Assembly: GCA_036004685.1 (NCBI GenBank)
Contig: DASYRE010000006.1
Location: forward strand, 1 to 64,000
DNA length: 64,000 nucleotides
Direction: 5' to 3'
DNA from: Candidatus Polarisedimenticolia bacterium
Lineage (GTDB): Bacteria > Acidobacteriota > Polarisedimenticolia > Gp22-AA2 > AA152
The notes beneath the pieces were generated by a model, which made no database searches, had not been told where the DNA came from, and saw only the letters and a program-made list of their open reading frames with translations. Position numbers and translations under genes: made by a program. Positions within the stretch are counted from its first letter, which is position 1. Each line of letters opens with the position of its first letter. Shown here in pieces: positions 1 to 64,000 of the stretch.

Positions 1-23
1 GGGGCTGCGGAGATAGGATCGAG

Positions 24-710
24 CTAGGCGATGCGCCCCTTCTGCGCCTGGCCCGCCGAGAGCTCGCGGCGGAAGACGTCGCGGAGGCGGCGGTAGTCGT
101 CGGGGGTATTCATGTCCTCCACCACCCCCGGGTTGGGGACCTCCACGTGGACGATCCCTCCCAGCTCGAGCGCGTCCCGGGCGGTCCGGCCCTGAGGGAG
201 GTCGAGGAAGACATCGCGCATCTTTGCGCGACAGAGTACGGGGTGGCCGCGGCGCTCCTTGTAGGTGGGGATGAACACCCTCTCCGGTCCGCTGTGCGCG
301 CGGTGCGCCAAGACCAGAGCGGCGAAGTCCAACTTCGTCACCAGCGGATAGTCGACCGGCTGGAAGAGGAACGCCTCCAAGTGCTCCTTCTCCAGCGACC
401 GCAATCCGATCTTCAGGGACTCGATCTGCTCGCTCTCCGGCGCCCGGTTGATGACCCAGGAGAAATCCACCCCGATGCCGGCGAAGGTGTGCGCCGCCCG
501 GATCTCCTCCGCACGGTGGCCGATCACCACCACCACCCGGCCCAGGCCCGCCGCCGCTGCGTTGCGCACCGCCAGTTCCAGGGCGGTCCAATTGCCGAAG
601 CGCAGGAGCGCCTTCGGCTCTCCCATCCGCGTGGAACGCCCCGCGGACAAAATGATCAGGGCCAATGAACTATCAACGACCGGGGGGTTCAGGGCATTCT
701 CCTCCCCCAC
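24..710 (-). CDS. MobA/MocA-like nucleotidyltransferase
   Basis: NTP-transferase of the MobA-like fold, similar to the CTP:molybdopterin cytidylyltransferase (MocA) and sugar-nucleotidyltransferase families. Near the N-terminus is the nucleotide-binding signature IILSAGRSTRMGEPKALL, followed by a VVVVIGHRAEEI strand and a PVDYPLV motif where the family places metal-binding Asp. It is probably soluble and cytoplasmic. The start is unsure: the frame is open far upstream into the helicase gene. I give the GTG at 710, which overlaps the dinG-like stop (673) by about 38 bases; a TTG at 665, right before the signature, is equally possible. No Shine-Dalgarno is visible for either. The true substrate cannot be told, because no molybdoenzyme genes are nearby. 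Confidence 0.8.
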   Translation of the reverse strand: MGEENALNPPVVDSSLALIILSAGRSTRMGEPKALLRFGNWTALELAVRNAAAAGLGRVVVVIGHRAEEIRAAHTFAGIGVDFSWVINRAPESEQIESLKIGLRSLEKEHLEAFLFQPVDYPLVTKLDFAALVLAHRAHSGPERVFIPTYKERRGHPVLCRAKMRDVFLDLPQGRTARDALELGGIVHVEVPNPGVVEDMNTPDDYRRLRDVFRRELSAGQAQKGRIA

Positions 711-3297
711 GCATTGTACGCTGCGGAGCCCCCGGGCTGAAGAACTCTCCCAGCGACTGCAGCACCTTCCCGGTGCTGCCCCGCAGGAAGCGGGTGGGCG
801 GCAGAGAGCGGAGGAAGGTGCGGCCATAGGGTTTGGTGATGATCCGGCGGTCGAGCACCACCACCACTCCGCGGTCCGAGGCGGACCGGATCAGGCGCCC
901 GAACCCCTGCTTGAACTTCAGCACCGCCTGCGGCACGGTGAAGGAGGCGAAGGGATCCGAACCGCGCTGGCGCAAATCCTCGGCGCGGGCCAACTGCAGC
1001 GGTTCGGAGGGGACGCGGAAGGGCAGGCGGGTGATGATCACGCAGGAGAGCGCCTCGCCCTTCACGTCCACACCTTCCCAGAAGCTGTCGGTGCCGAAGA
1101 GCGCGCGCGGCGGCCCCTCGCGGAAGCGATCGAGGAGCTCGGTCCGGCCGCTCTCGCCCTGGCACAGCGCTCCGATGCCCGCGGAGGCCAGGGGCCCGCG
1201 CAGCGACTCGCAGGTGCGCCGGAGGAGGCCGTAGGCGGTGAAGAGCACGAAGGCCCGGCCGCGGCTCCGCAAGAGCACCTCCAGCACGGTCCCCCTCACC
1301 GCCTCCTCGTAACCTCCCGAGCCGGGATCGGGGAAGTCGTCGGGCACCAGGGTCAGGACCTGCCGCGGGTAGTCGAAGGGCGAGGGGAACTCTCCGAAGC
1401 GGAACCGCTCCTCCTCGATCTGATCGAGGCCCAGCCGCTCGCCCAGGTAGTTCACGCTCCCCTCCACCGACAGGGTCGCGCTGGTCATGACCACCGTCCG
1501 CACCGGGTCGTAGACCGCCGACTTGAGGTCGTCCGCCACGCGGATGGGCGCGCTGGCGAAGGTCACCGCCCGACTGCGTGGATCGCCGCGCCGCCCCCGC
1601 ACCTCCACCCAGCGCACCTGGCCCTTCTCCTCCGTGCTGCGAAAGAACTCCAGGTCTGTCCGCACTTTCGCCAGCCGGTCGCGAAGCGACGTCGGCTCGA
1701 AGAGGAGGGCCTTGCGGCGCTCTTCCGTTAGCGAGGAGGCGTTCTCCAGAGCGCCGACGACCCGCTCGGCCTCCTTGACGACGATGCCGATCTCCTCGCT
1801 CACGGCACGCAGGCGCTCGTCGATCGCATCCCGGAAAGCCGCCTGGGCGGGGGCATCGGTGAGGCGGATCTTCAGGTCCTCCTCCTGGGGATCCCTGACG
1901 GTCCCGTACTCCACGTCCTTGCGGCCGCGAGAAGCCTCTTCCTGCGCCAGCGCCAGCGCAGAACCAAGCTCTGCGTCGACCCGCGCGGCGATGTCCGGCA
2001 GGTCCGCGAGGAGGCCGCGCTCGAGCCTCTCCGCCGCCACCGGAACGCCTTCGCGGCGCAGGGTCTTCGCCAGGTGCGGCAGGACGCCCTTCTTCCGGTC
2101 GCGGGGGGAGACCAGGCGGCTGAAGCGGCTCTTGAACCCGAGCTGCGAGATGCGGACCCCCAGGTACTGGGAAGCGACGTCCTCCAGGTGGTGAGCCTCG
2201 TCGAAGATCACCCGCTCGTAGCCCGGCACCACCAGGTCGATCTGGTAGTTGCCGATGACCCGGCGCACCGCAAGATCGGCGAAGAAGAGGTGGTGGTTGA
2301 CGACCACGATGTCCGCCTTGAAGGCCGCGCGCTTCGCCTGGTAGTAAAAGCATTCTCCGTAGAACGGGCAGAGCACCTTGAGGGACTTGTCGGTCTCGGA
2401 CATGGCCTTTTCCCACACCCGGTCCGGCGGCGGAGCCCCCAGCTCGGCCAGGCTCCCCTCGCTCGCGGTCTTGGCCCAGGCGATCAGGTCCCGGAGTTGC
2501 CGGACCTCGTCCTCCTTCTCGACGAGGTCTCCGACCCCTTCCTTCTCGATCTCGGCCAGCTTCCGCTTGCAGGCGTAGTTGCCCCGGCCCTTGATCAGCG
2601 CGTACTTGAACTTCACCTTCAGCGTTCGCTCGAGGAACGGCAGGTCCTTGCCGATGAGCTGCTCCTGGAGGTTGATGGTGTTGGTGGAGACGATCACCCG
2701 AGAGCGGTTCTGCACGGCCCAAAGGATCGACGGGACCAGATAGCCGAAGCTCTTCCCGACGCCGGTGCCCGCTTCGAGCGCCACCACCCGGTTCCCGTTG
2801 AGCGCCTCGGCCACCTCCCGCGCCATGGCCACCTGCCCCGCGCGCGCCTCGTAGTCCTTGAGCGCCCCGGCCAGGGGGCCGCCGCGGCCGAAGACCGCCT
2901 CCACCTCCGCCGGGTCGACGGGCTGCGGTCCCGGGGGTCCCTTCCGGAAGGGGGACACCACCAGGTAATGCCGCTCGGCGCGGTTGTCGATGATGGCGAA
3001 GCCGACCTCGCGGTTCGCCAGCTCATGGGCGACCGCGAAGTCGGCCTCCGAGGGCTCGAGGCGGCCGCTGGGATGGTTGTGGATGGCCAGGTCCCACTCC
3101 TCCGCCCGCCGGATGATGGCCGGGACCGCGCTCCGATTGCCCCGCGCCGCCACGTCCACTTCCGCCACCCGGGCCGTGGTTTCATCGTCCCAGGCGAGCC
3201 GCGCCAGGAAGAAGACCTCGTTCCCTCCCGCCTGGTCGATGGCGGCGGCCAGGCTCTCCCGGACGGGAGGCGGGATCACGAGGCGGATGTCGGCCAT
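673..3297 (-). CDS. DinG/XPD-family helicase with N-terminal JAB (JAMM) domain
   Basis: 874-residue superfamily-2 helicase. Residues ~1-120 form a JAB/MPN-type domain: E27, then HNHPSG with H73 and H75, S83 and D86, which matches the JAMM zinc-site pattern seen in RadC. The rest is a DinG-like helicase: Walker A AGTGVGKS (176-183), DEAH box at 366-369, QEQL/NTINL motif Ia, and a C-terminal helicase half with FWEGVDVKG and an arginine-finger region QGFGRLIR. DinG/XPD proteins carry a 4Fe-4S cluster on four cysteines. Here only C243, C310 and C315 are visible in the expected region. It probably unwinds 5'-tailed DNA or R-loops in repair. It starts at ATG 3297 and diverges from the SDR gene. Confidence 0.93.
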   Translation of the reverse strand: MADIRLVIPPPVRESLAAAIDQAGGNEVFFLARLAWDDETTARVAEVDVAARGNRSAVPAIIRRAEEWDLAIHNHPSGRLEPSEADFAVAHELANREVGFAIIDNRAERHYLVVSPFRKGPPGPQPVDPAEVEAVFGRGGPLAGALKDYEARAGQVAMAREVAEALNGNRVVALEAGTGVGKSFGYLVPSILWAVQNRSRVIVSTNTINLQEQLIGKDLPFLERTLKVKFKYALIKGRGNYACKRKLAEIEKEGVGDLVEKEDEVRQLRDLIAWAKTASEGSLAELGAPPPDRVWEKAMSETDKSLKVLCPFYGECFYYQAKRAAFKADIVVVNHHLFFADLAVRRVIGNYQIDLVVPGYERVIFDEAHHLEDVASQYLGVRISQLGFKSRFSRLVSPRDRKKGVLPHLAKTLRREGVPVAAERLERGLLADLPDIAARVDAELGSALALAQEEASRGRKDVEYGTVRDPQEEDLKIRLTDAPAQAAFRDAIDERLRAVSEEIGIVVKEAERVVGALENASSLTEERRKALLFEPTSLRDRLAKVRTDLEFFRSTEEKGQVRWVEVRGRRGDPRSRAVTFASAPIRVADDLKSAVYDPVRTVVMTSATLSVEGSVNYLGERLGLDQIEEERFRFGEFPSPFDYPRQVLTLVPDDFPDPGSGGYEEAVRGTVLEVLLRSRGRAFVLFTAYGLLRRTCESLRGPLASAGIGALCQGESGRTELLDRFREGPPRALFGTDSFWEGVDVKGEALSCVIITRLPFRVPSEPLQLARAEDLRQRGSDPFASFTVPQAVLKFKQGFGRLIRSASDRGVVVVLDRRIITKPYGRTFLRSLPPTRFLRGSTGKVLQSLGEFFSPGAPQRTMRGGGECPEPPGR

Positions 3298-3334
3298 GTC
3301 TGAAGTGGTGCATCTTACCGCCCAGCGGATGGAT

Positions 3335-3340
3335 TACGAT
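3335..3340 (+). promoter_or_regulatory. candidate -10 element of a near-leaderless promoter for the SDR gene
   Basis: TACGAT lies 8 bases before the ATG at 3349 and there is no purine-rich ribosome-binding site in between. The same close spacing is seen at several other genes in this window. No good -35 is visible. Confidence 0.3.
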
Positions 3341-3348
3341 ATGCGGCC

Positions 3349-4083
3349 ATGAAAGACGAGCTCGCAACGTTTCGGGAACAAGTGGCGATCGTGACCGGCG
3401 CGGGCCGGGGCATCGGCCGCAGCGTGAGCCTCGCCCTCGGCCGGGCGGGCGCGCGGGTGGTCCTGGCGGCGAGGAGCGGGGACCAGCTCGAGGCGGTGGC
3501 CGGGGAGATCCGCGAGGCCGGGGGCGAGGCCATGCCGGTGCCCACCGATGTCTCCCGTGAGGAAGAGGTGCTCCCGCTCTTCGCGGCGGTCAAGGAGCGG
3601 TTCGGCCGTCTCGACGTCCTGGTCAACAACGCGGGCGCCGGCGCCTTCGGGCCCCTCGAGGAGTTTACCGCAGCCGACTTCGACCGCGTCCTCTCCACGA
3701 ACCTGCGCGGCACCTTCCTCTGCGCCCGCGAGGCGCTGAAGATCATGAAGCCCCGCCGGAGCGGGACGATCATCAACATCTCGAGCGTGGTGGGGTTCAA
3801 GGGCTATCCCCGCCAGGCGGCCTATACGGCATCGAAACACGGGGTCATGGGCCTCACCAAGTCCCTGGCCGCGGAAGCCCAGGAATTCGGCGTCCGGGTG
3901 AGCGCCGTCCTGCCGGGAGGAGTGGACACCGAGCTGGCCGCGCAAGCCCGGCCCGATCTCCACCCCGAGAAGCTCCTCCAGCCCGAGGACATCGCGCGCA
4001 CGGTGATGTTCCTCCTGTCGCTCCCCGAGCGCGCGGCGATCGACGAGATCTACATCCGCCGTCGTTCGAGCCAGCCGTTCTGA
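3349..4083 (+). CDS. short-chain dehydrogenase/reductase (FabG-like)
   Basis: 244-residue classical SDR using NAD(P)H. The Rossmann glycine motif is TGAGRGIGR (residues ~16-24), with NNAG (~92), an ISS segment bearing the catalytic Ser, and YTASK with the catalytic Tyr/Lys pair (~157-161). The C-terminal PGGVDTEL loop is typical of FabG-like oxoacyl-ACP reductases and of many alcohol dehydrogenases. Substrate cannot be assigned: it stands alone, divergent from the helicase. Length is normal for the family. The start at ATG 3349 gives a short N-terminus and follows a -10-like hexamer by 8 bases. Confidence 0.92.
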   Translation: MKDELATFREQVAIVTGAGRGIGRSVSLALGRAGARVVLAARSGDQLEAVAGEIREAGGEAMPVPTDVSREEEVLPLFAAVKERFGRLDVLVNNAGAGAFGPLEEFTAADFDRVLSTNLRGTFLCAREALKIMKPRRSGTIINISSVVGFKGYPRQAAYTASKHGVMGLTKSLAAEAQEFGVRVSAVLPGGVDTELAAQARPDLHPEKLLQPEDIARTVMFLLSLPERAAIDEIYIRRRSSQPF

Positions 4084-4099
4084 AGCAAGGAGAAGTCCG

Positions 4100-4171
4100 G
4101 TGAAGACCTACCTCATCCGCGGCGGAGTCGAAGGCAAAAAACTGATCCCGTCCTTCTCCTCGCGTGCGTAG
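4100..4171 (+). other. short ORF with good RBS after the SDR gene, possible methyltransferase N-terminal remnant
   Basis: Directly after the SDR stop there is AAGGAG (4087-4092) and GTG at 4100, opening a 23-codon frame that begins MKTYLIRGGVEGKKL and stops at a TAG. That beginning resembles, from memory, the N-terminus of some class I SAM-dependent methyltransferases, but no methyltransferase core follows. It overlaps in antisense the tail of the broken gene at 4108-4451, so at most one of the two is likely to be genuine. Confidence 0.2.
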
Positions 4172-4451
4172 AGGACCTGCGGCGTAGCCCCGGATTTGCT
4201 CAACCCGGCCCGGAAGACCCACTGGCCGACAGCCTGACTCACGTTGGTCCCCGGGGGGGGCCGGGAGGTTGGAAGGGTCGATGCTTCTCGATGGTGACCA
4301 CGAGCCATCCGCCGCCGGGCGATGCTGAAATCGAGGTGAGGAACTTCTCCTTTCCTCCCTCAGCCCCGCCGGGGGGTGATGCCGCGCGGATCGCAACGGT
4401 TTCCATGCAGAAGAGAAGCACGAGAGCTGAAGCAGAGGGCGCCCGAATCAT
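4108..4451 (-). pseudogene. small secreted-protein gene broken by a frameshift in a C-run
   Basis: The ATG (4451-4449) overlaps the ceramidase stop as TGATG and has GGAGG about 8 bases upstream, so it looks translationally coupled. The first frame encodes a signal-peptide-like start (MIRAPSASALVLLFCMETV) and continues through SASPGGGWLVVTIEKHRPF. It then enters a run of eight C (G-run 4253-4260 on the plus strand) and stops soon after. Adding one base in the run joins it to a second open frame (NVSQAVGQWVFRAGLSKSG onward) that ends at 4108 and keeps about 80% G/C in third positions. I read this as one protein of ~114 residues, either a real pseudogene or a sequencing/assembly indel. No family is recognised. 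Confidence 0.5.
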
Positions 4452-5971
4452 CACCGCACCTCCGGCGGCACGTTTCCGTACGACCATGGCGCCTTGAAGG
4501 GCGGGGCCGGGGGCGGGAGGGGCGTCTTCCCCGGAGTCAGGCGGCCCGAGAGCTCCAGGCCGGCCTCCAGCATGGCGCGGCCGGCGGTGGGCTCGAGGTT
4601 CGAGTAGCTGGTGAGGCGCGTCTCGTATCCGCCGCCGCCGGGGCCGAGGGCCTCCTCGGTCGGGACGTAGCCCGAGCAGCCGTTCGCCAGTTCCACCACC
4701 CAGGTGAAGGGGAAGCGGCTCCTCCGCTTGAGCTCCAGGCCCAGTTCCACGAAGTACTCCGCGGGGTTCGAGACGAACACCGCCGGCCCCACCTGGATCG
4801 CCTGCACCTCCACCTCCTCCTCGGGCTGCCGGGCGATGAAGGCGTCGAGGAGGACGATCTCCTTGGCGAAGATCCACTCCGCCGAGTCGGCATCGGCCCC
4901 CGGCCTCTCTACCAACTCCAGGGAGCGCCGCACGCGCTCGGGATCGGGGATCCGGCGCTTCACCTTGAAGACCCGCGAGAGCGTATCGACCGGCCCGCCG
5001 TGGCCCGGCTCCGCGCGGAGGAGGACCTTGATCGCCTCCGCCCCCACCGACCCTCCCACCCGCCGGGCCTGCAGGTCACCCGAGGGGTCCGCGTAGGGAC
5101 TCAGGTTGTCGACCTGGGTGATGTCCCCGCAGGCGCCCTGGAGGAAGACCACCGTCGCCTTCGTTTCCAGGCCGCCCTGGATGGTCCGCTCCAGGTAGTG
5201 GATCCAGTTGGCGGAGAAGCCGGGCGGGCTGGTGGTGGCGTGGCAGGAGAAATTCACGATCACCCCGAGCAGGGTTCCCCCTTTGTCCCAGGCGCCGATG
5301 ACCCCGACCTCCGGATCGATGGGTCCGGCATACCCCAGCGTCTCGGGGTTCCCGCGGCCGGGATGGGTGAAGGTGCCGCCGCCTTTCATGCGCATCCGCC
5401 GGTTGAAGGACACCCGGTCCTCCTTCCCCGAGCCGAAGCTCAGGCGGGCCTCCACCGCCTTGCCGCTCGCCTCCGCCACCGCGTCCACGATCGCCGCTTC
5501 GACGCGCCGGAGGTAGCGGGGGTCCGCGGCCGAGGACTTACGGTAGGCGAGGTCCTGGACCACCGGGGAGGCGTGGTCGAACTCCCCCGGGAGCACCATG
5601 CCGGTGGGGCCCGAGGAATGGGAATGCGAGGCGCCGATCATCACCCGGTCCGGCGCGATCCCGCAGCGCTCCCGGATCGCCGAGCGCGCGACCAGCACCG
5701 TTTCCCGCCGGAGCATCAGCGCATCGACGCCCACCAGCGCCACCCGCTTCGAGCCGTCGTCGAACACCGCCGCCCGGACCTTGCAGGGGTCATGCACCGA
5801 TCGGCCGTAGACCTTGCCGTAGTTCCCCGGCATCTCCATGCCGATCTCCGGGGTGATGTCGCGCTCGGCGAAGCCTGCGCGGAACGGGGCGGGCGGACCC
5901 CGCTCCTCTCCGGCCGGCGTGCCAGCCGAAAGAGTGAAGATCACGCTCCAGGAGAAGGTGCAACCGGTCAT
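4451..5971 (-). CDS. neutral/alkaline ceramidase-like secreted hydrolase
   Basis: 506 residues, similar to the N-terminal catalytic domain of neutral/alkaline non-lysosomal ceramidases (Pfam PF04734), which hydrolyse the N-acyl bond of ceramides. The start has a short hydrophobic segment (MTGCTFSWSVIFTLSAG) consistent with export. The family opening AGFAERDITPEIG is followed by HDPCKVRAAVFDDG, then VMIGASHSHSSGP with the zinc-binding histidines, and NFSCHATTSPP. It is shorter than full ceramidases (about 650-700 residues), so the C-terminal immunoglobulin-like domain seems absent and the natural substrate may not be ceramide. GGGGGA precedes the ATG. It is followed by a coupled, broken small gene. 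Confidence 0.82.
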   Translation of the reverse strand: MTGCTFSWSVIFTLSAGTPAGEERGPPAPFRAGFAERDITPEIGMEMPGNYGKVYGRSVHDPCKVRAAVFDDGSKRVALVGVDALMLRRETVLVARSAIRERCGIAPDRVMIGASHSHSSGPTGMVLPGEFDHASPVVQDLAYRKSSAADPRYLRRVEAAIVDAVAEASGKAVEARLSFGSGKEDRVSFNRRMRMKGGGTFTHPGRGNPETLGYAGPIDPEVGVIGAWDKGGTLLGVIVNFSCHATTSPPGFSANWIHYLERTIQGGLETKATVVFLQGACGDITQVDNLSPYADPSGDLQARRVGGSVGAEAIKVLLRAEPGHGGPVDTLSRVFKVKRRIPDPERVRRSLELVERPGADADSAEWIFAKEIVLLDAFIARQPEEEVEVQAIQVGPAVFVSNPAEYFVELGLELKRRSRFPFTWVVELANGCSGYVPTEEALGPGGGGYETRLTSYSNLEPTAGRAMLEAGLELSGRLTPGKTPLPPPAPPFKAPWSYGNVPPEVR

Positions 5972-6014
5972 GGGTCCCCCGACTTCGTCTGCCGTCCGTC
6001 GTCCGTCGCTGTCA

Positions 6015-6038
6015 ACTGTCGACTGTCGACTGTCGACT
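6015..6038. repeat. 7-base tandem repeat
   Basis: Three perfect head-to-tail copies of ACTGTCG, ending in a partial fourth and preceded by a degenerate copy (gctgtca). Located between the ceramidase start and the gene-poor region. Confidence 0.7.
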
Positions 6039-6475
6039 CAAGGAAGGCCAGGTTCCCCAGGTGGGAGGCCTGGGCCGAGCGATCCCAGGCGGGGGATCGA
6101 TCATGCCGGGATCTTAGCCTTTCACCCAGCTCGCGGGAAGTGAGAGGCAAGCTGCCCGCGGCGTCCCACGGGGGACACGCATGCCGGCGGCTTTTACAAG
6201 GTGCCGGGGGTCCTCGGTCCCGCCCGGAACTTCGCCGGTCGAAAAGGTGATTCCCCAGGCCCTCTTAGGGAACGGAAGATGCCGTGATACGACTGGAACG
6301 ATTCTTGCTCTTATTGGAGTCGACAGGCGCGCTGGCTTGGAGGCGCGGTTCGGGAGTAGGAAGGAACTGTTTCCAAGGTGACTTGGGAGCCCCTTTCTGG
6401 CGCGCCTGTCGTTTCTCCCCCGGGGCTCATGGGGCGCCCCACTCTCTACCTGACTTTCAGGTCCGCCGCCGAGTA

Positions 6476-6844
6476 CTACTCGATACCGCTTGCGGCAGGT
6501 ACGGGCGGCGCAGCCGGACCGGGAAGCAGCGCAACCGTCCCCTCGGGGGGACCGAGGGGGGAAAGCACCGGCCGTCCCCTCGGGGGGATCGAGGGGGGAA
6601 AACACAGGGATTCCTCCGAAGCCTTCTTGCGAAAGAGAGCATGGACTTTCTCGCAGGAATCCTGCTCGCGCCCCTTCCGGGAAGTCACAGGGCCGGCACT
6701 CATCGGGCAGGCCCCGGCGCTCGCGGCATCCTTCGAGGCGGAGAACGCACCCGCCCCCAAGAGGAGGACTCCCACCAGCACAAACAGGCCGGCGGCGAGG
6801 AGGAACGACCGATTTTTCAGAAACCGCATGCAGGGACAGTTCAT
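6476..6844 (-). CDS. possible small membrane-anchored or secreted protein
   Basis: 122-codon frame whose first half looks like a genuine exported protein: MRFLKNRS, then a ~20-residue hydrophobic segment (LLAAGLFVLVGVLLLGAGAF), then a polar part with two cysteines (GACPMSAG, DSCEKVHALFRKK). The second half is translated from the tandem hairpin repeats (PPSIPPRGRP, LGPPEGTV) and is low-complexity Pro-rich, so repeat insertion may have altered or replaced the original C-terminus. No ribosome-binding site is clear for either ATG (6844 or 6829). No family recognised. Confidence 0.35.
   Translation of the reverse strand: MNCPCMRFLKNRSFLLAAGLFVLVGVLLLGAGAFSASKDAASAGACPMSAGPVTSRKGREQDSCEKVHALFRKKASEESLCFPPSIPPRGRPVLSPLGPPEGTVALLPGPAAPPVPAASGIE
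6535..6605. repeat. two tandem GC-rich hairpin repeats (REP-like)
   Basis: Two 34-base copies at 6535-6568 and 6572-6605 (period 37) differ at only a few positions. Each contains an imperfect palindrome, CCCCTCGG-GGGGA-CCGAGGGG in the first copy, followed by a GGAAA-type tail. The unit resembles repetitive extragenic palindromes. I saw no further copies elsewhere in the window by eye. Confidence 0.75.
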
Positions 6845-7183
6845 ACCGGAGAAAGGTACCTCGCCCGGCGCAGGTTGACAAGGAATACCGGAGGGAGATG
6901 GCGCCGGGCCCCGCGGGTAGACTCTCTAAGCTAAGTACAGCACCCCGTAAAAAAGGGGCCGATTTGAGCGGCGTCCTTGCCCGGATGCTTCGTTGCGCTC
7001 GGTCGACGGCCGGCTCCGCAAGGCCGCCTCCCTCGCGCGCCTCGCCTGCGGGCAAATCCGCTCGCTCAAACGTCTTCCTCTATATTTCTTGTCGTGTCCC
7101 AGAATTCACGTAGATCTTTGGGTTTGCTGGCTTCCGAGGCGAATTCGGCCCCCCTTCTACGGGGCGCCGCACTAAGGGAGAGC

Positions 7184-7645
7184 ATGGAAGACCACCCGAC
7201 GATCGATCCCGGCAAAGCCGGCGGCGATGCGGCCCTGGGCCCTCTCCTCGGCGGCGAAGACCGGGACTCTCTGGTCGCCCGCGCGCTGGTCATGGGCGTG
7301 CCTGCATTCATGCGGAGAGCCCGGGCCCTCGAGTGCCTCGTCGAAAAGCTCCACGCCTCCATCGCCGCCGAACGCGAGAAGCGCCTCAAGTGGGTCTTCC
7401 CCTGCGGGCGCGAGTTCGGAGCGGGGGAACTCAGGAAGCGGGTGCGCGCTTTCAACCGGAGGTGGCTCCGCTTCCTCGAAACGGTCCCCCTCGACGAGGT
7501 CCGCCGGGCGCAGGAGGATTACAACCGGTACTATCCCATCGAGAGGGAAGTGGCGCTCCCCGGGCTCCCCCCCGCGCCTTTCCGGGAGATCCCGCTCCTC
7601 GAGCGTTCGGACCTCCGCGGGCTCTTCCCGCCGCTTCAGGAATAA
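7184..7645 (+). CDS. hypothetical protein
   Basis: 153 residues, no family recognised. The start ATG has AAGGGAG six bases upstream, and the reading frame has normal high-GC3 coding character. The protein is soluble-looking with no signal or membrane segment. It has a charged helical middle (FMRRARALECLVEKLHASI, RKRVRAFNRRWLRFLE) and a Pro-rich C-terminus (ALPGLPPAPFREIPLLE). It lies 85 bases upstream of the hybrid histidine kinase, which has its own promoter, so a functional link is only suggested by position. Confidence 0.7.
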   Translation: MEDHPTIDPGKAGGDAALGPLLGGEDRDSLVARALVMGVPAFMRRARALECLVEKLHASIAAEREKRLKWVFPCGREFGAGELRKRVRAFNRRWLRFLETVPLDEVRRAQEDYNRYYPIEREVALPGLPPAPFREIPLLERSDLRGLFPPLQE

Positions 7646-7689
7646 AAGGCACGCCGTCCAGCTTCGGTCCCCTTACCGGGTATCCCTTC

Positions 7690-7719
7690 TTGAGAACCGG
7701 TGGGGGAGTCTGCTATTCT
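7690..7719 (+). promoter_or_regulatory. promoter of the hybrid kinase gene, probably leaderless
   Basis: TTGAGA (7690-7695), 18-base spacer, TATTCT (7714-7719). A start about 7 bases after the -10 falls at ~7726, leaving only about 5 bases before the ATG at 7731. No Shine-Dalgarno is present at that distance. Confidence 0.5.
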
Positions 7720-7730
7720 CGGCCTCCTTA

Positions 7731-9311
7731 ATGACCCCTTCATCAGAACTGGTTGAGGTTGTCCAGCGGCTGTCCTTTTGCCGCGACATGAGCGCCGTCA
7801 TGGCCATCCTCCGGGAGGCTGCCCGGAAGCTGACGGAAGCGGACGGCGTGACGGTGGTGCTCCGGGAAGGCGGCCACTGCCACTACGTGGAGGAAAACGC
7901 CATCTCCCCCCTGTGGAAGGGCCGGCGGTTCCCGATGAGCGCCTGCATCTCCGGCTGGTGCATGCTCCATCGGAAACAGGTCGCCATCCCGGACATCTAC
8001 GCGGACCCCCGGATTCCCCACGAGGCCTACCGGCCGACCTTCGTCAAGAGCCTGGCCATGATTCCCATCCGCTCGGAAGACCCCATCGGGGCCATCGGCG
8101 CGTACTGGTCCGAGGGTCACCTGGCAACTCCGGGAGAGATGGCCATCCTGCAGTCCCTCGGGGACTCGGCGGCCATGGCCATCTCCAACGTTCAACTCAT
8201 CGCGTCCCTCGACGAATCCAATCGACGAAAGGACCGGTTCCTCTCCATGCTGGCACATGAACTCCGCAATCCGCTGGCGCCCCTCCAGACCGCAATCCAC
8301 CTCCTCAAGCTGCGGGGGAACGAACCGGAGAGGGTCGCGGAGATGCAGGAGGTGATGGGACGCCAGGTCAAGCACCTCACTCACATGGTCGAGGACCTCC
8401 TCGAAGTCTCACGTATCACGCACGGGAAGATCACCCTGCGCCGCGAGCGGGTCGACCTGGCGCGCCTCGTCCGTCAAAGCGTCGAGGACCACCGAGCGCT
8501 CCTGGAGGCTTCCGGAGTGAGCCTCGAGGCCGAGGTACCCCAGGTCCCCCTCTGGGTGGTGGGCGACCCCACCAGGCTGGCCCAGGTCATGAGCAACCTC
8601 CTCGACAACGCCGGAAAGTTCACGCCGGCGGGGGGGCGGGTGACGGTGAAGCTTGCGGCGGGGGACGAGGCGGTGCTGACCGTTTGCGATACCGGCATCG
8701 GAATCGAGCCGGACGTCCTTCCCCGCATCTTCGAGTCCTTCACCCAGGCGGATCACTCCCTTGACCGGCCCCGAAGGGGGCTGGGCCTGGGGTTGTCGGT
8801 GACCAAGGGCCTGATCACGCTCCATGAAGGAAGCATCGAAGCGGAGAGCGCGGGAGCGGGCAGGGGCGCGAGCTTCACGGTCCGGCTTCCGCGGGAGCCG
8901 GAGCTGCCCGCGCTCCTGGAAAGGTCCCACGCCACCAGAGCGGCCTCGAAGCGGCTGCGGGTGCTGGTGGTGGAGGACAACCGCGACGCGGCCGAAACCC
9001 TGCGGCTCCTCCTGGTGGCCTGCGGCTACGAAGTCTTCGTGGCCTACACCGGCCCCGATGGAGTGGAGGCGGCGGGGTCGACCAGCCCGGACATCGTGCT
9101 CTGCGATATCGGGCTTCCCGGAATGGATGGATTCGGCGTGGCCGCCGCGCTGAGGCAGAGCCCCACGACCGCCCACGCGAGGCTCATCGCGGTGACCGGG
9201 TACGGCCAGGAGGAAGACCGGCGCCGGGCGCTCGAGGCGGGCTTCGATGTCCACCTGGTGAAGCCGGTCGACCCGGAGAAGCTCCTGAGCCACCTGAACG
9301 CGGCGAGTTGA
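7731..9311 (+). CDS. GAF-domain histidine kinase with C-terminal receiver domain
   Basis: 526 residues, soluble. An N-terminal GAF-like sensor (~1-160, with SACISGWCMLHRK) is followed by a HisKA domain with phospho-acceptor H176 in SMLAHELRNP. Then comes an HATPase domain: N-box MSNLLDNAGKF (~287-297), G1 box DTGIGI (~320-325) and G2 box GLGLGLS (~350-356). A C-terminal CheY-like receiver has acidic pocket VVEDN (~413-417), phospho-acceptor D459 in LCDIGLPG and K511 in LVKP. No transmembrane segment, so it likely senses a cytoplasmic ligand through GAF. No DNA-binding output or cognate partner is next door; it probably feeds a phosphorelay elsewhere. The start ATG 7731 follows a promoter almost directly. 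Confidence 0.93.
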   Translation: MTPSSELVEVVQRLSFCRDMSAVMAILREAARKLTEADGVTVVLREGGHCHYVEENAISPLWKGRRFPMSACISGWCMLHRKQVAIPDIYADPRIPHEAYRPTFVKSLAMIPIRSEDPIGAIGAYWSEGHLATPGEMAILQSLGDSAAMAISNVQLIASLDESNRRKDRFLSMLAHELRNPLAPLQTAIHLLKLRGNEPERVAEMQEVMGRQVKHLTHMVEDLLEVSRITHGKITLRRERVDLARLVRQSVEDHRALLEASGVSLEAEVPQVPLWVVGDPTRLAQVMSNLLDNAGKFTPAGGRVTVKLAAGDEAVLTVCDTGIGIEPDVLPRIFESFTQADHSLDRPRRGLGLGLSVTKGLITLHEGSIEAESAGAGRGASFTVRLPREPELPALLERSHATRAASKRLRVLVVEDNRDAAETLRLLLVACGYEVFVAYTGPDGVEAAGSTSPDIVLCDIGLPGMDGFGVAAALRQSPTTAHARLIAVTGYGQEEDRRRALEAGFDVHLVKPVDPEKLLSHLNAAS

Positions 9312-9372
9312 CGGCTCCGCAACCGCCTCCTCTTCCTCCGCTCGAGCCCCCTCGCCAGCCGCCAGCCTCAGT

Positions 9373-9792
9373 TTACCCCGCCACCCGCGCCCGCGAAGCC
9401 ACCTTGACCCGAGCGGCCGCGGCGCGGATGAGTTCCAAGCGCTCGGCGAGCGCGTCGGCCGGGGTCCCGGGAGGGGTCGGCTCGTCCCGGAGCCGCCTCA
9501 GCTCCTCCTCCGCTCTGGCGCGATCGATCGCCCGCGCGGGCTCGGCCCGCGTGGCGAGGACGAGCACCTGGTCCTTCAGGATCTGCAGGAACCCGCCGGA
9601 GAGGAAGAACCGCTCCTCGGACTTCCCCGAGGCCGGCCGCACCCGAAGCTCTCCCACGCCGAGCTGACCGATGAGGGGAGCGTGGCGGGGGAGGATGCCC
9701 AGCTCGCCGTCCAGGGCCGGCACGACCACGAACATCGCCTCCCCCTGGTGCACGAGCCCCTCCGGCGTGGTGATGGAGAGCTTGAGCGGCAT
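9373..9792 (-). CDS. atpC: F1 ATP synthase subunit epsilon
   Basis: 139 residues, usual length. N-terminal beta-sandwich (LKLSITTPEGLVHQGEAMFVVVPALDGELGILPRHAPLIGQL) followed by a helical hairpin tail that in the family acts as an inhibitor of ATP hydrolysis. It is part of the central rotor stalk with gamma. Last gene of atpHAGDC, 6 bases after atpD. It converges with the histidine kinase gene; no clear terminator is visible in the 61-base gap. Confidence 0.95.
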   Translation of the reverse strand: MPLKLSITTPEGLVHQGEAMFVVVPALDGELGILPRHAPLIGQLGVGELRVRPASGKSEERFFLSGGFLQILKDQVLVLATRAEPARAIDRARAEEELRRLRDEPTPPGTPADALAERLELIRAAAARVKVASRARVAG

Positions 9793-9798
9793 GGCGGG

Positions 9799-12124
<2,326 letters not shown>

Positions 12125-12138
12125 CGAGTCGCGCCGCC

Positions 12139-13674
12139 CTAGGCGCCGGCCGCGACGGCGGAATGCTGGGCGACGAACGCCTCCCGGAACTGCTCCAGGA
12201 GCGCCTTGAGCTCCCCGCGAATCTCCTCGTCGAGGGCTTTCCGCTCGCAAAGCTTGCGCTGCGTGGCGGCGCCGGCGGTGTCCAGATACTGATAGAGCCC
12301 CTTCTCGAACTCCCGCGCCAGCGAGACTTCGATTCCGTCCAGGAACCCGTTGATGGCCGCGAAGACGATGATGATCTGCTTCTCGACGGGCAGGGGCGAA
12401 TACTGCCCCTGCTTGAGAATCTCCACCAGCCGCTCGCCCCGGGACAGCTGGGCCCGGGTGGCCTTGTCGAGATCGCTTCCGAACTGGGCGAAAGCGGCCA
12501 GCTCCCGGAACTGGGCCAGGTCGAGCCGCAGCGTCCCGGCCACCTGCTTCATCGCCTTCACCTGGGCGTTGCCGCCGACGCGCGAAACGGAGAGCCCGAC
12601 GTTGACGGCGGGACGGACCCCCGAATAGAAGAGATCCGACTCGAGGAAGATCTGGCCGTCGGTGATCGAGATCACGTTCGTGGGGATGTAGGCCGAAATG
12701 TCGCCCGCCTGCGTCTCGATGATCGGCAGCGCCGTCAGGGAGCCGCCTCCCAGCTTGTCGTTGAGCTTCGCGGCCCTCTCCAGCAGCCGGGAGTGGAGGT
12801 AGAAGACGTCGCCGGGAAACGCCTCGCGGCCGGGGGGACGCCGTAGGAGAAGGGAAATCTCACGGTACGCCGCGGCGTGCTTGGAGAGATCGTCGTAGAT
12901 CACCAGGGCATGTTTGCCCCGGTCGCGGAAATACTCGCCCATCGCGCAGCCGGAGTAAGGGGCGATGTACTGCATGGTGGCCGGCTCGGAGGCGGAGGCG
13001 GAGACGACGACGGTGTGTCCCAGGGCGCCGTACTCCTCCAGCGTCCGGACTACCTGCGCCACGGTCGATTTCTTCTGTCCGATGGCGACGTAGATGCAGA
13101 GGACGCCGGTCCCTTTCTGGTTGATGATCGTGTCCAGGGCGACGGCCGTCTTTCCCGTCTGCCGGTCCCCGATGATCAGCTCGCGCTGTCCCCGTCCGAT
13201 GGGAATCATGGCGTCGATCGCCTTCAGTCCCGTCTGAAGCGGCTCCTTGACCCCGCGGCGATCCACGACGCCGGGAGCCAGGCGCTCGATCGGCATGCTC
13301 AGGTCGGAGGGAATGGGTCCTTTGCCGTCGACGGGCTGGCCGAGGGCGTTCACGACGCGTCCCACCACCGCGTCCCCGACGGGGACCTGCATCAGCTTCG
13401 AGGTGCGCCGGACTTGATCGCCTTCCTTGATGTGCGTCGTCTCGCCGAGAAGCACGGCGCCCACGCTGTCCTCCTCGAGGTTCAGCGCGATGCCGTAGAC
13501 GCCGTGGGGAAGCTCGAGCAACTCCCCCGCCATCGCCCGATCGAGCCCGTAGATCCGGGCGATCCCGTCGCCGACCGAGACGACGGTGCCCACTTCGCTC
13601 TGATCGATGTCGACCTCGAAGCCCTCGATTTGCCGCCGGATGATCTTGCTGATCTCGTCCGCCTTGATCTCCAT
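12139..13674 (-). CDS. atpA: F1 ATP synthase subunit alpha
   Basis: 511 residues, the regulatory nucleotide-binding subunit of the alpha3beta3 head. Walker [10 protein letters not shown] at ~169-177, preceded by [23 protein letters not shown]. The N-terminal 24 residues ([14 protein letters not shown]) form the usual delta-docking helix. The ATG directly abuts the atpH stop, so the two are probably coupled. Confidence 0.98.
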
Positions 13675-14217
13675 TCACCTCTCTCCGATGAGCTGCTCTT
13701 TCAGCCTTCTCAGCCGCGCCGCCACCGTGCCGTCGTACAGGACCGACCCGATACGGGTCCGCGCGCCCCCGAGGACGGCCGGATCCACCCGGGTTTCGAG
13801 CCGGACCGTCTTGCCGGTGAATTTCGCCAGCGTTCCCGCGAGCCTTTCTTTCAGGGCCTCCTCCAGGGGAACAGCGGTCGTGACTTCCACCGAGACGCGG
13901 TTCGAGGACTGCTCCTCGATCCGCCGGAATGCGGCGCTGATCTCCGGCAGGAGATCCACCCTCCCTTTCTGGAGCAGGATCTGAATCAGCCGCGCGACGG
14001 GAGCGCTGAGCCCCGACTTTTGCGCGATCGTCTCGAAAGCCTGGCTCTTCGCGGCGGCCGGGAAACCGGGATTCAGCAGGAAGTCGCGCAAGGGCCTCGA
14101 CTCTCCGAAGAGGCGCGCGATCCGTTCCAACTCCCCGGCGGTGCCTTCCAGATTCGATTTCGCGCGAATCGCATCAGCCAGGGCCCTCGCATAGCGGGCG
14201 GACAAGGTGCTCTGCAT
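13675..14217 (-). CDS. atpH: F1 ATP synthase subunit delta
   Basis: 180 residues, the stator subunit (OSCP) that links the F1 head to the b subunits of F0. It has an N-terminal six-helix domain (SARYARALADAI) and a C-terminal domain ending LGGARTRIGSVLYDGTVAARLRRLKEQL, typical of the family. It is the first gene of this operon and has its own promoter at 14356-14384. The usual upstream neighbours in this gene order, atpF/atpF' (b subunits), are absent; bactofilin is found instead. Confidence 0.96.
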   Translation of the reverse strand: MQSTLSARYARALADAIRAKSNLEGTAGELERIARLFGESRPLRDFLLNPGFPAAAKSQAFETIAQKSGLSAPVARLIQILLQKGRVDLLPEISAAFRRIEEQSSNRVSVEVTTAVPLEEALKERLAGTLAKFTGKTVRLETRVDPAVLGGARTRIGSVLYDGTVAARLRRLKEQLIGER

Positions 14218-14355
14218 CGTCGTTCGTCGGCCTCGTCATCGCACACAAATCGGCGCGCAGATTGGGCGGGGCAGTCGATCTGGACCGATCCCAGGCGGGC
14301 CTCCCGCGATGGGAAGGCCGGATCGGGCCCTTCCGCCGGTGAGAAAAGAGCGACT

Positions 14356-14384
14356 TAAATAGCACGACGTCAATGAAGAGTCAA
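14356..14384 (-). promoter_or_regulatory. promoter of atpHAGDC
   Basis: On the minus strand TTGACT (14384-14379), 17-base spacer, TATTTA (14361-14356), with TGC just before the -10 (extended -10). It lies just upstream of bactofilin's 3' end boundary, in the 197-base gap before atpH. Predicted leader ~130 bases. Confidence 0.6.
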
Positions 14385-14414
14385 CCGCAGCGGCGCGGTG
14401 GCGTGGCGGGTGGA

Positions 14415-14816
14415 TCAGGACTCGGGAAGGCCCCCGCCGCCTTTGACTTCCTTGAGCTCGTGTCTCCGGGCGGTGTTCATGCTGATGGTCCCTTCGAAGA
14501 CTCCGCCTTCCTCGACGATCAGCCCGGGCTTGTCCATCACGAGCTCCCCCTGGACGTGACCTCGCGGATGGATGGTGATCCTCTCCTTGATGCGCAGGGT
14601 CCCGGTCACCCTGCCGCTCACCGAGAGGACACCCACTTCGATCTCGGCCTCGACCTCACCGGTCTCTCCGACCACGAGCTCCTTCTCGGAATAGAGCTTG
14701 CCGGTCACTTTGCCGTCGATGCGGAGGATGTCGGGGAAGCGAATTTCGCCACTGATGACGGTCCCCTCTCCCAGAAAGCCGCTGATGTCGTCCTGGTTCG
14801 CCCTCGTCTCTCTCAT
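14415..14816 (-). CDS. bactofilin (polymer-forming cytoskeletal protein)
   Basis: 133 residues with the DUF583/bactofilin core: a right-handed beta-helix built from short repeats such as SGEIRFPDILRIDGKVTGKLYSE, ELVVGETGEVEAEI and RVTGTLRIKERI. Short unstructured tails sit at both ends. Bactofilins polymerise without nucleotide and scaffold cell-shape or chromosome-segregation factors. In myxobacteria BacNOP filaments bind ParABS components, so its place 53 bases after parB, on the same strand, suggests a shared role in origin positioning. Confidence 0.93.
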   Translation of the reverse strand: MRETRANQDDISGFLGEGTVISGEIRFPDILRIDGKVTGKLYSEKELVVGETGEVEAEIEVGVLSVSGRVTGTLRIKERITIHPRGHVQGELVMDKPGLIVEEGGVFEGTISMNTARRHELKEVKGGGGLPES

Positions 14817-14869
14817 GTTCCGGTCTCCCCGACAAAGCCGCCCGGCGGAATGATGTGGGTCGCCCGATC

Positions 14870-15730
14870 TCAGTGGCTGCGCGCGGACAACAGGCTGAAG
14901 AGTCGATCCAGCTCGTCCTCGGAATAGTAATCGATCTCGATCTTGCCCGTCCCTTTCTTCCTGCCCGAAGTGATTCGCACCTTCGTGCCCAGAGAGCGGG
15001 TCAGTCGCTCCTCGGCCGCCTGCACGTTCGGATCCCGCGTGATGAGGCTCTTGGGCAGAGCCGGCGAATCGTCCGAGAGCTTCTTGACGAGATCCTCCGT
15101 CTCGCGCACCGAGAGCATCTCGTGGATCACCTTTTCCGCGGCGCGGATCTGGGTCGGACCGTCTTTCAGCGAAAGCAGCGCGCGCCCATGACCGCCATCC
15201 AGGAGGCCGGCGGCGACCATCTCCTGAACTTTCTCGTCTAACTTCAGTAGTCTCAATTGGTTAGCTATAGTTGTGCGATCCTTGCCGACGCGGCGGGCAA
15301 CCTCTTCCTGGGTCAGCTGGAGCTCCGAGAGGAGCAGGTTGTAGGCCCTGGCTTCCTCGAGAGGGTTCAATTCCTGGCGCTGGATGTTCTCGACGAGAGC
15401 CAACTCCAGCCTCCGGTCGTCGGTGACGTTCCTGAGGATGGCTGGAATTCTCGTGATCCCAGCCATTTGGGCGGCGCGCCAACGACGCTCCCCGGCAACC
15501 AGCTGGTATTCTCCATCGCTTTCAGTGACGATGATTGGTTGGATGATTCCATTCTCCTTGATCGACGTCGCAAGGCCTTCGAGGTCTTCGAATCGCGACC
15601 GCGGCTGAAAGCGATTGGGAATGACCCGGTCGACGTCGACCATTCGGAGCCCTTCGCGTGGTTCCACCACAGGAGGCTCCGGGATCAGCGAGCTCAGTCC
15701 TCTACCGAGCGCCTTCCGCTTGCCGTTCAT
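14870..15730 (-). CDS. parB: chromosome partitioning protein ParB
   Basis: 286 residues. An N-terminal CTPase/ParB-sulfiredoxin domain carries NRFQPR and [12 protein letters not shown] (the CTP-binding GERRxRA box). A central helix-turn-helix ([25 protein letters not shown]) binds parS, and a C-terminal dimerisation segment ends [13 protein letters not shown]. It loads on parS as a CTP-dependent clamp and stimulates ParA. The first ~29 bases overlap the end of parA, indicating a single operon. Confidence 0.97.
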
Positions 15731-16484
15731 GGCTGATGATTTCCCTCGCTAGGTTTAGGTAGGCCTCCGACCCTTTGCTGCGCACGTCGTAGAGCATGAT
15801 CGGCTTCCCGAAACTCGGCGCCTCTCCCAGGCGGACGTTCCTGGGAACGATCGTCTCGAAGACTTTTTCCTTGAAGAACGCCCGGATCTCTTCGACCACC
15901 TGCCGGGAGAGGTTGGTACGGTCGTCGTACATCGTGAGCAGGACACCTTCGATGGCAAGACGAGGATTGAGGGCGGCGCGGATGCGATTCAGGGTGTTGA
16001 CGAGCTCGGACACTCCCTCGAGAGCCAGGTACTCGCACTGCACTGGAATCAACAAGGAGTCGGCAGCCACCAGCGCATTCAAGGTCAGGAGCCCCAGCGA
16101 AGGGGGCGCATCCAAGAGGATATAATCGAATCTCCCCCGGATCGGACCCAGCGCTTCCTGTAGCCTGAACTCGCGCCGCTCATGGTCGGTCAGCTCGATC
16201 TCCGCTCCTCCGAGATCCCGGTTCGCCGGCACGACCATCAAGTGGTCCAGCTCGGTTGCCAGCAAAGTCTGCTCGAGAGGGTGGCGGCCGACGAGCGCCC
16301 CATAGAGGTTGCCGCCATTCCCGTCTGCTTTGAGACCGATGCCCTTGGTCGAGCTGCCTTGAGGGTCGGCGTCCACCAGCAGGACCTTGCGCTCGGCGAT
16401 AGCGAGTCCGGCCGCCAGGTTGATCGCGGTGGTCGTTTTCCCGACCCCCCCCTTCTGATTGACGATTGCGATGACGCGCGACAT
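15702..16484 (-). CDS. parA: chromosome partitioning ATPase ParA (Soj)
   Basis: 260 residues from ATG 16484 ([20 protein letters not shown]). The deviant Walker A KGGVGKTT is at ~11-18, with DADPQGSS following and [12 protein letters not shown] as Walker B region. Short chromosomal type without an N-terminal helix-turn-helix, so it binds DNA non-specifically as an ATP dimer and moves ParB-parS complexes. In operon with parB. The open frame extends 15 codons further up but lacks homology. Confidence 0.97.
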
Positions 16485-16568
16485 GAATGAAAAGCGACTC
16501 CACGACGACCGGGGGCGTAAGACTACCACACTTCACAAGACGACCGGCCGAGGAGTCGGGCTCAAAAA

Positions 16569-16584
16569 TGTTTCACGTGAAACA
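16569..16584. promoter_or_regulatory. parS site
   Basis: TGTTTCACGTGAAACA is a perfect 16-base match to the conserved bacterial parS palindrome recognised by ParB. It sits in the gap between rsmG and parA, about 4.4 kb from the putative origin. Confidence 0.97.
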
Positions 16585-16654
16585 CTCGACCACCGATCCG
16601 AGAGGCTTGGCCGTTTGGGAGCACGTCTTCGGTGGCCGGCAGGTAAAAGCAGCC

Positions 16655-17305
16655 CTAGCCCTTGCGCAGAAGCAGGAGCCCTGGCTCTTGTCCCTGCAAG
16701 GTTTCTTCGGCGATGACCGACAGCTTATGCGGCAGCGGGGAAACTCCGGCATCAAGGCGCGCGCGGCTCATGAAAAGCAAGGCGCTTCCTCCTTCGTTCA
16801 AGAAGGGGAGTCCTTCAGCAACAAATGGAAATGGATTCACAGCCCGAATCGTGAAGATGTCGCAGCTCAAATCATGAAGCTCCTTCCCCGATTGCGCTCG
16901 CCGCACTTCGACCCGCGAGCTTTTCCACCCTTCCTCGCGCAGCAGCGCCCTGAGAAAGGCGGCTTTCTTCCGCGACGCTTCGACGAGAACGATGGGATCG
17001 GCCTCAGGGTGAATGATATGAATGGGGCCGGCGGGGAAGCCGTTTCCCGATCCAAGATCCAGCAGTTTTCCGGTCGCTCCGAACCGTCGTAGCAAGTCTC
17101 CCGCCAGTAGACTCTCGAGAAAATGCCGGCGTATCACTTCCGACGGCTCTCGAATCGCCGTCAGGTTCATCCGACTTCCCCACATCTTTAACAGGGAATA
17201 ATGAATGCCCAACGCCTGCATTTGGTTTGCGGACAGAGAGATACCTCGAGCGGCTGCTTGCCTCTGCAGCTCGTCGTCAAAACCCGTCTCCACCTTAGAT
17301 TTCAA
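16655..17305 (-). CDS. rsmG: 16S rRNA (guanine527-N7)-methyltransferase RsmG
   Basis: 216 residues. SAM-binding motif LLDLGSGNGFPAGPI (~82-96) and the RsmG-type N-terminus with NLTAIREPSEVIRRHFLESL. It methylates G527 of 16S rRNA. The predicted start is a TTG at 17305; a GTG at 17293 is an alternative, and neither has a strong ribosome-binding site. The catalytic-region segment reads FTIRAVNPF where the family commonly has a basic-Ala-hydrophobic pattern. Upstream is an AT-rich tract; mnmE/mnmG, the common neighbours, are not here. Confidence 0.93.
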   Translation of the reverse strand: MKSKVETGFDDELQRQAAARGISLSANQMQALGIHYSLLKMWGSRMNLTAIREPSEVIRRHFLESLLAGDLLRRFGATGKLLDLGSGNGFPAGPIHIIHPEADPIVLVEASRKKAAFLRALLREEGWKSSRVEVRRAQSGKELHDLSCDIFTIRAVNPFPFVAEGLPFLNEGGSALLFMSRARLDAGVSPLPHKLSVIAEETLQGQEPGLLLLRKG

Positions 17306-17347
17306 ATTATCTCATTAACTATTTTATTATTAATAAGTTAGCTATAC
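17297..17347. other. AT-rich tract between rsmG and jag
   Basis: About 50 bases of mostly A/T (ctcattaactattttattat and flanks) in an otherwise GC-rich region, with TATACT/TATAGC-like hexamers on both strands. It may be the rsmG promoter, or a DNA-unwinding tract. No match to the DnaA box is seen next to it. The whole 17306-17455 gap has no gene. Confidence 0.5.
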
Positions 17348-17455
17348 TCTACGCGCGAGCGGTCAGGCGGTCGAGATCATCCTAACGATTCCTGGAGCCC
17401 AGCGAAAGCAGGCGAGCATGGATTCGTTCGATGGTGAAGGGTTAGAGGGGAAGGA

Positions 17456-18160
17456 TCAGCGGGGGCGGGGGAAAATCGTGATCGACTTGATAAAGCCCTC
17501 TCCTTCACTGCGGGTCTCGAGGGCCGGATCGTCCTTGAGGGCCAGATGGACGAGGCGCCGGTCGTAGGGGTTCATGGGACTCAAGGTTTGCGGCTCTCCG
17601 AGCTTTTTCACCTTTTCAGCCGTCAGGTGGGCTATCTCGGCGAGCTCTTCCTCGCGCCCTTTTCGAAAGTCGCCGCAATCGAGGAAGATGGCGCGGGTCG
17701 ACCCGGCATGGGCGGCGATGCGGCCGAGAAGGACCTGAAGAGCGTTGAGCCCCTCCCCGCGGCGCGCCAGGAAGAGGTCACAGTCCTTTCCCTGCAGCTC
17801 GATCCTTATCTGGTCCTGATCCTCAACGACCTGGAAATCGACCTCGAACGGCGAGTCGCGCACGAATCTCTCGAGAAATCGATTGATCCGTGCGAGGTCG
17901 GATTCCCCGGTATTCTCACCTCCCTCTCCCCCGCTTCCCTCTCTGTCCGCCACCTTCCCCGTTTCCGGCAAGGCAACCCGGATTCGTACGCCGCGCGTGC
18001 CGACGCCGAGAAATCCACGCCGTCCTTCCTGCAGTACTTCGTAATCGAGATTCTCGCGCGGGATGCCGAGCGAGGCGCTGGCGTGTGAGAGAGCCTGCTC
18101 CAGGTCTTCCCCCTCGAACTCCTCGCGTCCTTCGCTCTCGGGATCGGTATGGTCATCCAC
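17456..18160 (-). CDS. jag: Jag/KhpB RNA-binding protein
   Basis: 234 residues from GTG 18160, which overlaps the yidC stop by 8 bases and so indicates coupling. An N-terminal Jag_N module has LEQALSHASASLGIPRENLDYEVLQEG and RGFLGVG, followed by an acidic linker, a KH domain (~85-165) and a C-terminal R3H domain containing RRLVHLALKDDP and ETRSEGEG. Jag proteins bind RNA and influence cell elongation and membrane-protein biogenesis; pairing with yidC is conserved widely. Confidence 0.93.
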   Translation of the reverse strand: MDDHTDPESEGREEFEGEDLEQALSHASASLGIPRENLDYEVLQEGRRGFLGVGTRGVRIRVALPETGKVADREGSGGEGGENTGESDLARINRFLERFVRDSPFEVDFQVVEDQDQIRIELQGKDCDLFLARRGEGLNALQVLLGRIAAHAGSTRAIFLDCGDFRKGREEELAEIAHLTAEKVKKLGEPQTLSPMNPYDRRLVHLALKDDPALETRSEGEGFIKSITIFPRPR

Positions 18161-19868
18161 GGGCAGGCACTTTCTTGGCGGAGATCTCCCGCTCCACTTG
18201 GGCATTGATCAGGTACTGCTGTCCGATGGCCAGAATGTTATTGACGAGCCAGTATAGCACCAGCCCGCTGGGCAGGTCCTTGAAGAACCAGGTGAACATG
18301 ACCGGCATGAGCATCATGATCCGGCGCTGCGCGGCATCCGGGATGGCGCTTCCCGTCATCACTTGCTGGATAAGCATCGTGATCCCCATGACGATCGGGG
18401 TCACATAATACGGGTCCTTCTTGGACAGATCGGTGATCCAGAAGAGGAACGGGGCGTGCCGGAGCTCGATGGCGCTGTTCAGGAGATTGTAGAAACCCCA
18501 GAGGATCGGAAGCTGCAGCAGGAGCGGCAGACATCCCGTCATCCCGGCGACGGGGTTGACCCCCTCCTTGCTGTAGAGAGCCATCATCTCCTCGTTCATT
18601 TTCTGCCGGCTGCCGACGTCCTTCTTCATCTTGCGGTAACGATCCTTGATCGCCTGCAGCCGCGGCTGGATCTTCTTCATCTTCTCCTGCGTGTGACGCA
18701 TCGACACCGAGGCCTTCTGGGTCAGGGGAAAGAAGGCCAGCCTGATGAAGAAGGTGAGAAGGATGATCGACCATCCCCAGTTCCCCGTGTAGCGGTTGAT
18801 GTGCTGAAGCAGGAAGAAGAGGGCGTGAGCGATCGATCCGAAAAAGCCGAAGTCGACGATTCCCTCGATCCCGAGCTTCAGGCTGGCGAGGAGATTGTAG
18901 TCCTTGGGGCCTACGAACAGGCTCAGCTGGCCGTCCGGCGGAAGTGCGAGACCGAGCGAAAGAAAGTTCTTCTCCCGCCCCTCTTCGAGAATCTGGTGGG
19001 CCCGGACCACGGTGCCCGCCGCGCCTCCCTCGGGGATGAGGATTCCGGCGAAGTAATGATCCTCCAGTCCCGCCCATAGCACGCCTCCCGGCTGCGCCAG
19101 GACCGGTTTCCCTTTCAAGGACTCGCGGGGAAGGCGAACGATGGCTCCGTCCCGTCGAACGACCGCTCGCACGACCTCCGCGCGGTTATGGCTGTTCGAG
19201 GCCAGGCCCTCGTCGGGACCCAGCCCCGCGCCCCAGATGAGGTAGCCTTCCAGCGGAGCCCCGTTGCGCCGGGCGTGGATTTCGAGGCGGACGACGTAGG
19301 AATCCTGGACGAACCGAAGGGTCTTCGTGACGTCGATTCCGGCCCCGTCCGAGTAGTGGAGGGCGACGCGCGTCTCCGCGGCCGTTTCTCCGGGCCCCGT
19401 GTCCATCTCGAACAAGGCGGAGCCGAGCTTTTCGGTGAGCTGGGAGTCGGCGAACTCGAGCCCCAGGGGGAAGCGCTTCACCTTGGCGGAGCCTGGACTC
19501 ACCAGATCCAGTGGCTTCCTCTGATCGTCCGAGTAGCTCTTGAGCTGCCATGCCGTGATCACCGCGCCTTGATTGCTCACTCGGACACGGTACAGAGCCG
19601 TCTCGATCGTTTTCTCCTCAGGCCGCGCCGCTTCCGCGCGCGCCACGATGGGCGACGAGGACGGGGAGGGAGGGGGCGCGCCGGGGCTCGTGTCGGGGGG
19701 AGCGACCGGAGTCGCGGGTGAGGTCTCCGATGGGACCGCCGGGGCTTTCGACGCGGTGACCGGACCGGCCGGAGGCCGGGGCGGCGCGGGAGGGAAGAGG
19801 TAGACGTTCCAGAGGACGATCACTCCAAGAGAGAGCGCGGAGGCGAGAAGCAGTCGTTTGAAGTCCAT
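18153..19868 (-). CDS. yidC: membrane protein insertase YidC
   Basis: 571 residues, Gram-negative-type long form. It has an N-terminal membrane helix (RLLLASALSLGVIVLWNVYLF), a Pro/Ser/Ala-rich linker (~30-75), a large periplasmic beta-super-sandwich domain (~85-340) and a C-terminal Oxa1-type core of five helices with NWGWSIILLTFFIRLAFFPLT. The core includes the hydrophilic-groove Arg region and the HTQEKMKKIQPRLQAIKDRY coiled coil. It inserts and folds inner-membrane proteins with or without SecYEG. Its gene lies 21 bases after yidD. Confidence 0.97.
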   Translation of the reverse strand: MDFKRLLLASALSLGVIVLWNVYLFPPAPPRPPAGPVTASKAPAVPSETSPATPVAPPDTSPGAPPPSPSSSPIVARAEAARPEEKTIETALYRVRVSNQGAVITAWQLKSYSDDQRKPLDLVSPGSAKVKRFPLGLEFADSQLTEKLGSALFEMDTGPGETAAETRVALHYSDGAGIDVTKTLRFVQDSYVVRLEIHARRNGAPLEGYLIWGAGLGPDEGLASNSHNRAEVVRAVVRRDGAIVRLPRESLKGKPVLAQPGGVLWAGLEDHYFAGILIPEGGAAGTVVRAHQILEEGREKNFLSLGLALPPDGQLSLFVGPKDYNLLASLKLGIEGIVDFGFFGSIAHALFFLLQHINRYTGNWGWSIILLTFFIRLAFFPLTQKASVSMRHTQEKMKKIQPRLQAIKDRYRKMKKDVGSRQKMNEEMMALYSKEGVNPVAGMTGCLPLLLQLPILWGFYNLLNSAIELRHAPFLFWITDLSKKDPYYVTPIVMGITMLIQQVMTGSAIPDAAQRRIMMLMPVMFTWFFKDLPSGLVLYWLVNNILAIGQQYLINAQVEREISAKKVPARG

Positions 19869-19889
19869 CGAATTAGGATCGGCCTTTTG

Positions 19890-20108
19890 TCATCTGAGGG
19901 GATCGAATCCGCTTTTGTGAAACGGATGGCAGCTGGCCAGGCGCCGAATCGCCAGCCAGCCGCCCCGCCAAAGCCCGTACCGCTGAATCGCCTGCTCCGC
20001 GTACTCGGAGCAGGTGGGGATGAACCGGCACGCCGACGGAAGCAGAGGGGAGAGGAGCCGGCGATAGATTCGCAGTATCGCGATCGCCGCCTTTTCCCCC
20101 GCCCTCAT
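19890..20108 (-). CDS. yidD: membrane protein insertion efficiency factor YidD
   Basis: 72 residues, usual size. Signature [30 protein letters not shown] with the conserved cysteines and amphipathic helix, then [15 protein letters not shown] and GFDPL. It assists YidC-dependent insertion. The start ATG overlaps the rnpA stop as ATGA. Confidence 0.96.
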
Positions 20109-20464
20109 GGGCGCGCCTCCGGCTCAGCGAACCGGCGAACCCTGCCATCCAGCTCCCTGGAAAGGGATTCCAGGCTCTGCCGGTGAATCCCTCCCTTGGC
20201 GTTGATCACGATGTCGACGGGTGGCAGTTCCACGCGCACTTTCCTGAACCACTCGCGGCAAAGGCGTTTCACCCGGTTGCGCTGGACGGCTCCTCCGATC
20301 CGGCGCGTCACCGTGATGCCGAGCCGGGGCCGGTCAAGATCGTTTTCCAGGAGGAAGAGGGTGAAGCTTCGAGAGGAAATCTTCCGGCCCTGATCGTAAA
20401 TCCGCTGGTATTCGCTGCGCTTCCGGATGCGGTCGGCCGCCGTGAAACTCTGGCGGGAGGTCAA
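20105..20464 (-). CDS. rnpA: ribonuclease P protein component
   Basis: 119 residues from a TTG at 20464 that overlaps the rpmH stop as TTGA. Contains the RNR motif [16 protein letters not shown] and the N-terminal [20 protein letters not shown]. It binds the 5' leader of pre-tRNA and the RNase P RNA. The open frame continues far upstream through rpmH and the origin region in a frame without homology, so a longer N-terminal extension is possible but unlikely. Confidence 0.94.
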
Positions 20465-20595
20465 ACTGCCAGCCTTTTCCGTCCCTTCCGCCGGCGGCGC
20501 TTCAAAACTTCGCGGCCGTCCTGAGTGCTCATGCGCTTGAGAAAGCCGTGAGTTTTCTTGCGACGCCGATTGTTGGGCTGAAAGGTGCGCTTCAT
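20461..20595 (-). CDS. rpmH: 50S ribosomal protein L34
   Basis: 44 residues, [20 protein letters not shown] at the start and [13 protein letters not shown] at the end, exactly the L34 pattern. First gene of the rpmH-rnpA-yidD-yidC-jag operon, with a good promoter at 20644-20674. Confidence 0.98.
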
Positions 20596-20643
20596 GCATT
20601 CTCCCGCGCGCTGGCTGAATCGTAAGCTTTGCTCGAAATTCGG

Positions 20644-20674
20644 ATGCTACCCGACCGGCGAGACGCCTGTCAAG
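20644..20674 (-). promoter_or_regulatory. promoter of rpmH operon
   Basis: On the minus strand TTGACA (20674-20669), then an 18- to 19-base spacer and TAGCAT (20649-20644). The start would be near 20637, giving a ~40-base leader to the rpmH ATG. Confidence 0.65.
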
Positions 20675-20737
20675 ACAGCGGGATGGCACGCGTCGCGCGA
20701 CGTCGAGAAATTTTCTTGCGTGATCGAATATTCCGTA

Positions 20738-20746
20738 TGCTATAGT
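20738..20746 (+). promoter_or_regulatory. extended -10 promoter, candidate for dnaA
   Basis: TGC-TATAGT reads towards dnaA. The only -35-like match is TTGCGT at 19-base spacing. It would give a ~400-base leader passing through the DnaA boxes, allowing autoregulation. Confidence 0.4.
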
Positions 20747-21032
20747 GCGCCGCCACAGCAATCGATCCACAATTGATGAGGCCCCCATCGCGCAACACGC
20801 GACGGGCATTTCTCTTCGAGGCCGCTTTTCGAGAGGGTACTCGAATGGGGATTCGTCTTGCTTAAAATCATCGAGGCTCGGCTCCGTCACGCGTTCGTTA
20901 CAATATTTTTGTCCGTCCCCCGACGCACCACCACCCGTAGCGGTACGGGGGATCCGGTTGACATAAGTGTGTTCGCAGCCTCGGCGGGATATCCATAACA
21001 TGCTCCATCGAAAGGCTTTGGGACGCCCGCTG

Positions 21033-21052
21033 TTTTCCACAACTGTGGAAAA
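21033..21052. promoter_or_regulatory. inverted pair of DnaA boxes
   Basis: TTTTCCACA (21033-21041) and its exact inverse TGTGGAAAA (21044-21052) are separated by two bases, forming a 20-base perfect palindrome about 100 bases before dnaA. Each matches the DnaA-box consensus TTWTNCACA. Confidence 0.85.
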
Positions 21053-21150
21053 CTTGTTGAGAACTTCCGAAGACCCCGCGCTAGGTCGAGTGATGACAAC
21101 ATCTTCCCCAGTGTTTATCCCGTAACCAGTCCCGCGTAGGGTGGAAAGCC

Positions 21151-22476
21151 ATGAAACTCTGGGAACAGGTACTGGAAAGAGTCGAGCCGAAGGTCAACAG
21201 CCAGAGCTTCGACACGTGGTTGAAACCGACTCTGCAAGTCTCGCTCACGGACGGGACCTTGGAGGTCGAAGTCCCGAACGTCGTCTTCGCCGAATGGATC
21301 AGCAGCCATTTCCTTCCGGTCATCCGTGAAACGATCAGCGAGATCCGCCCGGGGGATCTCGCTATCCTGTTCAAGGCCCGCCAGGAGGCGAGCGAGCCGC
21401 CGCCGGCCCCCGCCGAGCGTTTCCTGCGCCGCCGGCCCCCCTCCGCGGCCCCCGCCGGCGCGTCGGGTCTGACTCTCCGGTACACTTTCGACAACTTCGT
21501 CGTGAGCTCCTCGAACCAGTTCGCGCACGCCGCCGCCAAGGCCATCGCCGAGCAGCCATCCATGAACTACAACCCGCTTTACATCTATGGCGGCGTCGGC
21601 CTCGGAAAGACCCACCTCATGCACGCGGTCGGAAATCACCTGGCGAAGCACCGTCCCGAGCTGCGGCAACGATACCTTTCGACCGAGAACTTCATGAATG
21701 AACTCATCAATGCGATCCGCTTCGAGAAGACCCTGGACTTCAAGGAAAAGTATCGGAACATCGATCTTCTGTTGATCGACGACATCCAGTTCCTGGCGGG
21801 CAAGGAAAGGACCCAAGAGGAGTTCTTTCACACCTTCAACGCGCTGTACGAGTCGCAGAAACAGATCGTGATCACGTCCGACTGCCCTCCGCGCCAGATT
21901 CCGACGCTCGAAGAGCGCCTGCGCTCCCGTTTCGAGTGGGGGCTCATGGCCGACATCCAGCCGCCGGACCTGGAGACGAAGATCGCCATTCTCCGCAAGA
22001 AAGCGGAGGCCGAAAGGGTCGAGCTGCCCCAGGACGTCGCGTTCTTCATCTCCAGCAAGATCAAGTCGAACATCCGCGAGCTCGAGGGATCCCTCGTGCG
22101 CCTCGTCGCTTTCTCCTCCCTGACGGGCCGGCGCATCGATCTGGAAATGGCCAAGGAGACCCTCAAGGACCTTCTCGAGGACAAGAATCGCGGCGTGACG
22201 GCGGAAGCGATCCAGAAGCTCGTCGCGAACTACTTCAAGATCAAGCCGGCGGACCTCAAGTCGAAGAACAACGCCCACTCCATCTCCTTTCCGCGGCAGG
22301 TGGCGATGTATCTGTGCAAGCAGCTCACCGACAGCTCCTTGCCCGCCATCGGCCAGATCTTCGGAGGAAAGCACCATTCGACGGTGATTCACGCGATCCG
22401 GAAGATCAACGCCCGGCGCGAGACCGACAAGGATTTCGACAGGCTCCTCAAGAGCTTCATGGAATCGTTCGAATGA
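21151..22476 (+). CDS. dnaA: chromosomal replication initiator DnaA
   Basis: 441 residues. Domain I (MKLWEQVLERVEPKVNSQSFDTWLKP), a Pro-rich linker (~80-105), then the AAA+ domain with Walker A GGVGLGKT (~147-154), Walker B LLLIDDIQFLAGKERTQEEFF and sensor/arginine finger in LEERLRSRFEWGL. Domain IV has the DNA-binding signature GGKHHSTVIHAIRKI. It unwinds oriC as an ATP filament. GGTGGAAAG precedes the ATG. Entirely typical. Confidence 0.98.
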   Translation: MKLWEQVLERVEPKVNSQSFDTWLKPTLQVSLTDGTLEVEVPNVVFAEWISSHFLPVIRETISEIRPGDLAILFKARQEASEPPPAPAERFLRRRPPSAAPAGASGLTLRYTFDNFVVSSSNQFAHAAAKAIAEQPSMNYNPLYIYGGVGLGKTHLMHAVGNHLAKHRPELRQRYLSTENFMNELINAIRFEKTLDFKEKYRNIDLLLIDDIQFLAGKERTQEEFFHTFNALYESQKQIVITSDCPPRQIPTLEERLRSRFEWGLMADIQPPDLETKIAILRKKAEAERVELPQDVAFFISSKIKSNIRELEGSLVRLVAFSSLTGRRIDLEMAKETLKDLLEDKNRGVTAEAIQKLVANYFKIKPADLKSKNNAHSISFPRQVAMYLCKQLTDSSLPAIGQIFGGKHHSTVIHAIRKINARRETDKDFDRLLKSFMESFE

Positions 22477-22668
22477 GTTCGAGCGCATTGTGCGAAAGCG
22501 GCGGAGAATTTCCTGTTGAAAACCGCGAAGCCGGAAGGACTCCGGGAAATCCTCAGGTTTGGATCGGTTCTTCCACAGGCTGCCCCCCGGCCGCGGCCGG
22601 CCCAAGCCTCTTGGAGCATGCGAGATCCGAAGATCGGAGCGCCGTGCACAGGCACTACAAGAACTACT

Positions 22669-22693
22669 GGTTTTGTGATATATCAAGAAAACC
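22669..22693. promoter_or_regulatory. 25-base near-palindrome upstream of dnaN
   Basis: GGTTTT-g-TGATATATCA-ag-AAAACC: a perfect 10-base central palindrome flanked by inverted GGTTTT/AAAACC arms, ending 14 bases before the dnaN ATG. It could be an operator or a hairpin in the leader. The rest of the 231-base dnaA-dnaN gap shows only a weak DnaA-box-like TTCTTCCACA. Confidence 0.55.
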
Positions 22694-22707
22694 TTTGAGG
22701 AGCAGCC

Positions 22708-23817
22708 ATGGAGTTCACGGTCCGGCGGGAGGATCTTTTGAAAGAGCTCCAGCGCCTGCAGGGCGTCGTGGAGAAGAAGAACACCATTCCGATCCTCTCC
22801 AACACGTTCCTTTCGGCGAATAAGGACGAGCTCGAGCTGGTCGCCACGGATCTGGAGCTGGGAATCCGCACGTCCACGCGGGCGAAGGTCTCCGCGCCCG
22901 GGGCGATCACGCTTTCCTCGAAGAAGATCTTCGAAATCGTCCGGCTCCTGCCCGAGGACGACGTCAAGTTCCGGGTCGAGGACAACCACTGGGTGCAGCT
23001 CACCTGCGCGCGTTCCAGGTTCCGAATCGTCGGCATGCCGAAGGACGAGTTCCCCTCCCTCCCTTCCTACGACTTCACCCGCGCCGTGCCGATCGATTTG
23101 AAGACGCTCAAGGCGATGGTGGGCAAGGTCCTGTTCGCCACGACCTCCGACGACACCCGTTATCCGCTCCAGGGAATCCTCGTCCTCCTCGGTCCGGAGG
23201 GCCTGACCCTGGTGGCGACCGACGGCCACCGGCTCGCCTGCATCAAGGGGAAGGCGGCCCGGAAGCCCGTCGAAAAGGAGATCCGCGTCATCGTGCCGAG
23301 AAAGACGCTGGCGGAGATCTCCCGCATCGACTGGGAAGGCGCGGAGGAGATCCTCTTCGGGGTCCACGAGAATCGCGCCTTTTGGAGGACCGATCGGGTC
23401 ACCCTGGCCTCGAACACCGTCGAGGGGGTTTTCCCGGCTTATGAGAAGGTCATTCCCAAGGAGAACGACAAGATTCTCGAGCTGAACGTGCAGCATTTCA
23501 CCGACGCGGTGCGAAGAGTGTCTCTGCTTTCCAACGAACGATCCCGGGCCGTCAAGATCGCGCTCCAGCCCGGGAGGATCGAAATCTCCTCGAGCAACCC
23601 GGAGATGGGGGAAGCCCGCGAAAACATCGAAGTCGGATACCGCGGCGCGGAGATGGAGATCGGGTTCAACGCCCGGTACCTTCTCGATTTCCTCGGCGCC
23701 GTGGGCGACGAAAAGATTTCGCTGCATCTGAAGGACGAGCAGACGCAGGGCATGATGACTCCTCTGACGGCCCCGGAATGGGACTACCGCTACGTCGTCA
23801 TGCCGATGCGAATCTGA
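22708..23817 (+). CDS. dnaN: DNA polymerase III beta sliding clamp
   Basis: 369 residues, three DnaN domains in a row. Starts MEFTVRREDLLKELQRLQGVVEKKNTIPIL, has the middle-domain DTRYPLQGILVLLG and GHRLA, and ends with WDYRYVVMPMRI, the C-terminal strand near the protein-binding cleft. It encircles DNA and tethers polymerase III. GAGGAG lies upstream of the ATG. recF, often next, is not in this window. Confidence 0.98.
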   Translation: MEFTVRREDLLKELQRLQGVVEKKNTIPILSNTFLSANKDELELVATDLELGIRTSTRAKVSAPGAITLSSKKIFEIVRLLPEDDVKFRVEDNHWVQLTCARSRFRIVGMPKDEFPSLPSYDFTRAVPIDLKTLKAMVGKVLFATTSDDTRYPLQGILVLLGPEGLTLVATDGHRLACIKGKAARKPVEKEIRVIVPRKTLAEISRIDWEGAEEILFGVHENRAFWRTDRVTLASNTVEGVFPAYEKVIPKENDKILELNVQHFTDAVRRVSLLSNERSRAVKIALQPGRIEISSSNPEMGEARENIEVGYRGAEMEIGFNARYLLDFLGAVGDEKISLHLKDEQTQGMMTPLTAPEWDYRYVVMPMRI

Positions 23818-23850
23818 AGCGGGGCCGCTGTTTTCCTCGTTTTTCCCTCC

Positions 23851-23879
23851 TTGTGGCATCCTTCTGCGTGTGTTAAAAT
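23851..23879 (+). promoter_or_regulatory. promoter upstream of gyrB
   Basis: TTGTGG (23851-23856), 17-base spacer, TAAAAT (23874-23879) with TGT before the -10 (extended -10). Predicted start ~23886, leaving a ~270-base leader to the chosen gyrB start. Confidence 0.55.
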
Positions 23880-23900
23880 TACGTCGTTTCCGAGGGGGCG

Positions 23901-23929
23901 TCTCCCCGCCGTAGGAAGAAACGGGGAGA
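23901..23929 (+). promoter_or_regulatory. hairpin in gyrB leader
   Basis: TCTCCCCG (23901-23908) pairs with CGGGGAGA (23922-23929) around a 13-base loop, some 15 bases after the predicted transcription start. No U-run follows, so it is not a simple terminator. Confidence 0.45.
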
Positions 23930-24096
23930 GCGCCGATAGCTCTCGCAAGTTAAAGTAAACAATAAGTTTGTCAAGGGCGCCCACAATCGAGCTTTCCGGG
24001 TGATTCTGCCCTCCAATCGTTTGCCGGCTCGGGCCCGGACGAGGCGGAAAGCATCTTGATGTTCGAGCGCGACTCAACCCACCGCTCCGCGTATGA

Positions 24097-26565
<2,469 letters not shown>

Positions 26566-26570
26566 TCCCC

Positions 26571-29015
26571 ATGGACGACACCACCACCCAGTCCCCCGAC
26601 GAGAAGATCCCGGTCAATATCGAGGACGAGATGCGCAGGTCCTACCTGGACTATGCCATGTCGGTCATCATCGGCCGGGCCCTGCCCGACGTCCGGGACG
26701 GCTTCAAGCCGGTGCATCGACGGGCCCTCTACGCGATGCACGAGCTCAAGAACGACCACGACAAGCCCTACAAGAAATCGGCCCGTATCGTGGGGGACGT
26801 CATCGGCAAGTTCCACCCGCACGGCGAAGCGGCGGTCTACGACACGATCGTCCGGATGGCGCAGGAGTTCTCGCTGCGGTATCCGCTCGTCGACGGGCAG
26901 GGGAACTTCGGATCGGTGGACGGCGATCCGCCGGCCGCGATGCGCTACACCGAGATCCGGATGGCGAAGCTCGCCCACGAGATGCTGGCGGACATCGAGA
27001 AGAACACTGTCGATCTCGGGCCGAATTACGACGCCTCGCTCACCGAGCCACTGGTCCTGCCGAGCCGCTTCCCGAACCTTCTGGTGAACGGGTCCTCCGG
27101 AATCGCCGTCGGCATGGCCACGAACATCCCGCCTCACAATCTGACCGAGGTCAGCGACGCCGTCATCGCGACGATCAAGAATCCGGAGATCACCATCGAC
27201 GAGCTCATGCAGATGATTCCCGGCCCCGATTTTCCGACCGCCGGATTCATCTGCGGCCGCGAGGGGATCCGCCAAGCCTACAAGACGGGCCGGGGGATCC
27301 TGCAGATGCGGGCCCGGGCGAACATCGAGGAGGGCCGCGGGGGCAAGACCCGCATCGTCGTCACCGAGATTCCCTATCAGGTCAACAAGGCGAGGCTGGT
27401 CGAGCAGATCGCGACCCTCGTCACCGATAAGAGGATCGAGGGGATCGCCGACATCCGGGACGAGTCGAACCGCGAAGGGATTCGAGTCGTCCTCGATCTC
27501 AAGCGCGGGGAGATCGCCGACGTCATCCTGAACAACCTGTTCAAGTACACGCAGATGCAGGAGACTTTCGGAGTGATCTTCCTGGCGATCGTGCACAACC
27601 AGCCGCGCGTCCTGAACCTCCGCGAGCTGATCGATCACTTCATCGAGCACCGTCACGAGGTCATCGTCCGGAGGACCCGGTTCGATCTGGAGCGGGCCGA
27701 GGAGAGGGCCCACATCCTCGAGGGACTCAAGATCGCCCTCGATCATCTCGACGAGATGATCGCCCTGATCCGGGCGGCCAAGACGCCGGGCGAGGCCAAA
27801 GAAGCGATGCGGCTTCGCTTCAAGCTCTCCGACGTGCAGGCCCAGGCGATTCTCGATCTGCGGCTGCAGAAGCTCACCGGCCTGGAGCGTCAGAAGGTCC
27901 TCGACGAGTACGCCGAGACCCTGAAGCTCATTGCCCGCCTGAAGGAGATCCTGGGGAACGATCGGCTGGTCAAGGAGCTGATCATCGAGGAGCTCCAGGA
28001 GATTCGGAAGACCTTCGGAGACGGCCGGAGAACCCAGATCATCGATCGGGTCGACGAAATCTCGGTCGAGGAGCTCATCGCCGAGGAGGAGATGGTGGTG
28101 ACCCTCACCCACTCGGGGTACATCAAGCGAAGCCCGCTGGTCGTGTACCGTTCCCAGCAGCGCGGCGGCAAGGGGCGGATCGGCATGACCGTCCGGGACG
28201 AAGACTTCGTCGAGCACCTTTTCATCGCCTCAACCCACGACTATTTCCTGATTTTCACGAACAAGGGGCGGGTGCACTGGCTGAAGGTCCACGAGATCCC
28301 CCAGATCGGCGTCGCGGCCAAGGGCAAGGCCCTGGTCAACTTCATCGGAATGTCGGAAGGGGAGAAGATGGCGGCGCTCATCGCCACGAAGAACTTCCCC
28401 GACGACCGCTACGTAGTGCTGACGACCACGCGGGGGACGGTGAAGAAGACCGCCCTGTCGGCCTTCTCCCATCCCCGCTCCGGCGGAATCATCGCCCTGT
28501 CGATCGACGAGGGGGACTCGCTCCTGGACGCCAAGATCACCGACGGCAAGGCGGATCTCTTCCTGGCCAGCAACCACGGGAAGGCGATCCGCTTCCCGGA
28601 GACGGAAGTCCGCCCCATGGGCCGCGGCGCGTACGGCGTCCGCGGGATGTTGCTCCGGGAAGGGGACTTCCTGGTGGAGATGGACGCCATCCGCGGAGTC
28701 GGGTACGTCTTGACGGTGACCGAGAAGGGCCTGGGAAAGCGGACCCCGGTCAGCGAATACCGGGTCCAGGGACGGGGCGGCATGGGAATCATCAACATCC
28801 GGACGATTCCCAAGGGAGGCAGCGTCATCGCCGTGAGCGTCGTGACCGACGACGACCAGATCATGGTGGTGACGCAATTCGGGATGATGATTCGGATGGC
28901 GGTGAGCGGCATCAGCGTCCATGGGCGGGACACTCAGGGAGTGCGCATCATCCACCTGGACGAGGGCGATTCCGTCGTGGCCGTCGCCAAGGTGGTGGAA
29001 AAGGAAGCGGAATAG
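26571..29015 (+). CDS. gyrA: DNA gyrase subunit A
   Basis: 814 residues. N-terminal breakage-reunion domain with [24 protein letters not shown] and the catalytic tyrosine Y126 in [10 protein letters not shown]; the coiled coil is followed by a six-bladed C-terminal domain containing the gyrase-specific box [10 protein letters not shown] (~525), which distinguishes it from ParC. In the quinolone region, [10 protein letters not shown], the residue matching E. coli Ser83 is Ala and Asp82 is Glu. No separate ribosome-binding site: coupled to gyrB. Confidence 0.98.
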
Positions 29016-29043
29016 TCCCGGCAGCCCGGGACGGGAGTGAACC

Positions 29044-29703
29044 ATGAAATTCTTCATCGATTCGGCAAACATTCAGGAGATTCGGAAAGCGGCGAGCTGG
29101 GGAATCCTCGACGGGGTGACCACGAACCCCTCGCTGGTGGCCAAGGAAGGACGCGATTTCACCGAGATTCTCCGGGAAATCTGCTCGGTCGTGGCGGGGC
29201 CGGTCAGCGCCGAGGTGGTTAGCACGACCACCGAGGAAATGGTGAAGGAGGGACGGGAGCTTTCCCGGGTCGCCAAGAACATCACCGTCAAGATCCCCTG
29301 CATCCCCGACGGCATCCCCGCGATCAAGACGCTGTCGGGCGAGGGCATCGCCGTGAACGTGACGCTGATCTTCTCGGCGCCTCAGGCGCTGATCGCGGCC
29401 AAGGCGGGGGCCACGTTCGTGAGCCCCTTCGTGGGCCGCCTGGACGACATCAGCTCGGTGGGCATGGACCTGGTGCGGCAGATCCGGACGATCTTCGTCA
29501 ATTACCGGTTCCCCACGCAGGTCCTGGCCGCGAGCATCCGGAATCCGCTCCATGTCGTGGACGCGGCGATGGCGGGAGCCGACATCGCGACGATGCCCTT
29601 CGCGGTGATCGAGGCGCTGCTGAGACATCCTCTCACCGACAGCGGCCTGAAGCGGTTCCTGGAGGATTGGCAGAAGCTGCCGCGGCCGTCTCGCAAGGGC
29701 TGA
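29044..29703 (+). CDS. transaldolase / fructose-6-phosphate aldolase family protein
   Basis: 219 residues, short-form transaldolase (MipB/TalC group). [31 protein letters not shown] at the N-terminus, catalytic Schiff-base lysine in NITVKIPCI (~85), and [12 protein letters not shown]. It acts in the non-oxidative pentose phosphate pathway or in F6P aldol cleavage. GGGAG precedes the ATG 28 bases after gyrA. Confidence 0.95.
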
Positions 29704-29764
29704 ACGCCTCGTCCGGGCCACGGCTCCGGCCGCGGCGCCCGTCCCTTCCCGTCGGGGGATCCCG

Positions 29765-31312
29765 ATGTCCTCCCACCGTATCGACGAGTTGCGCCGCCGC
29801 GACCGCGAGGCCGAAGCGGGCGGCGGCGAAGAGCGTACCGCCCGCCAGCACCGGGAGGGGAAGCTCACGGCCCGGGAGCGGGTCGACCTTCTCGTGGATC
29901 CGGGCAGCTTCGAGGAATTCGACAAGTTCGTCACGCACCGCTGCCTCGACTTCGGGATGGAGAAGACGCTCGTTCCCGGAGACGGCGTGGTCACCGGCCA
30001 CGGGCTCGTCGACGGCCGGCCGATCCTCCTGTTCGCCCAGGACTTCACGGTGTTCGGAGGATCGCTTTCGGAGACCTACGCCGCCAAGATCTGCAAGATC
30101 ATGGACCTGGCGATGCGGGTGGGAGCGCCGATCGTCGGGCTGAACGACTCGGGAGGGGCGCGCATCCAGGAAGGAGTCGTCAGCCTGGCCGGCTATGCCG
30201 ACATCTTCCTGAGGAACACCCTGGCGTCGGGGGTGGTGCCGCAGATTTCGGCTATCATGGGCCCCTGCGCGGGGGGCGCGGTCTATTCTCCGGCCATCAC
30301 CGATTTCAACGTGATGGTGGAGAAAACCTCCTACATGTTCATCACCGGCCCGGACGTGATTCGCACGGTCACGCACGAAGACGTCACGAAGGAGAAGCTG
30401 GGAGGCGCGGCGACGCACAACGAAGTGAGCGGAGTGGCTCATTTCGCGGCGCCGGACGATCAGGCCTGTCTGGCGCTCATCCGGGACCTGCTGGGGTATC
30501 TCCCTTCCAACAACATGGCGGACGCTCCCTACCGGGAAACCGGCGACGATCCGCTCCGGGAGGACCCCGAGCTGGATCACATGGTCCCCGAAAACCCCAA
30601 CCAGCCCTACGACATGAAGGGCCTGATCCAGCGCGTCGTGGACGGGGGGCAGCTCCTCGAGGTGCACGCCCGGTTCGCCCGCAACCTGATCGTTGGGTTC
30701 GGCCGCCTCGGCGGCCGGGTGGTCGGGATCGTGGCGAACCAGCCGGCGGTCCTCGCCGGAACACTGGACATCGACGCCTCGGTGAAGGGGGCGCGCTTCG
30801 TCCGTTTCTGCGACGCGTTCAACAGCCCTCTCGTCGTCTTCGAGGACGTTCCCGGTTTTCTTCCCGGCACGGCCCAGGAGTTCGGAGGAATCATCCGGCA
30901 CGGGGCCAAGCTGCTCTATGCCTTCGCGGAGGCGACTGTGCCCAAGATCACGGTCATCACCCGCAAGTCATACGGCGGGGCCTATTGCGTCATGGCCAGC
31001 AAGCACATTCGAACCGACCTCAACCTCGCCTTTCCCACCGCCGAGATCGCGGTGATGGGGCCCGAGGGGGCGGTCAACATCATCTATCGCCGCGAGCTGG
31101 AGGCCTCGAAAGAGGCTGAGAAGTTCCGGCGCGAGAAGATCGAGGAGTTCCGGGAGAAGTTCGCCAATCCGTACGTGGCCGCCCAGCGAGGCTTCGTGGA
31201 TGAAGTCATCGAGCCGCGGCTCACCCGCCGGAAGCTGATTCGCGGGCTGGCCCTGCTCGGCACGAAACGGGAACAGGGTCCGCCACGCAAGCACGGCAAT
31301 ATCCCTCTCTGA
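29765..31312 (+). CDS. acyl-CoA (propionyl-CoA) carboxylase, carboxyltransferase beta subunit
   Basis: 515 residues with tandem crotonase-fold carboxyltransferase halves. Oxyanion-hole/CoA segments: [24 protein letters not shown] and [16 protein letters not shown] in the N half, [47 protein letters not shown] in the C half. The ATVP and GGAY context resembles propionyl/methylmalonyl carboxyltransferases (PccB/MmdA) more than AccAD. Followed with a one-base overlap (TGATG) by the biotin carboxylase gene. Confidence 0.93.
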
Positions 31313-32874
31313 TGGCCCGCGCGCCCCGGCCTCCCGCTTCGCAATCCCCGATGTTCCGCAAGATCCTCATCGCCAATCGCGGCGAGATCGCGGTGCGGGT
31401 CATTCGAACCTGCCGGCGCCTGGGAATCTCGCCCGTCGCGGTCTTCTCCGAGGCCGACCGTCACGCCTTGCACGTCCGGATGGCGGACGCGGCCCTGGCG
31501 ATCGGTCCGGCGCCGGCCGCGCGCAGCTACTTGAACATCGAGGCCGTCCTGTCGGCCGCGCGGCAGTCGGGGGCCGAGGCCATCCATCCCGGTTACGGAT
31601 TCCTGGCCGAGAATCCCGAATTCGCCCGGGCGTGCAGCGATGCGGGAATCGTCTTCATCGGCCCGGACGCGTCGGCGATGCGAAAGCTCGGGAACAAGGT
31701 CGCGGCCCGGAAGCGGATGGCCGCCGCCGGCGTTCCGGTGGTCCCCGGACTGTCAGGATCCCGGCTGACGGTGTCACGGATCCGGGACTGGGCGAAGCGC
31801 GCGGGCTACCCCGTCCTTCTCAAGGCGGCTGCCGGCGGCGGAGGACGCGGCATGCGGATCGTGCGCTCGCCGGAGGAGCTGGCCGATGCTTTCGCCGCCG
31901 CGCGGAGCGAGGCGTTGAGCGCCTTCGGCGACGGCACGGTGTTCGCGGAGCGTTACCTCGAGGAATCGCGTCACATCGAGGTCCAGGTGCTGATGGATCG
32001 GCAGGGAAGGGGAGTCTCGCTGGGGGAGCGCGAATGCTCGATCCAGCGCCGCCACCAGAAGCTGGTGGAGGAAACCCCCTCGCCCGTCGTCGACGAGAGG
32101 ATCCGCCGCCGCCTCGGCTCGTACGCGCTAAAGGCCTGCCGGGCCGCCCGGTACCTGAACGCGGGAACGGTGGAATTCATCCGCGACGCCCGGGGCCGGT
32201 TCTACTTCCTGGAAATCAACGCCCGCCTCCAGGTGGAGCATCCCATCACGGAGGCGGTCACCGGCGTGGATCTCGTCGAATCACAGATTCGCATCGCCGC
32301 CGGCGCGCCGCTGGATCTCCCGTCCCGGCCCCTCCGGCCGCGGGGCTGGGCGCTCGAATGCCGGATTCAAGCGGAGGACCCGGCCCAGGACTTCCGTCCC
32401 TCGCCGGGGAAGATCCTGCTCTACCGACCTTCCTCGGGACCGGGGGTCCGCGTGGACAGCGGCGTGACCGAGGGTGACGAAGTCTCGCTCCACTATGACT
32501 CCCTGCTCGCGAAACTGATCGCCTCGGGCCGGAACCGGGAGGAAGCGATCGGCAGGATGGCGCAAGCTCTCTCGGAGTTTCGGATCGCCGGGATCCCCAC
32601 CACGCTCGCTTTTCATCGCCGGGTCATGGGCGATCCGGCCTTCCGGACGGGCGGGATCGATACAGGATATGTCCGTAGGCTTCTGGCCCAACCCGAGCGG
32701 GAGCCTGAAGCCGAGGCCCAAGCCGCCGCCCTGGTCGCGGCGGCGCATCTTCGGACGACCGCCGCGGGCAGGCGCTCGCTCGAGGCAGCTGCCGCGCCGG
32801 ATTTCCGCCTTCGGGCGGGCCGTGGCACGGGCTGGGAAAGGGGTTTTCCGCGGGATCCCTGGAGATTGGGATGA
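31312..32874 (+). CDS. acyl-CoA carboxylase, biotin carboxylase subunit
   Basis: 520 residues: an ATP-grasp biotin carboxylase (~14-460) followed by a short, Ala-rich linker tail without a lipoyl domain. Motifs: ILIANRGEIAVRVIRTCRRLGI, HPGYGFLAENPEFA, KAAAGGGGRGMR (ATP loop), RHIEVQVLMD, ECSIQRRHQKLVEE and EFIRDARGRFYFLEINARLQVEHPITE. It carboxylates biotin on the carrier protein encoded next. The ATG overlaps the previous stop; an internal ATG at 31351 would give the usual family N-terminus. Confidence 0.95.
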   Translation: MARAPRPPASQSPMFRKILIANRGEIAVRVIRTCRRLGISPVAVFSEADRHALHVRMADAALAIGPAPAARSYLNIEAVLSAARQSGAEAIHPGYGFLAENPEFARACSDAGIVFIGPDASAMRKLGNKVAARKRMAAAGVPVVPGLSGSRLTVSRIRDWAKRAGYPVLLKAAAGGGGRGMRIVRSPEELADAFAAARSEALSAFGDGTVFAERYLEESRHIEVQVLMDRQGRGVSLGERECSIQRRHQKLVEETPSPVVDERIRRRLGSYALKACRAARYLNAGTVEFIRDARGRFYFLEINARLQVEHPITEAVTGVDLVESQIRIAAGAPLDLPSRPLRPRGWALECRIQAEDPAQDFRPSPGKILLYRPSSGPGVRVDSGVTEGDEVSLHYDSLLAKLIASGRNREEAIGRMAQALSEFRIAGIPTTLAFHRRVMGDPAFRTGGIDTGYVRRLLAQPEREPEAEAQAAALVAAAHLRTTAAGRRSLEAAAAPDFRLRAGRGTGWERGFPRDPWRLG

Positions 32875-33368
32875 AACTGGAGGCGACCCTCGGCGGCAGG
32901 CGCCGGAGCCTCGAGCTTCGCTCTGTGGGATCCGGCTACGAAGGGCGGCTGGACGGCCGGTCCCTCGAAGCGGAGATTCTCGAAAGCCACGGACGTCTCC
33001 TGACGGTGCGGGTGGGAAGCCGGGTCTTCGAGATCAGCTGGTGGCGCGAGGGAGGGGCGTGCCACATGGACCTGGGAGGACCGCCCGTCACGGTCGAGTT
33101 CCTCGAACCCCACGAGCGCGCGGCGGCCCGCCAAGGCGCGCCGGAGGAGAGGGCGAAGAGGGAGATTCGAGCGGCCATGCCCGGGAAGGTCGTCGCCGTC
33201 AAGGTCAAGCAAGGAGAGGAGGTCCGCCAGGGTCAGGGGCTCGTGGTCGTCGAAGCGATGAAGATGGAGAACGAAGTCCCTTCTCCCAAGACGGGCAAAG
33301 TGACCGCGCTCGAAGTGGTGCCCGGCCAGACGATCGAGAAGGGGGCGCTCCTCCTTTCGATCGAGTGA
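32871..33368 (+). CDS. biotin carboxyl carrier protein of acyl-CoA carboxylase
   Basis: 165 residues. The N-terminal ~90 residues are a small beta-rich domain; the C-terminal ~70 form a biotinyl/lipoyl domain with the biotinylation site EAMKMENEV. Separate carrier, carboxylase and carboxyltransferase genes form the complete heteromeric enzyme. The ATG overlaps the previous stop (ATGA). Confidence 0.94.
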   Translation: MKLEATLGGRRRSLELRSVGSGYEGRLDGRSLEAEILESHGRLLTVRVGSRVFEISWWREGGACHMDLGGPPVTVEFLEPHERAAARQGAPEERAKREIRAAMPGKVVAVKVKQGEEVRQGQGLVVVEAMKMENEVPSPKTGKVTALEVVPGQTIEKGALLLSIE

Positions 33369-33392
33369 CCCTCCGGCGCCTCGCGGAAAAGA

Positions 33393-33416
33393 AAAGGGCG
33401 GCCGTAGCCGCCCTTT
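33393..33416. terminator. bidirectional rho-independent terminator
   Basis: AAAGGGCGGC-CGTA-GCCGCCCTTT: a 7-bp G/C stem with flanking A and T runs on both sides, between the convergent carboxylase operon and the HU gene. Confidence 0.88.
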
Positions 33417-33438
33417 CCATTGCCGATTCTCGGAGCGC

Positions 33439-33711
33439 CTATTTGATGGCGCCGGCGAGCTCCTTGCCGGGACGGAACCGAGCCACCCGGCGCGCCTTGA
33501 TCTGAATCTCTTCTCCGGTCTGCGGGTTGCGGCCGACCCGAGCCTTGCGCTTCGACACCGAGAAAGTGCCGAATCCGACGAGAGCCACCCTCTCGCCCTT
33601 CTTCAGAGACTTCGTCACACCGTCCACCAATGAGTCCAGGGTCTTTCCGGCCGCCGTCTTGCTGATGCGCGCGTCTTTGGCAATCTTCTCGATCAGGTCA
33701 GCCTTGTTCAT
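33439..33711 (-). CDS. HU-family DNA-binding protein
   Basis: 90 residues, standard HU size: [14 protein letters not shown] at the start, [28 protein letters not shown] forming the DNA-binding arm and FRPGKEL at the end. Nucleoid protein that bends DNA as a dimer. GGAGGA lies before the ATG, and a promoter at 33731-33760 serves it alone. Confidence 0.97.
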
Positions 33712-33730
33712 CAGGATCCTCCAACGAATC

Positions 33731-33760
33731 GTTATAGGAAGCCGCGGAACGGCCTGTAAA
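33731..33760 (-). promoter_or_regulatory. promoter of the HU gene
   Basis: On the minus strand TTTACA (33760-33755), 18-base spacer, TATAAC (33736-33731). Start near 33724, about 13 bases before the HU ATG. Confidence 0.6.
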
Positions 33761-33898
33761 TACCATCAGGTTCGCGCTCTGTCAAGAGGAATTTCAAGAG
33801 CAGCGCGGCTTCCGGAGAAACGGTGGCGGCGAACGCGGGTCCGACGACCGGTTCGATGGTCCCAAGACACCGGACGGCCGCCAGGGATGCGGTCGGGC

Positions 33899-34789
33899 TC
33901 AGCGCGGCCAGCGCGCGTCGGCCAGGATGGCCAGGAAGAAGAATATGCTGACGTAGCCGTTCACAGTGAAGAAAGCGCGATTGACTCGTGACAAGTCGTT
34001 CGGTTTCACCAAAGTGTGCTCGTACGCCAGCAAAGCGCCCGTCATGAGCACTCCGAACAGGTAGATGATCCCCAGGTGAAGAAGGGATCCCACGCGAAGG
34101 AGCGTGACGATCATCGCAAAGTGGGCGAAACGCGAGAGCCAGAGCGCGCGCCGGATCCCCCAGCGCCCCGGAATGGAATGGAGGCCCGCCCTCCGATCGA
34201 ACTCGACGTCCTGACACGCATAAATGATGTCGAATCCGGCGGTCCAGAGCAGGACGGCCAGGCCCAGCAGCAAGGGAGCCGCCTGAATGTCGCCGCGGAC
34301 GGCGATCCACGCCCCGAGCGGGGCGCATCCCAGACTCGCCCCCAGAAGAAGGTGCGAGGCCCACGTGAAGCGCTTCGCGTAGGAGTAGAGGAGAATCATC
34401 GCCAGGACGGGAAAGGAGAGCGAGAAGGCGAGGCGGTTCAGGCGGGCGGCCGAAAACACGAAAAGCAGCGACGCCATCGACAGGAAGAGCCAGGCGAAGC
34501 GGCGGGTGAGCGCGCCGGTCACCAGGGGGCGTCCGCGCGTCCTCGGGTTCCGCGCGTCGTAGGGCTGATCGACCAGCCGGTTGAAGGTCATGGCGGCGCT
34601 GCGGGCGCCCACCATGGCCAGCAAGATCCATCCGAGCTCCTCCAGGGACGGGATCCCTTTTTGCGCCAGCACCGCCCCGGCGAAGGCGAAGGGAAGCGCG
34701 AACACGGTGTGCTCGAACTGGATCATCCGCAGGGTTTCCCGGAAATGCCGGGAGGCGCCTTGGAGGACGGCCGGGAAGCCTGAGGTCAA
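33899..34789 (-). CDS. UbiA-family prenyltransferase (MqnP-like)
   Basis: 296 residues from a TTG at 34789 that overlaps the ubiX stop (TTGA); a shorter start is ATG 34726. Integral membrane enzyme with about eight helices and the two Asp motifs that bind Mg-prenyl diphosphate: NRLVDQPYDARN and DVEFDRRAG. The N-terminal MIQFEHTVFALPFAFAGA is typical of the ubiA-like group linked to menaquinone synthesis (MqnP of the futalosine route), which I infer; 4-hydroxybenzoate prenyltransferase is the alternative. Paired with ubiX. Confidence 0.9.
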   Translation of the reverse strand: MTSGFPAVLQGASRHFRETLRMIQFEHTVFALPFAFAGAVLAQKGIPSLEELGWILLAMVGARSAAMTFNRLVDQPYDARNPRTRGRPLVTGALTRRFAWLFLSMASLLFVFSAARLNRLAFSLSFPVLAMILLYSYAKRFTWASHLLLGASLGCAPLGAWIAVRGDIQAAPLLLGLAVLLWTAGFDIIYACQDVEFDRRAGLHSIPGRWGIRRALWLSRFAHFAMIVTLLRVGSLLHLGIIYLFGVLMTGALLAYEHTLVKPNDLSRVNRAFFTVNGYVSIFFFLAILADARWPR

Positions 34790-35382
34790 GCTCCCCACCG
34801 CTTGCCGAGAGAATGCTCGAGACCGAGGAGATCGAGGATGCGCGCCGTGAACTGCTCGACAATCGACTTCACGTCGGCGGGAAGAGTGTAGAAAGAGGGA
34901 GTCAATGGAAACACCACGGCCCCCGCTTCGGAGAGGGCCAGCAAGTTCCGTAGGTGGATGCCGTTGAGGGGCGTCTCGCGCACGGCAAGGATCAAGGGCC
35001 GGCGCTCTTTCAGCGTGACGTCGGCGGCGCGATGGATCAAGTTGGCGGTCGCGCCGCTGGCGATCGCTCCCAAGGTTCCCGCGCTGCAGGGAATGACGAC
35101 CATTCCCCGGACCGGGTACGTCCCGCTGGATATAGGGGCGGCCATGTTGTCGGGCGAATGGAAAACGACGCGCGGGGACGGATCTCCCGCCAGCGCTCGC
35201 CGCAAGTCGGCTTCGCCCGTTCCGTCCACCTTCAGCTCGGCCCGAATCGTTTGGGCGGCGAAGCGGGACATCACGACGTGGAGCCGCTTCACGGCGGGCA
35301 GGCTGGCCATCGCGCGGATTAGATCCTGGGCACAAAGGGCTCCCGAGGCCCCGGTGACGCCGATCACGTACTCGGCCATCAT
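34786..35382 (-). CDS. ubiX: flavin prenyltransferase UbiX
   Basis: 198 residues. GVTGASGALCAQDLIRAM FMN-binding loop at the N-terminus, VIPCSAGTLGAIASGATANLIHRAADVTLKERRPLILAVRETPL with the prenyl/FMN site. It makes prenylated FMN for UbiD-type decarboxylases. Operon with the prenyltransferase; its ATG overlaps the PilZ gene stop by 4 bases. Confidence 0.95.
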   Translation of the reverse strand: MMAEYVIGVTGASGALCAQDLIRAMASLPAVKRLHVVMSRFAAQTIRAELKVDGTGEADLRRALAGDPSPRVVFHSPDNMAAPISSGTYPVRGMVVIPCSAGTLGAIASGATANLIHRAADVTLKERRPLILAVRETPLNGIHLRNLLALSEAGAVVFPLTPSFYTLPADVKSIVEQFTARILDLLGLEHSLGKRWGA

Positions 35383-35747
35383 GTTGCCTGGGGCTGGATT
35401 GCCAGGTAGCGCGCCAGGGCGGCTCGATCCTGCTGCTCCATCCGGGAGAAAAAGAGAGCCATCTCGAACGAGCCCGCTCCCGAATCGGGGGAAGGGGGAT
35501 CGACACGCACCACCACCGCTTCCGCCTTGACGGGCCGCGGCCTCGATTCGACCCCGGCTTCCGGGGGAAGGTGCAGCGTGACCTCCACGCGAGTCATCAG
35601 CGGCATGAAACGGCCGGTGATGACGTGGGCCCCTCCCAGGCTGAGATTGGTGGTCGCCATCTCGACCGAACCGGTCTCGAAGAAGGATCGAAGCGTGAGG
35701 CGATCATGAACCCGAGGATGGCGCCGCTTTTCCTCAGAACCGATCAT
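35379..35747 (-). CDS. PilZ-domain protein
   Basis: 122 residues from ATG 35747. A single PilZ domain with the c-di-GMP-binding RRHPR motif near the N-terminus (~8-12) and NLSLGGAHV (the D/NxSxxG motif) about 30 residues later, followed by beta strands and a C-terminal helix (RMEQQDRAALARYL). Likely a c-di-GMP receptor without a fused output. First in a PilZ-ubiX-ubiA run; no functional tie to quinone genes is obvious. Confidence 0.88.
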   Translation of the reverse strand: MIGSEEKRRHPRVHDRLTLRSFFETGSVEMATTNLSLGGAHVITGRFMPLMTRVEVTLHLPPEAGVESRPRPVKAEAVVVRVDPPSPDSGAGSFEMALFFSRMEQQDRAALARYLAIQPQAT

Positions 35748-35883
35748 GGTGGGGACTCCGGCTGAATGGAATTTTCGGCCCTCTCGATGGGAAGGTCGCC
35801 AGGACGGCGCAATGGCAGGAGCGGAGTTTAGGAGATGCCGTTCCACCTTGTCAAGGAAGGTTCCGGGGGGCCGAGGATCGCCA

Positions 35884-35892
35884 TGCTATAAT
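35884..35892 (+). promoter_or_regulatory. extended -10 promoter of larB
   Basis: TGC-TATAAT with a perfect -10 hexamer at 35887-35892; no credible -35 at 16-18 bases. Start near 35899, about 13 bases before the GTG. Confidence 0.6.
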
Positions 35893-35911
35893 CCGCGCCC
35901 TCGGAGAAAGC

Positions 35912-36682
35912 GTGGAAAAGAAGAGGATACGGGCCCTCCTTCAAGCGCTCCGCCAGGGCGATCTGAGCGTCGAGGAAGCGCTCCGGCGGCTCCATTTCCT
36001 GCCTTTCGAGGATCTCGGGTTCGCGAAGGTCGATCATCACCGCCAGCTACGGCGCGGGTTTCCCGAGGTCATCTTCGGCCAGGGAAAGTCTCCGAAGCAG
36101 ATTCTCGCCATCATCCGCAGCCTGCGGGCCGACGGAGCGCCGGTGATGGTCACGCGCCTCCCCCCACGTGCCTCCCGGCAGATCCGTGCTTCCTTTCCGC
36201 GCGCCGTCTACCATCGTGACGCGCGAACCCTCGTCCTGCTTCCACGAGGGTGGAAAGCGGGAACGCGGCGCGGCATCGCCGTCCTCGCGGCGGGCACTTC
36301 CGACGTTCCGGTGGCCGAAGAGGCGGCGATCACCGCCGAATTGATGGGCAACCGGGTCGAAAGGGTCTATGACGTGGGGGTCGCGGGATTGCACCGGCTC
36401 CTGGCCCATCAAGAGATTCTACATTCGGCCAAGGTATTGATCGTGGTGGCCGGAATGGAGGGGGCTCTCCCGAGCGTCGTCGCCGGCCTGGTGGAGGCTC
36501 CGGTTATTGCCGTGCCGACCAGTATCGGCTATGGTGCCAGCTTCGGCGGTCTGACGGCGCTTCTCAGCATGCTGAACTCGTGCGCCGGGGGGGTAGTATC
36601 CGTCAACATAGATAATGGATTTGGCGCCGGATTCTCGGCCGGACTGATAAATCGCGCCGGCTACCCTCCGGAGGGCGACTAG
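35912..36682 (+). CDS. larB: nickel-pincer cofactor biosynthesis protein LarB
   Basis: 256 residues from GTG 35912 with GGAG upstream. The C-terminal half is PurE-like (IAVLAAGTSDVPVAEEAAITAELMGNRVERVYDVGVAG, VVAGMEGALPSVVAGL, PTSIGYGASFGGLTALLSML). N-terminal segment FAKVDHHRQLRRGFPEVIFGQGK is characteristic of LarB. LarB carboxylates nicotinic acid adenine dinucleotide in the first step to the pincer cofactor of lactate racemase-type enzymes. larA, larC and larE are not in this window. Confidence 0.93.
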   Translation: MEKKRIRALLQALRQGDLSVEEALRRLHFLPFEDLGFAKVDHHRQLRRGFPEVIFGQGKSPKQILAIIRSLRADGAPVMVTRLPPRASRQIRASFPRAVYHRDARTLVLLPRGWKAGTRRGIAVLAAGTSDVPVAEEAAITAELMGNRVERVYDVGVAGLHRLLAHQEILHSAKVLIVVAGMEGALPSVVAGLVEAPVIAVPTSIGYGASFGGLTALLSMLNSCAGGVVSVNIDNGFGAGFSAGLINRAGYPPEGD

Positions 36683-36753
36683 ACCCCAGGCTTCCTCCCC
36701 AAACCATTCCAAAATCTTGACATGTCGCTTCCGTGATATTTGAAACCCGTTTC

Positions 36754-36782
36754 TTGACAAAAGTTAAGGCCGGGCATATATT
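36754..36782 (+). promoter_or_regulatory. promoter of rpsU-dnaG-rpoD
   Basis: Consensus TTGACA (36754-36759), 17-base spacer, TATATT (36777-36782). Start near 36789, giving a ~170-base leader. The best sigma-70-type promoter in the window. Confidence 0.82.
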
Positions 36783-36960
36783 TATGACGTATTGGACCGT
36801 AGCCACCATGAGTTCGGGAACCGCACCTTCTTCCGCAACTCGGATAGAGTAACCCCACAGTCGGCTCGACAATACTGCCCTGTTCCGTCCGCTCAAGGGC
36901 CAGTCAGGCGGCCCTTCCGGGCGGAGAAGGCAATCCTATAGAGAAGGGGGGTAGGCATGG

Positions 36961-37167
36961 ATGCCCTTGGTTAGGGTGAGGGAGGACGAATCCCTCGAGA
37001 ACGCATTGAGGCGTTTCAAGAGAAAGTGCGAGAAATCGGGCATTCTTTCGGAAGTCAAAAAGCGCCAGCATTACCTTAAGCCCAGCCAGAAGCGCAAGAT
37101 CAAGGCTCTCGCGGCCCGCAAGAAGGCGCTGAAGCGGCTCGCTCAGGAACGGCGTTACAACGATTAG
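36961..37167 (+). CDS. rpsU: 30S ribosomal protein S21
   Basis: 68 residues: [29 protein letters not shown], then basic [16 protein letters not shown]. Usual length and sequence. First gene of the macromolecular-synthesis operon with primase and sigma-70. AAGGGGG lies upstream of the ATG. Confidence 0.97.
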
Positions 37168-37244
37168 TCCCCCGGACCTCCGGCGGGTTTATGCACTCGC
37201 GGCGAGGGCCGGATCGGCAGCGGATTCCCCGGGGAGTTTACGCG

Positions 37245-39014
37245 ATGACTCCCAGATCCGATGGTGATTTTCTGGAAACGGTCCGCGCCAGCGCGGACAT
37301 CCGGGAGATCATCTCCGGCTGCGTGCAGCTCAAGAAGATTGGAGGGCGTTACCGCGGTCTGTGTCCGTTCCATTCGGAAAAGACTCCGTCGTTCCACGTC
37401 GACCCGGGCAAGCAGCTCTTCTACTGTTTCGGGTGCGGCACCGGCGGCGACGTATTCAAGTTCCTGATGCTCTTTGAAAAAGTCGACTTTCCGGAAGCGC
37501 TGCGAATCCTGGCGCGCCGCTATGGGATTCCGGAGCCCGAGCGAAACGCCGCGGGCTACTCGGAAAGACAGGCGCTTCTGAAGCTCCTCCGCGCGGCTCT
37601 CGAGTTCTTTAGGGAGAACCTCCGGAAAGGCTCGGGGGCCGACGCGGCGCGGCGCTACGCGAAGGAGCGGGGCCTCTCGGCGGAGACGATCGACAGCTTT
37701 CAGGTCGGATTCGCTCCCGCGAGATGGGACGGCCTGAAAGCCCATCTCCTGAAGGCCGGATTTCCGGAGCGCCAGTTGCTCGCCGCGGGCGTGCTCGTCA
37801 AAGCGGAGAATTCGGACCGCACCTACGATCGTTTCCGGAACCGGCTGATCTTTCCGATTCATTCCCTTCGGGAGGAGTGCCTCGGGTTCGGAGGCAGGAT
37901 CCTTGGGGAAGGAGAGCCGAAGTATCTCAACTCGCCGGAGACCCCTCTTTTCCACAAGGGGGAGGTGCTCTATGGCCTGAATCGGACCGCGGAGGAAATC
38001 CGGAAGCGGGAAGAAGCGATCCTGGTGGAGGGCTATCTCGATTTTCTCAGTCTCTATCAGTCGGGGTTCCGAAACCTGGCGGCCGTGCTGGGCACCGGTT
38101 TTTCGGCCAACCACGCCCGGCTTCTCGGGCGTTTCGCGCGCCGGGCGATCGTCAATTTCGATCCCGATTCCGCGGGACAAGCCGCCACGCGCCGAAGCCT
38201 CGACGTTCTTCTGGAGTCGGGATTCGAAGTCCGGGTGCTGCGGCTCCCCGGCGGAAAGGATCCCGATCGGTTCGTGCGCGAGGAAGGGGCGGAGGCGTAC
38301 CGGCGTCTGTCTGAGAATGCTCCGTCCTACCTCGAGTACCTGGCGCACGAGGCGGCGGGAAAAGTCGATTTGAGCTCGGCCGCTGGAAAGATCGAGGCGT
38401 TGAATCTGGTTCTTCCTTATGTGGCCCGGCTGGAGAACGCCGTGGCCAGGTCCGAACAGGTGAAACTCCTTTCGAGCCTATTTCGTATCCAGGACGCGAT
38501 CGTTCTCCAGGAATTGAAGTCGACGGTCGCCGGCCGGAAAACGAATCTGAAATCGATTCCTCTGGAAGGGACAATTGGAGCCTCTTCCGGAAGCCCCGCG
38601 GCCCGGCTCGTCCGGATCTTGATTGACGAGCCCGAGGCCCGGCGGACGCTCCTCCCCGTCCTGAGGGACGAGGACCTCGAAGGAAGCGAAGTCGAGAGGA
38701 TCTGGCACGTTGTCCGGGACTTGGCCCGATCGGGCGCGGAAATCAGCTATCCACGGATCGGCTCGCTCCTGCCCGACCCCGCGGATCAGGCGTTTCTGGT
38801 GAAGCTGGCAGCCCTTCCGGGCCCCGCTCTGAGCGTTGGCGACGGGGAAGAATGCCTCAAGAGTCTTCGCCGGCGGCCCCTGGCACGAAGGATGCAGGCT
38901 TTACAGGAGCGGTTGGAGCAGGCGCCCGCGGGTTCGAACGTTGACGATCTGCTCCGGAAGAAGATGGATCTGAGAAGGGAAATGCGAGCGTTGAAGAACC
39001 CTCCGGCCCCCTGA
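37245..39014 (+). CDS. dnaG: DNA primase
   Basis: 589 residues from ATG 37245 with GGGGAG upstream. N-terminal zinc-binding domain CPFH...CFGC (GLCPFHSEKTPSFHVDPGKQ and LFYCFGCGTGGDVF), RNA-polymerase core with the TOPRIM fold (EAILVEGYLDFLSLYQSG, NFDPDSAGQAATRRS) and a C-terminal helicase-binding region. Synthesises RNA primers at the fork. Located 77 bases after rpsU. Confidence 0.97.
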   Translation: MTPRSDGDFLETVRASADIREIISGCVQLKKIGGRYRGLCPFHSEKTPSFHVDPGKQLFYCFGCGTGGDVFKFLMLFEKVDFPEALRILARRYGIPEPERNAAGYSERQALLKLLRAALEFFRENLRKGSGADAARRYAKERGLSAETIDSFQVGFAPARWDGLKAHLLKAGFPERQLLAAGVLVKAENSDRTYDRFRNRLIFPIHSLREECLGFGGRILGEGEPKYLNSPETPLFHKGEVLYGLNRTAEEIRKREEAILVEGYLDFLSLYQSGFRNLAAVLGTGFSANHARLLGRFARRAIVNFDPDSAGQAATRRSLDVLLESGFEVRVLRLPGGKDPDRFVREEGAEAYRRLSENAPSYLEYLAHEAAGKVDLSSAAGKIEALNLVLPYVARLENAVARSEQVKLLSSLFRIQDAIVLQELKSTVAGRKTNLKSIPLEGTIGASSGSPAARLVRILIDEPEARRTLLPVLRDEDLEGSEVERIWHVVRDLARSGAEISYPRIGSLLPDPADQAFLVKLAALPGPALSVGDGEECLKSLRRRPLARRMQALQERLEQAPAGSNVDDLLRKKMDLRREMRALKNPPAP

Positions 39015-39077
39015 GCCGGTCGTCGCGTTCCCAGGACCACCGGCCTTTGAGCCGGTGCCACAGCAAGGAGGCCCTGA

Positions 39078-40766
<1,689 letters not shown>

Positions 40767-40790
40767 TCGGGCGTCTTCGGAAGTACGATC

Positions 40791-40817
40791 GGGCCGGCCT
40801 TCGGGCCGGCCCTTTTT
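40791..40817 (+). terminator. rho-independent terminator of rpsU-dnaG-rpoD
   Basis: GGGCCGGCC-TTCG-GGCCGGCCC followed by TTTTT: a 9-bp G/C stem closed by a UUCG tetraloop, 25 bases after the rpoD stop. Confidence 0.95.
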
Positions 40818-40854
40818 GCTTCAGGCGCCGACCGGCGCGCGAGGATCCTCCCGG

Positions 40855-41343
40855 GTGTTCCGCTGGCTCTTCCAATTCGCGCTGATTCTCCTGCTCTCAG
40901 TGTGGGTCGGAAGCATCGTCTTCTTCTCGGCGGTGGTCGCACCGGCCGTCTTCCAAAAGCTCGATCCCGCCCAGGCTCCGCGGTTCCTCGCCGACTTGTT
41001 TCCCCGCTACTACTTCACCGGCACGCTCTGCGGCTCGGCGGCGCTGGTGCTCCTCCTGCCGCTGCTTCTCTTCGACTCCGGCTCCCGCGGAGTCCGGCTC
41101 GTCCAAATGCTGCTGGTCGGGTCGATGCTGGCGGGTAACCTCTACGCGGGGGGAATCCTGCAAGGGACGATCCACCGGCTCGGAGAAGAGAGGAGGACCG
41201 CTCCCACTTCCGCCGCACGGGCGGAGGCGAAGCTGCGCTTCGATCGATTGCATCGCCGGAGCGTGACGCTGAATCTGAGCGTCCTGGGGCTGGGGGTGGC
41301 GGCGCTCGGAACGACGGCGACCCGCTCGCGGAAACCGGCCTAG
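40855..41343 (+). CDS. DUF4149/TMEM205-like membrane protein
   Basis: 162 residues from GTG 40855 (a TTG at 40816 lies in the terminator tail and is unlikely). Four membrane helices: [68 protein letters not shown] and a C-terminal [14 protein letters not shown]. The FPRYY motif after the first helix fits DUF4149. Function unknown. Confidence 0.8.
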
Positions 41344-41370
41344 CGGAGGTTCCCGCGGCGCACGACGGCC

Positions 41371-42552
41371 CTACTTGCCGAGACCGGAAATCCGGCGGCA
41401 AGCCTCCTTCAGCACGGAATCCTCTTTCGCGAAACAGAGCCGGACCTGGGTCCGGCCGTCGGCCGGCTCGGCGTAGAACGAGCTTCCCGGCACCGTCGCC
41501 ACGCCGGCCCGGGAGAGGAGCAGGCTCGAGGCCTCGCGGTCGTCGGCGGCACCGAGATCCGACACGTCCGCGAGCAGATAGTAGGCGCCCTGCGGCGGCA
41601 GCGGACGGATTCCGGCCTCGTCGCACGCCGCGCTGATCCACGCGAGCTTGAGCGAGTAACCCTCCCGCAGGCCGTCGTAGTAGGACTGCGGCAGATCGAA
41701 CGCCGTCACGAGGGCGTGTTGGAACGGTGTGGGGGCGCAGATGTAGAGGAGGTCGTTGAGCAGTCCGATTTTCTCCATCAAGGCGGCGTGACCGACCGCG
41801 TAGCCCAGCCGCCATCCGGTCATGTTGTAGGTTTTCGAGAAGCCGGACAACGTCACCGTCCGATCCTCCATTCCAGGCAGCGACCCCAGGCTCACGTGCA
41901 GGTGCTCCCCGTAGAGAATGTACTCGTAGATCTCGTCGGTGATTCCCAAGACGCCATGCTTTTCGCACAGCGACGCGATCGCCGAGAGCTCTTCCCGCGA
42001 AAAGACCTTGCCGCACGGGTTCGAAGGGGTGTTGACGACGACCGCGCGGGTCCGGGAGCCGAAGGCCGACGCAAGCTCCGCCGGATCGAAATGCCAATCG
42101 GGAGGATGGAGCGTGACGAAGCGCAGCGACGCGCCGCAGAGCTTCAGGATGTTCGAGTGATAGCCGTAAAAAGGGGAAAACAGGATCACTTCGTCGCCCG
42201 GATCGATCCACGCCAGGGCCGCCGCCACGAACCCCCCCGTCGATCCGACGGTGACGACCACCTCCCGATCGGGGTCGCACCGGATCTGGTTGTAGGAAGC
42301 CATCTTCCGGGAAATCCTTTCCCGGAGCGGGTCGATTCCCTCGAATTTCGAATAGATGCTCCGGTCGGCGCGGATCGCCGACACCGCCGCTTCCTTGATC
42401 AGATCGGGCGCCGGCTGATCGCAAATCCCCTGTCCGAGGTTGATCCCGCCGGCGCGCTCGCATTCCCGGGACATCCGCCGGATGTCGGATTGAACGAGTC
42501 CCAGGATCCTCGCGGCGAAGGCCGCCTTCGCGGAAATCCCCGTTTCACTCAT
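41371..42552 (-). CDS. class I PLP-dependent aminotransferase
   Basis: 393 residues, fold-type I. NLGQGICDQPAPD near the N-terminus, TVGSTGGFVAAALAWIDPGDEVILFSPFYGYH, the NTPSNPCGKVFSREEL substrate loop, DEIYEYI, PLP-lysine in LSGFSKTYNMTGWRLGY, and the RLCFAKED arginine region. Closest in feel to the kynurenine/methionine/aspartate aminotransferase subgroup. Substrate cannot be fixed. The ATG overlaps the DJ-1/PfpI gene stop by 4 bases. Confidence 0.92.
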   Translation of the reverse strand: MSETGISAKAAFAARILGLVQSDIRRMSRECERAGGINLGQGICDQPAPDLIKEAAVSAIRADRSIYSKFEGIDPLRERISRKMASYNQIRCDPDREVVVTVGSTGGFVAAALAWIDPGDEVILFSPFYGYHSNILKLCGASLRFVTLHPPDWHFDPAELASAFGSRTRAVVVNTPSNPCGKVFSREELSAIASLCEKHGVLGITDEIYEYILYGEHLHVSLGSLPGMEDRTVTLSGFSKTYNMTGWRLGYAVGHAALMEKIGLLNDLLYICAPTPFQHALVTAFDLPQSYYDGLREGYSLKLAWISAACDEAGIRPLPPQGAYYLLADVSDLGAADDREASSLLLSRAGVATVPGSSFYAEPADGRTQVRLCFAKEDSVLKEACRRISGLGK

Positions 42553-43067
42553 TGCGCCTCCCGCAGCGCCTTGATGATTTCGCGGCAGAACGCGGGAAGA
42601 TCGTCAGGCTTGCGGGAGGTGATCAAATGGCCGTCCCGCACCACCTCCTGATCGACGAACTCGGCTCCGGCGTGGATCAGGTCGTCCCGGATGGCCTGAT
42701 AGGAGGTGAGTCGCTTCCCCCGGACCACGCCGGCCGAGGCCAGGACCCAGCCCCCGTGACAGATGGAAGCCACGACCCGCTTTTTTTCGAACAGATCCTT
42801 GACCAGCCGCAGGACGCCGCGATCCTGCCGCAGGCGATCGGGAGCCCACCCACCGGGGATGACGACCCCGAGGAAATCGTCGCTCCGGACCTCGGATGCC
42901 GCCGCTTGCGCCTTGAGGGGATAACCGTGCTTCGACTTGTATTCGATCGCCGAGGGACCGACCGTCACCGTCTCGTACCCCTCTTCCCGGAGCCGATAAA
43001 GGGGAACCCAAACTTCCATGTCCTGGTAGTCGTTCTCCACCAGAAGAGCCACTTTGCCCTTGCTCAT
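42549..43067 (-). CDS. DJ-1/PfpI family protein
   Basis: 172 residues, class I glutamine-amidotransferase-like fold. Catalytic-cysteine nucleophile elbow ASICHGGWVLASAG, GVVIPGGWAPDRLRQD, and the N-terminal VALLVENDYQDMEVWVPLYRLREEG. Members act as protease/deglycase or glyoxalase-type stress proteins; which one applies is not clear. Coupled to the aminotransferase. Confidence 0.92.
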   Translation of the reverse strand: MSKGKVALLVENDYQDMEVWVPLYRLREEGYETVTVGPSAIEYKSKHGYPLKAQAAASEVRSDDFLGVVIPGGWAPDRLRQDRGVLRLVKDLFEKKRVVASICHGGWVLASAGVVRGKRLTSYQAIRDDLIHAGAEFVDQEVVRDGHLITSRKPDDLPAFCREIIKALREAQ

Positions 43068-43149
43068 CGCGCCACCTCCTCGCTGCCTCCCCAGGTCGTA
43101 CGAAGCAAAAGCTCATGATAGGCCGGATGAGCGTCGCCCGCCAAGAGCT

Positions 43150-44601
43150 TCATCCGGAAGAACCGGCTAAACGGCCCAGCGCCCGTTGAAAGCGGGCCGC
43201 CAGGCGGCGCCCCTCCTCGAAGGAGATCCGGCCGCGGCATCGCTTCGTGGGGAACTCCAGACGACGGTCGCTCTCCAGGTTCCAGTCCCCTCGCGCGTGG
43301 CCGGCCAGGATGGCGGCTCCCCGGCCCGTTCCCGCCTCTCCTCTCGGTCCCTTCACCAGCCGCCGCCGGAGGATGGCTCCCTGAAGATCCAGGAGCCAGG
43401 CTTGCTCCGCCAGCCCCCCGCCCGCCACGATCCGCCTCGGACGCATCCCCGCCCCCACCATCGCCTGCACGATTTCGCCGACCCGGCAGGCGACTCCCGC
43501 CATCGTTCCGGCGGCCAGATCTTCGGCGGTGGTTGCCAGATCGAGATCGAAAATGGCGCCCCGCGCCCGGCTGAGCCAGTGGGGCGCGCCGAGTCCCGCG
43601 AAGGCGGGGACGACGCAAGGGAGCCGGTCCGGATTCCTCGGAGCCCCCAGCGAGCCGATCCTTCGGCCCGTCACGTTCTCGATCCACCCGAGCGCCCCGC
43701 CGGCGGAGTTCACCGTTCCTTCCACCAGATATCGGGTCTCCTCGAAAGAGCTCCAGGCGACCGAAGTGAGAAGTCCGGATACCCGCCTGGCGCGCCGCCC
43801 CGAGTTGAGGACTACGAACGCGCCGGTCCCGTAATTCACCGCGGCTTCCCCTGCCCGCCGGCAGCCGACGCCGAGAAGCGCCGCCTGCTGATCCCCCACG
43901 GTGGCTGCGATCCGCAGGCGCCCGCCACGGACGGCGATCTCGCCGGCCGGGAAGGCGCTGGGACGAATCGGAGGAAGAGCGGCGAGGGGGATCCTGAAGA
44001 GGTCCAGGAGCTCCGGATCCCATTCCAGCCGGCGGAGGTCCATCAGCAGCGTGCGCGCCGCGTGCGTCGGATCGGTCGACCAGGCCTCTCCGCCGGTCAG
44101 ACGGAACAGGAGGAAGGCGTCGAGCGTGCCGATTCTTGCGGCGCCCTTCTCGGCCCGGCGGCGCAGCCCGGGAGATCGGTCGAAGATCCACCGGATCTTG
44201 CTCGCGGCGTAATGCGGGCTGAGCCTCAGGCCGGTGCGGCGCCGGATGAGCGGGGCGCGAGGGCGCAACGCGGCGCAAATCTCCTCTCCGCGACGGTCCT
44301 GCCAGGAAAGCGCGGGGGTCAGCGGACGGCCGGAACGGGGATCCCAGATGACGAAGGTGGAGCGCTGGCAGGCGAGGCCCGCGCCGGCGATGAGGCCGGG
44401 ATCGACGCCTCGAAGAGCCGCGTCGAGAGCGGCCTGAACCGAACGGAGGATCGATTCGGCGTCGTGCTCGGCCCATCCGGGCCGGCGGAGGATCGTTCCG
44501 ATGGGCCTAGTGGCGAACCTCTGGATCTTTCCGCGCCGATCCATGAGGCAGACCTTCGTCGCGGTCGAGCCTTGATCGATCCCCAGCCAATAACGAGGCA
44601 C
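43150..44601 (-). CDS. FGGY-family carbohydrate kinase (glycerol-kinase-like)
   Basis: 483 residues from GTG 44601. N-terminal FGGY domain with YWLGIDQGSTATKVCLMDRRGKI (phosphate-1 motif), PALSWQDRRG, GTLDAFLLFRLTGGEAWSTDPTHAARTLLMD. The C-terminal domain has VNYGTGAFVVLNSG, VEGTVNSAGGALGWIENV and RIVAGGGLAEQAWLLDLQ (adenosine motif). The layout resembles glycerol kinase, but no glycerol uptake or dehydrogenase gene is adjacent, so the sugar/polyol is open. Confidence 0.88.
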   Translation of the reverse strand: MPRYWLGIDQGSTATKVCLMDRRGKIQRFATRPIGTILRRPGWAEHDAESILRSVQAALDAALRGVDPGLIAGAGLACQRSTFVIWDPRSGRPLTPALSWQDRRGEEICAALRPRAPLIRRRTGLRLSPHYAASKIRWIFDRSPGLRRRAEKGAARIGTLDAFLLFRLTGGEAWSTDPTHAARTLLMDLRRLEWDPELLDLFRIPLAALPPIRPSAFPAGEIAVRGGRLRIAATVGDQQAALLGVGCRRAGEAAVNYGTGAFVVLNSGRRARRVSGLLTSVAWSSFEETRYLVEGTVNSAGGALGWIENVTGRRIGSLGAPRNPDRLPCVVPAFAGLGAPHWLSRARGAIFDLDLATTAEDLAAGTMAGVACRVGEIVQAMVGAGMRPRRIVAGGGLAEQAWLLDLQGAILRRRLVKGPRGEAGTGRGAAILAGHARGDWNLESDRRLEFPTKRCRGRISFEEGRRLAARFQRALGRLAGSSG

Positions 44602-44607
44602 CGGCGG

Positions 44608-44613
44608 AGTATA
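44608..44613 (-). promoter_or_regulatory. -10 element of a leaderless promoter for the FGGY kinase
   Basis: On the minus strand TATACT ends exactly 6 bases before the GTG start, so the transcript would begin at or next to the start codon. No ribosome-binding site and no good -35 are visible. Confidence 0.42.
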
Positions 44614-44763
44614 CCATCCGGCTCCGCCATGGGACCGGGCGAGCCGGGACGCCATCGGGCGGCCGAACTAAGGGTCGGGTTGGACCCGACGACTGGAAAC
44701 CGCCGCGGGTCAACCCGCGGCACGGGGATCGAAGCTCGCTCGCCCTGACGTCGTTCTCCTCGG

Positions 44764-46062
44764 CTAGTAAAGCCGCCGGCCTTCCTTCACGAAGGCTCCA
44801 AAGCCCTCCCGGTCACGCGCCGCCCGCGCGATGATTTCGACCGCCTGCTTCAAGTCGTCCATTCCGGTGGCGATCGATATCCGTAGGAAATGGCGCCCCT
44901 CGGAGCCGATTTCTCCGAAGGACTTTCGGTCCATGGTCGCCACGTGGTGGCGGAAAAGGAGGAACATCTGGAACAAGGTGGAAGGACTCGTCTTCTCCTG
45001 GATGTCGGCCGGCAGCGCCTCGAACGCCGCGATCGCGCCGATCTCCTCGCAGATCCCCGCCACGTTGGGAAAGACGTAGAACGCTCCCGTGGGAAGCTGG
45101 CAGGTGATGCCGGGAATGGCGTTCAGACCGCGCACCACCTGGTCGCGCCGCTCCTGGAACGCGGTGACCATCTTGCGGATCTCCGGGGCGCTCTCGGGCG
45201 ACTCCAGCGCGAGCTTGGCGCCCATCTGGTTGTAGGCGGGAATGCAGGAAAAGTAGTTGATATTGAGGTTCTTGAAGACCGCCGCCTCCTCAGCGGTCGG
45301 GAAGACGGCCCAGCCGATGCGGCCGCCGGTCCACGAGTAGGTCTTGGAGGCGCCGGAAGCGATGATGGTCACGCGCTCCATTCCGGGAACCGAGGCGATC
45401 GAGTGGTGAGCGCTGCCGTCGAACAGGATGTTCTCGTAGATTTCATCGGAGTAGACGCGGACGTCGCGCTCCGCCTTCCGCAGGATCACCGCCGCGATTT
45501 CCTCCAGTTGGGCGTGCGTGGCGATGCCGCCGGTCGGGTTCGAGGGGAAATTGAGGATGATGATCTTCGTGCGCTTGGTGATCAACGGCTCCAACTCGGC
45601 GCCGGTGACGCTGAATCCGGTCTTCTCCTCGAGGTGGAGCGGAATGGGGCGGGCTCCGATGTACTGGATGAAAGATTCATAGATCGGAAAGCCGGGACTC
45701 GGATAGATGACCTCGTCGCCCGGATTGCAATAAGCCTCCTGGCTCAGCCCGATGGGAGGCTTCCCGCCCGGAAAGACCACCACTCGGTCGGGTCCGACCT
45801 GGAGGCCGCGCTTCGCTCCCACGTCCCGGGCCACCGCCTCGCGCAGCGGTAGGATTCCCTGCGGATCGCAGTAATGCGTCAGATCGTTGTCGAGCTGTCT
45901 TTTGACTTCCTCGCGGATGTGCCGCGCCAGCGGGAAATCGGGCTCGCCGAGATTGCATCGGATGACGCGGGCCCCGGTGTCCTCGACCTCCTTGATGCAA
46001 GGTCCGATCTTGAAGGCGTTCTCCGTGCCGAGCAGATCGACTCGATGCGAGAAGAGGCTCAT
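44764..46062 (-). CDS. class I PLP-dependent aminotransferase (AlaA/ALT-like)
   Basis: 432 residues. VIRCNLGEPDFPLARHIREEVKRQL, HYCDPQGILPLREAVARDVGAKRG, FPGGKPPIGLSQEAYCNPGDEVIYPSPGFPIYESF, LNFPSNPTGGIA, DEIYENILFDG, PLP lysine in ASGASKTYSWTGGRIGWA. A ~35-residue extra helix region (EALPADIQEKTSPSTLFQMFLLFRH) follows the core. Probably an alanine/aspartate-type transaminase; exact substrate is inference. Confidence 0.9.
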   Translation of the reverse strand: MSLFSHRVDLLGTENAFKIGPCIKEVEDTGARVIRCNLGEPDFPLARHIREEVKRQLDNDLTHYCDPQGILPLREAVARDVGAKRGLQVGPDRVVVFPGGKPPIGLSQEAYCNPGDEVIYPSPGFPIYESFIQYIGARPIPLHLEEKTGFSVTGAELEPLITKRTKIIILNFPSNPTGGIATHAQLEEIAAVILRKAERDVRVYSDEIYENILFDGSAHHSIASVPGMERVTIIASGASKTYSWTGGRIGWAVFPTAEEAAVFKNLNINYFSCIPAYNQMGAKLALESPESAPEIRKMVTAFQERRDQVVRGLNAIPGITCQLPTGAFYVFPNVAGICEEIGAIAAFEALPADIQEKTSPSTLFQMFLLFRHHVATMDRKSFGEIGSEGRHFLRISIATGMDDLKQAVEIIARAARDREGFGAFVKEGRRLY

Positions 46063-46291
46063 GGCTCTTGTCTCCTAAGGCGTAGGGAGTCCCTTTTCGC
46101 GCAGAATAGCACCTTTTTTTCAGCAACGGCCGTGCCATGGCCGAACGCGACGGATCGACACGAGGGCGGGAAGAGCACTCGCCGGCAGCCTCCGGATACC
46201 GGTCGGACGCGCAGAGTTTTCGTGCACGGCGGGGCGCCGCACCGAAATCGTCGCATGGGCGGGCTTTCCGGCGGAGCGTGCCGAGCTGATC

Positions 46292-46297
46292 TAGACT
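46292..46297 (+). promoter_or_regulatory. -10 element of a leaderless promoter for the Gfo/Idh/MocA gene
   Basis: TAGACT ends 6 bases before the ATG at 46304, with no ribosome-binding site. Same spacing as at the FGGY kinase gene. Confidence 0.4.
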
Positions 46298-46303
46298 GTC
46301 GCC

Positions 46304-47287
46304 ATGACGACGCTCCGGTTCGGGATCATCGGGATTGGAAACCACGGCCTGAGATATGCCGGGCATCTCCGCCGGGGAGAAGTGGAAGGGGCGGGCCTCG
46401 CGGTCGTATGCCGGCGGGACCGGGCCCGCGGAGAAGCGGCGGCGCGCGATCTCGGCGTTTCGTTCTGTGATGATTACCGGAGGGTGCTTGCCGACCGCTC
46501 GGTCAATGCCGTGGCGATCGTCGTTCCCTGCAACCTCCATCCCCTTCTCGTGCCCGAGGCCTTGGAGGCCGGGAAGGCGGTGCTGGTGGAGAAGCCGCTG
46601 GCCCCCGATCCGGAGGGGGCCCGGCGCATCGTCGAGGCCGCCCGCCGCCACGGGGCGATCGCGATGGTGGCGCAGACCCTGCGCTTCAACGCCGTGATTC
46701 GCCTGCTTCGTGAGAGAAAGGAGGCGATCGGCCGCCTGCGGTTCGTCTCGCTCAGCCAGCGCTTCGAGCCCTCGGAGCGCGAATGGCTGGACGATCCGGA
46801 AGCCGGCGGCCTGCTGCGGAACACCGGCGTCCATTCCTTCGACTTGCTCCGGCATCTCACCGGCCTCGAGGCGGAGGAGGCGAATTGTCTCTCCTCAAGA
46901 GGGCCGGGCAGGAGGATGGAAGACTCGTTCGGGGCGGTTCTCAGGCTGTCGGGGGACCTGCTGGCGACGGTCGACAACGCCCGGACCACGGCGTCCCGCA
47001 CCGGCAGGGTCGAGCTCGCCGGCGAACGAGGGCAGATCGCGGCCGATCACGTCCATCACTGGCTGGTGGAGATTCACGGGACCGAGAGGCGGGAAATCGC
47101 CGTTCCACCCCCCGTGCCCACCGTGCGCGAGTGCCTCGTCGCGTTCACCGCCGCGGTCCGCGGGGAGATTCCGGTCCCGGTGCCTCTCACCGAGGGGCTC
47201 CGCGCCGTGGAGATCGTGGAGGCCTGCAGACGATCGGCGGCGACGGGTGTTGCCCGCGCCGTGGAGACGGCTGGCGGCGAGATTTGA
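46304..47287 (+). CDS. Gfo/Idh/MocA-family oxidoreductase
   Basis: 327 residues. N-terminal NAD(P)-binding Rossmann domain (FGIIGIGNHGLRYAGHL, then AIVVPCNLHPLLVPEALEAGKAVLVEKPLAPD with the EKP motif), followed by a C-terminal alpha/beta domain with GLLRNTGVHSFDLLRHLTG in the substrate region. Acts on a sugar or cyclitol; substrate not known. Single gene, divergent from the aminotransferase. Confidence 0.93.
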   Translation: MTTLRFGIIGIGNHGLRYAGHLRRGEVEGAGLAVVCRRDRARGEAAARDLGVSFCDDYRRVLADRSVNAVAIVVPCNLHPLLVPEALEAGKAVLVEKPLAPDPEGARRIVEAARRHGAIAMVAQTLRFNAVIRLLRERKEAIGRLRFVSLSQRFEPSEREWLDDPEAGGLLRNTGVHSFDLLRHLTGLEAEEANCLSSRGPGRRMEDSFGAVLRLSGDLLATVDNARTTASRTGRVELAGERGQIAADHVHHWLVEIHGTERREIAVPPPVPTVRECLVAFTAAVRGEIPVPVPLTEGLRAVEIVEACRRSAATGVARAVETAGGEI

Positions 47288-47291
47288 GAGA

Positions 47292-47966
47292 TCAGCCCAG
47301 GATCCGGATGTCGTCCAGAACCTTGGCGATCGCGGAGGCCTGCGAGGCGAAGGTCTCTTCCGTCCCCAGAAGGCTGAAGGTGTAGAGCTTGTCGTTCGAA
47401 AGGTAATAGAAGGTCTTCATCATCCCCGTCCCCCCCTCGCGGCCCCGCGTCTTCATTTCGGCGCGCCGGATGCGCATCTCCCCTTCCTTGAGGACTTCGT
47501 CGAGCTGGATGTCGAGCTCGATGCCGGAGACCGGAGGCTGGATCTTGCTGATGAAGATCTCCTCGACGGCGTAGCGGCTCTTCTCGGTGAACGGGTAGGC
47601 GGCGAAGTCGAGGATGCTGCCGTTCCGGGGATCCTCGAGGCGGATCTTGTACGCCGGACGGCGCTTCCCCGGCTCCGGAGGAACGGGATCGGTCCAATTC
47701 ACCACTTTCCAGCCGGCGGGAACGACCATCGAGAAGCCGTAGTTGGCCTCGAAGAAAGGCTGTTCTTTCGCCACCGTCTCGCCGGGAAGCGGGTGACCCA
47801 GATGCGGTTTCGGGGCCTGGACGGCCCCCGGCTCGGTCTTGCTCGCCGTCACCGGAGCTTGAGAGGTCGAAGCGGGAGCGGACGGAGCGCGGTTCATCCA
47901 CCAGTAGGCGCCGGCGCCGGCGGCCCCGACCACCACGACCATCATGAGCAGCTTCTTTCCACCCAC
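47292..47966 (-). CDS. membrane-anchored PsbP/DcrB-like protein
   Basis: 224 residues from GTG 47966 with AAGGAG seven bases upstream. An N-terminal helix (LLMMVVVVGAAGAGAYWW) anchors or exports it; a Pro/Ala/Thr-rich linker (~28-65) leads to a domain with YGFSMVVPAGWKVVNW, RSRYAVEEIFI, then VLDDIRILG at the end. The pattern (short beta opening, 'P-GW', final helix) is like the Mog1p/PsbP fold of DUF1795/DcrB proteins. The family assignment is tentative and the function unknown. Confidence 0.75.
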   Translation of the reverse strand: MGGKKLLMMVVVVGAAGAGAYWWMNRAPSAPASTSQAPVTASKTEPGAVQAPKPHLGHPLPGETVAKEQPFFEANYGFSMVVPAGWKVVNWTDPVPPEPGKRRPAYKIRLEDPRNGSILDFAAYPFTEKSRYAVEEIFISKIQPPVSGIELDIQLDEVLKEGEMRIRRAEMKTRGREGGTGMMKTFYYLSNDKLYTFSLLGTEETFASQASAIAKVLDDIRILG

Positions 47967-48128
47967 GGGATTCTCCTTGTCGATCGGGCGATTCCGGTTA
48001 TGAACTCGCCGTCCGGATTTGACTCGCGCTGCCCCGGAAAGCTCCCGGCGGCACAACGCGATAACGTAAGTCCGCCGAGGGTCGGACGCAAGGATGATGC
48101 GCCCTGGAACGGAGCGGCCAGGAGCGTG

Positions 48129-48137
48129 TGCTATAAT
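48129..48137 (+). promoter_or_regulatory. extended -10 promoter of the tRNA gene
   Basis: TGC-TATAAT with perfect -10 at 48132-48137; no recognisable -35. About 35 bases from the predicted start to the mature tRNA 5' end. Confidence 0.6.
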
Positions 48138-48178
48138 GCGCCAAATCCCGCAGATGCCGGGGTTTGCCGCCACCTGCC

Positions 48179-48255
48179 GGGCCCATAGCTCAGGTGGTCA
48201 GAGCAGCTGACTCATAATCAGTTGGTTCCAGGTTCGAGTCCTGGTGGGCCCACCA
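48179..48255 (+). tRNA. tRNA with CAU anticodon, probably tRNA-Ile2
   Basis: 77 bases including encoded CCA. Acceptor GGGCCCA/TGGGCCC, D-arm GCTC/GAGC, anticodon arm GCTGA/TCAGT with loop CTCATAA (anticodon CAT in DNA), T-arm CCAGG/CCTGG around TTCGAGT. CAU tRNAs are fMet, elongator Met or lysidine-modified Ile2. The GGGCCCA acceptor with A73 and ACTCATAAT loop fit Ile2, with elongator Met as the alternative; fMet is excluded by the paired first acceptor base. Confidence 0.95.
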
Positions 48256-48286
48256 AAGAAATGCCCTCGGCCGTAAGGGAGTCCCC

Positions 48287-49021
48287 TTGGAGCCAAACCT
48301 CGAAAGACTGATGCGCCTCCAGGAGGTGTGTCTCGCCATCGAGGAGCAAGCCAAAAAGCTCGCGGCGATGCCGGGGCGCACCCAAGACCTCGAGCAATCG
48401 CTCGCCCGGCACCGGGCCGACGTCGCCAAGACCCGGGACGAGCTGGCGGAATCCCAGAAACAGCGCCGCAAGCTGGAAGGCGATCTCCAGGCGGTGGAAG
48501 GCCGGATCTCCAAGTACCAGGGGCAGCTCATGGAGGTGAAGACGAACAAGGAGTACACCGCCATGCTGCACGAGATCGAGACCGTCAAGGAGGAGCGCGG
48601 CGGAATCGAGACGCACATCCTCCAGGCGATGGACGCGTCGGAAGCCCTGGAAGGCTCGATCCGGCAGAAAGAAGCGGCGCTCAAGCAGGAGGAGCAGCGC
48701 GTCTCAGGACTTCTGGCGGCGCTCAAGGAGGAGGAGCGGGCGGCGGCCGATCTCAAGAGCTCTCTCGAGGGACAGCGCTCCGGCATCGAGAAGGAGCTGC
48801 CCGCCGATCTGGTCGCCGAGTTCGGCCGGGTGTCACGGGGCCGCGGCGGGCTGGCCGTGGTCGGAGTCCGGGCCGGACTCTGCCAGGGTTGCTCCGTCCG
48901 CATTCAACCCCGGGTCTTCCAGCAAATCCGCCGCAACGAGGGGCTGTTGCGTTGCGAGTCGTGCAAGCGCTTCCTTTTCTACGTCGAGGAGAAGCGTGCC
49001 GAGCCGCCGCCGGGCGCCTGA
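48287..49021 (+). CDS. C4-type zinc-ribbon, coiled-coil protein
   Basis: 244 residues from TTG 48287 with AAGGGAG upstream. A long N-terminal antiparallel coiled coil (~5-170) ends in a zinc ribbon with CQGCS and CESCKR (two CxxC pairs). It matches the widespread zf-RING_7/CdsZ-like family (PF02591), seen in many bacteria near RNase H-like or division genes. Function poorly known. Overlaps the next gene by 26 bases. Confidence 0.9.
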   Translation: MEPNLERLMRLQEVCLAIEEQAKKLAAMPGRTQDLEQSLARHRADVAKTRDELAESQKQRRKLEGDLQAVEGRISKYQGQLMEVKTNKEYTAMLHEIETVKEERGGIETHILQAMDASEALEGSIRQKEAALKQEEQRVSGLLAALKEEERAAADLKSSLEGQRSGIEKELPADLVAEFGRVSRGRGGLAVVGVRAGLCQGCSVRIQPRVFQQIRRNEGLLRCESCKRFLFYVEEKRAEPPPGA

Positions 49022-49526
49022 GGCCGCGCCTCTCGAGGGGAGGACGAAGAGGTCCTTCGCGGGGCGCATCGACGGAGGCGCGCGGGGCAATCCGGGCCCG
49101 GCGGGCATCGGGGTCATCCTGGAAGGGGAGGGGGGCGCCCGGGATGAGTATTACGCCTACCTTGGAACCACGACCAACAACGTGGCTGAATACACGGCGC
49201 TGGTGGTCCTCCTCCTGCGCTCCCTCCGCCGCGGAGCGACGGAGTTGACGATCCACTCCGACTCGCAGCTCCTGGTGAAGCAGATCGACGGATCCTACCG
49301 GGTCAAGAATCCGAAGCTCCAGCAGCTTCATGCCGCGGCGCGCCGGCTCCTCGGCGAGATTCCGCACGTGGTCCTCCGGCACGTGCCGCGCTCGGAGAAC
49401 CGGGAGGCCGATCGGCTGGCGAACCGCGCCATGGACGAAAAGAGCTCCTCCGAGCCGCTTCCCGAAGAGGTGAGGAGACTCGTCGGGTCGGGGCAGGAGA
49501 TGCTTCCCTTTGGAAGCGGGACCTGA
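48996..49526 (+). CDS. RNase H-like protein
   Basis: 176 residues from GTG 48996. RNase HI fold with all four acidic residues: RIDGGARGNPGPAG, NNVAEYTAL, TIHSDSQLL and NREADRLAN. The N-terminal ~20 residues and the C-terminal tail ending QEMLPFGSGT are extra. Likely cleaves RNA in RNA-DNA hybrids; the short form lacks the basic handle of E. coli RNase HI. In operon between the zinc-ribbon protein and YggS. Confidence 0.92.
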   Translation: MPSRRRAPEAAPLEGRTKRSFAGRIDGGARGNPGPAGIGVILEGEGGARDEYYAYLGTTTNNVAEYTALVVLLLRSLRRGATELTIHSDSQLLVKQIDGSYRVKNPKLQQLHAAARRLLGEIPHVVLRHVPRSENREADRLANRAMDEKSSSEPLPEEVRRLVGSGQEMLPFGSGT

Positions 49527-49529
49527 GCG

Positions 49530-50243
49530 ATGGAGGGGTTTCGGGAACGGCTCGACTCGATCCGGAGCCGACTGGCGGCGGCCGCCCGGCGCGCCGGACG
49601 CCCGCCCGAATCGATCCGTCTCGTGGCGGTGACCAAGACCGTCCCGGCGCCGGCGATCCGGCAGGCGATGCAGGAGGGGTTGACCCTGTTCGGCGAGAAT
49701 CGGGTTCAGGAAGCGCGAGCCAAGGCGCCGGAATCTCTCCCCGGCGCCGAATGGCACCTGGTGGGGCACCTGCAGCGCAACAAGGCGAAAGAGGCGGTCC
49801 GGTTGTTCCGGATGATTCACACCGTCGACTCCGCGGAGCTGCTCGCCGATCTGGATCGACACGCGCAGGGACGGGAGGCGCCTCTCGAAGTGCTGATTCA
49901 GGCGAACCTCGCCCGGGAGACGGGGAAGCACGGCGCGCTGGAAGAGGAGATCCCCGCGATCCTGTCGGCCGCCGCCGGAATGCGCGGCCTGAGAGTGGCC
50001 GGATTGATGATTCTGCCTCCGTACGACCCCTCTGCCGAGAATTCCCGCCGGCACTTCCGGGCGCTCGCGGAGCTGGCCGGGCGCATCCGCCGGGAAAGCC
50101 TTCCGAAGGTCGAGATGCGCGAGCTGTCCATGGGAATGTCTGAGGATTTCGAAGTGGCCGTCGAGGAAGGGGCCACGCTGATTCGCATCGGGCGCGCCCT
50201 GTTCGGGGAGCGCGCCGTCCGCGCCGGAAAGGAGAAGGAATGA
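49530..50243 (+). CDS. YggS-family PLP-binding protein (PLP homeostasis)
   Basis: 237 residues, alanine-racemase-like TIM barrel. PLP lysine in LVAVTKTVPAPAI, GENRVQEA, EWHLVGHLQRNKAKEAVRLF, and the C-terminal ELSMGMSEDFEVAVEEGATLIRIGRALFGER. Non-catalytic; controls free PLP. Starts 3 bases after the RNase H gene and overlaps the DivIVA-like gene (ATGA). Confidence 0.96.
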   Translation: MEGFRERLDSIRSRLAAAARRAGRPPESIRLVAVTKTVPAPAIRQAMQEGLTLFGENRVQEARAKAPESLPGAEWHLVGHLQRNKAKEAVRLFRMIHTVDSAELLADLDRHAQGREAPLEVLIQANLARETGKHGALEEEIPAILSAAAGMRGLRVAGLMILPPYDPSAENSRRHFRALAELAGRIRRESLPKVEMRELSMGMSEDFEVAVEEGATLIRIGRALFGERAVRAGKEKE

Positions 50244-50752
50244 GGATCACGCCGCTGGACGTTCGGGGACACCGCTTCGCCGTGAAGCTGCGAGGGTACG
50301 ACCGGGAGGAGGTGCAGTCGTTCCTCAACTTCGTCTCGGAGGAGTTCGAGAAGGTCGTGAACGAGGTCAGCCGTCTGAGGGAGGAGACGGCGCAGCTGAA
50401 GTCCTCGCTCGGGGATCTCACGGAGCGGGAGCGGATTCTGAAGGAGACCCTGTTCACGGCGCAGAAGCTCTCGGAGGATATGAAGGAGGAGGCCAAGAAG
50501 GAAGGCCGGCTGGTGATCCGGGAAGCGGAGCTGCGCGGCCAGAAAGTCATGGAACATGCGCAAAAAAAGGTCTCGCAGCTCGAGGATTCGATCCGCGGCC
50601 TGAAGATGGAGCGCGACGCTTTCGAGCGCAAGCTGCGCGTCCTCCTGGATCAGCACCTCAAGCTCCTGGACATGCACCGTGAGGAGGAGGTCCTCTCCGA
50701 CAAGCTCACCTTCATCAAGCAGAAGCCGCCCGAGCAGGCGCCGGGAAGCTGA
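50240..50752 (+). CDS. DivIVA-domain protein
   Basis: 170 residues. N-terminal DivIVA lipid-binding segment MRITPLDVRGHRFAVKLRGYDREEVQSFLNFVSEEF, then almost continuous heptad coiled coil to ~165. DivIVA-type proteins sense curved membrane at poles or septa. The yggS-divIVA pairing is common in Gram-positive division clusters, making its presence here notable. Overlaps yggS by 4 bases. Confidence 0.93.
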   Translation: MRITPLDVRGHRFAVKLRGYDREEVQSFLNFVSEEFEKVVNEVSRLREETAQLKSSLGDLTERERILKETLFTAQKLSEDMKEEAKKEGRLVIREAELRGQKVMEHAQKKVSQLEDSIRGLKMERDAFERKLRVLLDQHLKLLDMHREEEVLSDKLTFIKQKPPEQAPGS

Positions 50753-50763
50753 AGGCGCGCGGC

Positions 50764-52047
50764 ATGGTGGAAGCGGATCTGATCCTGGAGCACGCGGCGG
50801 AGCTCGCGACTCCGGTGGGATCGGCGCCGGCGACCGGCGCCCTCCAGGGGAAGCTCCGCACCATCGCCGATGCCGCGCTCGCCGTGGCCGCCGGAAACCT
50901 CGTCTATGTCGGGCCGTCGGGCGAGCTCGGCTCCCGGGTCCGCCTGCGACGCGGCGGATCCCGTCTCGACGTCTCCGGCAAGACGGTCCTTCCCGGGTTC
51001 GTGGATCCGCACACCCACCTCCCCTTCGCCGGATCCCGCGCTACCGAATTCGAGCAGCGCCTTGCCGGGCGCACCTACCGGGAGATCGCCGAAGCCGGAG
51101 GCGGGATTCTCAGCACCGTGGAGCAGACGAGACGCGCCGATCCGGCGGAGCTTCGGGACGCCGCGCTCCGGCGCCTGGATCGGATGCTCGCCCTCGGCAC
51201 CACGACCTGCGAAGCCAAGAGCGGCTATGGGTTGAGCCTGGAGGCGGAGATCAAGCAGCTCCGCGTGCTGCAAAGCCTGGCCGCGGAGCATCCCGTCGAA
51301 GTGGTCCCGACTTTCCTGGGCGCCCACACGCTGCCTCCCGAGCGCCGCGCGGCGCGCGAGGATTACGTGCGCGAGGTGGCGGAGGAGATGATCCCGAGGG
51401 TGGCGGAGGAGAAGCTGGCGGGCTTCTGCGACGTCTTCTGCGAGCAGATCGCGTTCACCCGGGCGGAGAGCGAGACGATCCTCCGGGCGGGGCGGAAAGC
51501 GGGCCTGGTCCCCCGCGTGCACGCCGATCAGCTTTCGTCGATGGGGGCGGCGGAATTGGCGGCGGAATTGGGGGCCGCGTCGGCCGACCACCTGGAGTTC
51601 GTGTCGGAGAAGGGGATCGAGGCGCTGGCCCGCGCCGGGGTCACGGCTGTCCTCCTCCCGGGGGCCGCCTTCTTCCTGATGTCCCCGGATCGCCCGCCGG
51701 CCCGCCGGCTGATCGAGGCGGGCGTGCCGGTGGCCCTGGCGACCGATCTCAATCCGGGCACCTGCATGACCGAGTCGATGCCTTTCGTCCTGACGCTCGC
51801 CTGCCTGACGCTGAAGCTGAGCGCGGCGGAGGCGATCACGGCCGCGACCCTGAATGCCGCCCACTGCCTGGGGCGCGCCGATCGAATCGGCACCCTCGAG
51901 GTCGGGAAGCAGGCTGACCTCCAGGTGCTGGACATCCCGGGGCACCATCATCTCGTCTATCACTTCGGCGTCTCCCACACCGACACCGTGATCAAGAAGG
52001 GGGAGATCGTCTACCGGAAAAGCCCCGTCCGATGGGCTGTTTCTTGA
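50764..52047 (+). CDS. hutI: imidazolonepropionase
   Basis: 427 residues, amidohydrolase fold. Metal-binding HTH in DPHTHLPFAGSRATEFEQRLAG, TTCEAKSGYGL, FLGAHTLPPE, VHADQLSSMGAAELAAELGAASADHLE, and LATDLNPGTCMTESMPFV with the conserved Asp. Hydrolyses imidazolone-5-propionate to formiminoglutamate in histidine breakdown. hutH and hutU are not in the window. Located 11 bases after the DivIVA-like gene, in the same run. Confidence 0.96.
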   Translation: MVEADLILEHAAELATPVGSAPATGALQGKLRTIADAALAVAAGNLVYVGPSGELGSRVRLRRGGSRLDVSGKTVLPGFVDPHTHLPFAGSRATEFEQRLAGRTYREIAEAGGGILSTVEQTRRADPAELRDAALRRLDRMLALGTTTCEAKSGYGLSLEAEIKQLRVLQSLAAEHPVEVVPTFLGAHTLPPERRAAREDYVREVAEEMIPRVAEEKLAGFCDVFCEQIAFTRAESETILRAGRKAGLVPRVHADQLSSMGAAELAAELGAASADHLEFVSEKGIEALARAGVTAVLLPGAAFFLMSPDRPPARRLIEAGVPVALATDLNPGTCMTESMPFVLTLACLTLKLSAAEAITAATLNAAHCLGRADRIGTLEVGKQADLQVLDIPGHHHLVYHFGVSHTDTVIKKGEIVYRKSPVRWAVS

Positions 52048-52073
52048 CACCGCCGCCCGGCTGGATCTAGATT
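52044..52073 (+). promoter_or_regulatory. promoter of the cyclodeaminase-family gene
   Basis: TTGACA (52044-52049) overlapping the hutI stop codon, 18-base spacer, TAGATT (52068-52073). It would allow independent transcription from ~52080. Confidence 0.5.
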
Positions 52074-52136
52074 CGATGGGTGTCCCGCTTTCTTTGGAAC
52101 CTGTTTTTCTTCCTAAGAAGAAGGAGAGCTGTAACC

Positions 52137-52766
52137 ATGCTCGTGAATCTCGACCTCAAACAGTTCGTCGACCGCCTCGCCGCCGGCGTGCCGACACCGG
52201 GCGGAGGCAGCGCCTCGGCCCTCGCGGGGTGTCTCGCCGCGTCGCTGGGCGCCATGGTCTGCGATCTGACGCTAGGAAAGCCGAAATACGAGTCGGTGCG
52301 CGCCGAAATGGAGCGGGCGCGGGCGGCCCTGTCCGGGCTGCGCAAGGACCTGCTGGCGCTGGTCGATCGGGACGCCGAGGCCTACGACGAGGTCGCCCGG
52401 GCGATGAAGCTGCCCCGTGAAACCGGCGAGCAGAAGCAGACGCGGCAGGAGGCGCTGGGCAAGGCAAGCCAGTTCGCTACCGAGATTCCGGTCAAGACCG
52501 CCGAGAGCTGCCTGGCCGTCCTGGAGCAGATCCGGGTCGTGGCCGAGAAGGGCAACTTGAACGCCGTTTCCGACGCCGGAGTGGCGGCCCACCTCGCCCA
52601 GACGGGACTGGCGGGCGCGGCCTTGAACGTCCGGATCAACCTCCCGGGAATTCCTGATCGGGCCCGGGCCGCCCAGATCGAGCAGCGGCTGGAGCGCCTC
52701 GAGTCGGACGCGAAGGATCTCCTCGACGAGACGACGGAGAGCGTCGCGCGGCGGATGAAAGGGTAA
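52137..52766 (+). CDS. cyclodeaminase/cyclohydrolase family protein (FchA-like)
   Basis: 209 residues from ATG 52137 with AAGGAG upstream; the upstream in-frame GTG at 52080 would add an unlikely N-terminus. All-helical formiminotransferase-cyclodeaminase fold: QFVDRLAAGVPTPGGGSASALAG signature, then MVCDLTLGKPKY and SDAGVAAHLAQTGLAGAALNV. It would act on formimino- or methenyl-tetrahydrofolate. Next to hutI it fits histidine-derived one-carbon transfer, with the formiminotransferase elsewhere. Confidence 0.94.
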   Translation: MLVNLDLKQFVDRLAAGVPTPGGGSASALAGCLAASLGAMVCDLTLGKPKYESVRAEMERARAALSGLRKDLLALVDRDAEAYDEVARAMKLPRETGEQKQTRQEALGKASQFATEIPVKTAESCLAVLEQIRVVAEKGNLNAVSDAGVAAHLAQTGLAGAALNVRINLPGIPDRARAAQIEQRLERLESDAKDLLDETTESVARRMKG

Positions 52767-52772
52767 GGCGGC

Positions 52773-53138
52773 TCAGAACAGGGGGGAGGAGACTCTCTCG
52801 TCGCGGTTCAAGTTGTAGGTGTACAGGGGAGTCACGATCGGGACGGTGTAATTCACGGCGATGTCGAAGCGGGCATTGCTCCGTTCCGTGTGAATCTGCT
52901 TCATCTCGACGGGAAGATCGAGCTCACGGGCCTTGCGGAAGACCCGCTGGCGGATCTCCTCGTCGTCGCGCCGCACCGAGGCGAACCGGGCCTCCTCCTC
53001 GATGAAATCCTTCAAAGCGTAGGTGTTGATCATCACCGGGACGACCTTGACGCCGGCGTAGATCAACACCGCGATCAACGTCAGGGCGAAGAGCGTCCCC
53101 AGTCTCCCTTCACCACGCTCGCGGTCGGTTCGTCGCAT
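52773..53138 (-). CDS. DUF4845-like membrane protein
   Basis: 121 residues. One N-terminal membrane helix (LGTLFALTLIAVLIYAGVKVVPVMI) followed by a small soluble domain with EIRQRVFRKARELDLPV and NYTVPIVTPLY, as in DUF4845 proteins, which in proteobacteria usually sit beside lepB. Function unknown. It has its own promoter at 53195-53223. Confidence 0.82.
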   Translation of the reverse strand: MRRTDRERGEGRLGTLFALTLIAVLIYAGVKVVPVMINTYALKDFIEEEARFASVRRDDEEIRQRVFRKARELDLPVEMKQIHTERSNARFDIAVNYTVPIVTPLYTYNLNRDERVSSPLF

Positions 53139-53194
53139 CCGCTGCTCCGGTCCGGAAAAAGGCGAGTTTCCCCGCCGCCCGACTCACGTTTGGG

Positions 53195-53223
53195 AATATA
53201 GGCGCGGGGTGACGTGCGGTCAA
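53195..53223 (-). promoter_or_regulatory. promoter of the DUF4845-like gene
   Basis: On the minus strand TTGACC (53223-53218), 17-base spacer, TATATT (53200-53195). Start near 53188, a ~50-base leader. Confidence 0.72.
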
Positions 53224-53332
53224 GCCGGCGGGAAGGCGGCCGGCGGTGAGCCGCCGTCCGCGGCGCATCCTGTTTCAGATCAAGACGTTGGCGTTCTTCC
53301 CAGGCCCGAAAGGACTCCGGCCGGTTGCCCCT

Positions 53333-54031
53333 TCAGTGGACCATCTGGGCGGTGCGCTCCCAGCGGGTCCGGGTGAAACCGGTCGACAGGGAATGCCAGA
53401 AGGAGGCGAGAGGCCCGGAGGGAGCGGAGCTGCCGGAGGAAGGCTCGGGAGGGCGCACCGACCAGTAGACCAGAAGGGCTCTTCCCCGGATGTACTCCGC
53501 CGGCACGCACCCCCAGTCGCGGCTGTCGCGGCTGTCGTCGCGGTTGTCCCCCATGACGAAATAACAATTCTCCGCAATGGGGATGGGACCCAGGTTGTTC
53601 AGCCCTTCCGGGTCGGGCCCGGAAGGGGAGTCGATGAAGCGCACGAAGCTCCTCTCCTCGGGGAGGGAGGAGAAGTCGTCGGCGTTCGACTTCTTGATCT
53701 TGGTTTGGCCGTTTTCGATCTTGAGCGTTTCCCCGGGCAGTCCGATGACGCGCTTGACGTAATCCCTTTCCGGCTGGCCGGGGAACTTGAAGATGACGAC
53801 GTCGTAACGGGCGATGTCTCGGAAGGGGAGGAGCTCCCTCTCGGCCAGGCTCAGGGTGGGGCCATAGGCGAACTTGTTCACCAGGATGTGGTCGCCCACC
53901 AGGATGCTCTTGACCATCGACGGAGAAGGGATCTGGAACGCCTGGACGAGGAAGGTGCGCACGAACAGAGCCACGATCACCGCGACGATCGCGGCCTGCA
54001 GGTAGTCGTGCACGAAAGAGCGGCGCCCCAC
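53333..54031 (-). CDS. lepB: signal peptidase I
   Basis: 232 residues. One N-terminal membrane helix (YLQAAIVAVIVALFVRTFLVQAF), catalytic serine in QIPSPSMVKSI (box B), box D with catalytic lysine in DYVKRVIGLPGE, box E FVMGDNRDDSRDSR. Cleaves Sec/Tat signal peptides on the outer face of the inner membrane. Starts 3 bases after lepA. Confidence 0.96.
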   Translation of the reverse strand: MGRRSFVHDYLQAAIVAVIVALFVRTFLVQAFQIPSPSMVKSILVGDHILVNKFAYGPTLSLAERELLPFRDIARYDVVIFKFPGQPERDYVKRVIGLPGETLKIENGQTKIKKSNADDFSSLPEERSFVRFIDSPSGPDPEGLNNLGPIPIAENCYFVMGDNRDDSRDSRDWGCVPAEYIRGRALLVYWSVRPPEPSSGSSAPSGPLASFWHSLSTGFTRTRWERTAQMVH

Positions 54032-54034
54032 TCC

Positions 54035-55831
54035 TCACTCCAGCTTCAGCAGGGCCAGGAAGGCCTCCTGCGGTATGTCCACCCGGCCGATCTTCTTCAT
54101 CCGCTTCTTGCCCTCTTTCTGCTTCTCCAGGAGCTTGCGCTTCCGGGTGATGTCTCCGCCGTAGCACTTGGCGAGCACGTTCTTGCGCATGGCCGCCACC
54201 GTCTCGCGGGCGATGATCTTGCTGCCGATCGCCGCCTGGATCGCGACCTCGAAGAGCTGGCGTGGAATCACTTCGCGCAGCTTGGCCGCCAGCGCGCGCC
54301 CGCGCGGGTAGGCCCGCTCCTTGTGGACGATGAGCGAAAGCGCGTCCACCGGGTCGCCGTTCACCAGGATGTCGAGCTTCACGAGATCGGCCTCCTGCCA
54401 GCCCGCGAGATGATAATCCAGGGAAGCGTAGCCGCGGGACATCGTCTTCAGCTTGTCGTAGAAGTCCATCACCACCTCGTTCAGGGGAAGATCGTACGAG
54501 ATCAGGACGCGCGTGGTGGTGACGTACTTGAGGTCTTTCTGGACGCCCCGGCGCTCCTGGCAGAGGGCCAGGATAGCGCCGACGTAGTCGGGGGGGGTGA
54601 GAATCAGCGCGGTGAGGACGGGCTCGTCGTAACGGATGATGCGCGAGGCGGCCGGGAGCTTGGCGGGGTTGCTCACCTCGACCACCTGTCCGTCGGTCGT
54701 GGTGATCCGGTAGCGCACCGACGGGGCGGTGGTGATCAGATCGAGCCCGAAGTGACGCTCCAGCCGCTGCTGCACGATCTCCATGTGCAGCAGGCCCAGG
54801 AAACCGCAGCGGAACCCGAACCCGAGCGCGTCGGAGGTCTCCGCCTCGACCGAAAAAGAGGAGTCGTTGAGCCGCAGGCGATCCAGGGCGTCCCGCAGGT
54901 TCTCGTAGGTCGTCTCGCCGTTCGGGTAGATTCCGGCGAAGACCATGGGCTTCATCTCCTGGAACCCCGGAAACGCCTCCTCGGTCGGGCGGTTGGCGTC
55001 CGTGAGCGTGTCGCCGATCTTGGTCTCCCAGGCGTTCTTGATCCCGGCGATTACGAATCCGACCTCCCCGACCGAAAGCTCCTCGGTCGGCTTCAGCTTG
55101 GGCGTGAAGACCCCCACTTCCTCCACCTCGTAATCCTTGCCCGTGGCCATGAGCCGGACCTTCATCTTGCGGCGGATCGTCCCGTCCAGCATCCGCACGA
55201 GGATGATGACGCCGCGGAACGAGTCGTACCACGAGTCGAAGATGAGGGCCTTCAGCGGCTTCTCCGCCGAGCCCTTGGGGGCGGGCAGCCTGGCCACCAG
55301 CGCCTCGAGTATCTCGCGCACTCCGGTCCCTTCCTTGGCCGAGGCCAGGATCGCGCCGCTGCAATCCAGCCCGATGATGTTCTCGATCTGCTCCTTCACC
55401 CGCTCCGGCTCGGCGCTGGGAAGATCGATCTTGTTGATGACCGGAATGATCTCCAGGTTGTGCTCGGAGGCCAGGTGGGTGTTCGCCAGCGTCTGCGCCT
55501 CGACCCCCTGGGAGGCGTCGACGATCAGCAGCGCCCCTTCGCAGGCGGAGATGCTGCGGGAAACCTCGTAGGAGAAATCGACGTGACCCGGAGTGTCGAT
55601 GAGGTTCAGGCGGTAGGCGTTGCCGTCTTCCGAGCGGTAGTCGAGGGCCACGGCGTGCGCCTTGATGGTGATGCCGCGCTCCCGCTCCAGATCCATGTCG
55701 TCGAGCACCTGAGCCTCCATCTCCCGCTTCTCGAGCGCGCCGGTGATCTCGAGAATCCGATCGGCGAGCGTCGATTTCCCGTGATCGATGTGGGCGATGA
55801 TACAGAAGTTCCGGATGCGGCTCGGATCCAT
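54035..55831 (-). CDS. lepA: elongation factor 4 (LepA)
   Basis: 598 residues, standard. G domain: [16 protein letters not shown] (G1), [10 protein letters not shown] (G2), [12 protein letters not shown] (G3), NKIDLP (G4). Then EF-G-like domains and the unique C-terminal domain ending [17 protein letters not shown]. GTPase that acts on ribosomes. Operon mtnA-tsaD-lepA-lepB. Confidence 0.98.
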
Positions 55832-55841
55832 CGTTCCCGCC

Positions 55842-56861
55842 CTACAAGGAGAGGTTCGGCTCGGCGTTCAGCGTCAGATCGGAGCGTTCGCCCCGCAGGA
55901 TCTGCCGGCGTCCGACCGCGGCGATCATCGCCGCGTTGTCGAGCGCCAGGGACGGGCTCACCGCATGGAAGCACCACTTCTCCCGGGAGGCAATCTCCGC
56001 CAGACGCTCCCGGAGCAGGCTGTTGCAGGCGACGCCGCCGGCGAGGCACACCGTGGGCACTCTCTCCCGCGCCGCGGTCCGGACCGTGTTCTCCACGAGA
56101 TAATCGACCGCCGTCTTCTGGAACGACGCCAGGAGGTCCTTCACTTCCGGACCCGGCTCCGGCGCCGGAAAGGAATGCTCCGGAAGCCCCTGTTCCCGCA
56201 CGTAGCGCAGGACGGCGCTCTTGAGACCGGAGAAGGAAAAGTCGAGAGTGCCGTCGGTCATCCGCGGCCGGCTGAAGCGGACCGCCTCCGGATTTCCGCC
56301 CCGGGCGAGGCGATCGATCACCGGGCCCCCCGGATATCCCAGCCCCATCAGCTTGGCCACTTTGTCGAAAGCCTCGCCGGCGGCATCGTCGCGCGTGCGC
56401 GCCAGGCCGGTGCACGCGCCGCTCCGATCGAGCCGATACAGGGCGGTATGGCCGCCGGAGGCCACGAGACACAAGGCGGGGAGCGGGAGATCGGGCTTCT
56501 CGAGGAAAGGGGACTGCACGTGCCCCTCGAGATGGTTCACGCCGGTGAAGGGAATGCCGCGCACGAAGGCGACCGCTTTGGCGACCGAGATTCCGACCAG
56601 GAGCGATCCGACGAGGCCTGGCCCGCGCGTGACGGCCACCCCGTCCATCTGCGCCAAATCCACGGCCGCCGCCCGCAACGCCAGATGGAGGACGGTGTCG
56701 ATGTTCTCGACGTGGTGGCGGGAAGCCAGCTCCGGGACCACCCCGCCGTATTTCTGGTGCACCTTGACCTGCGACGCGACGACGTTGGAGAGGATGGTGT
56801 CGTCGCTCAGCACCGCGGCGGCCGTCTCGTCGCAGGAGGTCTCGATGCCCAGAATGAGCAT
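55842..56861 (-). CDS. tsaD: tRNA N6-adenosine threonylcarbamoyltransferase
   Basis: 339 residues. N-terminal [17 protein letters not shown], metal-binding H110 and H114 in [48 protein letters not shown] and [11 protein letters not shown] with the third ligand Asp. Transfers threonylcarbamoyl to A37 of ANN-decoding tRNAs. Its ATG overlaps the mtnA stop by one base; the frame is open far upstream, but that is mtnA's shadow. Confidence 0.97.
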
Positions 56862-57904
56862 CAAGGCTTCCCGCCGAACAGGGCCCGCAAGGCCGGGGCG
56901 AAAGGAGGCCGGGCCACCCCGGCTTCGGTGATGATGGCGGTCACGTAGCGCGCCGGCGTGACGTCGAAGGCGATGTGACGGGCGGCGGCCGCCTCGGGGG
57001 CCACCCGGGCGCCGCCCGCGCGCATGACCTCGTCCGGGTCGCGCTCCTCGATCGGGATATGAGAGCCGTCGGGCAGGGAGAGGTCGACGGTCGACAGCGG
57101 CGCCGCCACGTAGAACGGCACGCGGTTCTCCCGCGCCAGAACGGCCAGGGGATAGGTGCCTATCTTGTTGGCCGTGTCGCCGTTCGCGGCGATCCGATCC
57201 GCCCCGACGATCGCCAGATCGACCTCGCCGCGCGCCAGGAAGAACCCGGCCGCCGAGTCGGTGATGATGGTCACCGGAATCCCGTCCTGGGCCAGCTCCC
57301 AGGCGGTCAGCCGGGATCCCTGGAGGAAGGGACGGGTCTCGTCGGCCAGCACCTGCACGCTCTTCCCCTTTTCCACCGCCGCCCGGATGACTCCCAGCGC
57401 GGTGCCGTATCCGGCGGTCGCCAGCGCTCCCGCATTGCAGTGGGTCAGGACGCGGGCGCGCTCCGGGATCAAGCCCTCGCCGTGCGCCCCCATCCGCCGG
57501 TTGATCGCGACGTCCTCGTCGCGGATTCGCAGCGCCTCCGCCATCAGCGACTCGACCCTCTCTCCCGGACTCGCGCCGGCGCTCGCCGCGAGCGCCTGCC
57601 TCATCCTCTCGATGGCCCAGAAAAGATTCACCGCGGTGGGACGCGTCGCGGCGAACAGCTTCGCGAGCTCCTCCATCCGCCGCGGGAGATCGGCGGTCGC
57701 CGTGGCCGCCGGCTCGCGCATGCCGAGAGCGATTCCCATCGCGGCGGCGACTCCGATCGCCGGGGCGCCGCGGATCACCATGCCGCGAATCGCCTCGGCC
57801 ACCTCCTCGGCGCGCCGGCAGGAGCGATAGACCACTTCCCCGGGAAGGCGGGTCTGGTCCAGCATCACCACCGCCTCGCCATTCCAGTCGATCGTCTTGA
57901 ACAT
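56861..57904 (-). CDS. mtnA: methylthioribose-1-phosphate isomerase
   Basis: 347 residues. [19 protein letters not shown] near the N-terminus, catalytic Cys in [25 protein letters not shown] and catalytic Asp in [27 protein letters not shown]. Converts MTR-1-P to MTRu-1-P in methionine salvage; the eIF2B-like fold is clear. First gene of the mtnA-tsaD-lepA-lepB run; GGGAG precedes the ATG. No other mtn gene is nearby. Confidence 0.95.
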
Positions 57905-58128
57905 TCGACGGAACTCCCAGGCATGTGCGGAAGGCTTCGATACTAGAGGAACTTACGCCCCGATTCAACCCTCCCGGCCGCGGCGGGCGCCGGAGGGCCC
58001 GGCGGTCCCCGTCCCGCCTTCGGTTGATGGCCCCCATGCGGTATGGTACTTTAGCCGCCTGATCTTTCCGGAAGTCCCGCCGGGTCAGTCCGTTCGCGAC
58101 GCCGAGGGCTCCTCCCACCGGGGATCGG

Positions 58129-59733
58129 ATGAAGAGGCACGAAGAGTCCAGAGGCGCCCGCCGGAACTCCTCCGGAATCGACATTCAGCCGCTCTACACC
58201 GCCGCGGACTGCCGGGGGATCGCTCCGGAGACCGACATCGGCTTCCCGGGGGAGTATCCGTTCACGCGCGGCATCCAACCCGCCATGTACCGGAGCCGCC
58301 TCTGGACGATGCGGCAGTATGCCGGCTTCGGCTCCGCGAAAGAGACGAACCTCCGCCTGAAGTTTCTGCTCGATCACGGCCAGACCGGCCTCTCGGTCGC
58401 CTTCGATCTCCCCACGCAGATGGGCTACGACTCCGATCACCCCGCGGCCGAGGGGGAGGTGGGAAAAGTGGGGGTCGCCGTCTCCACGCTGGAGGACATG
58501 GAGCTCCTGCTGGACGGGATCCCGCTGGACCGCGTCTCCACGTCGATGACGATCAACGCCACCGCGGCGATTCTTCTGTGTTTCTACGTCGCCGCGGCCG
58601 CCCGCCGGGGGATCGCACCGGACCGGCTCTCGGGAACCGTCCAGAACGACGTCCTGAAGGAATACATGGCCCGCGGGACTTACATCTATCCTCCCCAGGC
58701 CTCCCTGCGGATCGCCACCGATCTCTTCGCCTACTGCCGGGACCGCCTGCCTCTTTGGAACAGCATCAGCATCAGCGGCTATCACATCCGTGAGGCAGGC
58801 GCCACGGCCGTCCAGGAGATCGCCTTCACGCTGGCGAACGGCGTGGAGTACCTCGACGCCGCCCGGCGCGCCGGATTGGAGGTCGACGCGATCGCGCCCC
58901 GCATCTCCTTCTTCTTCAACGCCCACAACGACCTTTTCGAGGAAGTCGCCAAGTTCCGCGCCGCGCGGCGGCTGTGGGCCCGGATCATGAAGGAGCGGTT
59001 CGGCGCCCGCCGGGAGCGGTCCCTCCTGCTGCGGTTCCATGCGCAGACGGGCGGCTCGACGCTGACCGCGCAGCAGGTGGAGAACAACGTCGTGCGCGTG
59101 ACCTACCAGGCGCTCGCGGCCATCCTGGGCGGGACCCAGTCCCTGCACACCAACTCCATGGACGAGGCGCTGTCGCTTCCCACCGAGCAAAGCGCGGCGC
59201 TCGCTTTGCGGACCCAGCAGATCCTGGCGAGCGAAACCGGAGTTCCCGATACGGTCGATCCGCTCGGAGGCTCTTACTACGTGGAGGCCTTGACGTCGCG
59301 TATTGAGGAAGGGGCGCAAGGGTATCTGGATCGGATCGACCGGATGGGCGGCGTGATCCCCGCCCTCGAGAGCGGCTTCATCGCCCGGGAGATCCAGGAG
59401 GCGGCCTACCGGACCCAGCGCGCCGTCGAATCGGGCGAGCAGCGCGTCGTGGGAGTCAACTGCCACCGGAGCAGGGCGGGGAAGGCTCCGCGCCTTCACC
59501 GGATCGATCCGGCGGTCGCCCGGGAGCAGCTCGGGCGCCTCGCCCGGTTCAAGAGGACCCGCGACGCGGCCGCCGCGCGGCAATCGCTCGCCGATCTCGA
59601 GCGTCGCGCCCGGGGCACGGAGAACCTGGTTCCGGCCGTCCTGGCCGCCGTGGAGAGCCGGGCCACGCTCGGCGAGGTTTCCGACGTCCTGCGCCGCGTC
59701 TTCGGCTCCTACCGGCCCGAGGTCGCCCTTTGA
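58129..59733 (+). CDS. methylmalonyl-CoA mutase, large (catalytic) chain
   Basis: 534 residues: the substrate-binding TIM barrel only, without the B12-binding domain. [29 protein letters not shown] is the family hallmark; then [91 protein letters not shown]. The SGYHIREAG and YAGF residues fit a mutase rather than another acyl-CoA isomerase, though isobutyryl-CoA mutase large subunits look alike. Partner B12 subunit must be elsewhere. Coupled to the oppD-like gene. Confidence 0.92.
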
Positions 59734-60743
59734 GCGGACCGCCGCTGCTCGAGGTGGAGGATCTCCGCGTCGAGTTCGCCGCGCCCGAGGGGACGATCCG
59801 GGCCGTGGACGGCGTCTCCTTCCACGTCGCGGAGGGGGAGACGCTGGGGCTGGTGGGGGAATCGGGCTGCGGCAAGAGCGTCACCGCCCTCGCCCTGCTC
59901 CGGCTGATCGCCCCGCCCGGACGGATCGCGGCAGGCAGGATCCGCTACCGCGGGCGGGATATCATGTCCCTGAGCGAGCCGGAGATTCGCAAGATCCGGG
60001 GCAAGGAGATCGCCCTCATCTTCCAGGAGCCGGTCGCGGCGTTGAATCCGGTCTTCACCGTGGGCTCCCAGATCGCCGAGGCGATACGCGTCCACAACAG
60101 GATGCCGAAGCGGGAGGCCCTGGCGGAAGCGGTGCGGCTGCTCCAGCTCGTCCAAATCCCCGATCCCGAGCGGCGCATCCGTGAATATCCCCACCAGCTC
60201 AGCGGCGGGATGTGCCAGCGCGTCATGATTGCCATGGCCCTCTCCTGCAAGCCGTCCCTGATCGTCGCCGACGAGCCGACGACGGCGCTGGACGTGACGA
60301 TTCAGGCGGAAATCCTCGACCTTCTCCGTCGCCTGCGCTCGCAGTTCGGATTGTCGGTGCTCCTGATCAGCCACAATCTCGGCGTGATCGCCGAATCGGC
60401 CCACCGCGTAGCGGTGATGTACGCGGGGCGAATCGTCGAGGAAGCGCCGGTGAGGGAGATCTTCGCGTCGCCCAAGCATCCCTACACGCTCGGTCTTCTG
60501 AGGTCGATGCCGCGCCTCGGGGAGCGCTCGCGGTCCGGCCGCCGGCGGCTGCCGATCATTTCCGGAAGCGTTCCCGATCCGGGCCGCCGGGAGCCGGGAT
60601 GCTCCTTCGCGCCGCGCTGCCCGGAGGTCATGGAAGCGTGCCGGAGGGAAGACCCCGCGCTTCTGCCGCTCGGCCCCGGGCGCCGGGTCGCCTGCTTCCT
60701 GCACCATCCTCCCGCCGCCGCGGAAAGGACGGCGCCCCGATGA
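59730..60743 (+). CDS. oligopeptide/dipeptide ABC transporter ATPase (OppD/DppD type)
   Basis: 337 residues from TTG 59730 overlapping the mutase stop. Walker [13 protein letters not shown], signature [15 protein letters not shown], Walker [16 protein letters not shown]-loop LISHNLGV. The C-terminal oligopeptide-type extension has [14 protein letters not shown], a cysteine cluster typical of OppD/F. ATP-binding half of a peptide or nickel-type importer; permease and binding-protein genes are not adjacent. Confidence 0.94.
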
Positions 60744-61741
60744 GCGTCCCGGAAGAGACGACCCTCTTGGAGGTCCGCGGGCTGAAGAAGCACTTTCCCA
60801 TCCGGCGGGGCGTGTTCTCCAAAGTCAGCGGCTACGTGCGCGCCGTGGACGGCGTCGATCTCTCCTTGAGGCGGGGCGAGACCCTGGGGCTGGTGGGGGA
60901 GTCGGGGAGCGGAAAGACGACGACGGGACGCTGTATCCTCCGGCTGATGGAGCCGACCGCGGGGACGATCACCTTCGAAGGAGCGGATCTCCTGGCGCTC
61001 TCCGCGCCGGAGATGCGCAAGATGCGCCGGGAGATGCAGGTCATCTTCCAGGACCCTTACAGCTCCCTGAATCCGCGGATGAGAGTCGGGACGATCGTCG
61101 GGGAGCCGCTGGCCATCCACAAGATCGCGCGCGGCAGCGAGCGCTCGGATCGCGTCGCGGAGCTGCTGCGGCGGGTCGGACTGGACCCCTCGGCCATGAA
61201 GCGTTATCCTCACGAGTTTTCGGGGGGGCAGCGCCAGCGCATCGGCATCGCCCGGGCCCTGGCGCTGAAGCCGAAGCTGATCATCTGCGACGAGCCGGTT
61301 TCGGCGCTCGACGTCTCGATCCAGGCCCAGGTGGTCAACCTCCTGATGGATCTTCAGGACGAGTTCTCGCTGACGTATCTCTTCATCGCGCACGATCTGA
61401 GCGTGGTGGAGCACATCAGCGACCGGGTGGCGGTGATGTACCTGGGGAAAATCGTGGAAGTGGCCGACGCCGAGACGCTCTATCGGGACCCGAAGCATCC
61501 CTATACCAAGGCGCTCCTCTCGGCGATTCCCGTCCCGGATCCGGACGCTCGCCCGCAGCGGACGCTTTTGAAGGGGGAGCTGCCGAGCCCGGCGCTCCCT
61601 CCTCCCGGGTGCGCCTTCCACCCGCGGTGTCCCGTGGCGGTGGAGGAATGCTCGCGGACGGAGCCGGCGCTGCGGCGGGTCGGGAAGGATCAGCTCGCCG
61701 CGTGCCTTCTGGTCCCGGAGGCGGCGGAACGTCCCGACTGA
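60740..61741 (+). CDS. oligopeptide/dipeptide ABC transporter ATPase (OppF/DppF type)
   Basis: 333 residues from ATG 60740 overlapping oppD-like stop (ATGA). Walker [13 protein letters not shown], signature [15 protein letters not shown], Walker [28 protein letters not shown]-terminal [22 protein letters not shown] is OppF-like; C-terminal [14 protein letters not shown] gives the cysteine cluster. Would pair with the upstream ATPase as a heterodimer. Confidence 0.94.
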
Positions 61742-61875
61742 ACCTGATTTCCTTCGGATTCGTATATCCGTTTGTTTCGCGAACCTGAAATCCCGCCCGG
61801 CCCATCCGGTCCCGGCGGCCGCCGTGCTTGCGGCCGCGCGGGGGCTCGTTCGACGCGAATCTTCTGAGGTGATGA

Positions 61876-63477
61876 ATGAACAGGTGGTCCCGACGCATAC
61901 TGTCCGGAATTCTGGCCTTCGCCTGCCTGGCCCCGGCCGGGCCGGGCCCGAGAGCCCAGGAGTCTCCGCCCGCCGCGACCCCGGCCGCTGCCGGCGACCT
62001 TCCCGCCGCGCCGCTCTCGCTGGCGGAGGTGCTGAAATCTTCGCTCGAGAAGAACCTCGATCTCATCATCACCCGGTTCGATCCGAAGATCGCGGAGACC
62101 AGCATCACGGCGGCCGAGGCGGCCTTCGATCCGCAGGTCTTCGGCAGCGCCCAGGTCGGCGAGGACAACTCGCCGCAGGCGGACCGCCTCAGCGGAGAGT
62201 TCGTCAGCGCCTCCAAAGACAGGACCTTCTCCGCGAGCTACATCGACCCGCTGCGGATCGGGAGCACCTTCCAGTTCGACGTCTTCGCGAACCGGCACCT
62301 GCCGGGCGATCCGGGCCCGACCTACTTCTCCCAGGCGCTCGCCACCTACACGCAGCCTTTGCTGCGGAACTTCGGGAAGAAGGTGAACGAGACTCAGATC
62401 ACCATCGCCCGGAACAACCGGGACATGAGCCGCTCGCGCTTCCGGCAGGTCGTCATGGATACCCTGTCGACCTCGGAGAAGGCCTACTGGGATCTGAATT
62501 TCGCCATCATGAACCTTAAGACGACCGAGGCCTCCCTGAAGCTGGCGGAGGACTTCCTGGGCCAGACCGAGATCAAGGTCAAGGTGGGCACCCTTCCCCC
62601 CATCGAGATCACCCAGGCGCAGGCGGGGGTGGCCGATCGTGAGGAGGCGGTGATTCTGGCCAAGAACGCCATCCTCACCGCCGAGGACAACCTGCGGCAG
62701 CTGATGAACATCCCGCCCGATTCGCCGCTGTGGAAGCAGCCGATCCAGCCGACCGATCAGCCCCAGGTCCTGGACAAGGTGATCGACATGGACGAGGCGA
62801 TCCGGACGGCGCTGCGGCAGCGCCCCGATCTCGAGCAGGCGCGGCTCGATCTCGCCAATCGCGAAGCGGATCTGGTCTTCCGGCGCAACCAGAAGCTCTA
62901 CCGCCTCGATCTGATCGCGCGCTACGGCGCGAGCGGTCTGGCGGGGAATTTCTTCGTGCGAGATCCGGTCACGGGCGCGATCCTTCTCGACCCCGGGGGC
63001 CGGCCCTTGATCGACTCGACGGGCGTCGGACAGACCTTCAGCGACATCGCCCAGCGGGATTCGAGCACCTGGAGCGCCGAGCTGCAGCTCGGGATTCCGA
63101 TCCGGAACCGGGCCGCCGAAGCGGCCTACGCCGCCTCGCACTATGAGGAGGAGCGCTCGAAGGTCACGATCGAGCAGCTGGAGCAGGGAGCCCGGGTGGA
63201 GGCCCGCAACGCGGTGCGCCAGATCGAGACCAACCTCAAGCGGGTCAAGGCGGCGCAGGTCAATACCAAGCTCCAGCACGAGAAGCTGGACGCGGAGCAG
63301 AAGAAATACGCCAACGGGATGAGCACCACCTTTCAGATCCTCCAGTTCCAGACCGACCTCACGAGCGCGGAGAGCCGCGAGAACCAGGCGATCGTCGACT
63401 ATAATAAGTCGCTCGTGGAGCTGGACCGGGTGCTCGGAATCCTGCTCGACACGAGGAACATCACCATCGCGGAATGA
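61876..63477 (+). CDS. TolC-family outer-membrane channel protein
   Basis: 533 residues. N-terminal signal peptide (MNRWSRRILSGILAFACLAPAGPGPRAQ), then the two OEP repeats: LSLAEVLKSSLEKNLDLIITRFD and EKAYWDLNFAIMNLKTTEASLKLAEDFL in the first, DEAIRTALRQRPDLEQARLDLANREADLVF and NAVRQIETNLKRVKAAQVNTKLQHEKLDAEQKKYANGMSTTFQIL in the second. Forms a trimeric channel-tunnel for efflux or type I secretion. The matching inner-membrane pump is not in the window. GAGGTG precedes the ATG. Confidence 0.92.
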   Translation: MNRWSRRILSGILAFACLAPAGPGPRAQESPPAATPAAAGDLPAAPLSLAEVLKSSLEKNLDLIITRFDPKIAETSITAAEAAFDPQVFGSAQVGEDNSPQADRLSGEFVSASKDRTFSASYIDPLRIGSTFQFDVFANRHLPGDPGPTYFSQALATYTQPLLRNFGKKVNETQITIARNNRDMSRSRFRQVVMDTLSTSEKAYWDLNFAIMNLKTTEASLKLAEDFLGQTEIKVKVGTLPPIEITQAQAGVADREEAVILAKNAILTAEDNLRQLMNIPPDSPLWKQPIQPTDQPQVLDKVIDMDEAIRTALRQRPDLEQARLDLANREADLVFRRNQKLYRLDLIARYGASGLAGNFFVRDPVTGAILLDPGGRPLIDSTGVGQTFSDIAQRDSSTWSAELQLGIPIRNRAAEAAYAASHYEEERSKVTIEQLEQGARVEARNAVRQIETNLKRVKAAQVNTKLQHEKLDAEQKKYANGMSTTFQILQFQTDLTSAESRENQAIVDYNKSLVELDRVLGILLDTRNITIAE

Positions 63478-63502
63478 GTCGCTCCCCTTCTCGGGCGCCT
63501 GA

Positions 63503-64000
63503 GTGAACGGACCCGCCGAGCCGGCGGCCCCGCCGCCCGGCGATCTCGGACCCCTGCAGGCCCTCGGCCGCGTGGCGAGAATCTTCTACGCGCCGCGAGC
63601 CGCCAGCGCCGAGATCCGGGAGCGGCCCAACTGGGTCTTCCCCCTCCTCCTGTCGGTCCTGTTCTCCTTCCTGTTGTGGGGGGCGCTGTTCGCCCGTCCC
63701 GAATGGCAGCAAGCCCTGCGACAATCGATCGCCGCGGCTCCCGCGAAGCTCGGGGAGCTCGAGAAGGTGCAGACTCTCAAGGCGATGCAGGTCGCCGCCA
63801 CGGTCATGGCGCTCGCGGCCCCGATCCTCGGCAACCTCTTCCTGGCCATGCTGCTCTGGGGCATCGCCACGTTGCGCGAGGGGAAGGCCCCCTTCGTGAC
63901 CGTCTTCTCGTTCGAAGTCCACGCGCAGATGGTGACCGTCGTGCCCCAGGCGATCGGACTGGGCGTTCTCGTGGCCAGCCGGGGCGGGAGTCTCGCCGAC
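63503..64000 (+). CDS. Yip1-family membrane protein, truncated by window end
   Basis: 166 residues visible from GTG 63503, open to the window edge. After a Pro/Ala-rich start comes LQALGRVARIFYAPRAASAEIRERPNWVFPLLLSVLFSFLLWGALF, then a second helix region (MALAAPILGNLFLAMLLWGIATLREG) and FVTVFSFEVHAQMVTVVP. The early 'F..P..A...I...PNWVFPLL' pattern fits Yip1/YIF1-like bacterial membrane proteins. Often found beside TolC/MacAB-type genes; function unknown. Confidence 0.72.
   Translation, partial: MNGPAEPAAPPPGDLGPLQALGRVARIFYAPRAASAEIRERPNWVFPLLLSVLFSFLLWGALFARPEWQQALRQSIAAAPAKLGELEKVQTLKAMQVAATVMALAAPILGNLFLAMLLWGIATLREGKAPFVTVFSFEVHAQMVTVVPQAIGLGVLVASRGGSLAD

Follow-up and report, generated by a model that had tools for sequence, protein, structure and literature searches.

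The open reading frame at 673-3297 of the window, the whole 64,000-nucleotide stretch of DNA that was analysed, almost certainly encodes a RadC-like DinG, a protein in which a RadC-type JAB domain stands ahead of a DinG/YoaA-type helicase. The metal-site residues E27, H73, H75, S83 and D86 are all located within HNHPSGRLEPSEAD. An earlier note on this DNA, made from the sequence alone, had guessed that JAB-helicase fusions may already be catalogued, and this is the case: published work already covers the architecture as well as the metalloprotease-like fold and the idea of a nuclease (PMC11981726, PMC5512222; these two papers, PMC300881 and PMC10175854 are all cited from excerpts). Therefore, the window protein is a new, Planctomycetota-type member of the known RadC-like DinG. 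In the excerpts of Cheng 2025 (PMC11981726), RadC-like DinG is listed as a DinG subgroup on which 'no research has been conducted', and the absence of HolC from the organism is listed among its traits. The gene's own addition is the Planctomycetota-type member together with a CSCC variant of the Fe-S motif, and no new principle is involved. The features are collected in Table 1.

Table 1. Features of the RadC-like DinG gene and its downstream neighbour, in window positions.
Feature	Position	Strand	Basis
RadC-like DinG gene, 874 aa from ATG	673..3297	(-)	ORF and family matches
RadC-type JAB/JAMM domain, residues 1-118	2944..3297	(-)	PF04002 on isolated domain; AlphaFold2, fold searches
JAMM Glu27	3217..3219	(-)	68/68 homologues
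JAMM H73-N74-H75 ... S83-x-x-D86	3040..3081	(-)	68/68 homologues and 10/10 further phylum matches listed
DinG/YoaA-type SF2 helicase, residues 143-853	739..2871	(-)	NCBIfam YoaA/DinG, Pfam PF13307/PF06733, Foldseek to 6fwr
Walker A GTGVGKS, residues 177-183	2749..2769	(-)	
DEAH box, residues 366-369	2191..2202	(-)	
Fe-S region, residues 243-316: C243, S305, C310, C316	2350..2571	(-)	
Ser305, Cys in most homologues	2383-2385	(-)	
MobA-like NTP transferase, start codon provisional	24..709	(-)	Directly downstream, overlaps helicase gene end

The N-terminal domain is recognised as RadC-type by sequence as well as by fold. The Pfam RadC family PF04002 (cut-off 22.1) matches the isolated domain with an E-value of 2.8e-5 and 24.5 bits, and the whole protein of 874 aa with 20.8 bits, and the cut-offs of the NCBIfam RadC models are not reached (NF000642, 21.6 bits versus 180; TIGR00608, 16.2 versus 133.85). 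With a profile of 67 homologous JAB domains, the PDB search gave RadC 2qlc an E-value of 3e-8 and AfJAMM, only distantly similar, one of 0.2. The structure prediction proposed in the earlier note returned the JAB fold: the AlphaFold2 model of the domain is a confident MPN/JAB fold (mean pLDDT 92.2, pTM 0.86), and that of the whole protein has a pLDDT of 89.4 and a pTM of 0.84. RadC 2qlc is also the top PDB match of the domain in Foldseek (E 4.9e-6). In VIA-align, BubCD came first (Z 10.7, rmsd 2.8 over 113 residues), followed by Rpn11 (Z 10.4, rmsd 2.7 over 110 residues); RadC 2qlc is outside the best 50 matches listed, which is not taken as a fold difference. The match of the JAB domain is not a chance one.

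The complete JAMM set with a RadC-like HNH is present as the earlier note described it. Among 110 helicase loci, 68 have an N-terminal HxHP and 42 do not, and two of these 42 (L087 and L096) begin at a contig end. E27, H73, N74, H75, P76, S83 and D86 are invariant in all 68 homologues; the rows were chosen by H[N/S/T/G]HP, so that E27, N74, S83 and D86 are the free tests. Because the HxHP criterion itself selects the histidines, a control was added in which the seven motif columns of the profile were masked. The masked profile scored 97 to 175 on JAB-DinG frames (89 frames, duplicates included), and DinG frames that lack HNHP went unmatched among the loci then collected; thus, a degenerate JAB domain was observed on no DinG, and the conservation of HxHP-S-D, which the earlier note had named as a check, held. 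The JAMM motif has been described as E-xn-H-S/T-H-x7-S-x-x-D (PMC300881), and this pattern fits at every position except S/T, where Asn74 is found in 68/68 homologues. Residue 105 is Asn in 67/68.

We infer that the site holds one catalytic metal, probably zinc, via H73, H75 and D86. Zinc was modelled in the RadC-like DinG site by Cheng 2025, where DALI gave metalloproteases and zero nucleases (PMC11981726, in excerpt). The label 'metalloprotease-like' of the earlier note is right for the JAB fold and the JAMM residues, but between its histidines the domain has the Asn of RadC (HNH) where known JAMM peptidases carry Ser or Thr (HS/TH), and 'metalloprotease' is a less secure term for this reason. 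It has also to be considered that the JAB domain could be a regulatory or binding module (a nucleotide sensor, a protein docking site or a structural element) with a metal site that is not catalytic, and the excerpted text indeed reports no activity for RadC-like DinG (PMC11981726). This is improbable, since E27, S83 and D86 were unselected yet are invariant in 68/68 homologues and would be unneeded by a non-catalytic site.

The fusion partner is a helicase of the DinG/YoaA type, as the earlier note had it. It scores 585.9 bits with the NCBIfam YoaA model NF053712 (cut-off 680) and 480.5 bits with the DinG model, also under the equivalog cut-off, and is matched in Pfam by Helicase_C_2 (E 4e-42) and DEAD_2 (E 9e-6). 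The top Foldseek match for the whole protein is E. coli DinG 6fwr, with an E-value of 6e-39 for the helicase part. Walker A, the DEAH box and motif VI (around R801) are intact, and SAT is found at 606-608. No N-terminal DnaQ-type exonuclease was matched in Pfam, and the TIGR01407 match begins at profile position 243.

The helicase had been called intact in the earlier note, which holds for Walker A and DEAH but passes over the Fe-S region, where one of the four cysteines is Ser305. The usual DinG Fe-S motif consists of four cysteines; variants in a single residue, for example CCHC and CCCS, are on record, and three cysteines are still counted as cluster-competent (PMC11981726, in excerpt). L031 and L032, the two closest relatives, share C-S-C-C at 243/305/310/316 with the window protein. 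Four cysteines were counted in 55/67 rows and three in 12/67. Other losses of a single cysteine are S-C-C-C in L066, C-C-C-S in L154 and L156, and C-C-G-C in six same-order non-JAB proteins. Four lineages of the set are each missing a different single Fe-S cysteine.

The taxonomic survey suggested in the earlier note shows a widely conserved architecture. A profile search found the fused domain in 11 of the 396 sampled genomes of the window's phylum, in seven family codes (E about 1e-34 or better, at least 120 bits), and it is present in several other phyla. Of the 48 phylum genomes with any match, the other 37 show nothing beyond weak RadC-like ones, and after the 11 the best score drops to 44 bits. 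With the whole protein as query, no match at E 0.001 came from the three further genomes that share the window's family; of eight genomes sharing its order, six encode a DinG that lacks the JAB domain. Among loci from named genomes (the best 80 of 569), 67 carry the fused form; as these are the best of 569, prevalence is not measurable from them. The titles of the fused forms in these best 80 loci include Planctomycetota, Desulfuromonadales/Geobacteraceae, Sumerlaeota, Auribacterota, Fusobacteriota, Spirochaetota, Bacillota and others, and L031 and L032, the two nearest homologues of the window protein, carry planctomycete titles. RadC-type JAB domains are found in 38/41 genomes here and are widespread in bacteria, and a canonical RadC is encoded separately on contig C10 of the window genome.

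The helicase tree consisted of 67 rows, with 76 JAB rows thinned at 66% identity to 29 plus the window. Left out were L001 (the window under another id), L087 and L096 (contig-end start, with the N-terminal domain missing from view), the partial L024, L026 and L105, L152 (broken frame) and L111-L129 (RadC loci or shorter duplicates). All 30 JAB rows are on one side of a single branch with a support of 40%, which takes 1 change versus a shuffle mean of about 22, and the window is placed beside L031 and L032 with a support of 100%. The pairwise identities of JAB domain and helicase correlate with r 0.94 over 2278 pairs, and with r 0.49 in the 1531 pairs below 55% helicase identity; the two domains diverge together. 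A single origin of the fusion is possible and fits the helicase tree. With the JAB rows on one side at 40% support, the domains may have been joined once, with the gene transferred or lost afterwards. In L152 (G209:C12, 4186-6655), the JAB-DinG frame is broken between the helicase halves, through decay or an assembly error.

Upstream of the RadC-like DinG gene and divergent from it lies a short-chain dehydrogenase gene. A MobA-like gene, 39% identical to the one downstream in the window, also follows the homologue in L032, the one locus with which the window-clade neighbourhood was compared, as the L031 gene sits at a contig end. In the Geobacter group, the recurrent neighbours are what we take, by eye, to be a histidine kinase and a membrane protein, and in the Fusobacteria presumably a housekeeping run of the YbeY/DgkA type, also labelled by eye. 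Across the other loci, no partner gene recurs beyond single lineages and no repair operon was found, and by eye no recurrent E1, E2 or ubiquitin-like gene was recognised in the 22 largest neighbour families. Elsewhere in the window, gyrB adjoins gyrA at 24100-29015, and yidC lies at 18153-19868 on the opposite strand. Two long ORFs without a Pfam family at E 0.001, at 21115-23859 (-) with 914 aa and at 53246-56224 (+) with 992 aa, are candidate genes.

It is highly improbable that the RadC-like DinG gene is part of a mobile or defence element. The distribution is patchy (the 11/396 phylum genomes), type IV CRISPR makes use of DinG-type helicases, and PADLOC type IV DinG models match the helicase part; against this, the JAB domain was unmatched in 72,556 plasmid and 50,697 phage records, loci on viral contigs gave RadC-like scores only (best 40.6 bits, with 80 of at least 89 confirmed loci profiled), gyrB, gyrA, yidC and ATP synthase genes are in the window, and the G+C content is steady at 69% over the first 6 kb. 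A mobile-element origin was dropped, with the plasmid and phage searches empty and the viral matches listed only RadC-like.

For the mode of action, the reading preferred here, at a probability of roughly 0.45, is an ssDNA translocase with an N-terminal metal-dependent domain that processes nucleic acid. The ATP-driven motor, a predicted translocase or helicase of the DinG/YoaA/XPD type, would expose or move ssDNA. At the JAB active site, a metal on H73, H75 and D86, completed by E27 and S83, would then serve to process a phosphodiester, a 3' or 5' end or a modified nucleotide. The JAB domain would fill the N-terminal slot of the DnaQ-like exonuclease or PD-(D/E)XK nuclease in other DinG subgroups, and RadC-like DinG may have a role in repair. 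Nucleic-acid processing was chosen because nucleases take the same slot in the family and because the domain is RadC-like in both motif and sequence; the N-terminal domains of ExoDinG and EndoDinG are an exonuclease and a nuclease (PMC11981726), and Iyer et al. 2017 made the same positional argument (PMC5512222). Motif and fold, HNH in 68/68, the co-divergence of the domains, the single-branch tree and the lack of a recurrent E1/E2/ubiquitin-like neighbour were counted for nucleic-acid processing. Counted against it were that literature searches found no published report of nuclease activity of any RadC-type domain, that the DALI matches in the excerpts of Cheng 2025 are metalloproteases, without a nuclease among them, that BubCD and Rpn11 come first in VIA-align, that neighbourhoods are lineage-specific and without a repair operon, and that the JAB branch has a support of 40%.

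Part of the same evidence could be read in terms of protein as substrate. The JAB domain would then be a metalloprotease acting in cis: the motor would meet a protein crosslinked or tightly bound on ssDNA and remodel it, and the JAB domain would cut it. Those JAB domains whose biochemistry has been characterised are peptidases (PMC5512222), as are the closest solved folds in VIA-align, and E27 and S83 are invariant. There is also a precedent in eukaryotes, where the 5'-to-3' helicase FANCJ unfolds an adduct that the separate protease SPRTN then degrades (PMC10175854), and FANCJ is named as a eukaryotic homologue of DinG-like proteins (PMC11981726). However, the motif is the HNH of RadC and not HS/TH, PF14464 gives the isolated domain 14.9, under its cut-off of 25, RadC-type domains are argued by Iyer et al. 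to be without the ubiquitin-tail groove (PMC5512222, in excerpt), and no ubiquitin-like partner was recognised in the recurrent neighbours. Cleavage in cis is rather unlikely on these grounds, and the analogy drawn from it, by which RadC-like DinG would be a one-polypeptide bacterial FANCJ plus SPRTN, an XPD-family translocase that remodels DNA-trapped proteins and feeds its own JAMM-type metalloprotease, is doubtful. The sequence and the computations made here do not separate nucleic-acid processing from proteolysis, and they speak neither for nor against the earlier note's suggestion that a protein or nucleotide adduct on the DNA is processed. The fixed link to a helicase limits the substrate of the JAB domain to something met on DNA, and RadC-like DinG is therefore a good place to learn the target of this domain.

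Among the closest known systems, the RadC-like DinG of Cheng 2025 shares the N-terminal RadC-like domain, the YoaA-like helicase and the conserved E, H, H and D; its Fe-S motif is CCCC, whereas that of the window protein is CSCC, with three cysteines under a criterion of four or three, and Planctomycetota are absent from the main text in the excerpts. RadC (PF04002; 2qlc) has the same JAB fold and E...HNHPSG...PSxxD but no helicase, and its PRE and DH-I/V motifs, as defined from 11 RadC sequences, are missing from the window domain (DN at 104-105, with Asn105 for His). E. coli YoaA/DinG (6fwr) shares the SF2 XPD-like helicase and the Fe-S region, without an N-terminal JAB domain and with Cys where the window protein has Ser as its second Fe-S residue. 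The JAMM/MPN+ peptidases (Rpn11, AfJAMM and BubCD) share the fold and the E, H, H, S and D of the metal site, but the window protein has Asn between the histidines and distant sequence similarity only. In ExoDinG and EndoDinG, an enzyme domain also stands ahead of the same helicase, a DEDDh exonuclease or a PD-(D/E)XK nuclease where the window protein has the JAB domain.
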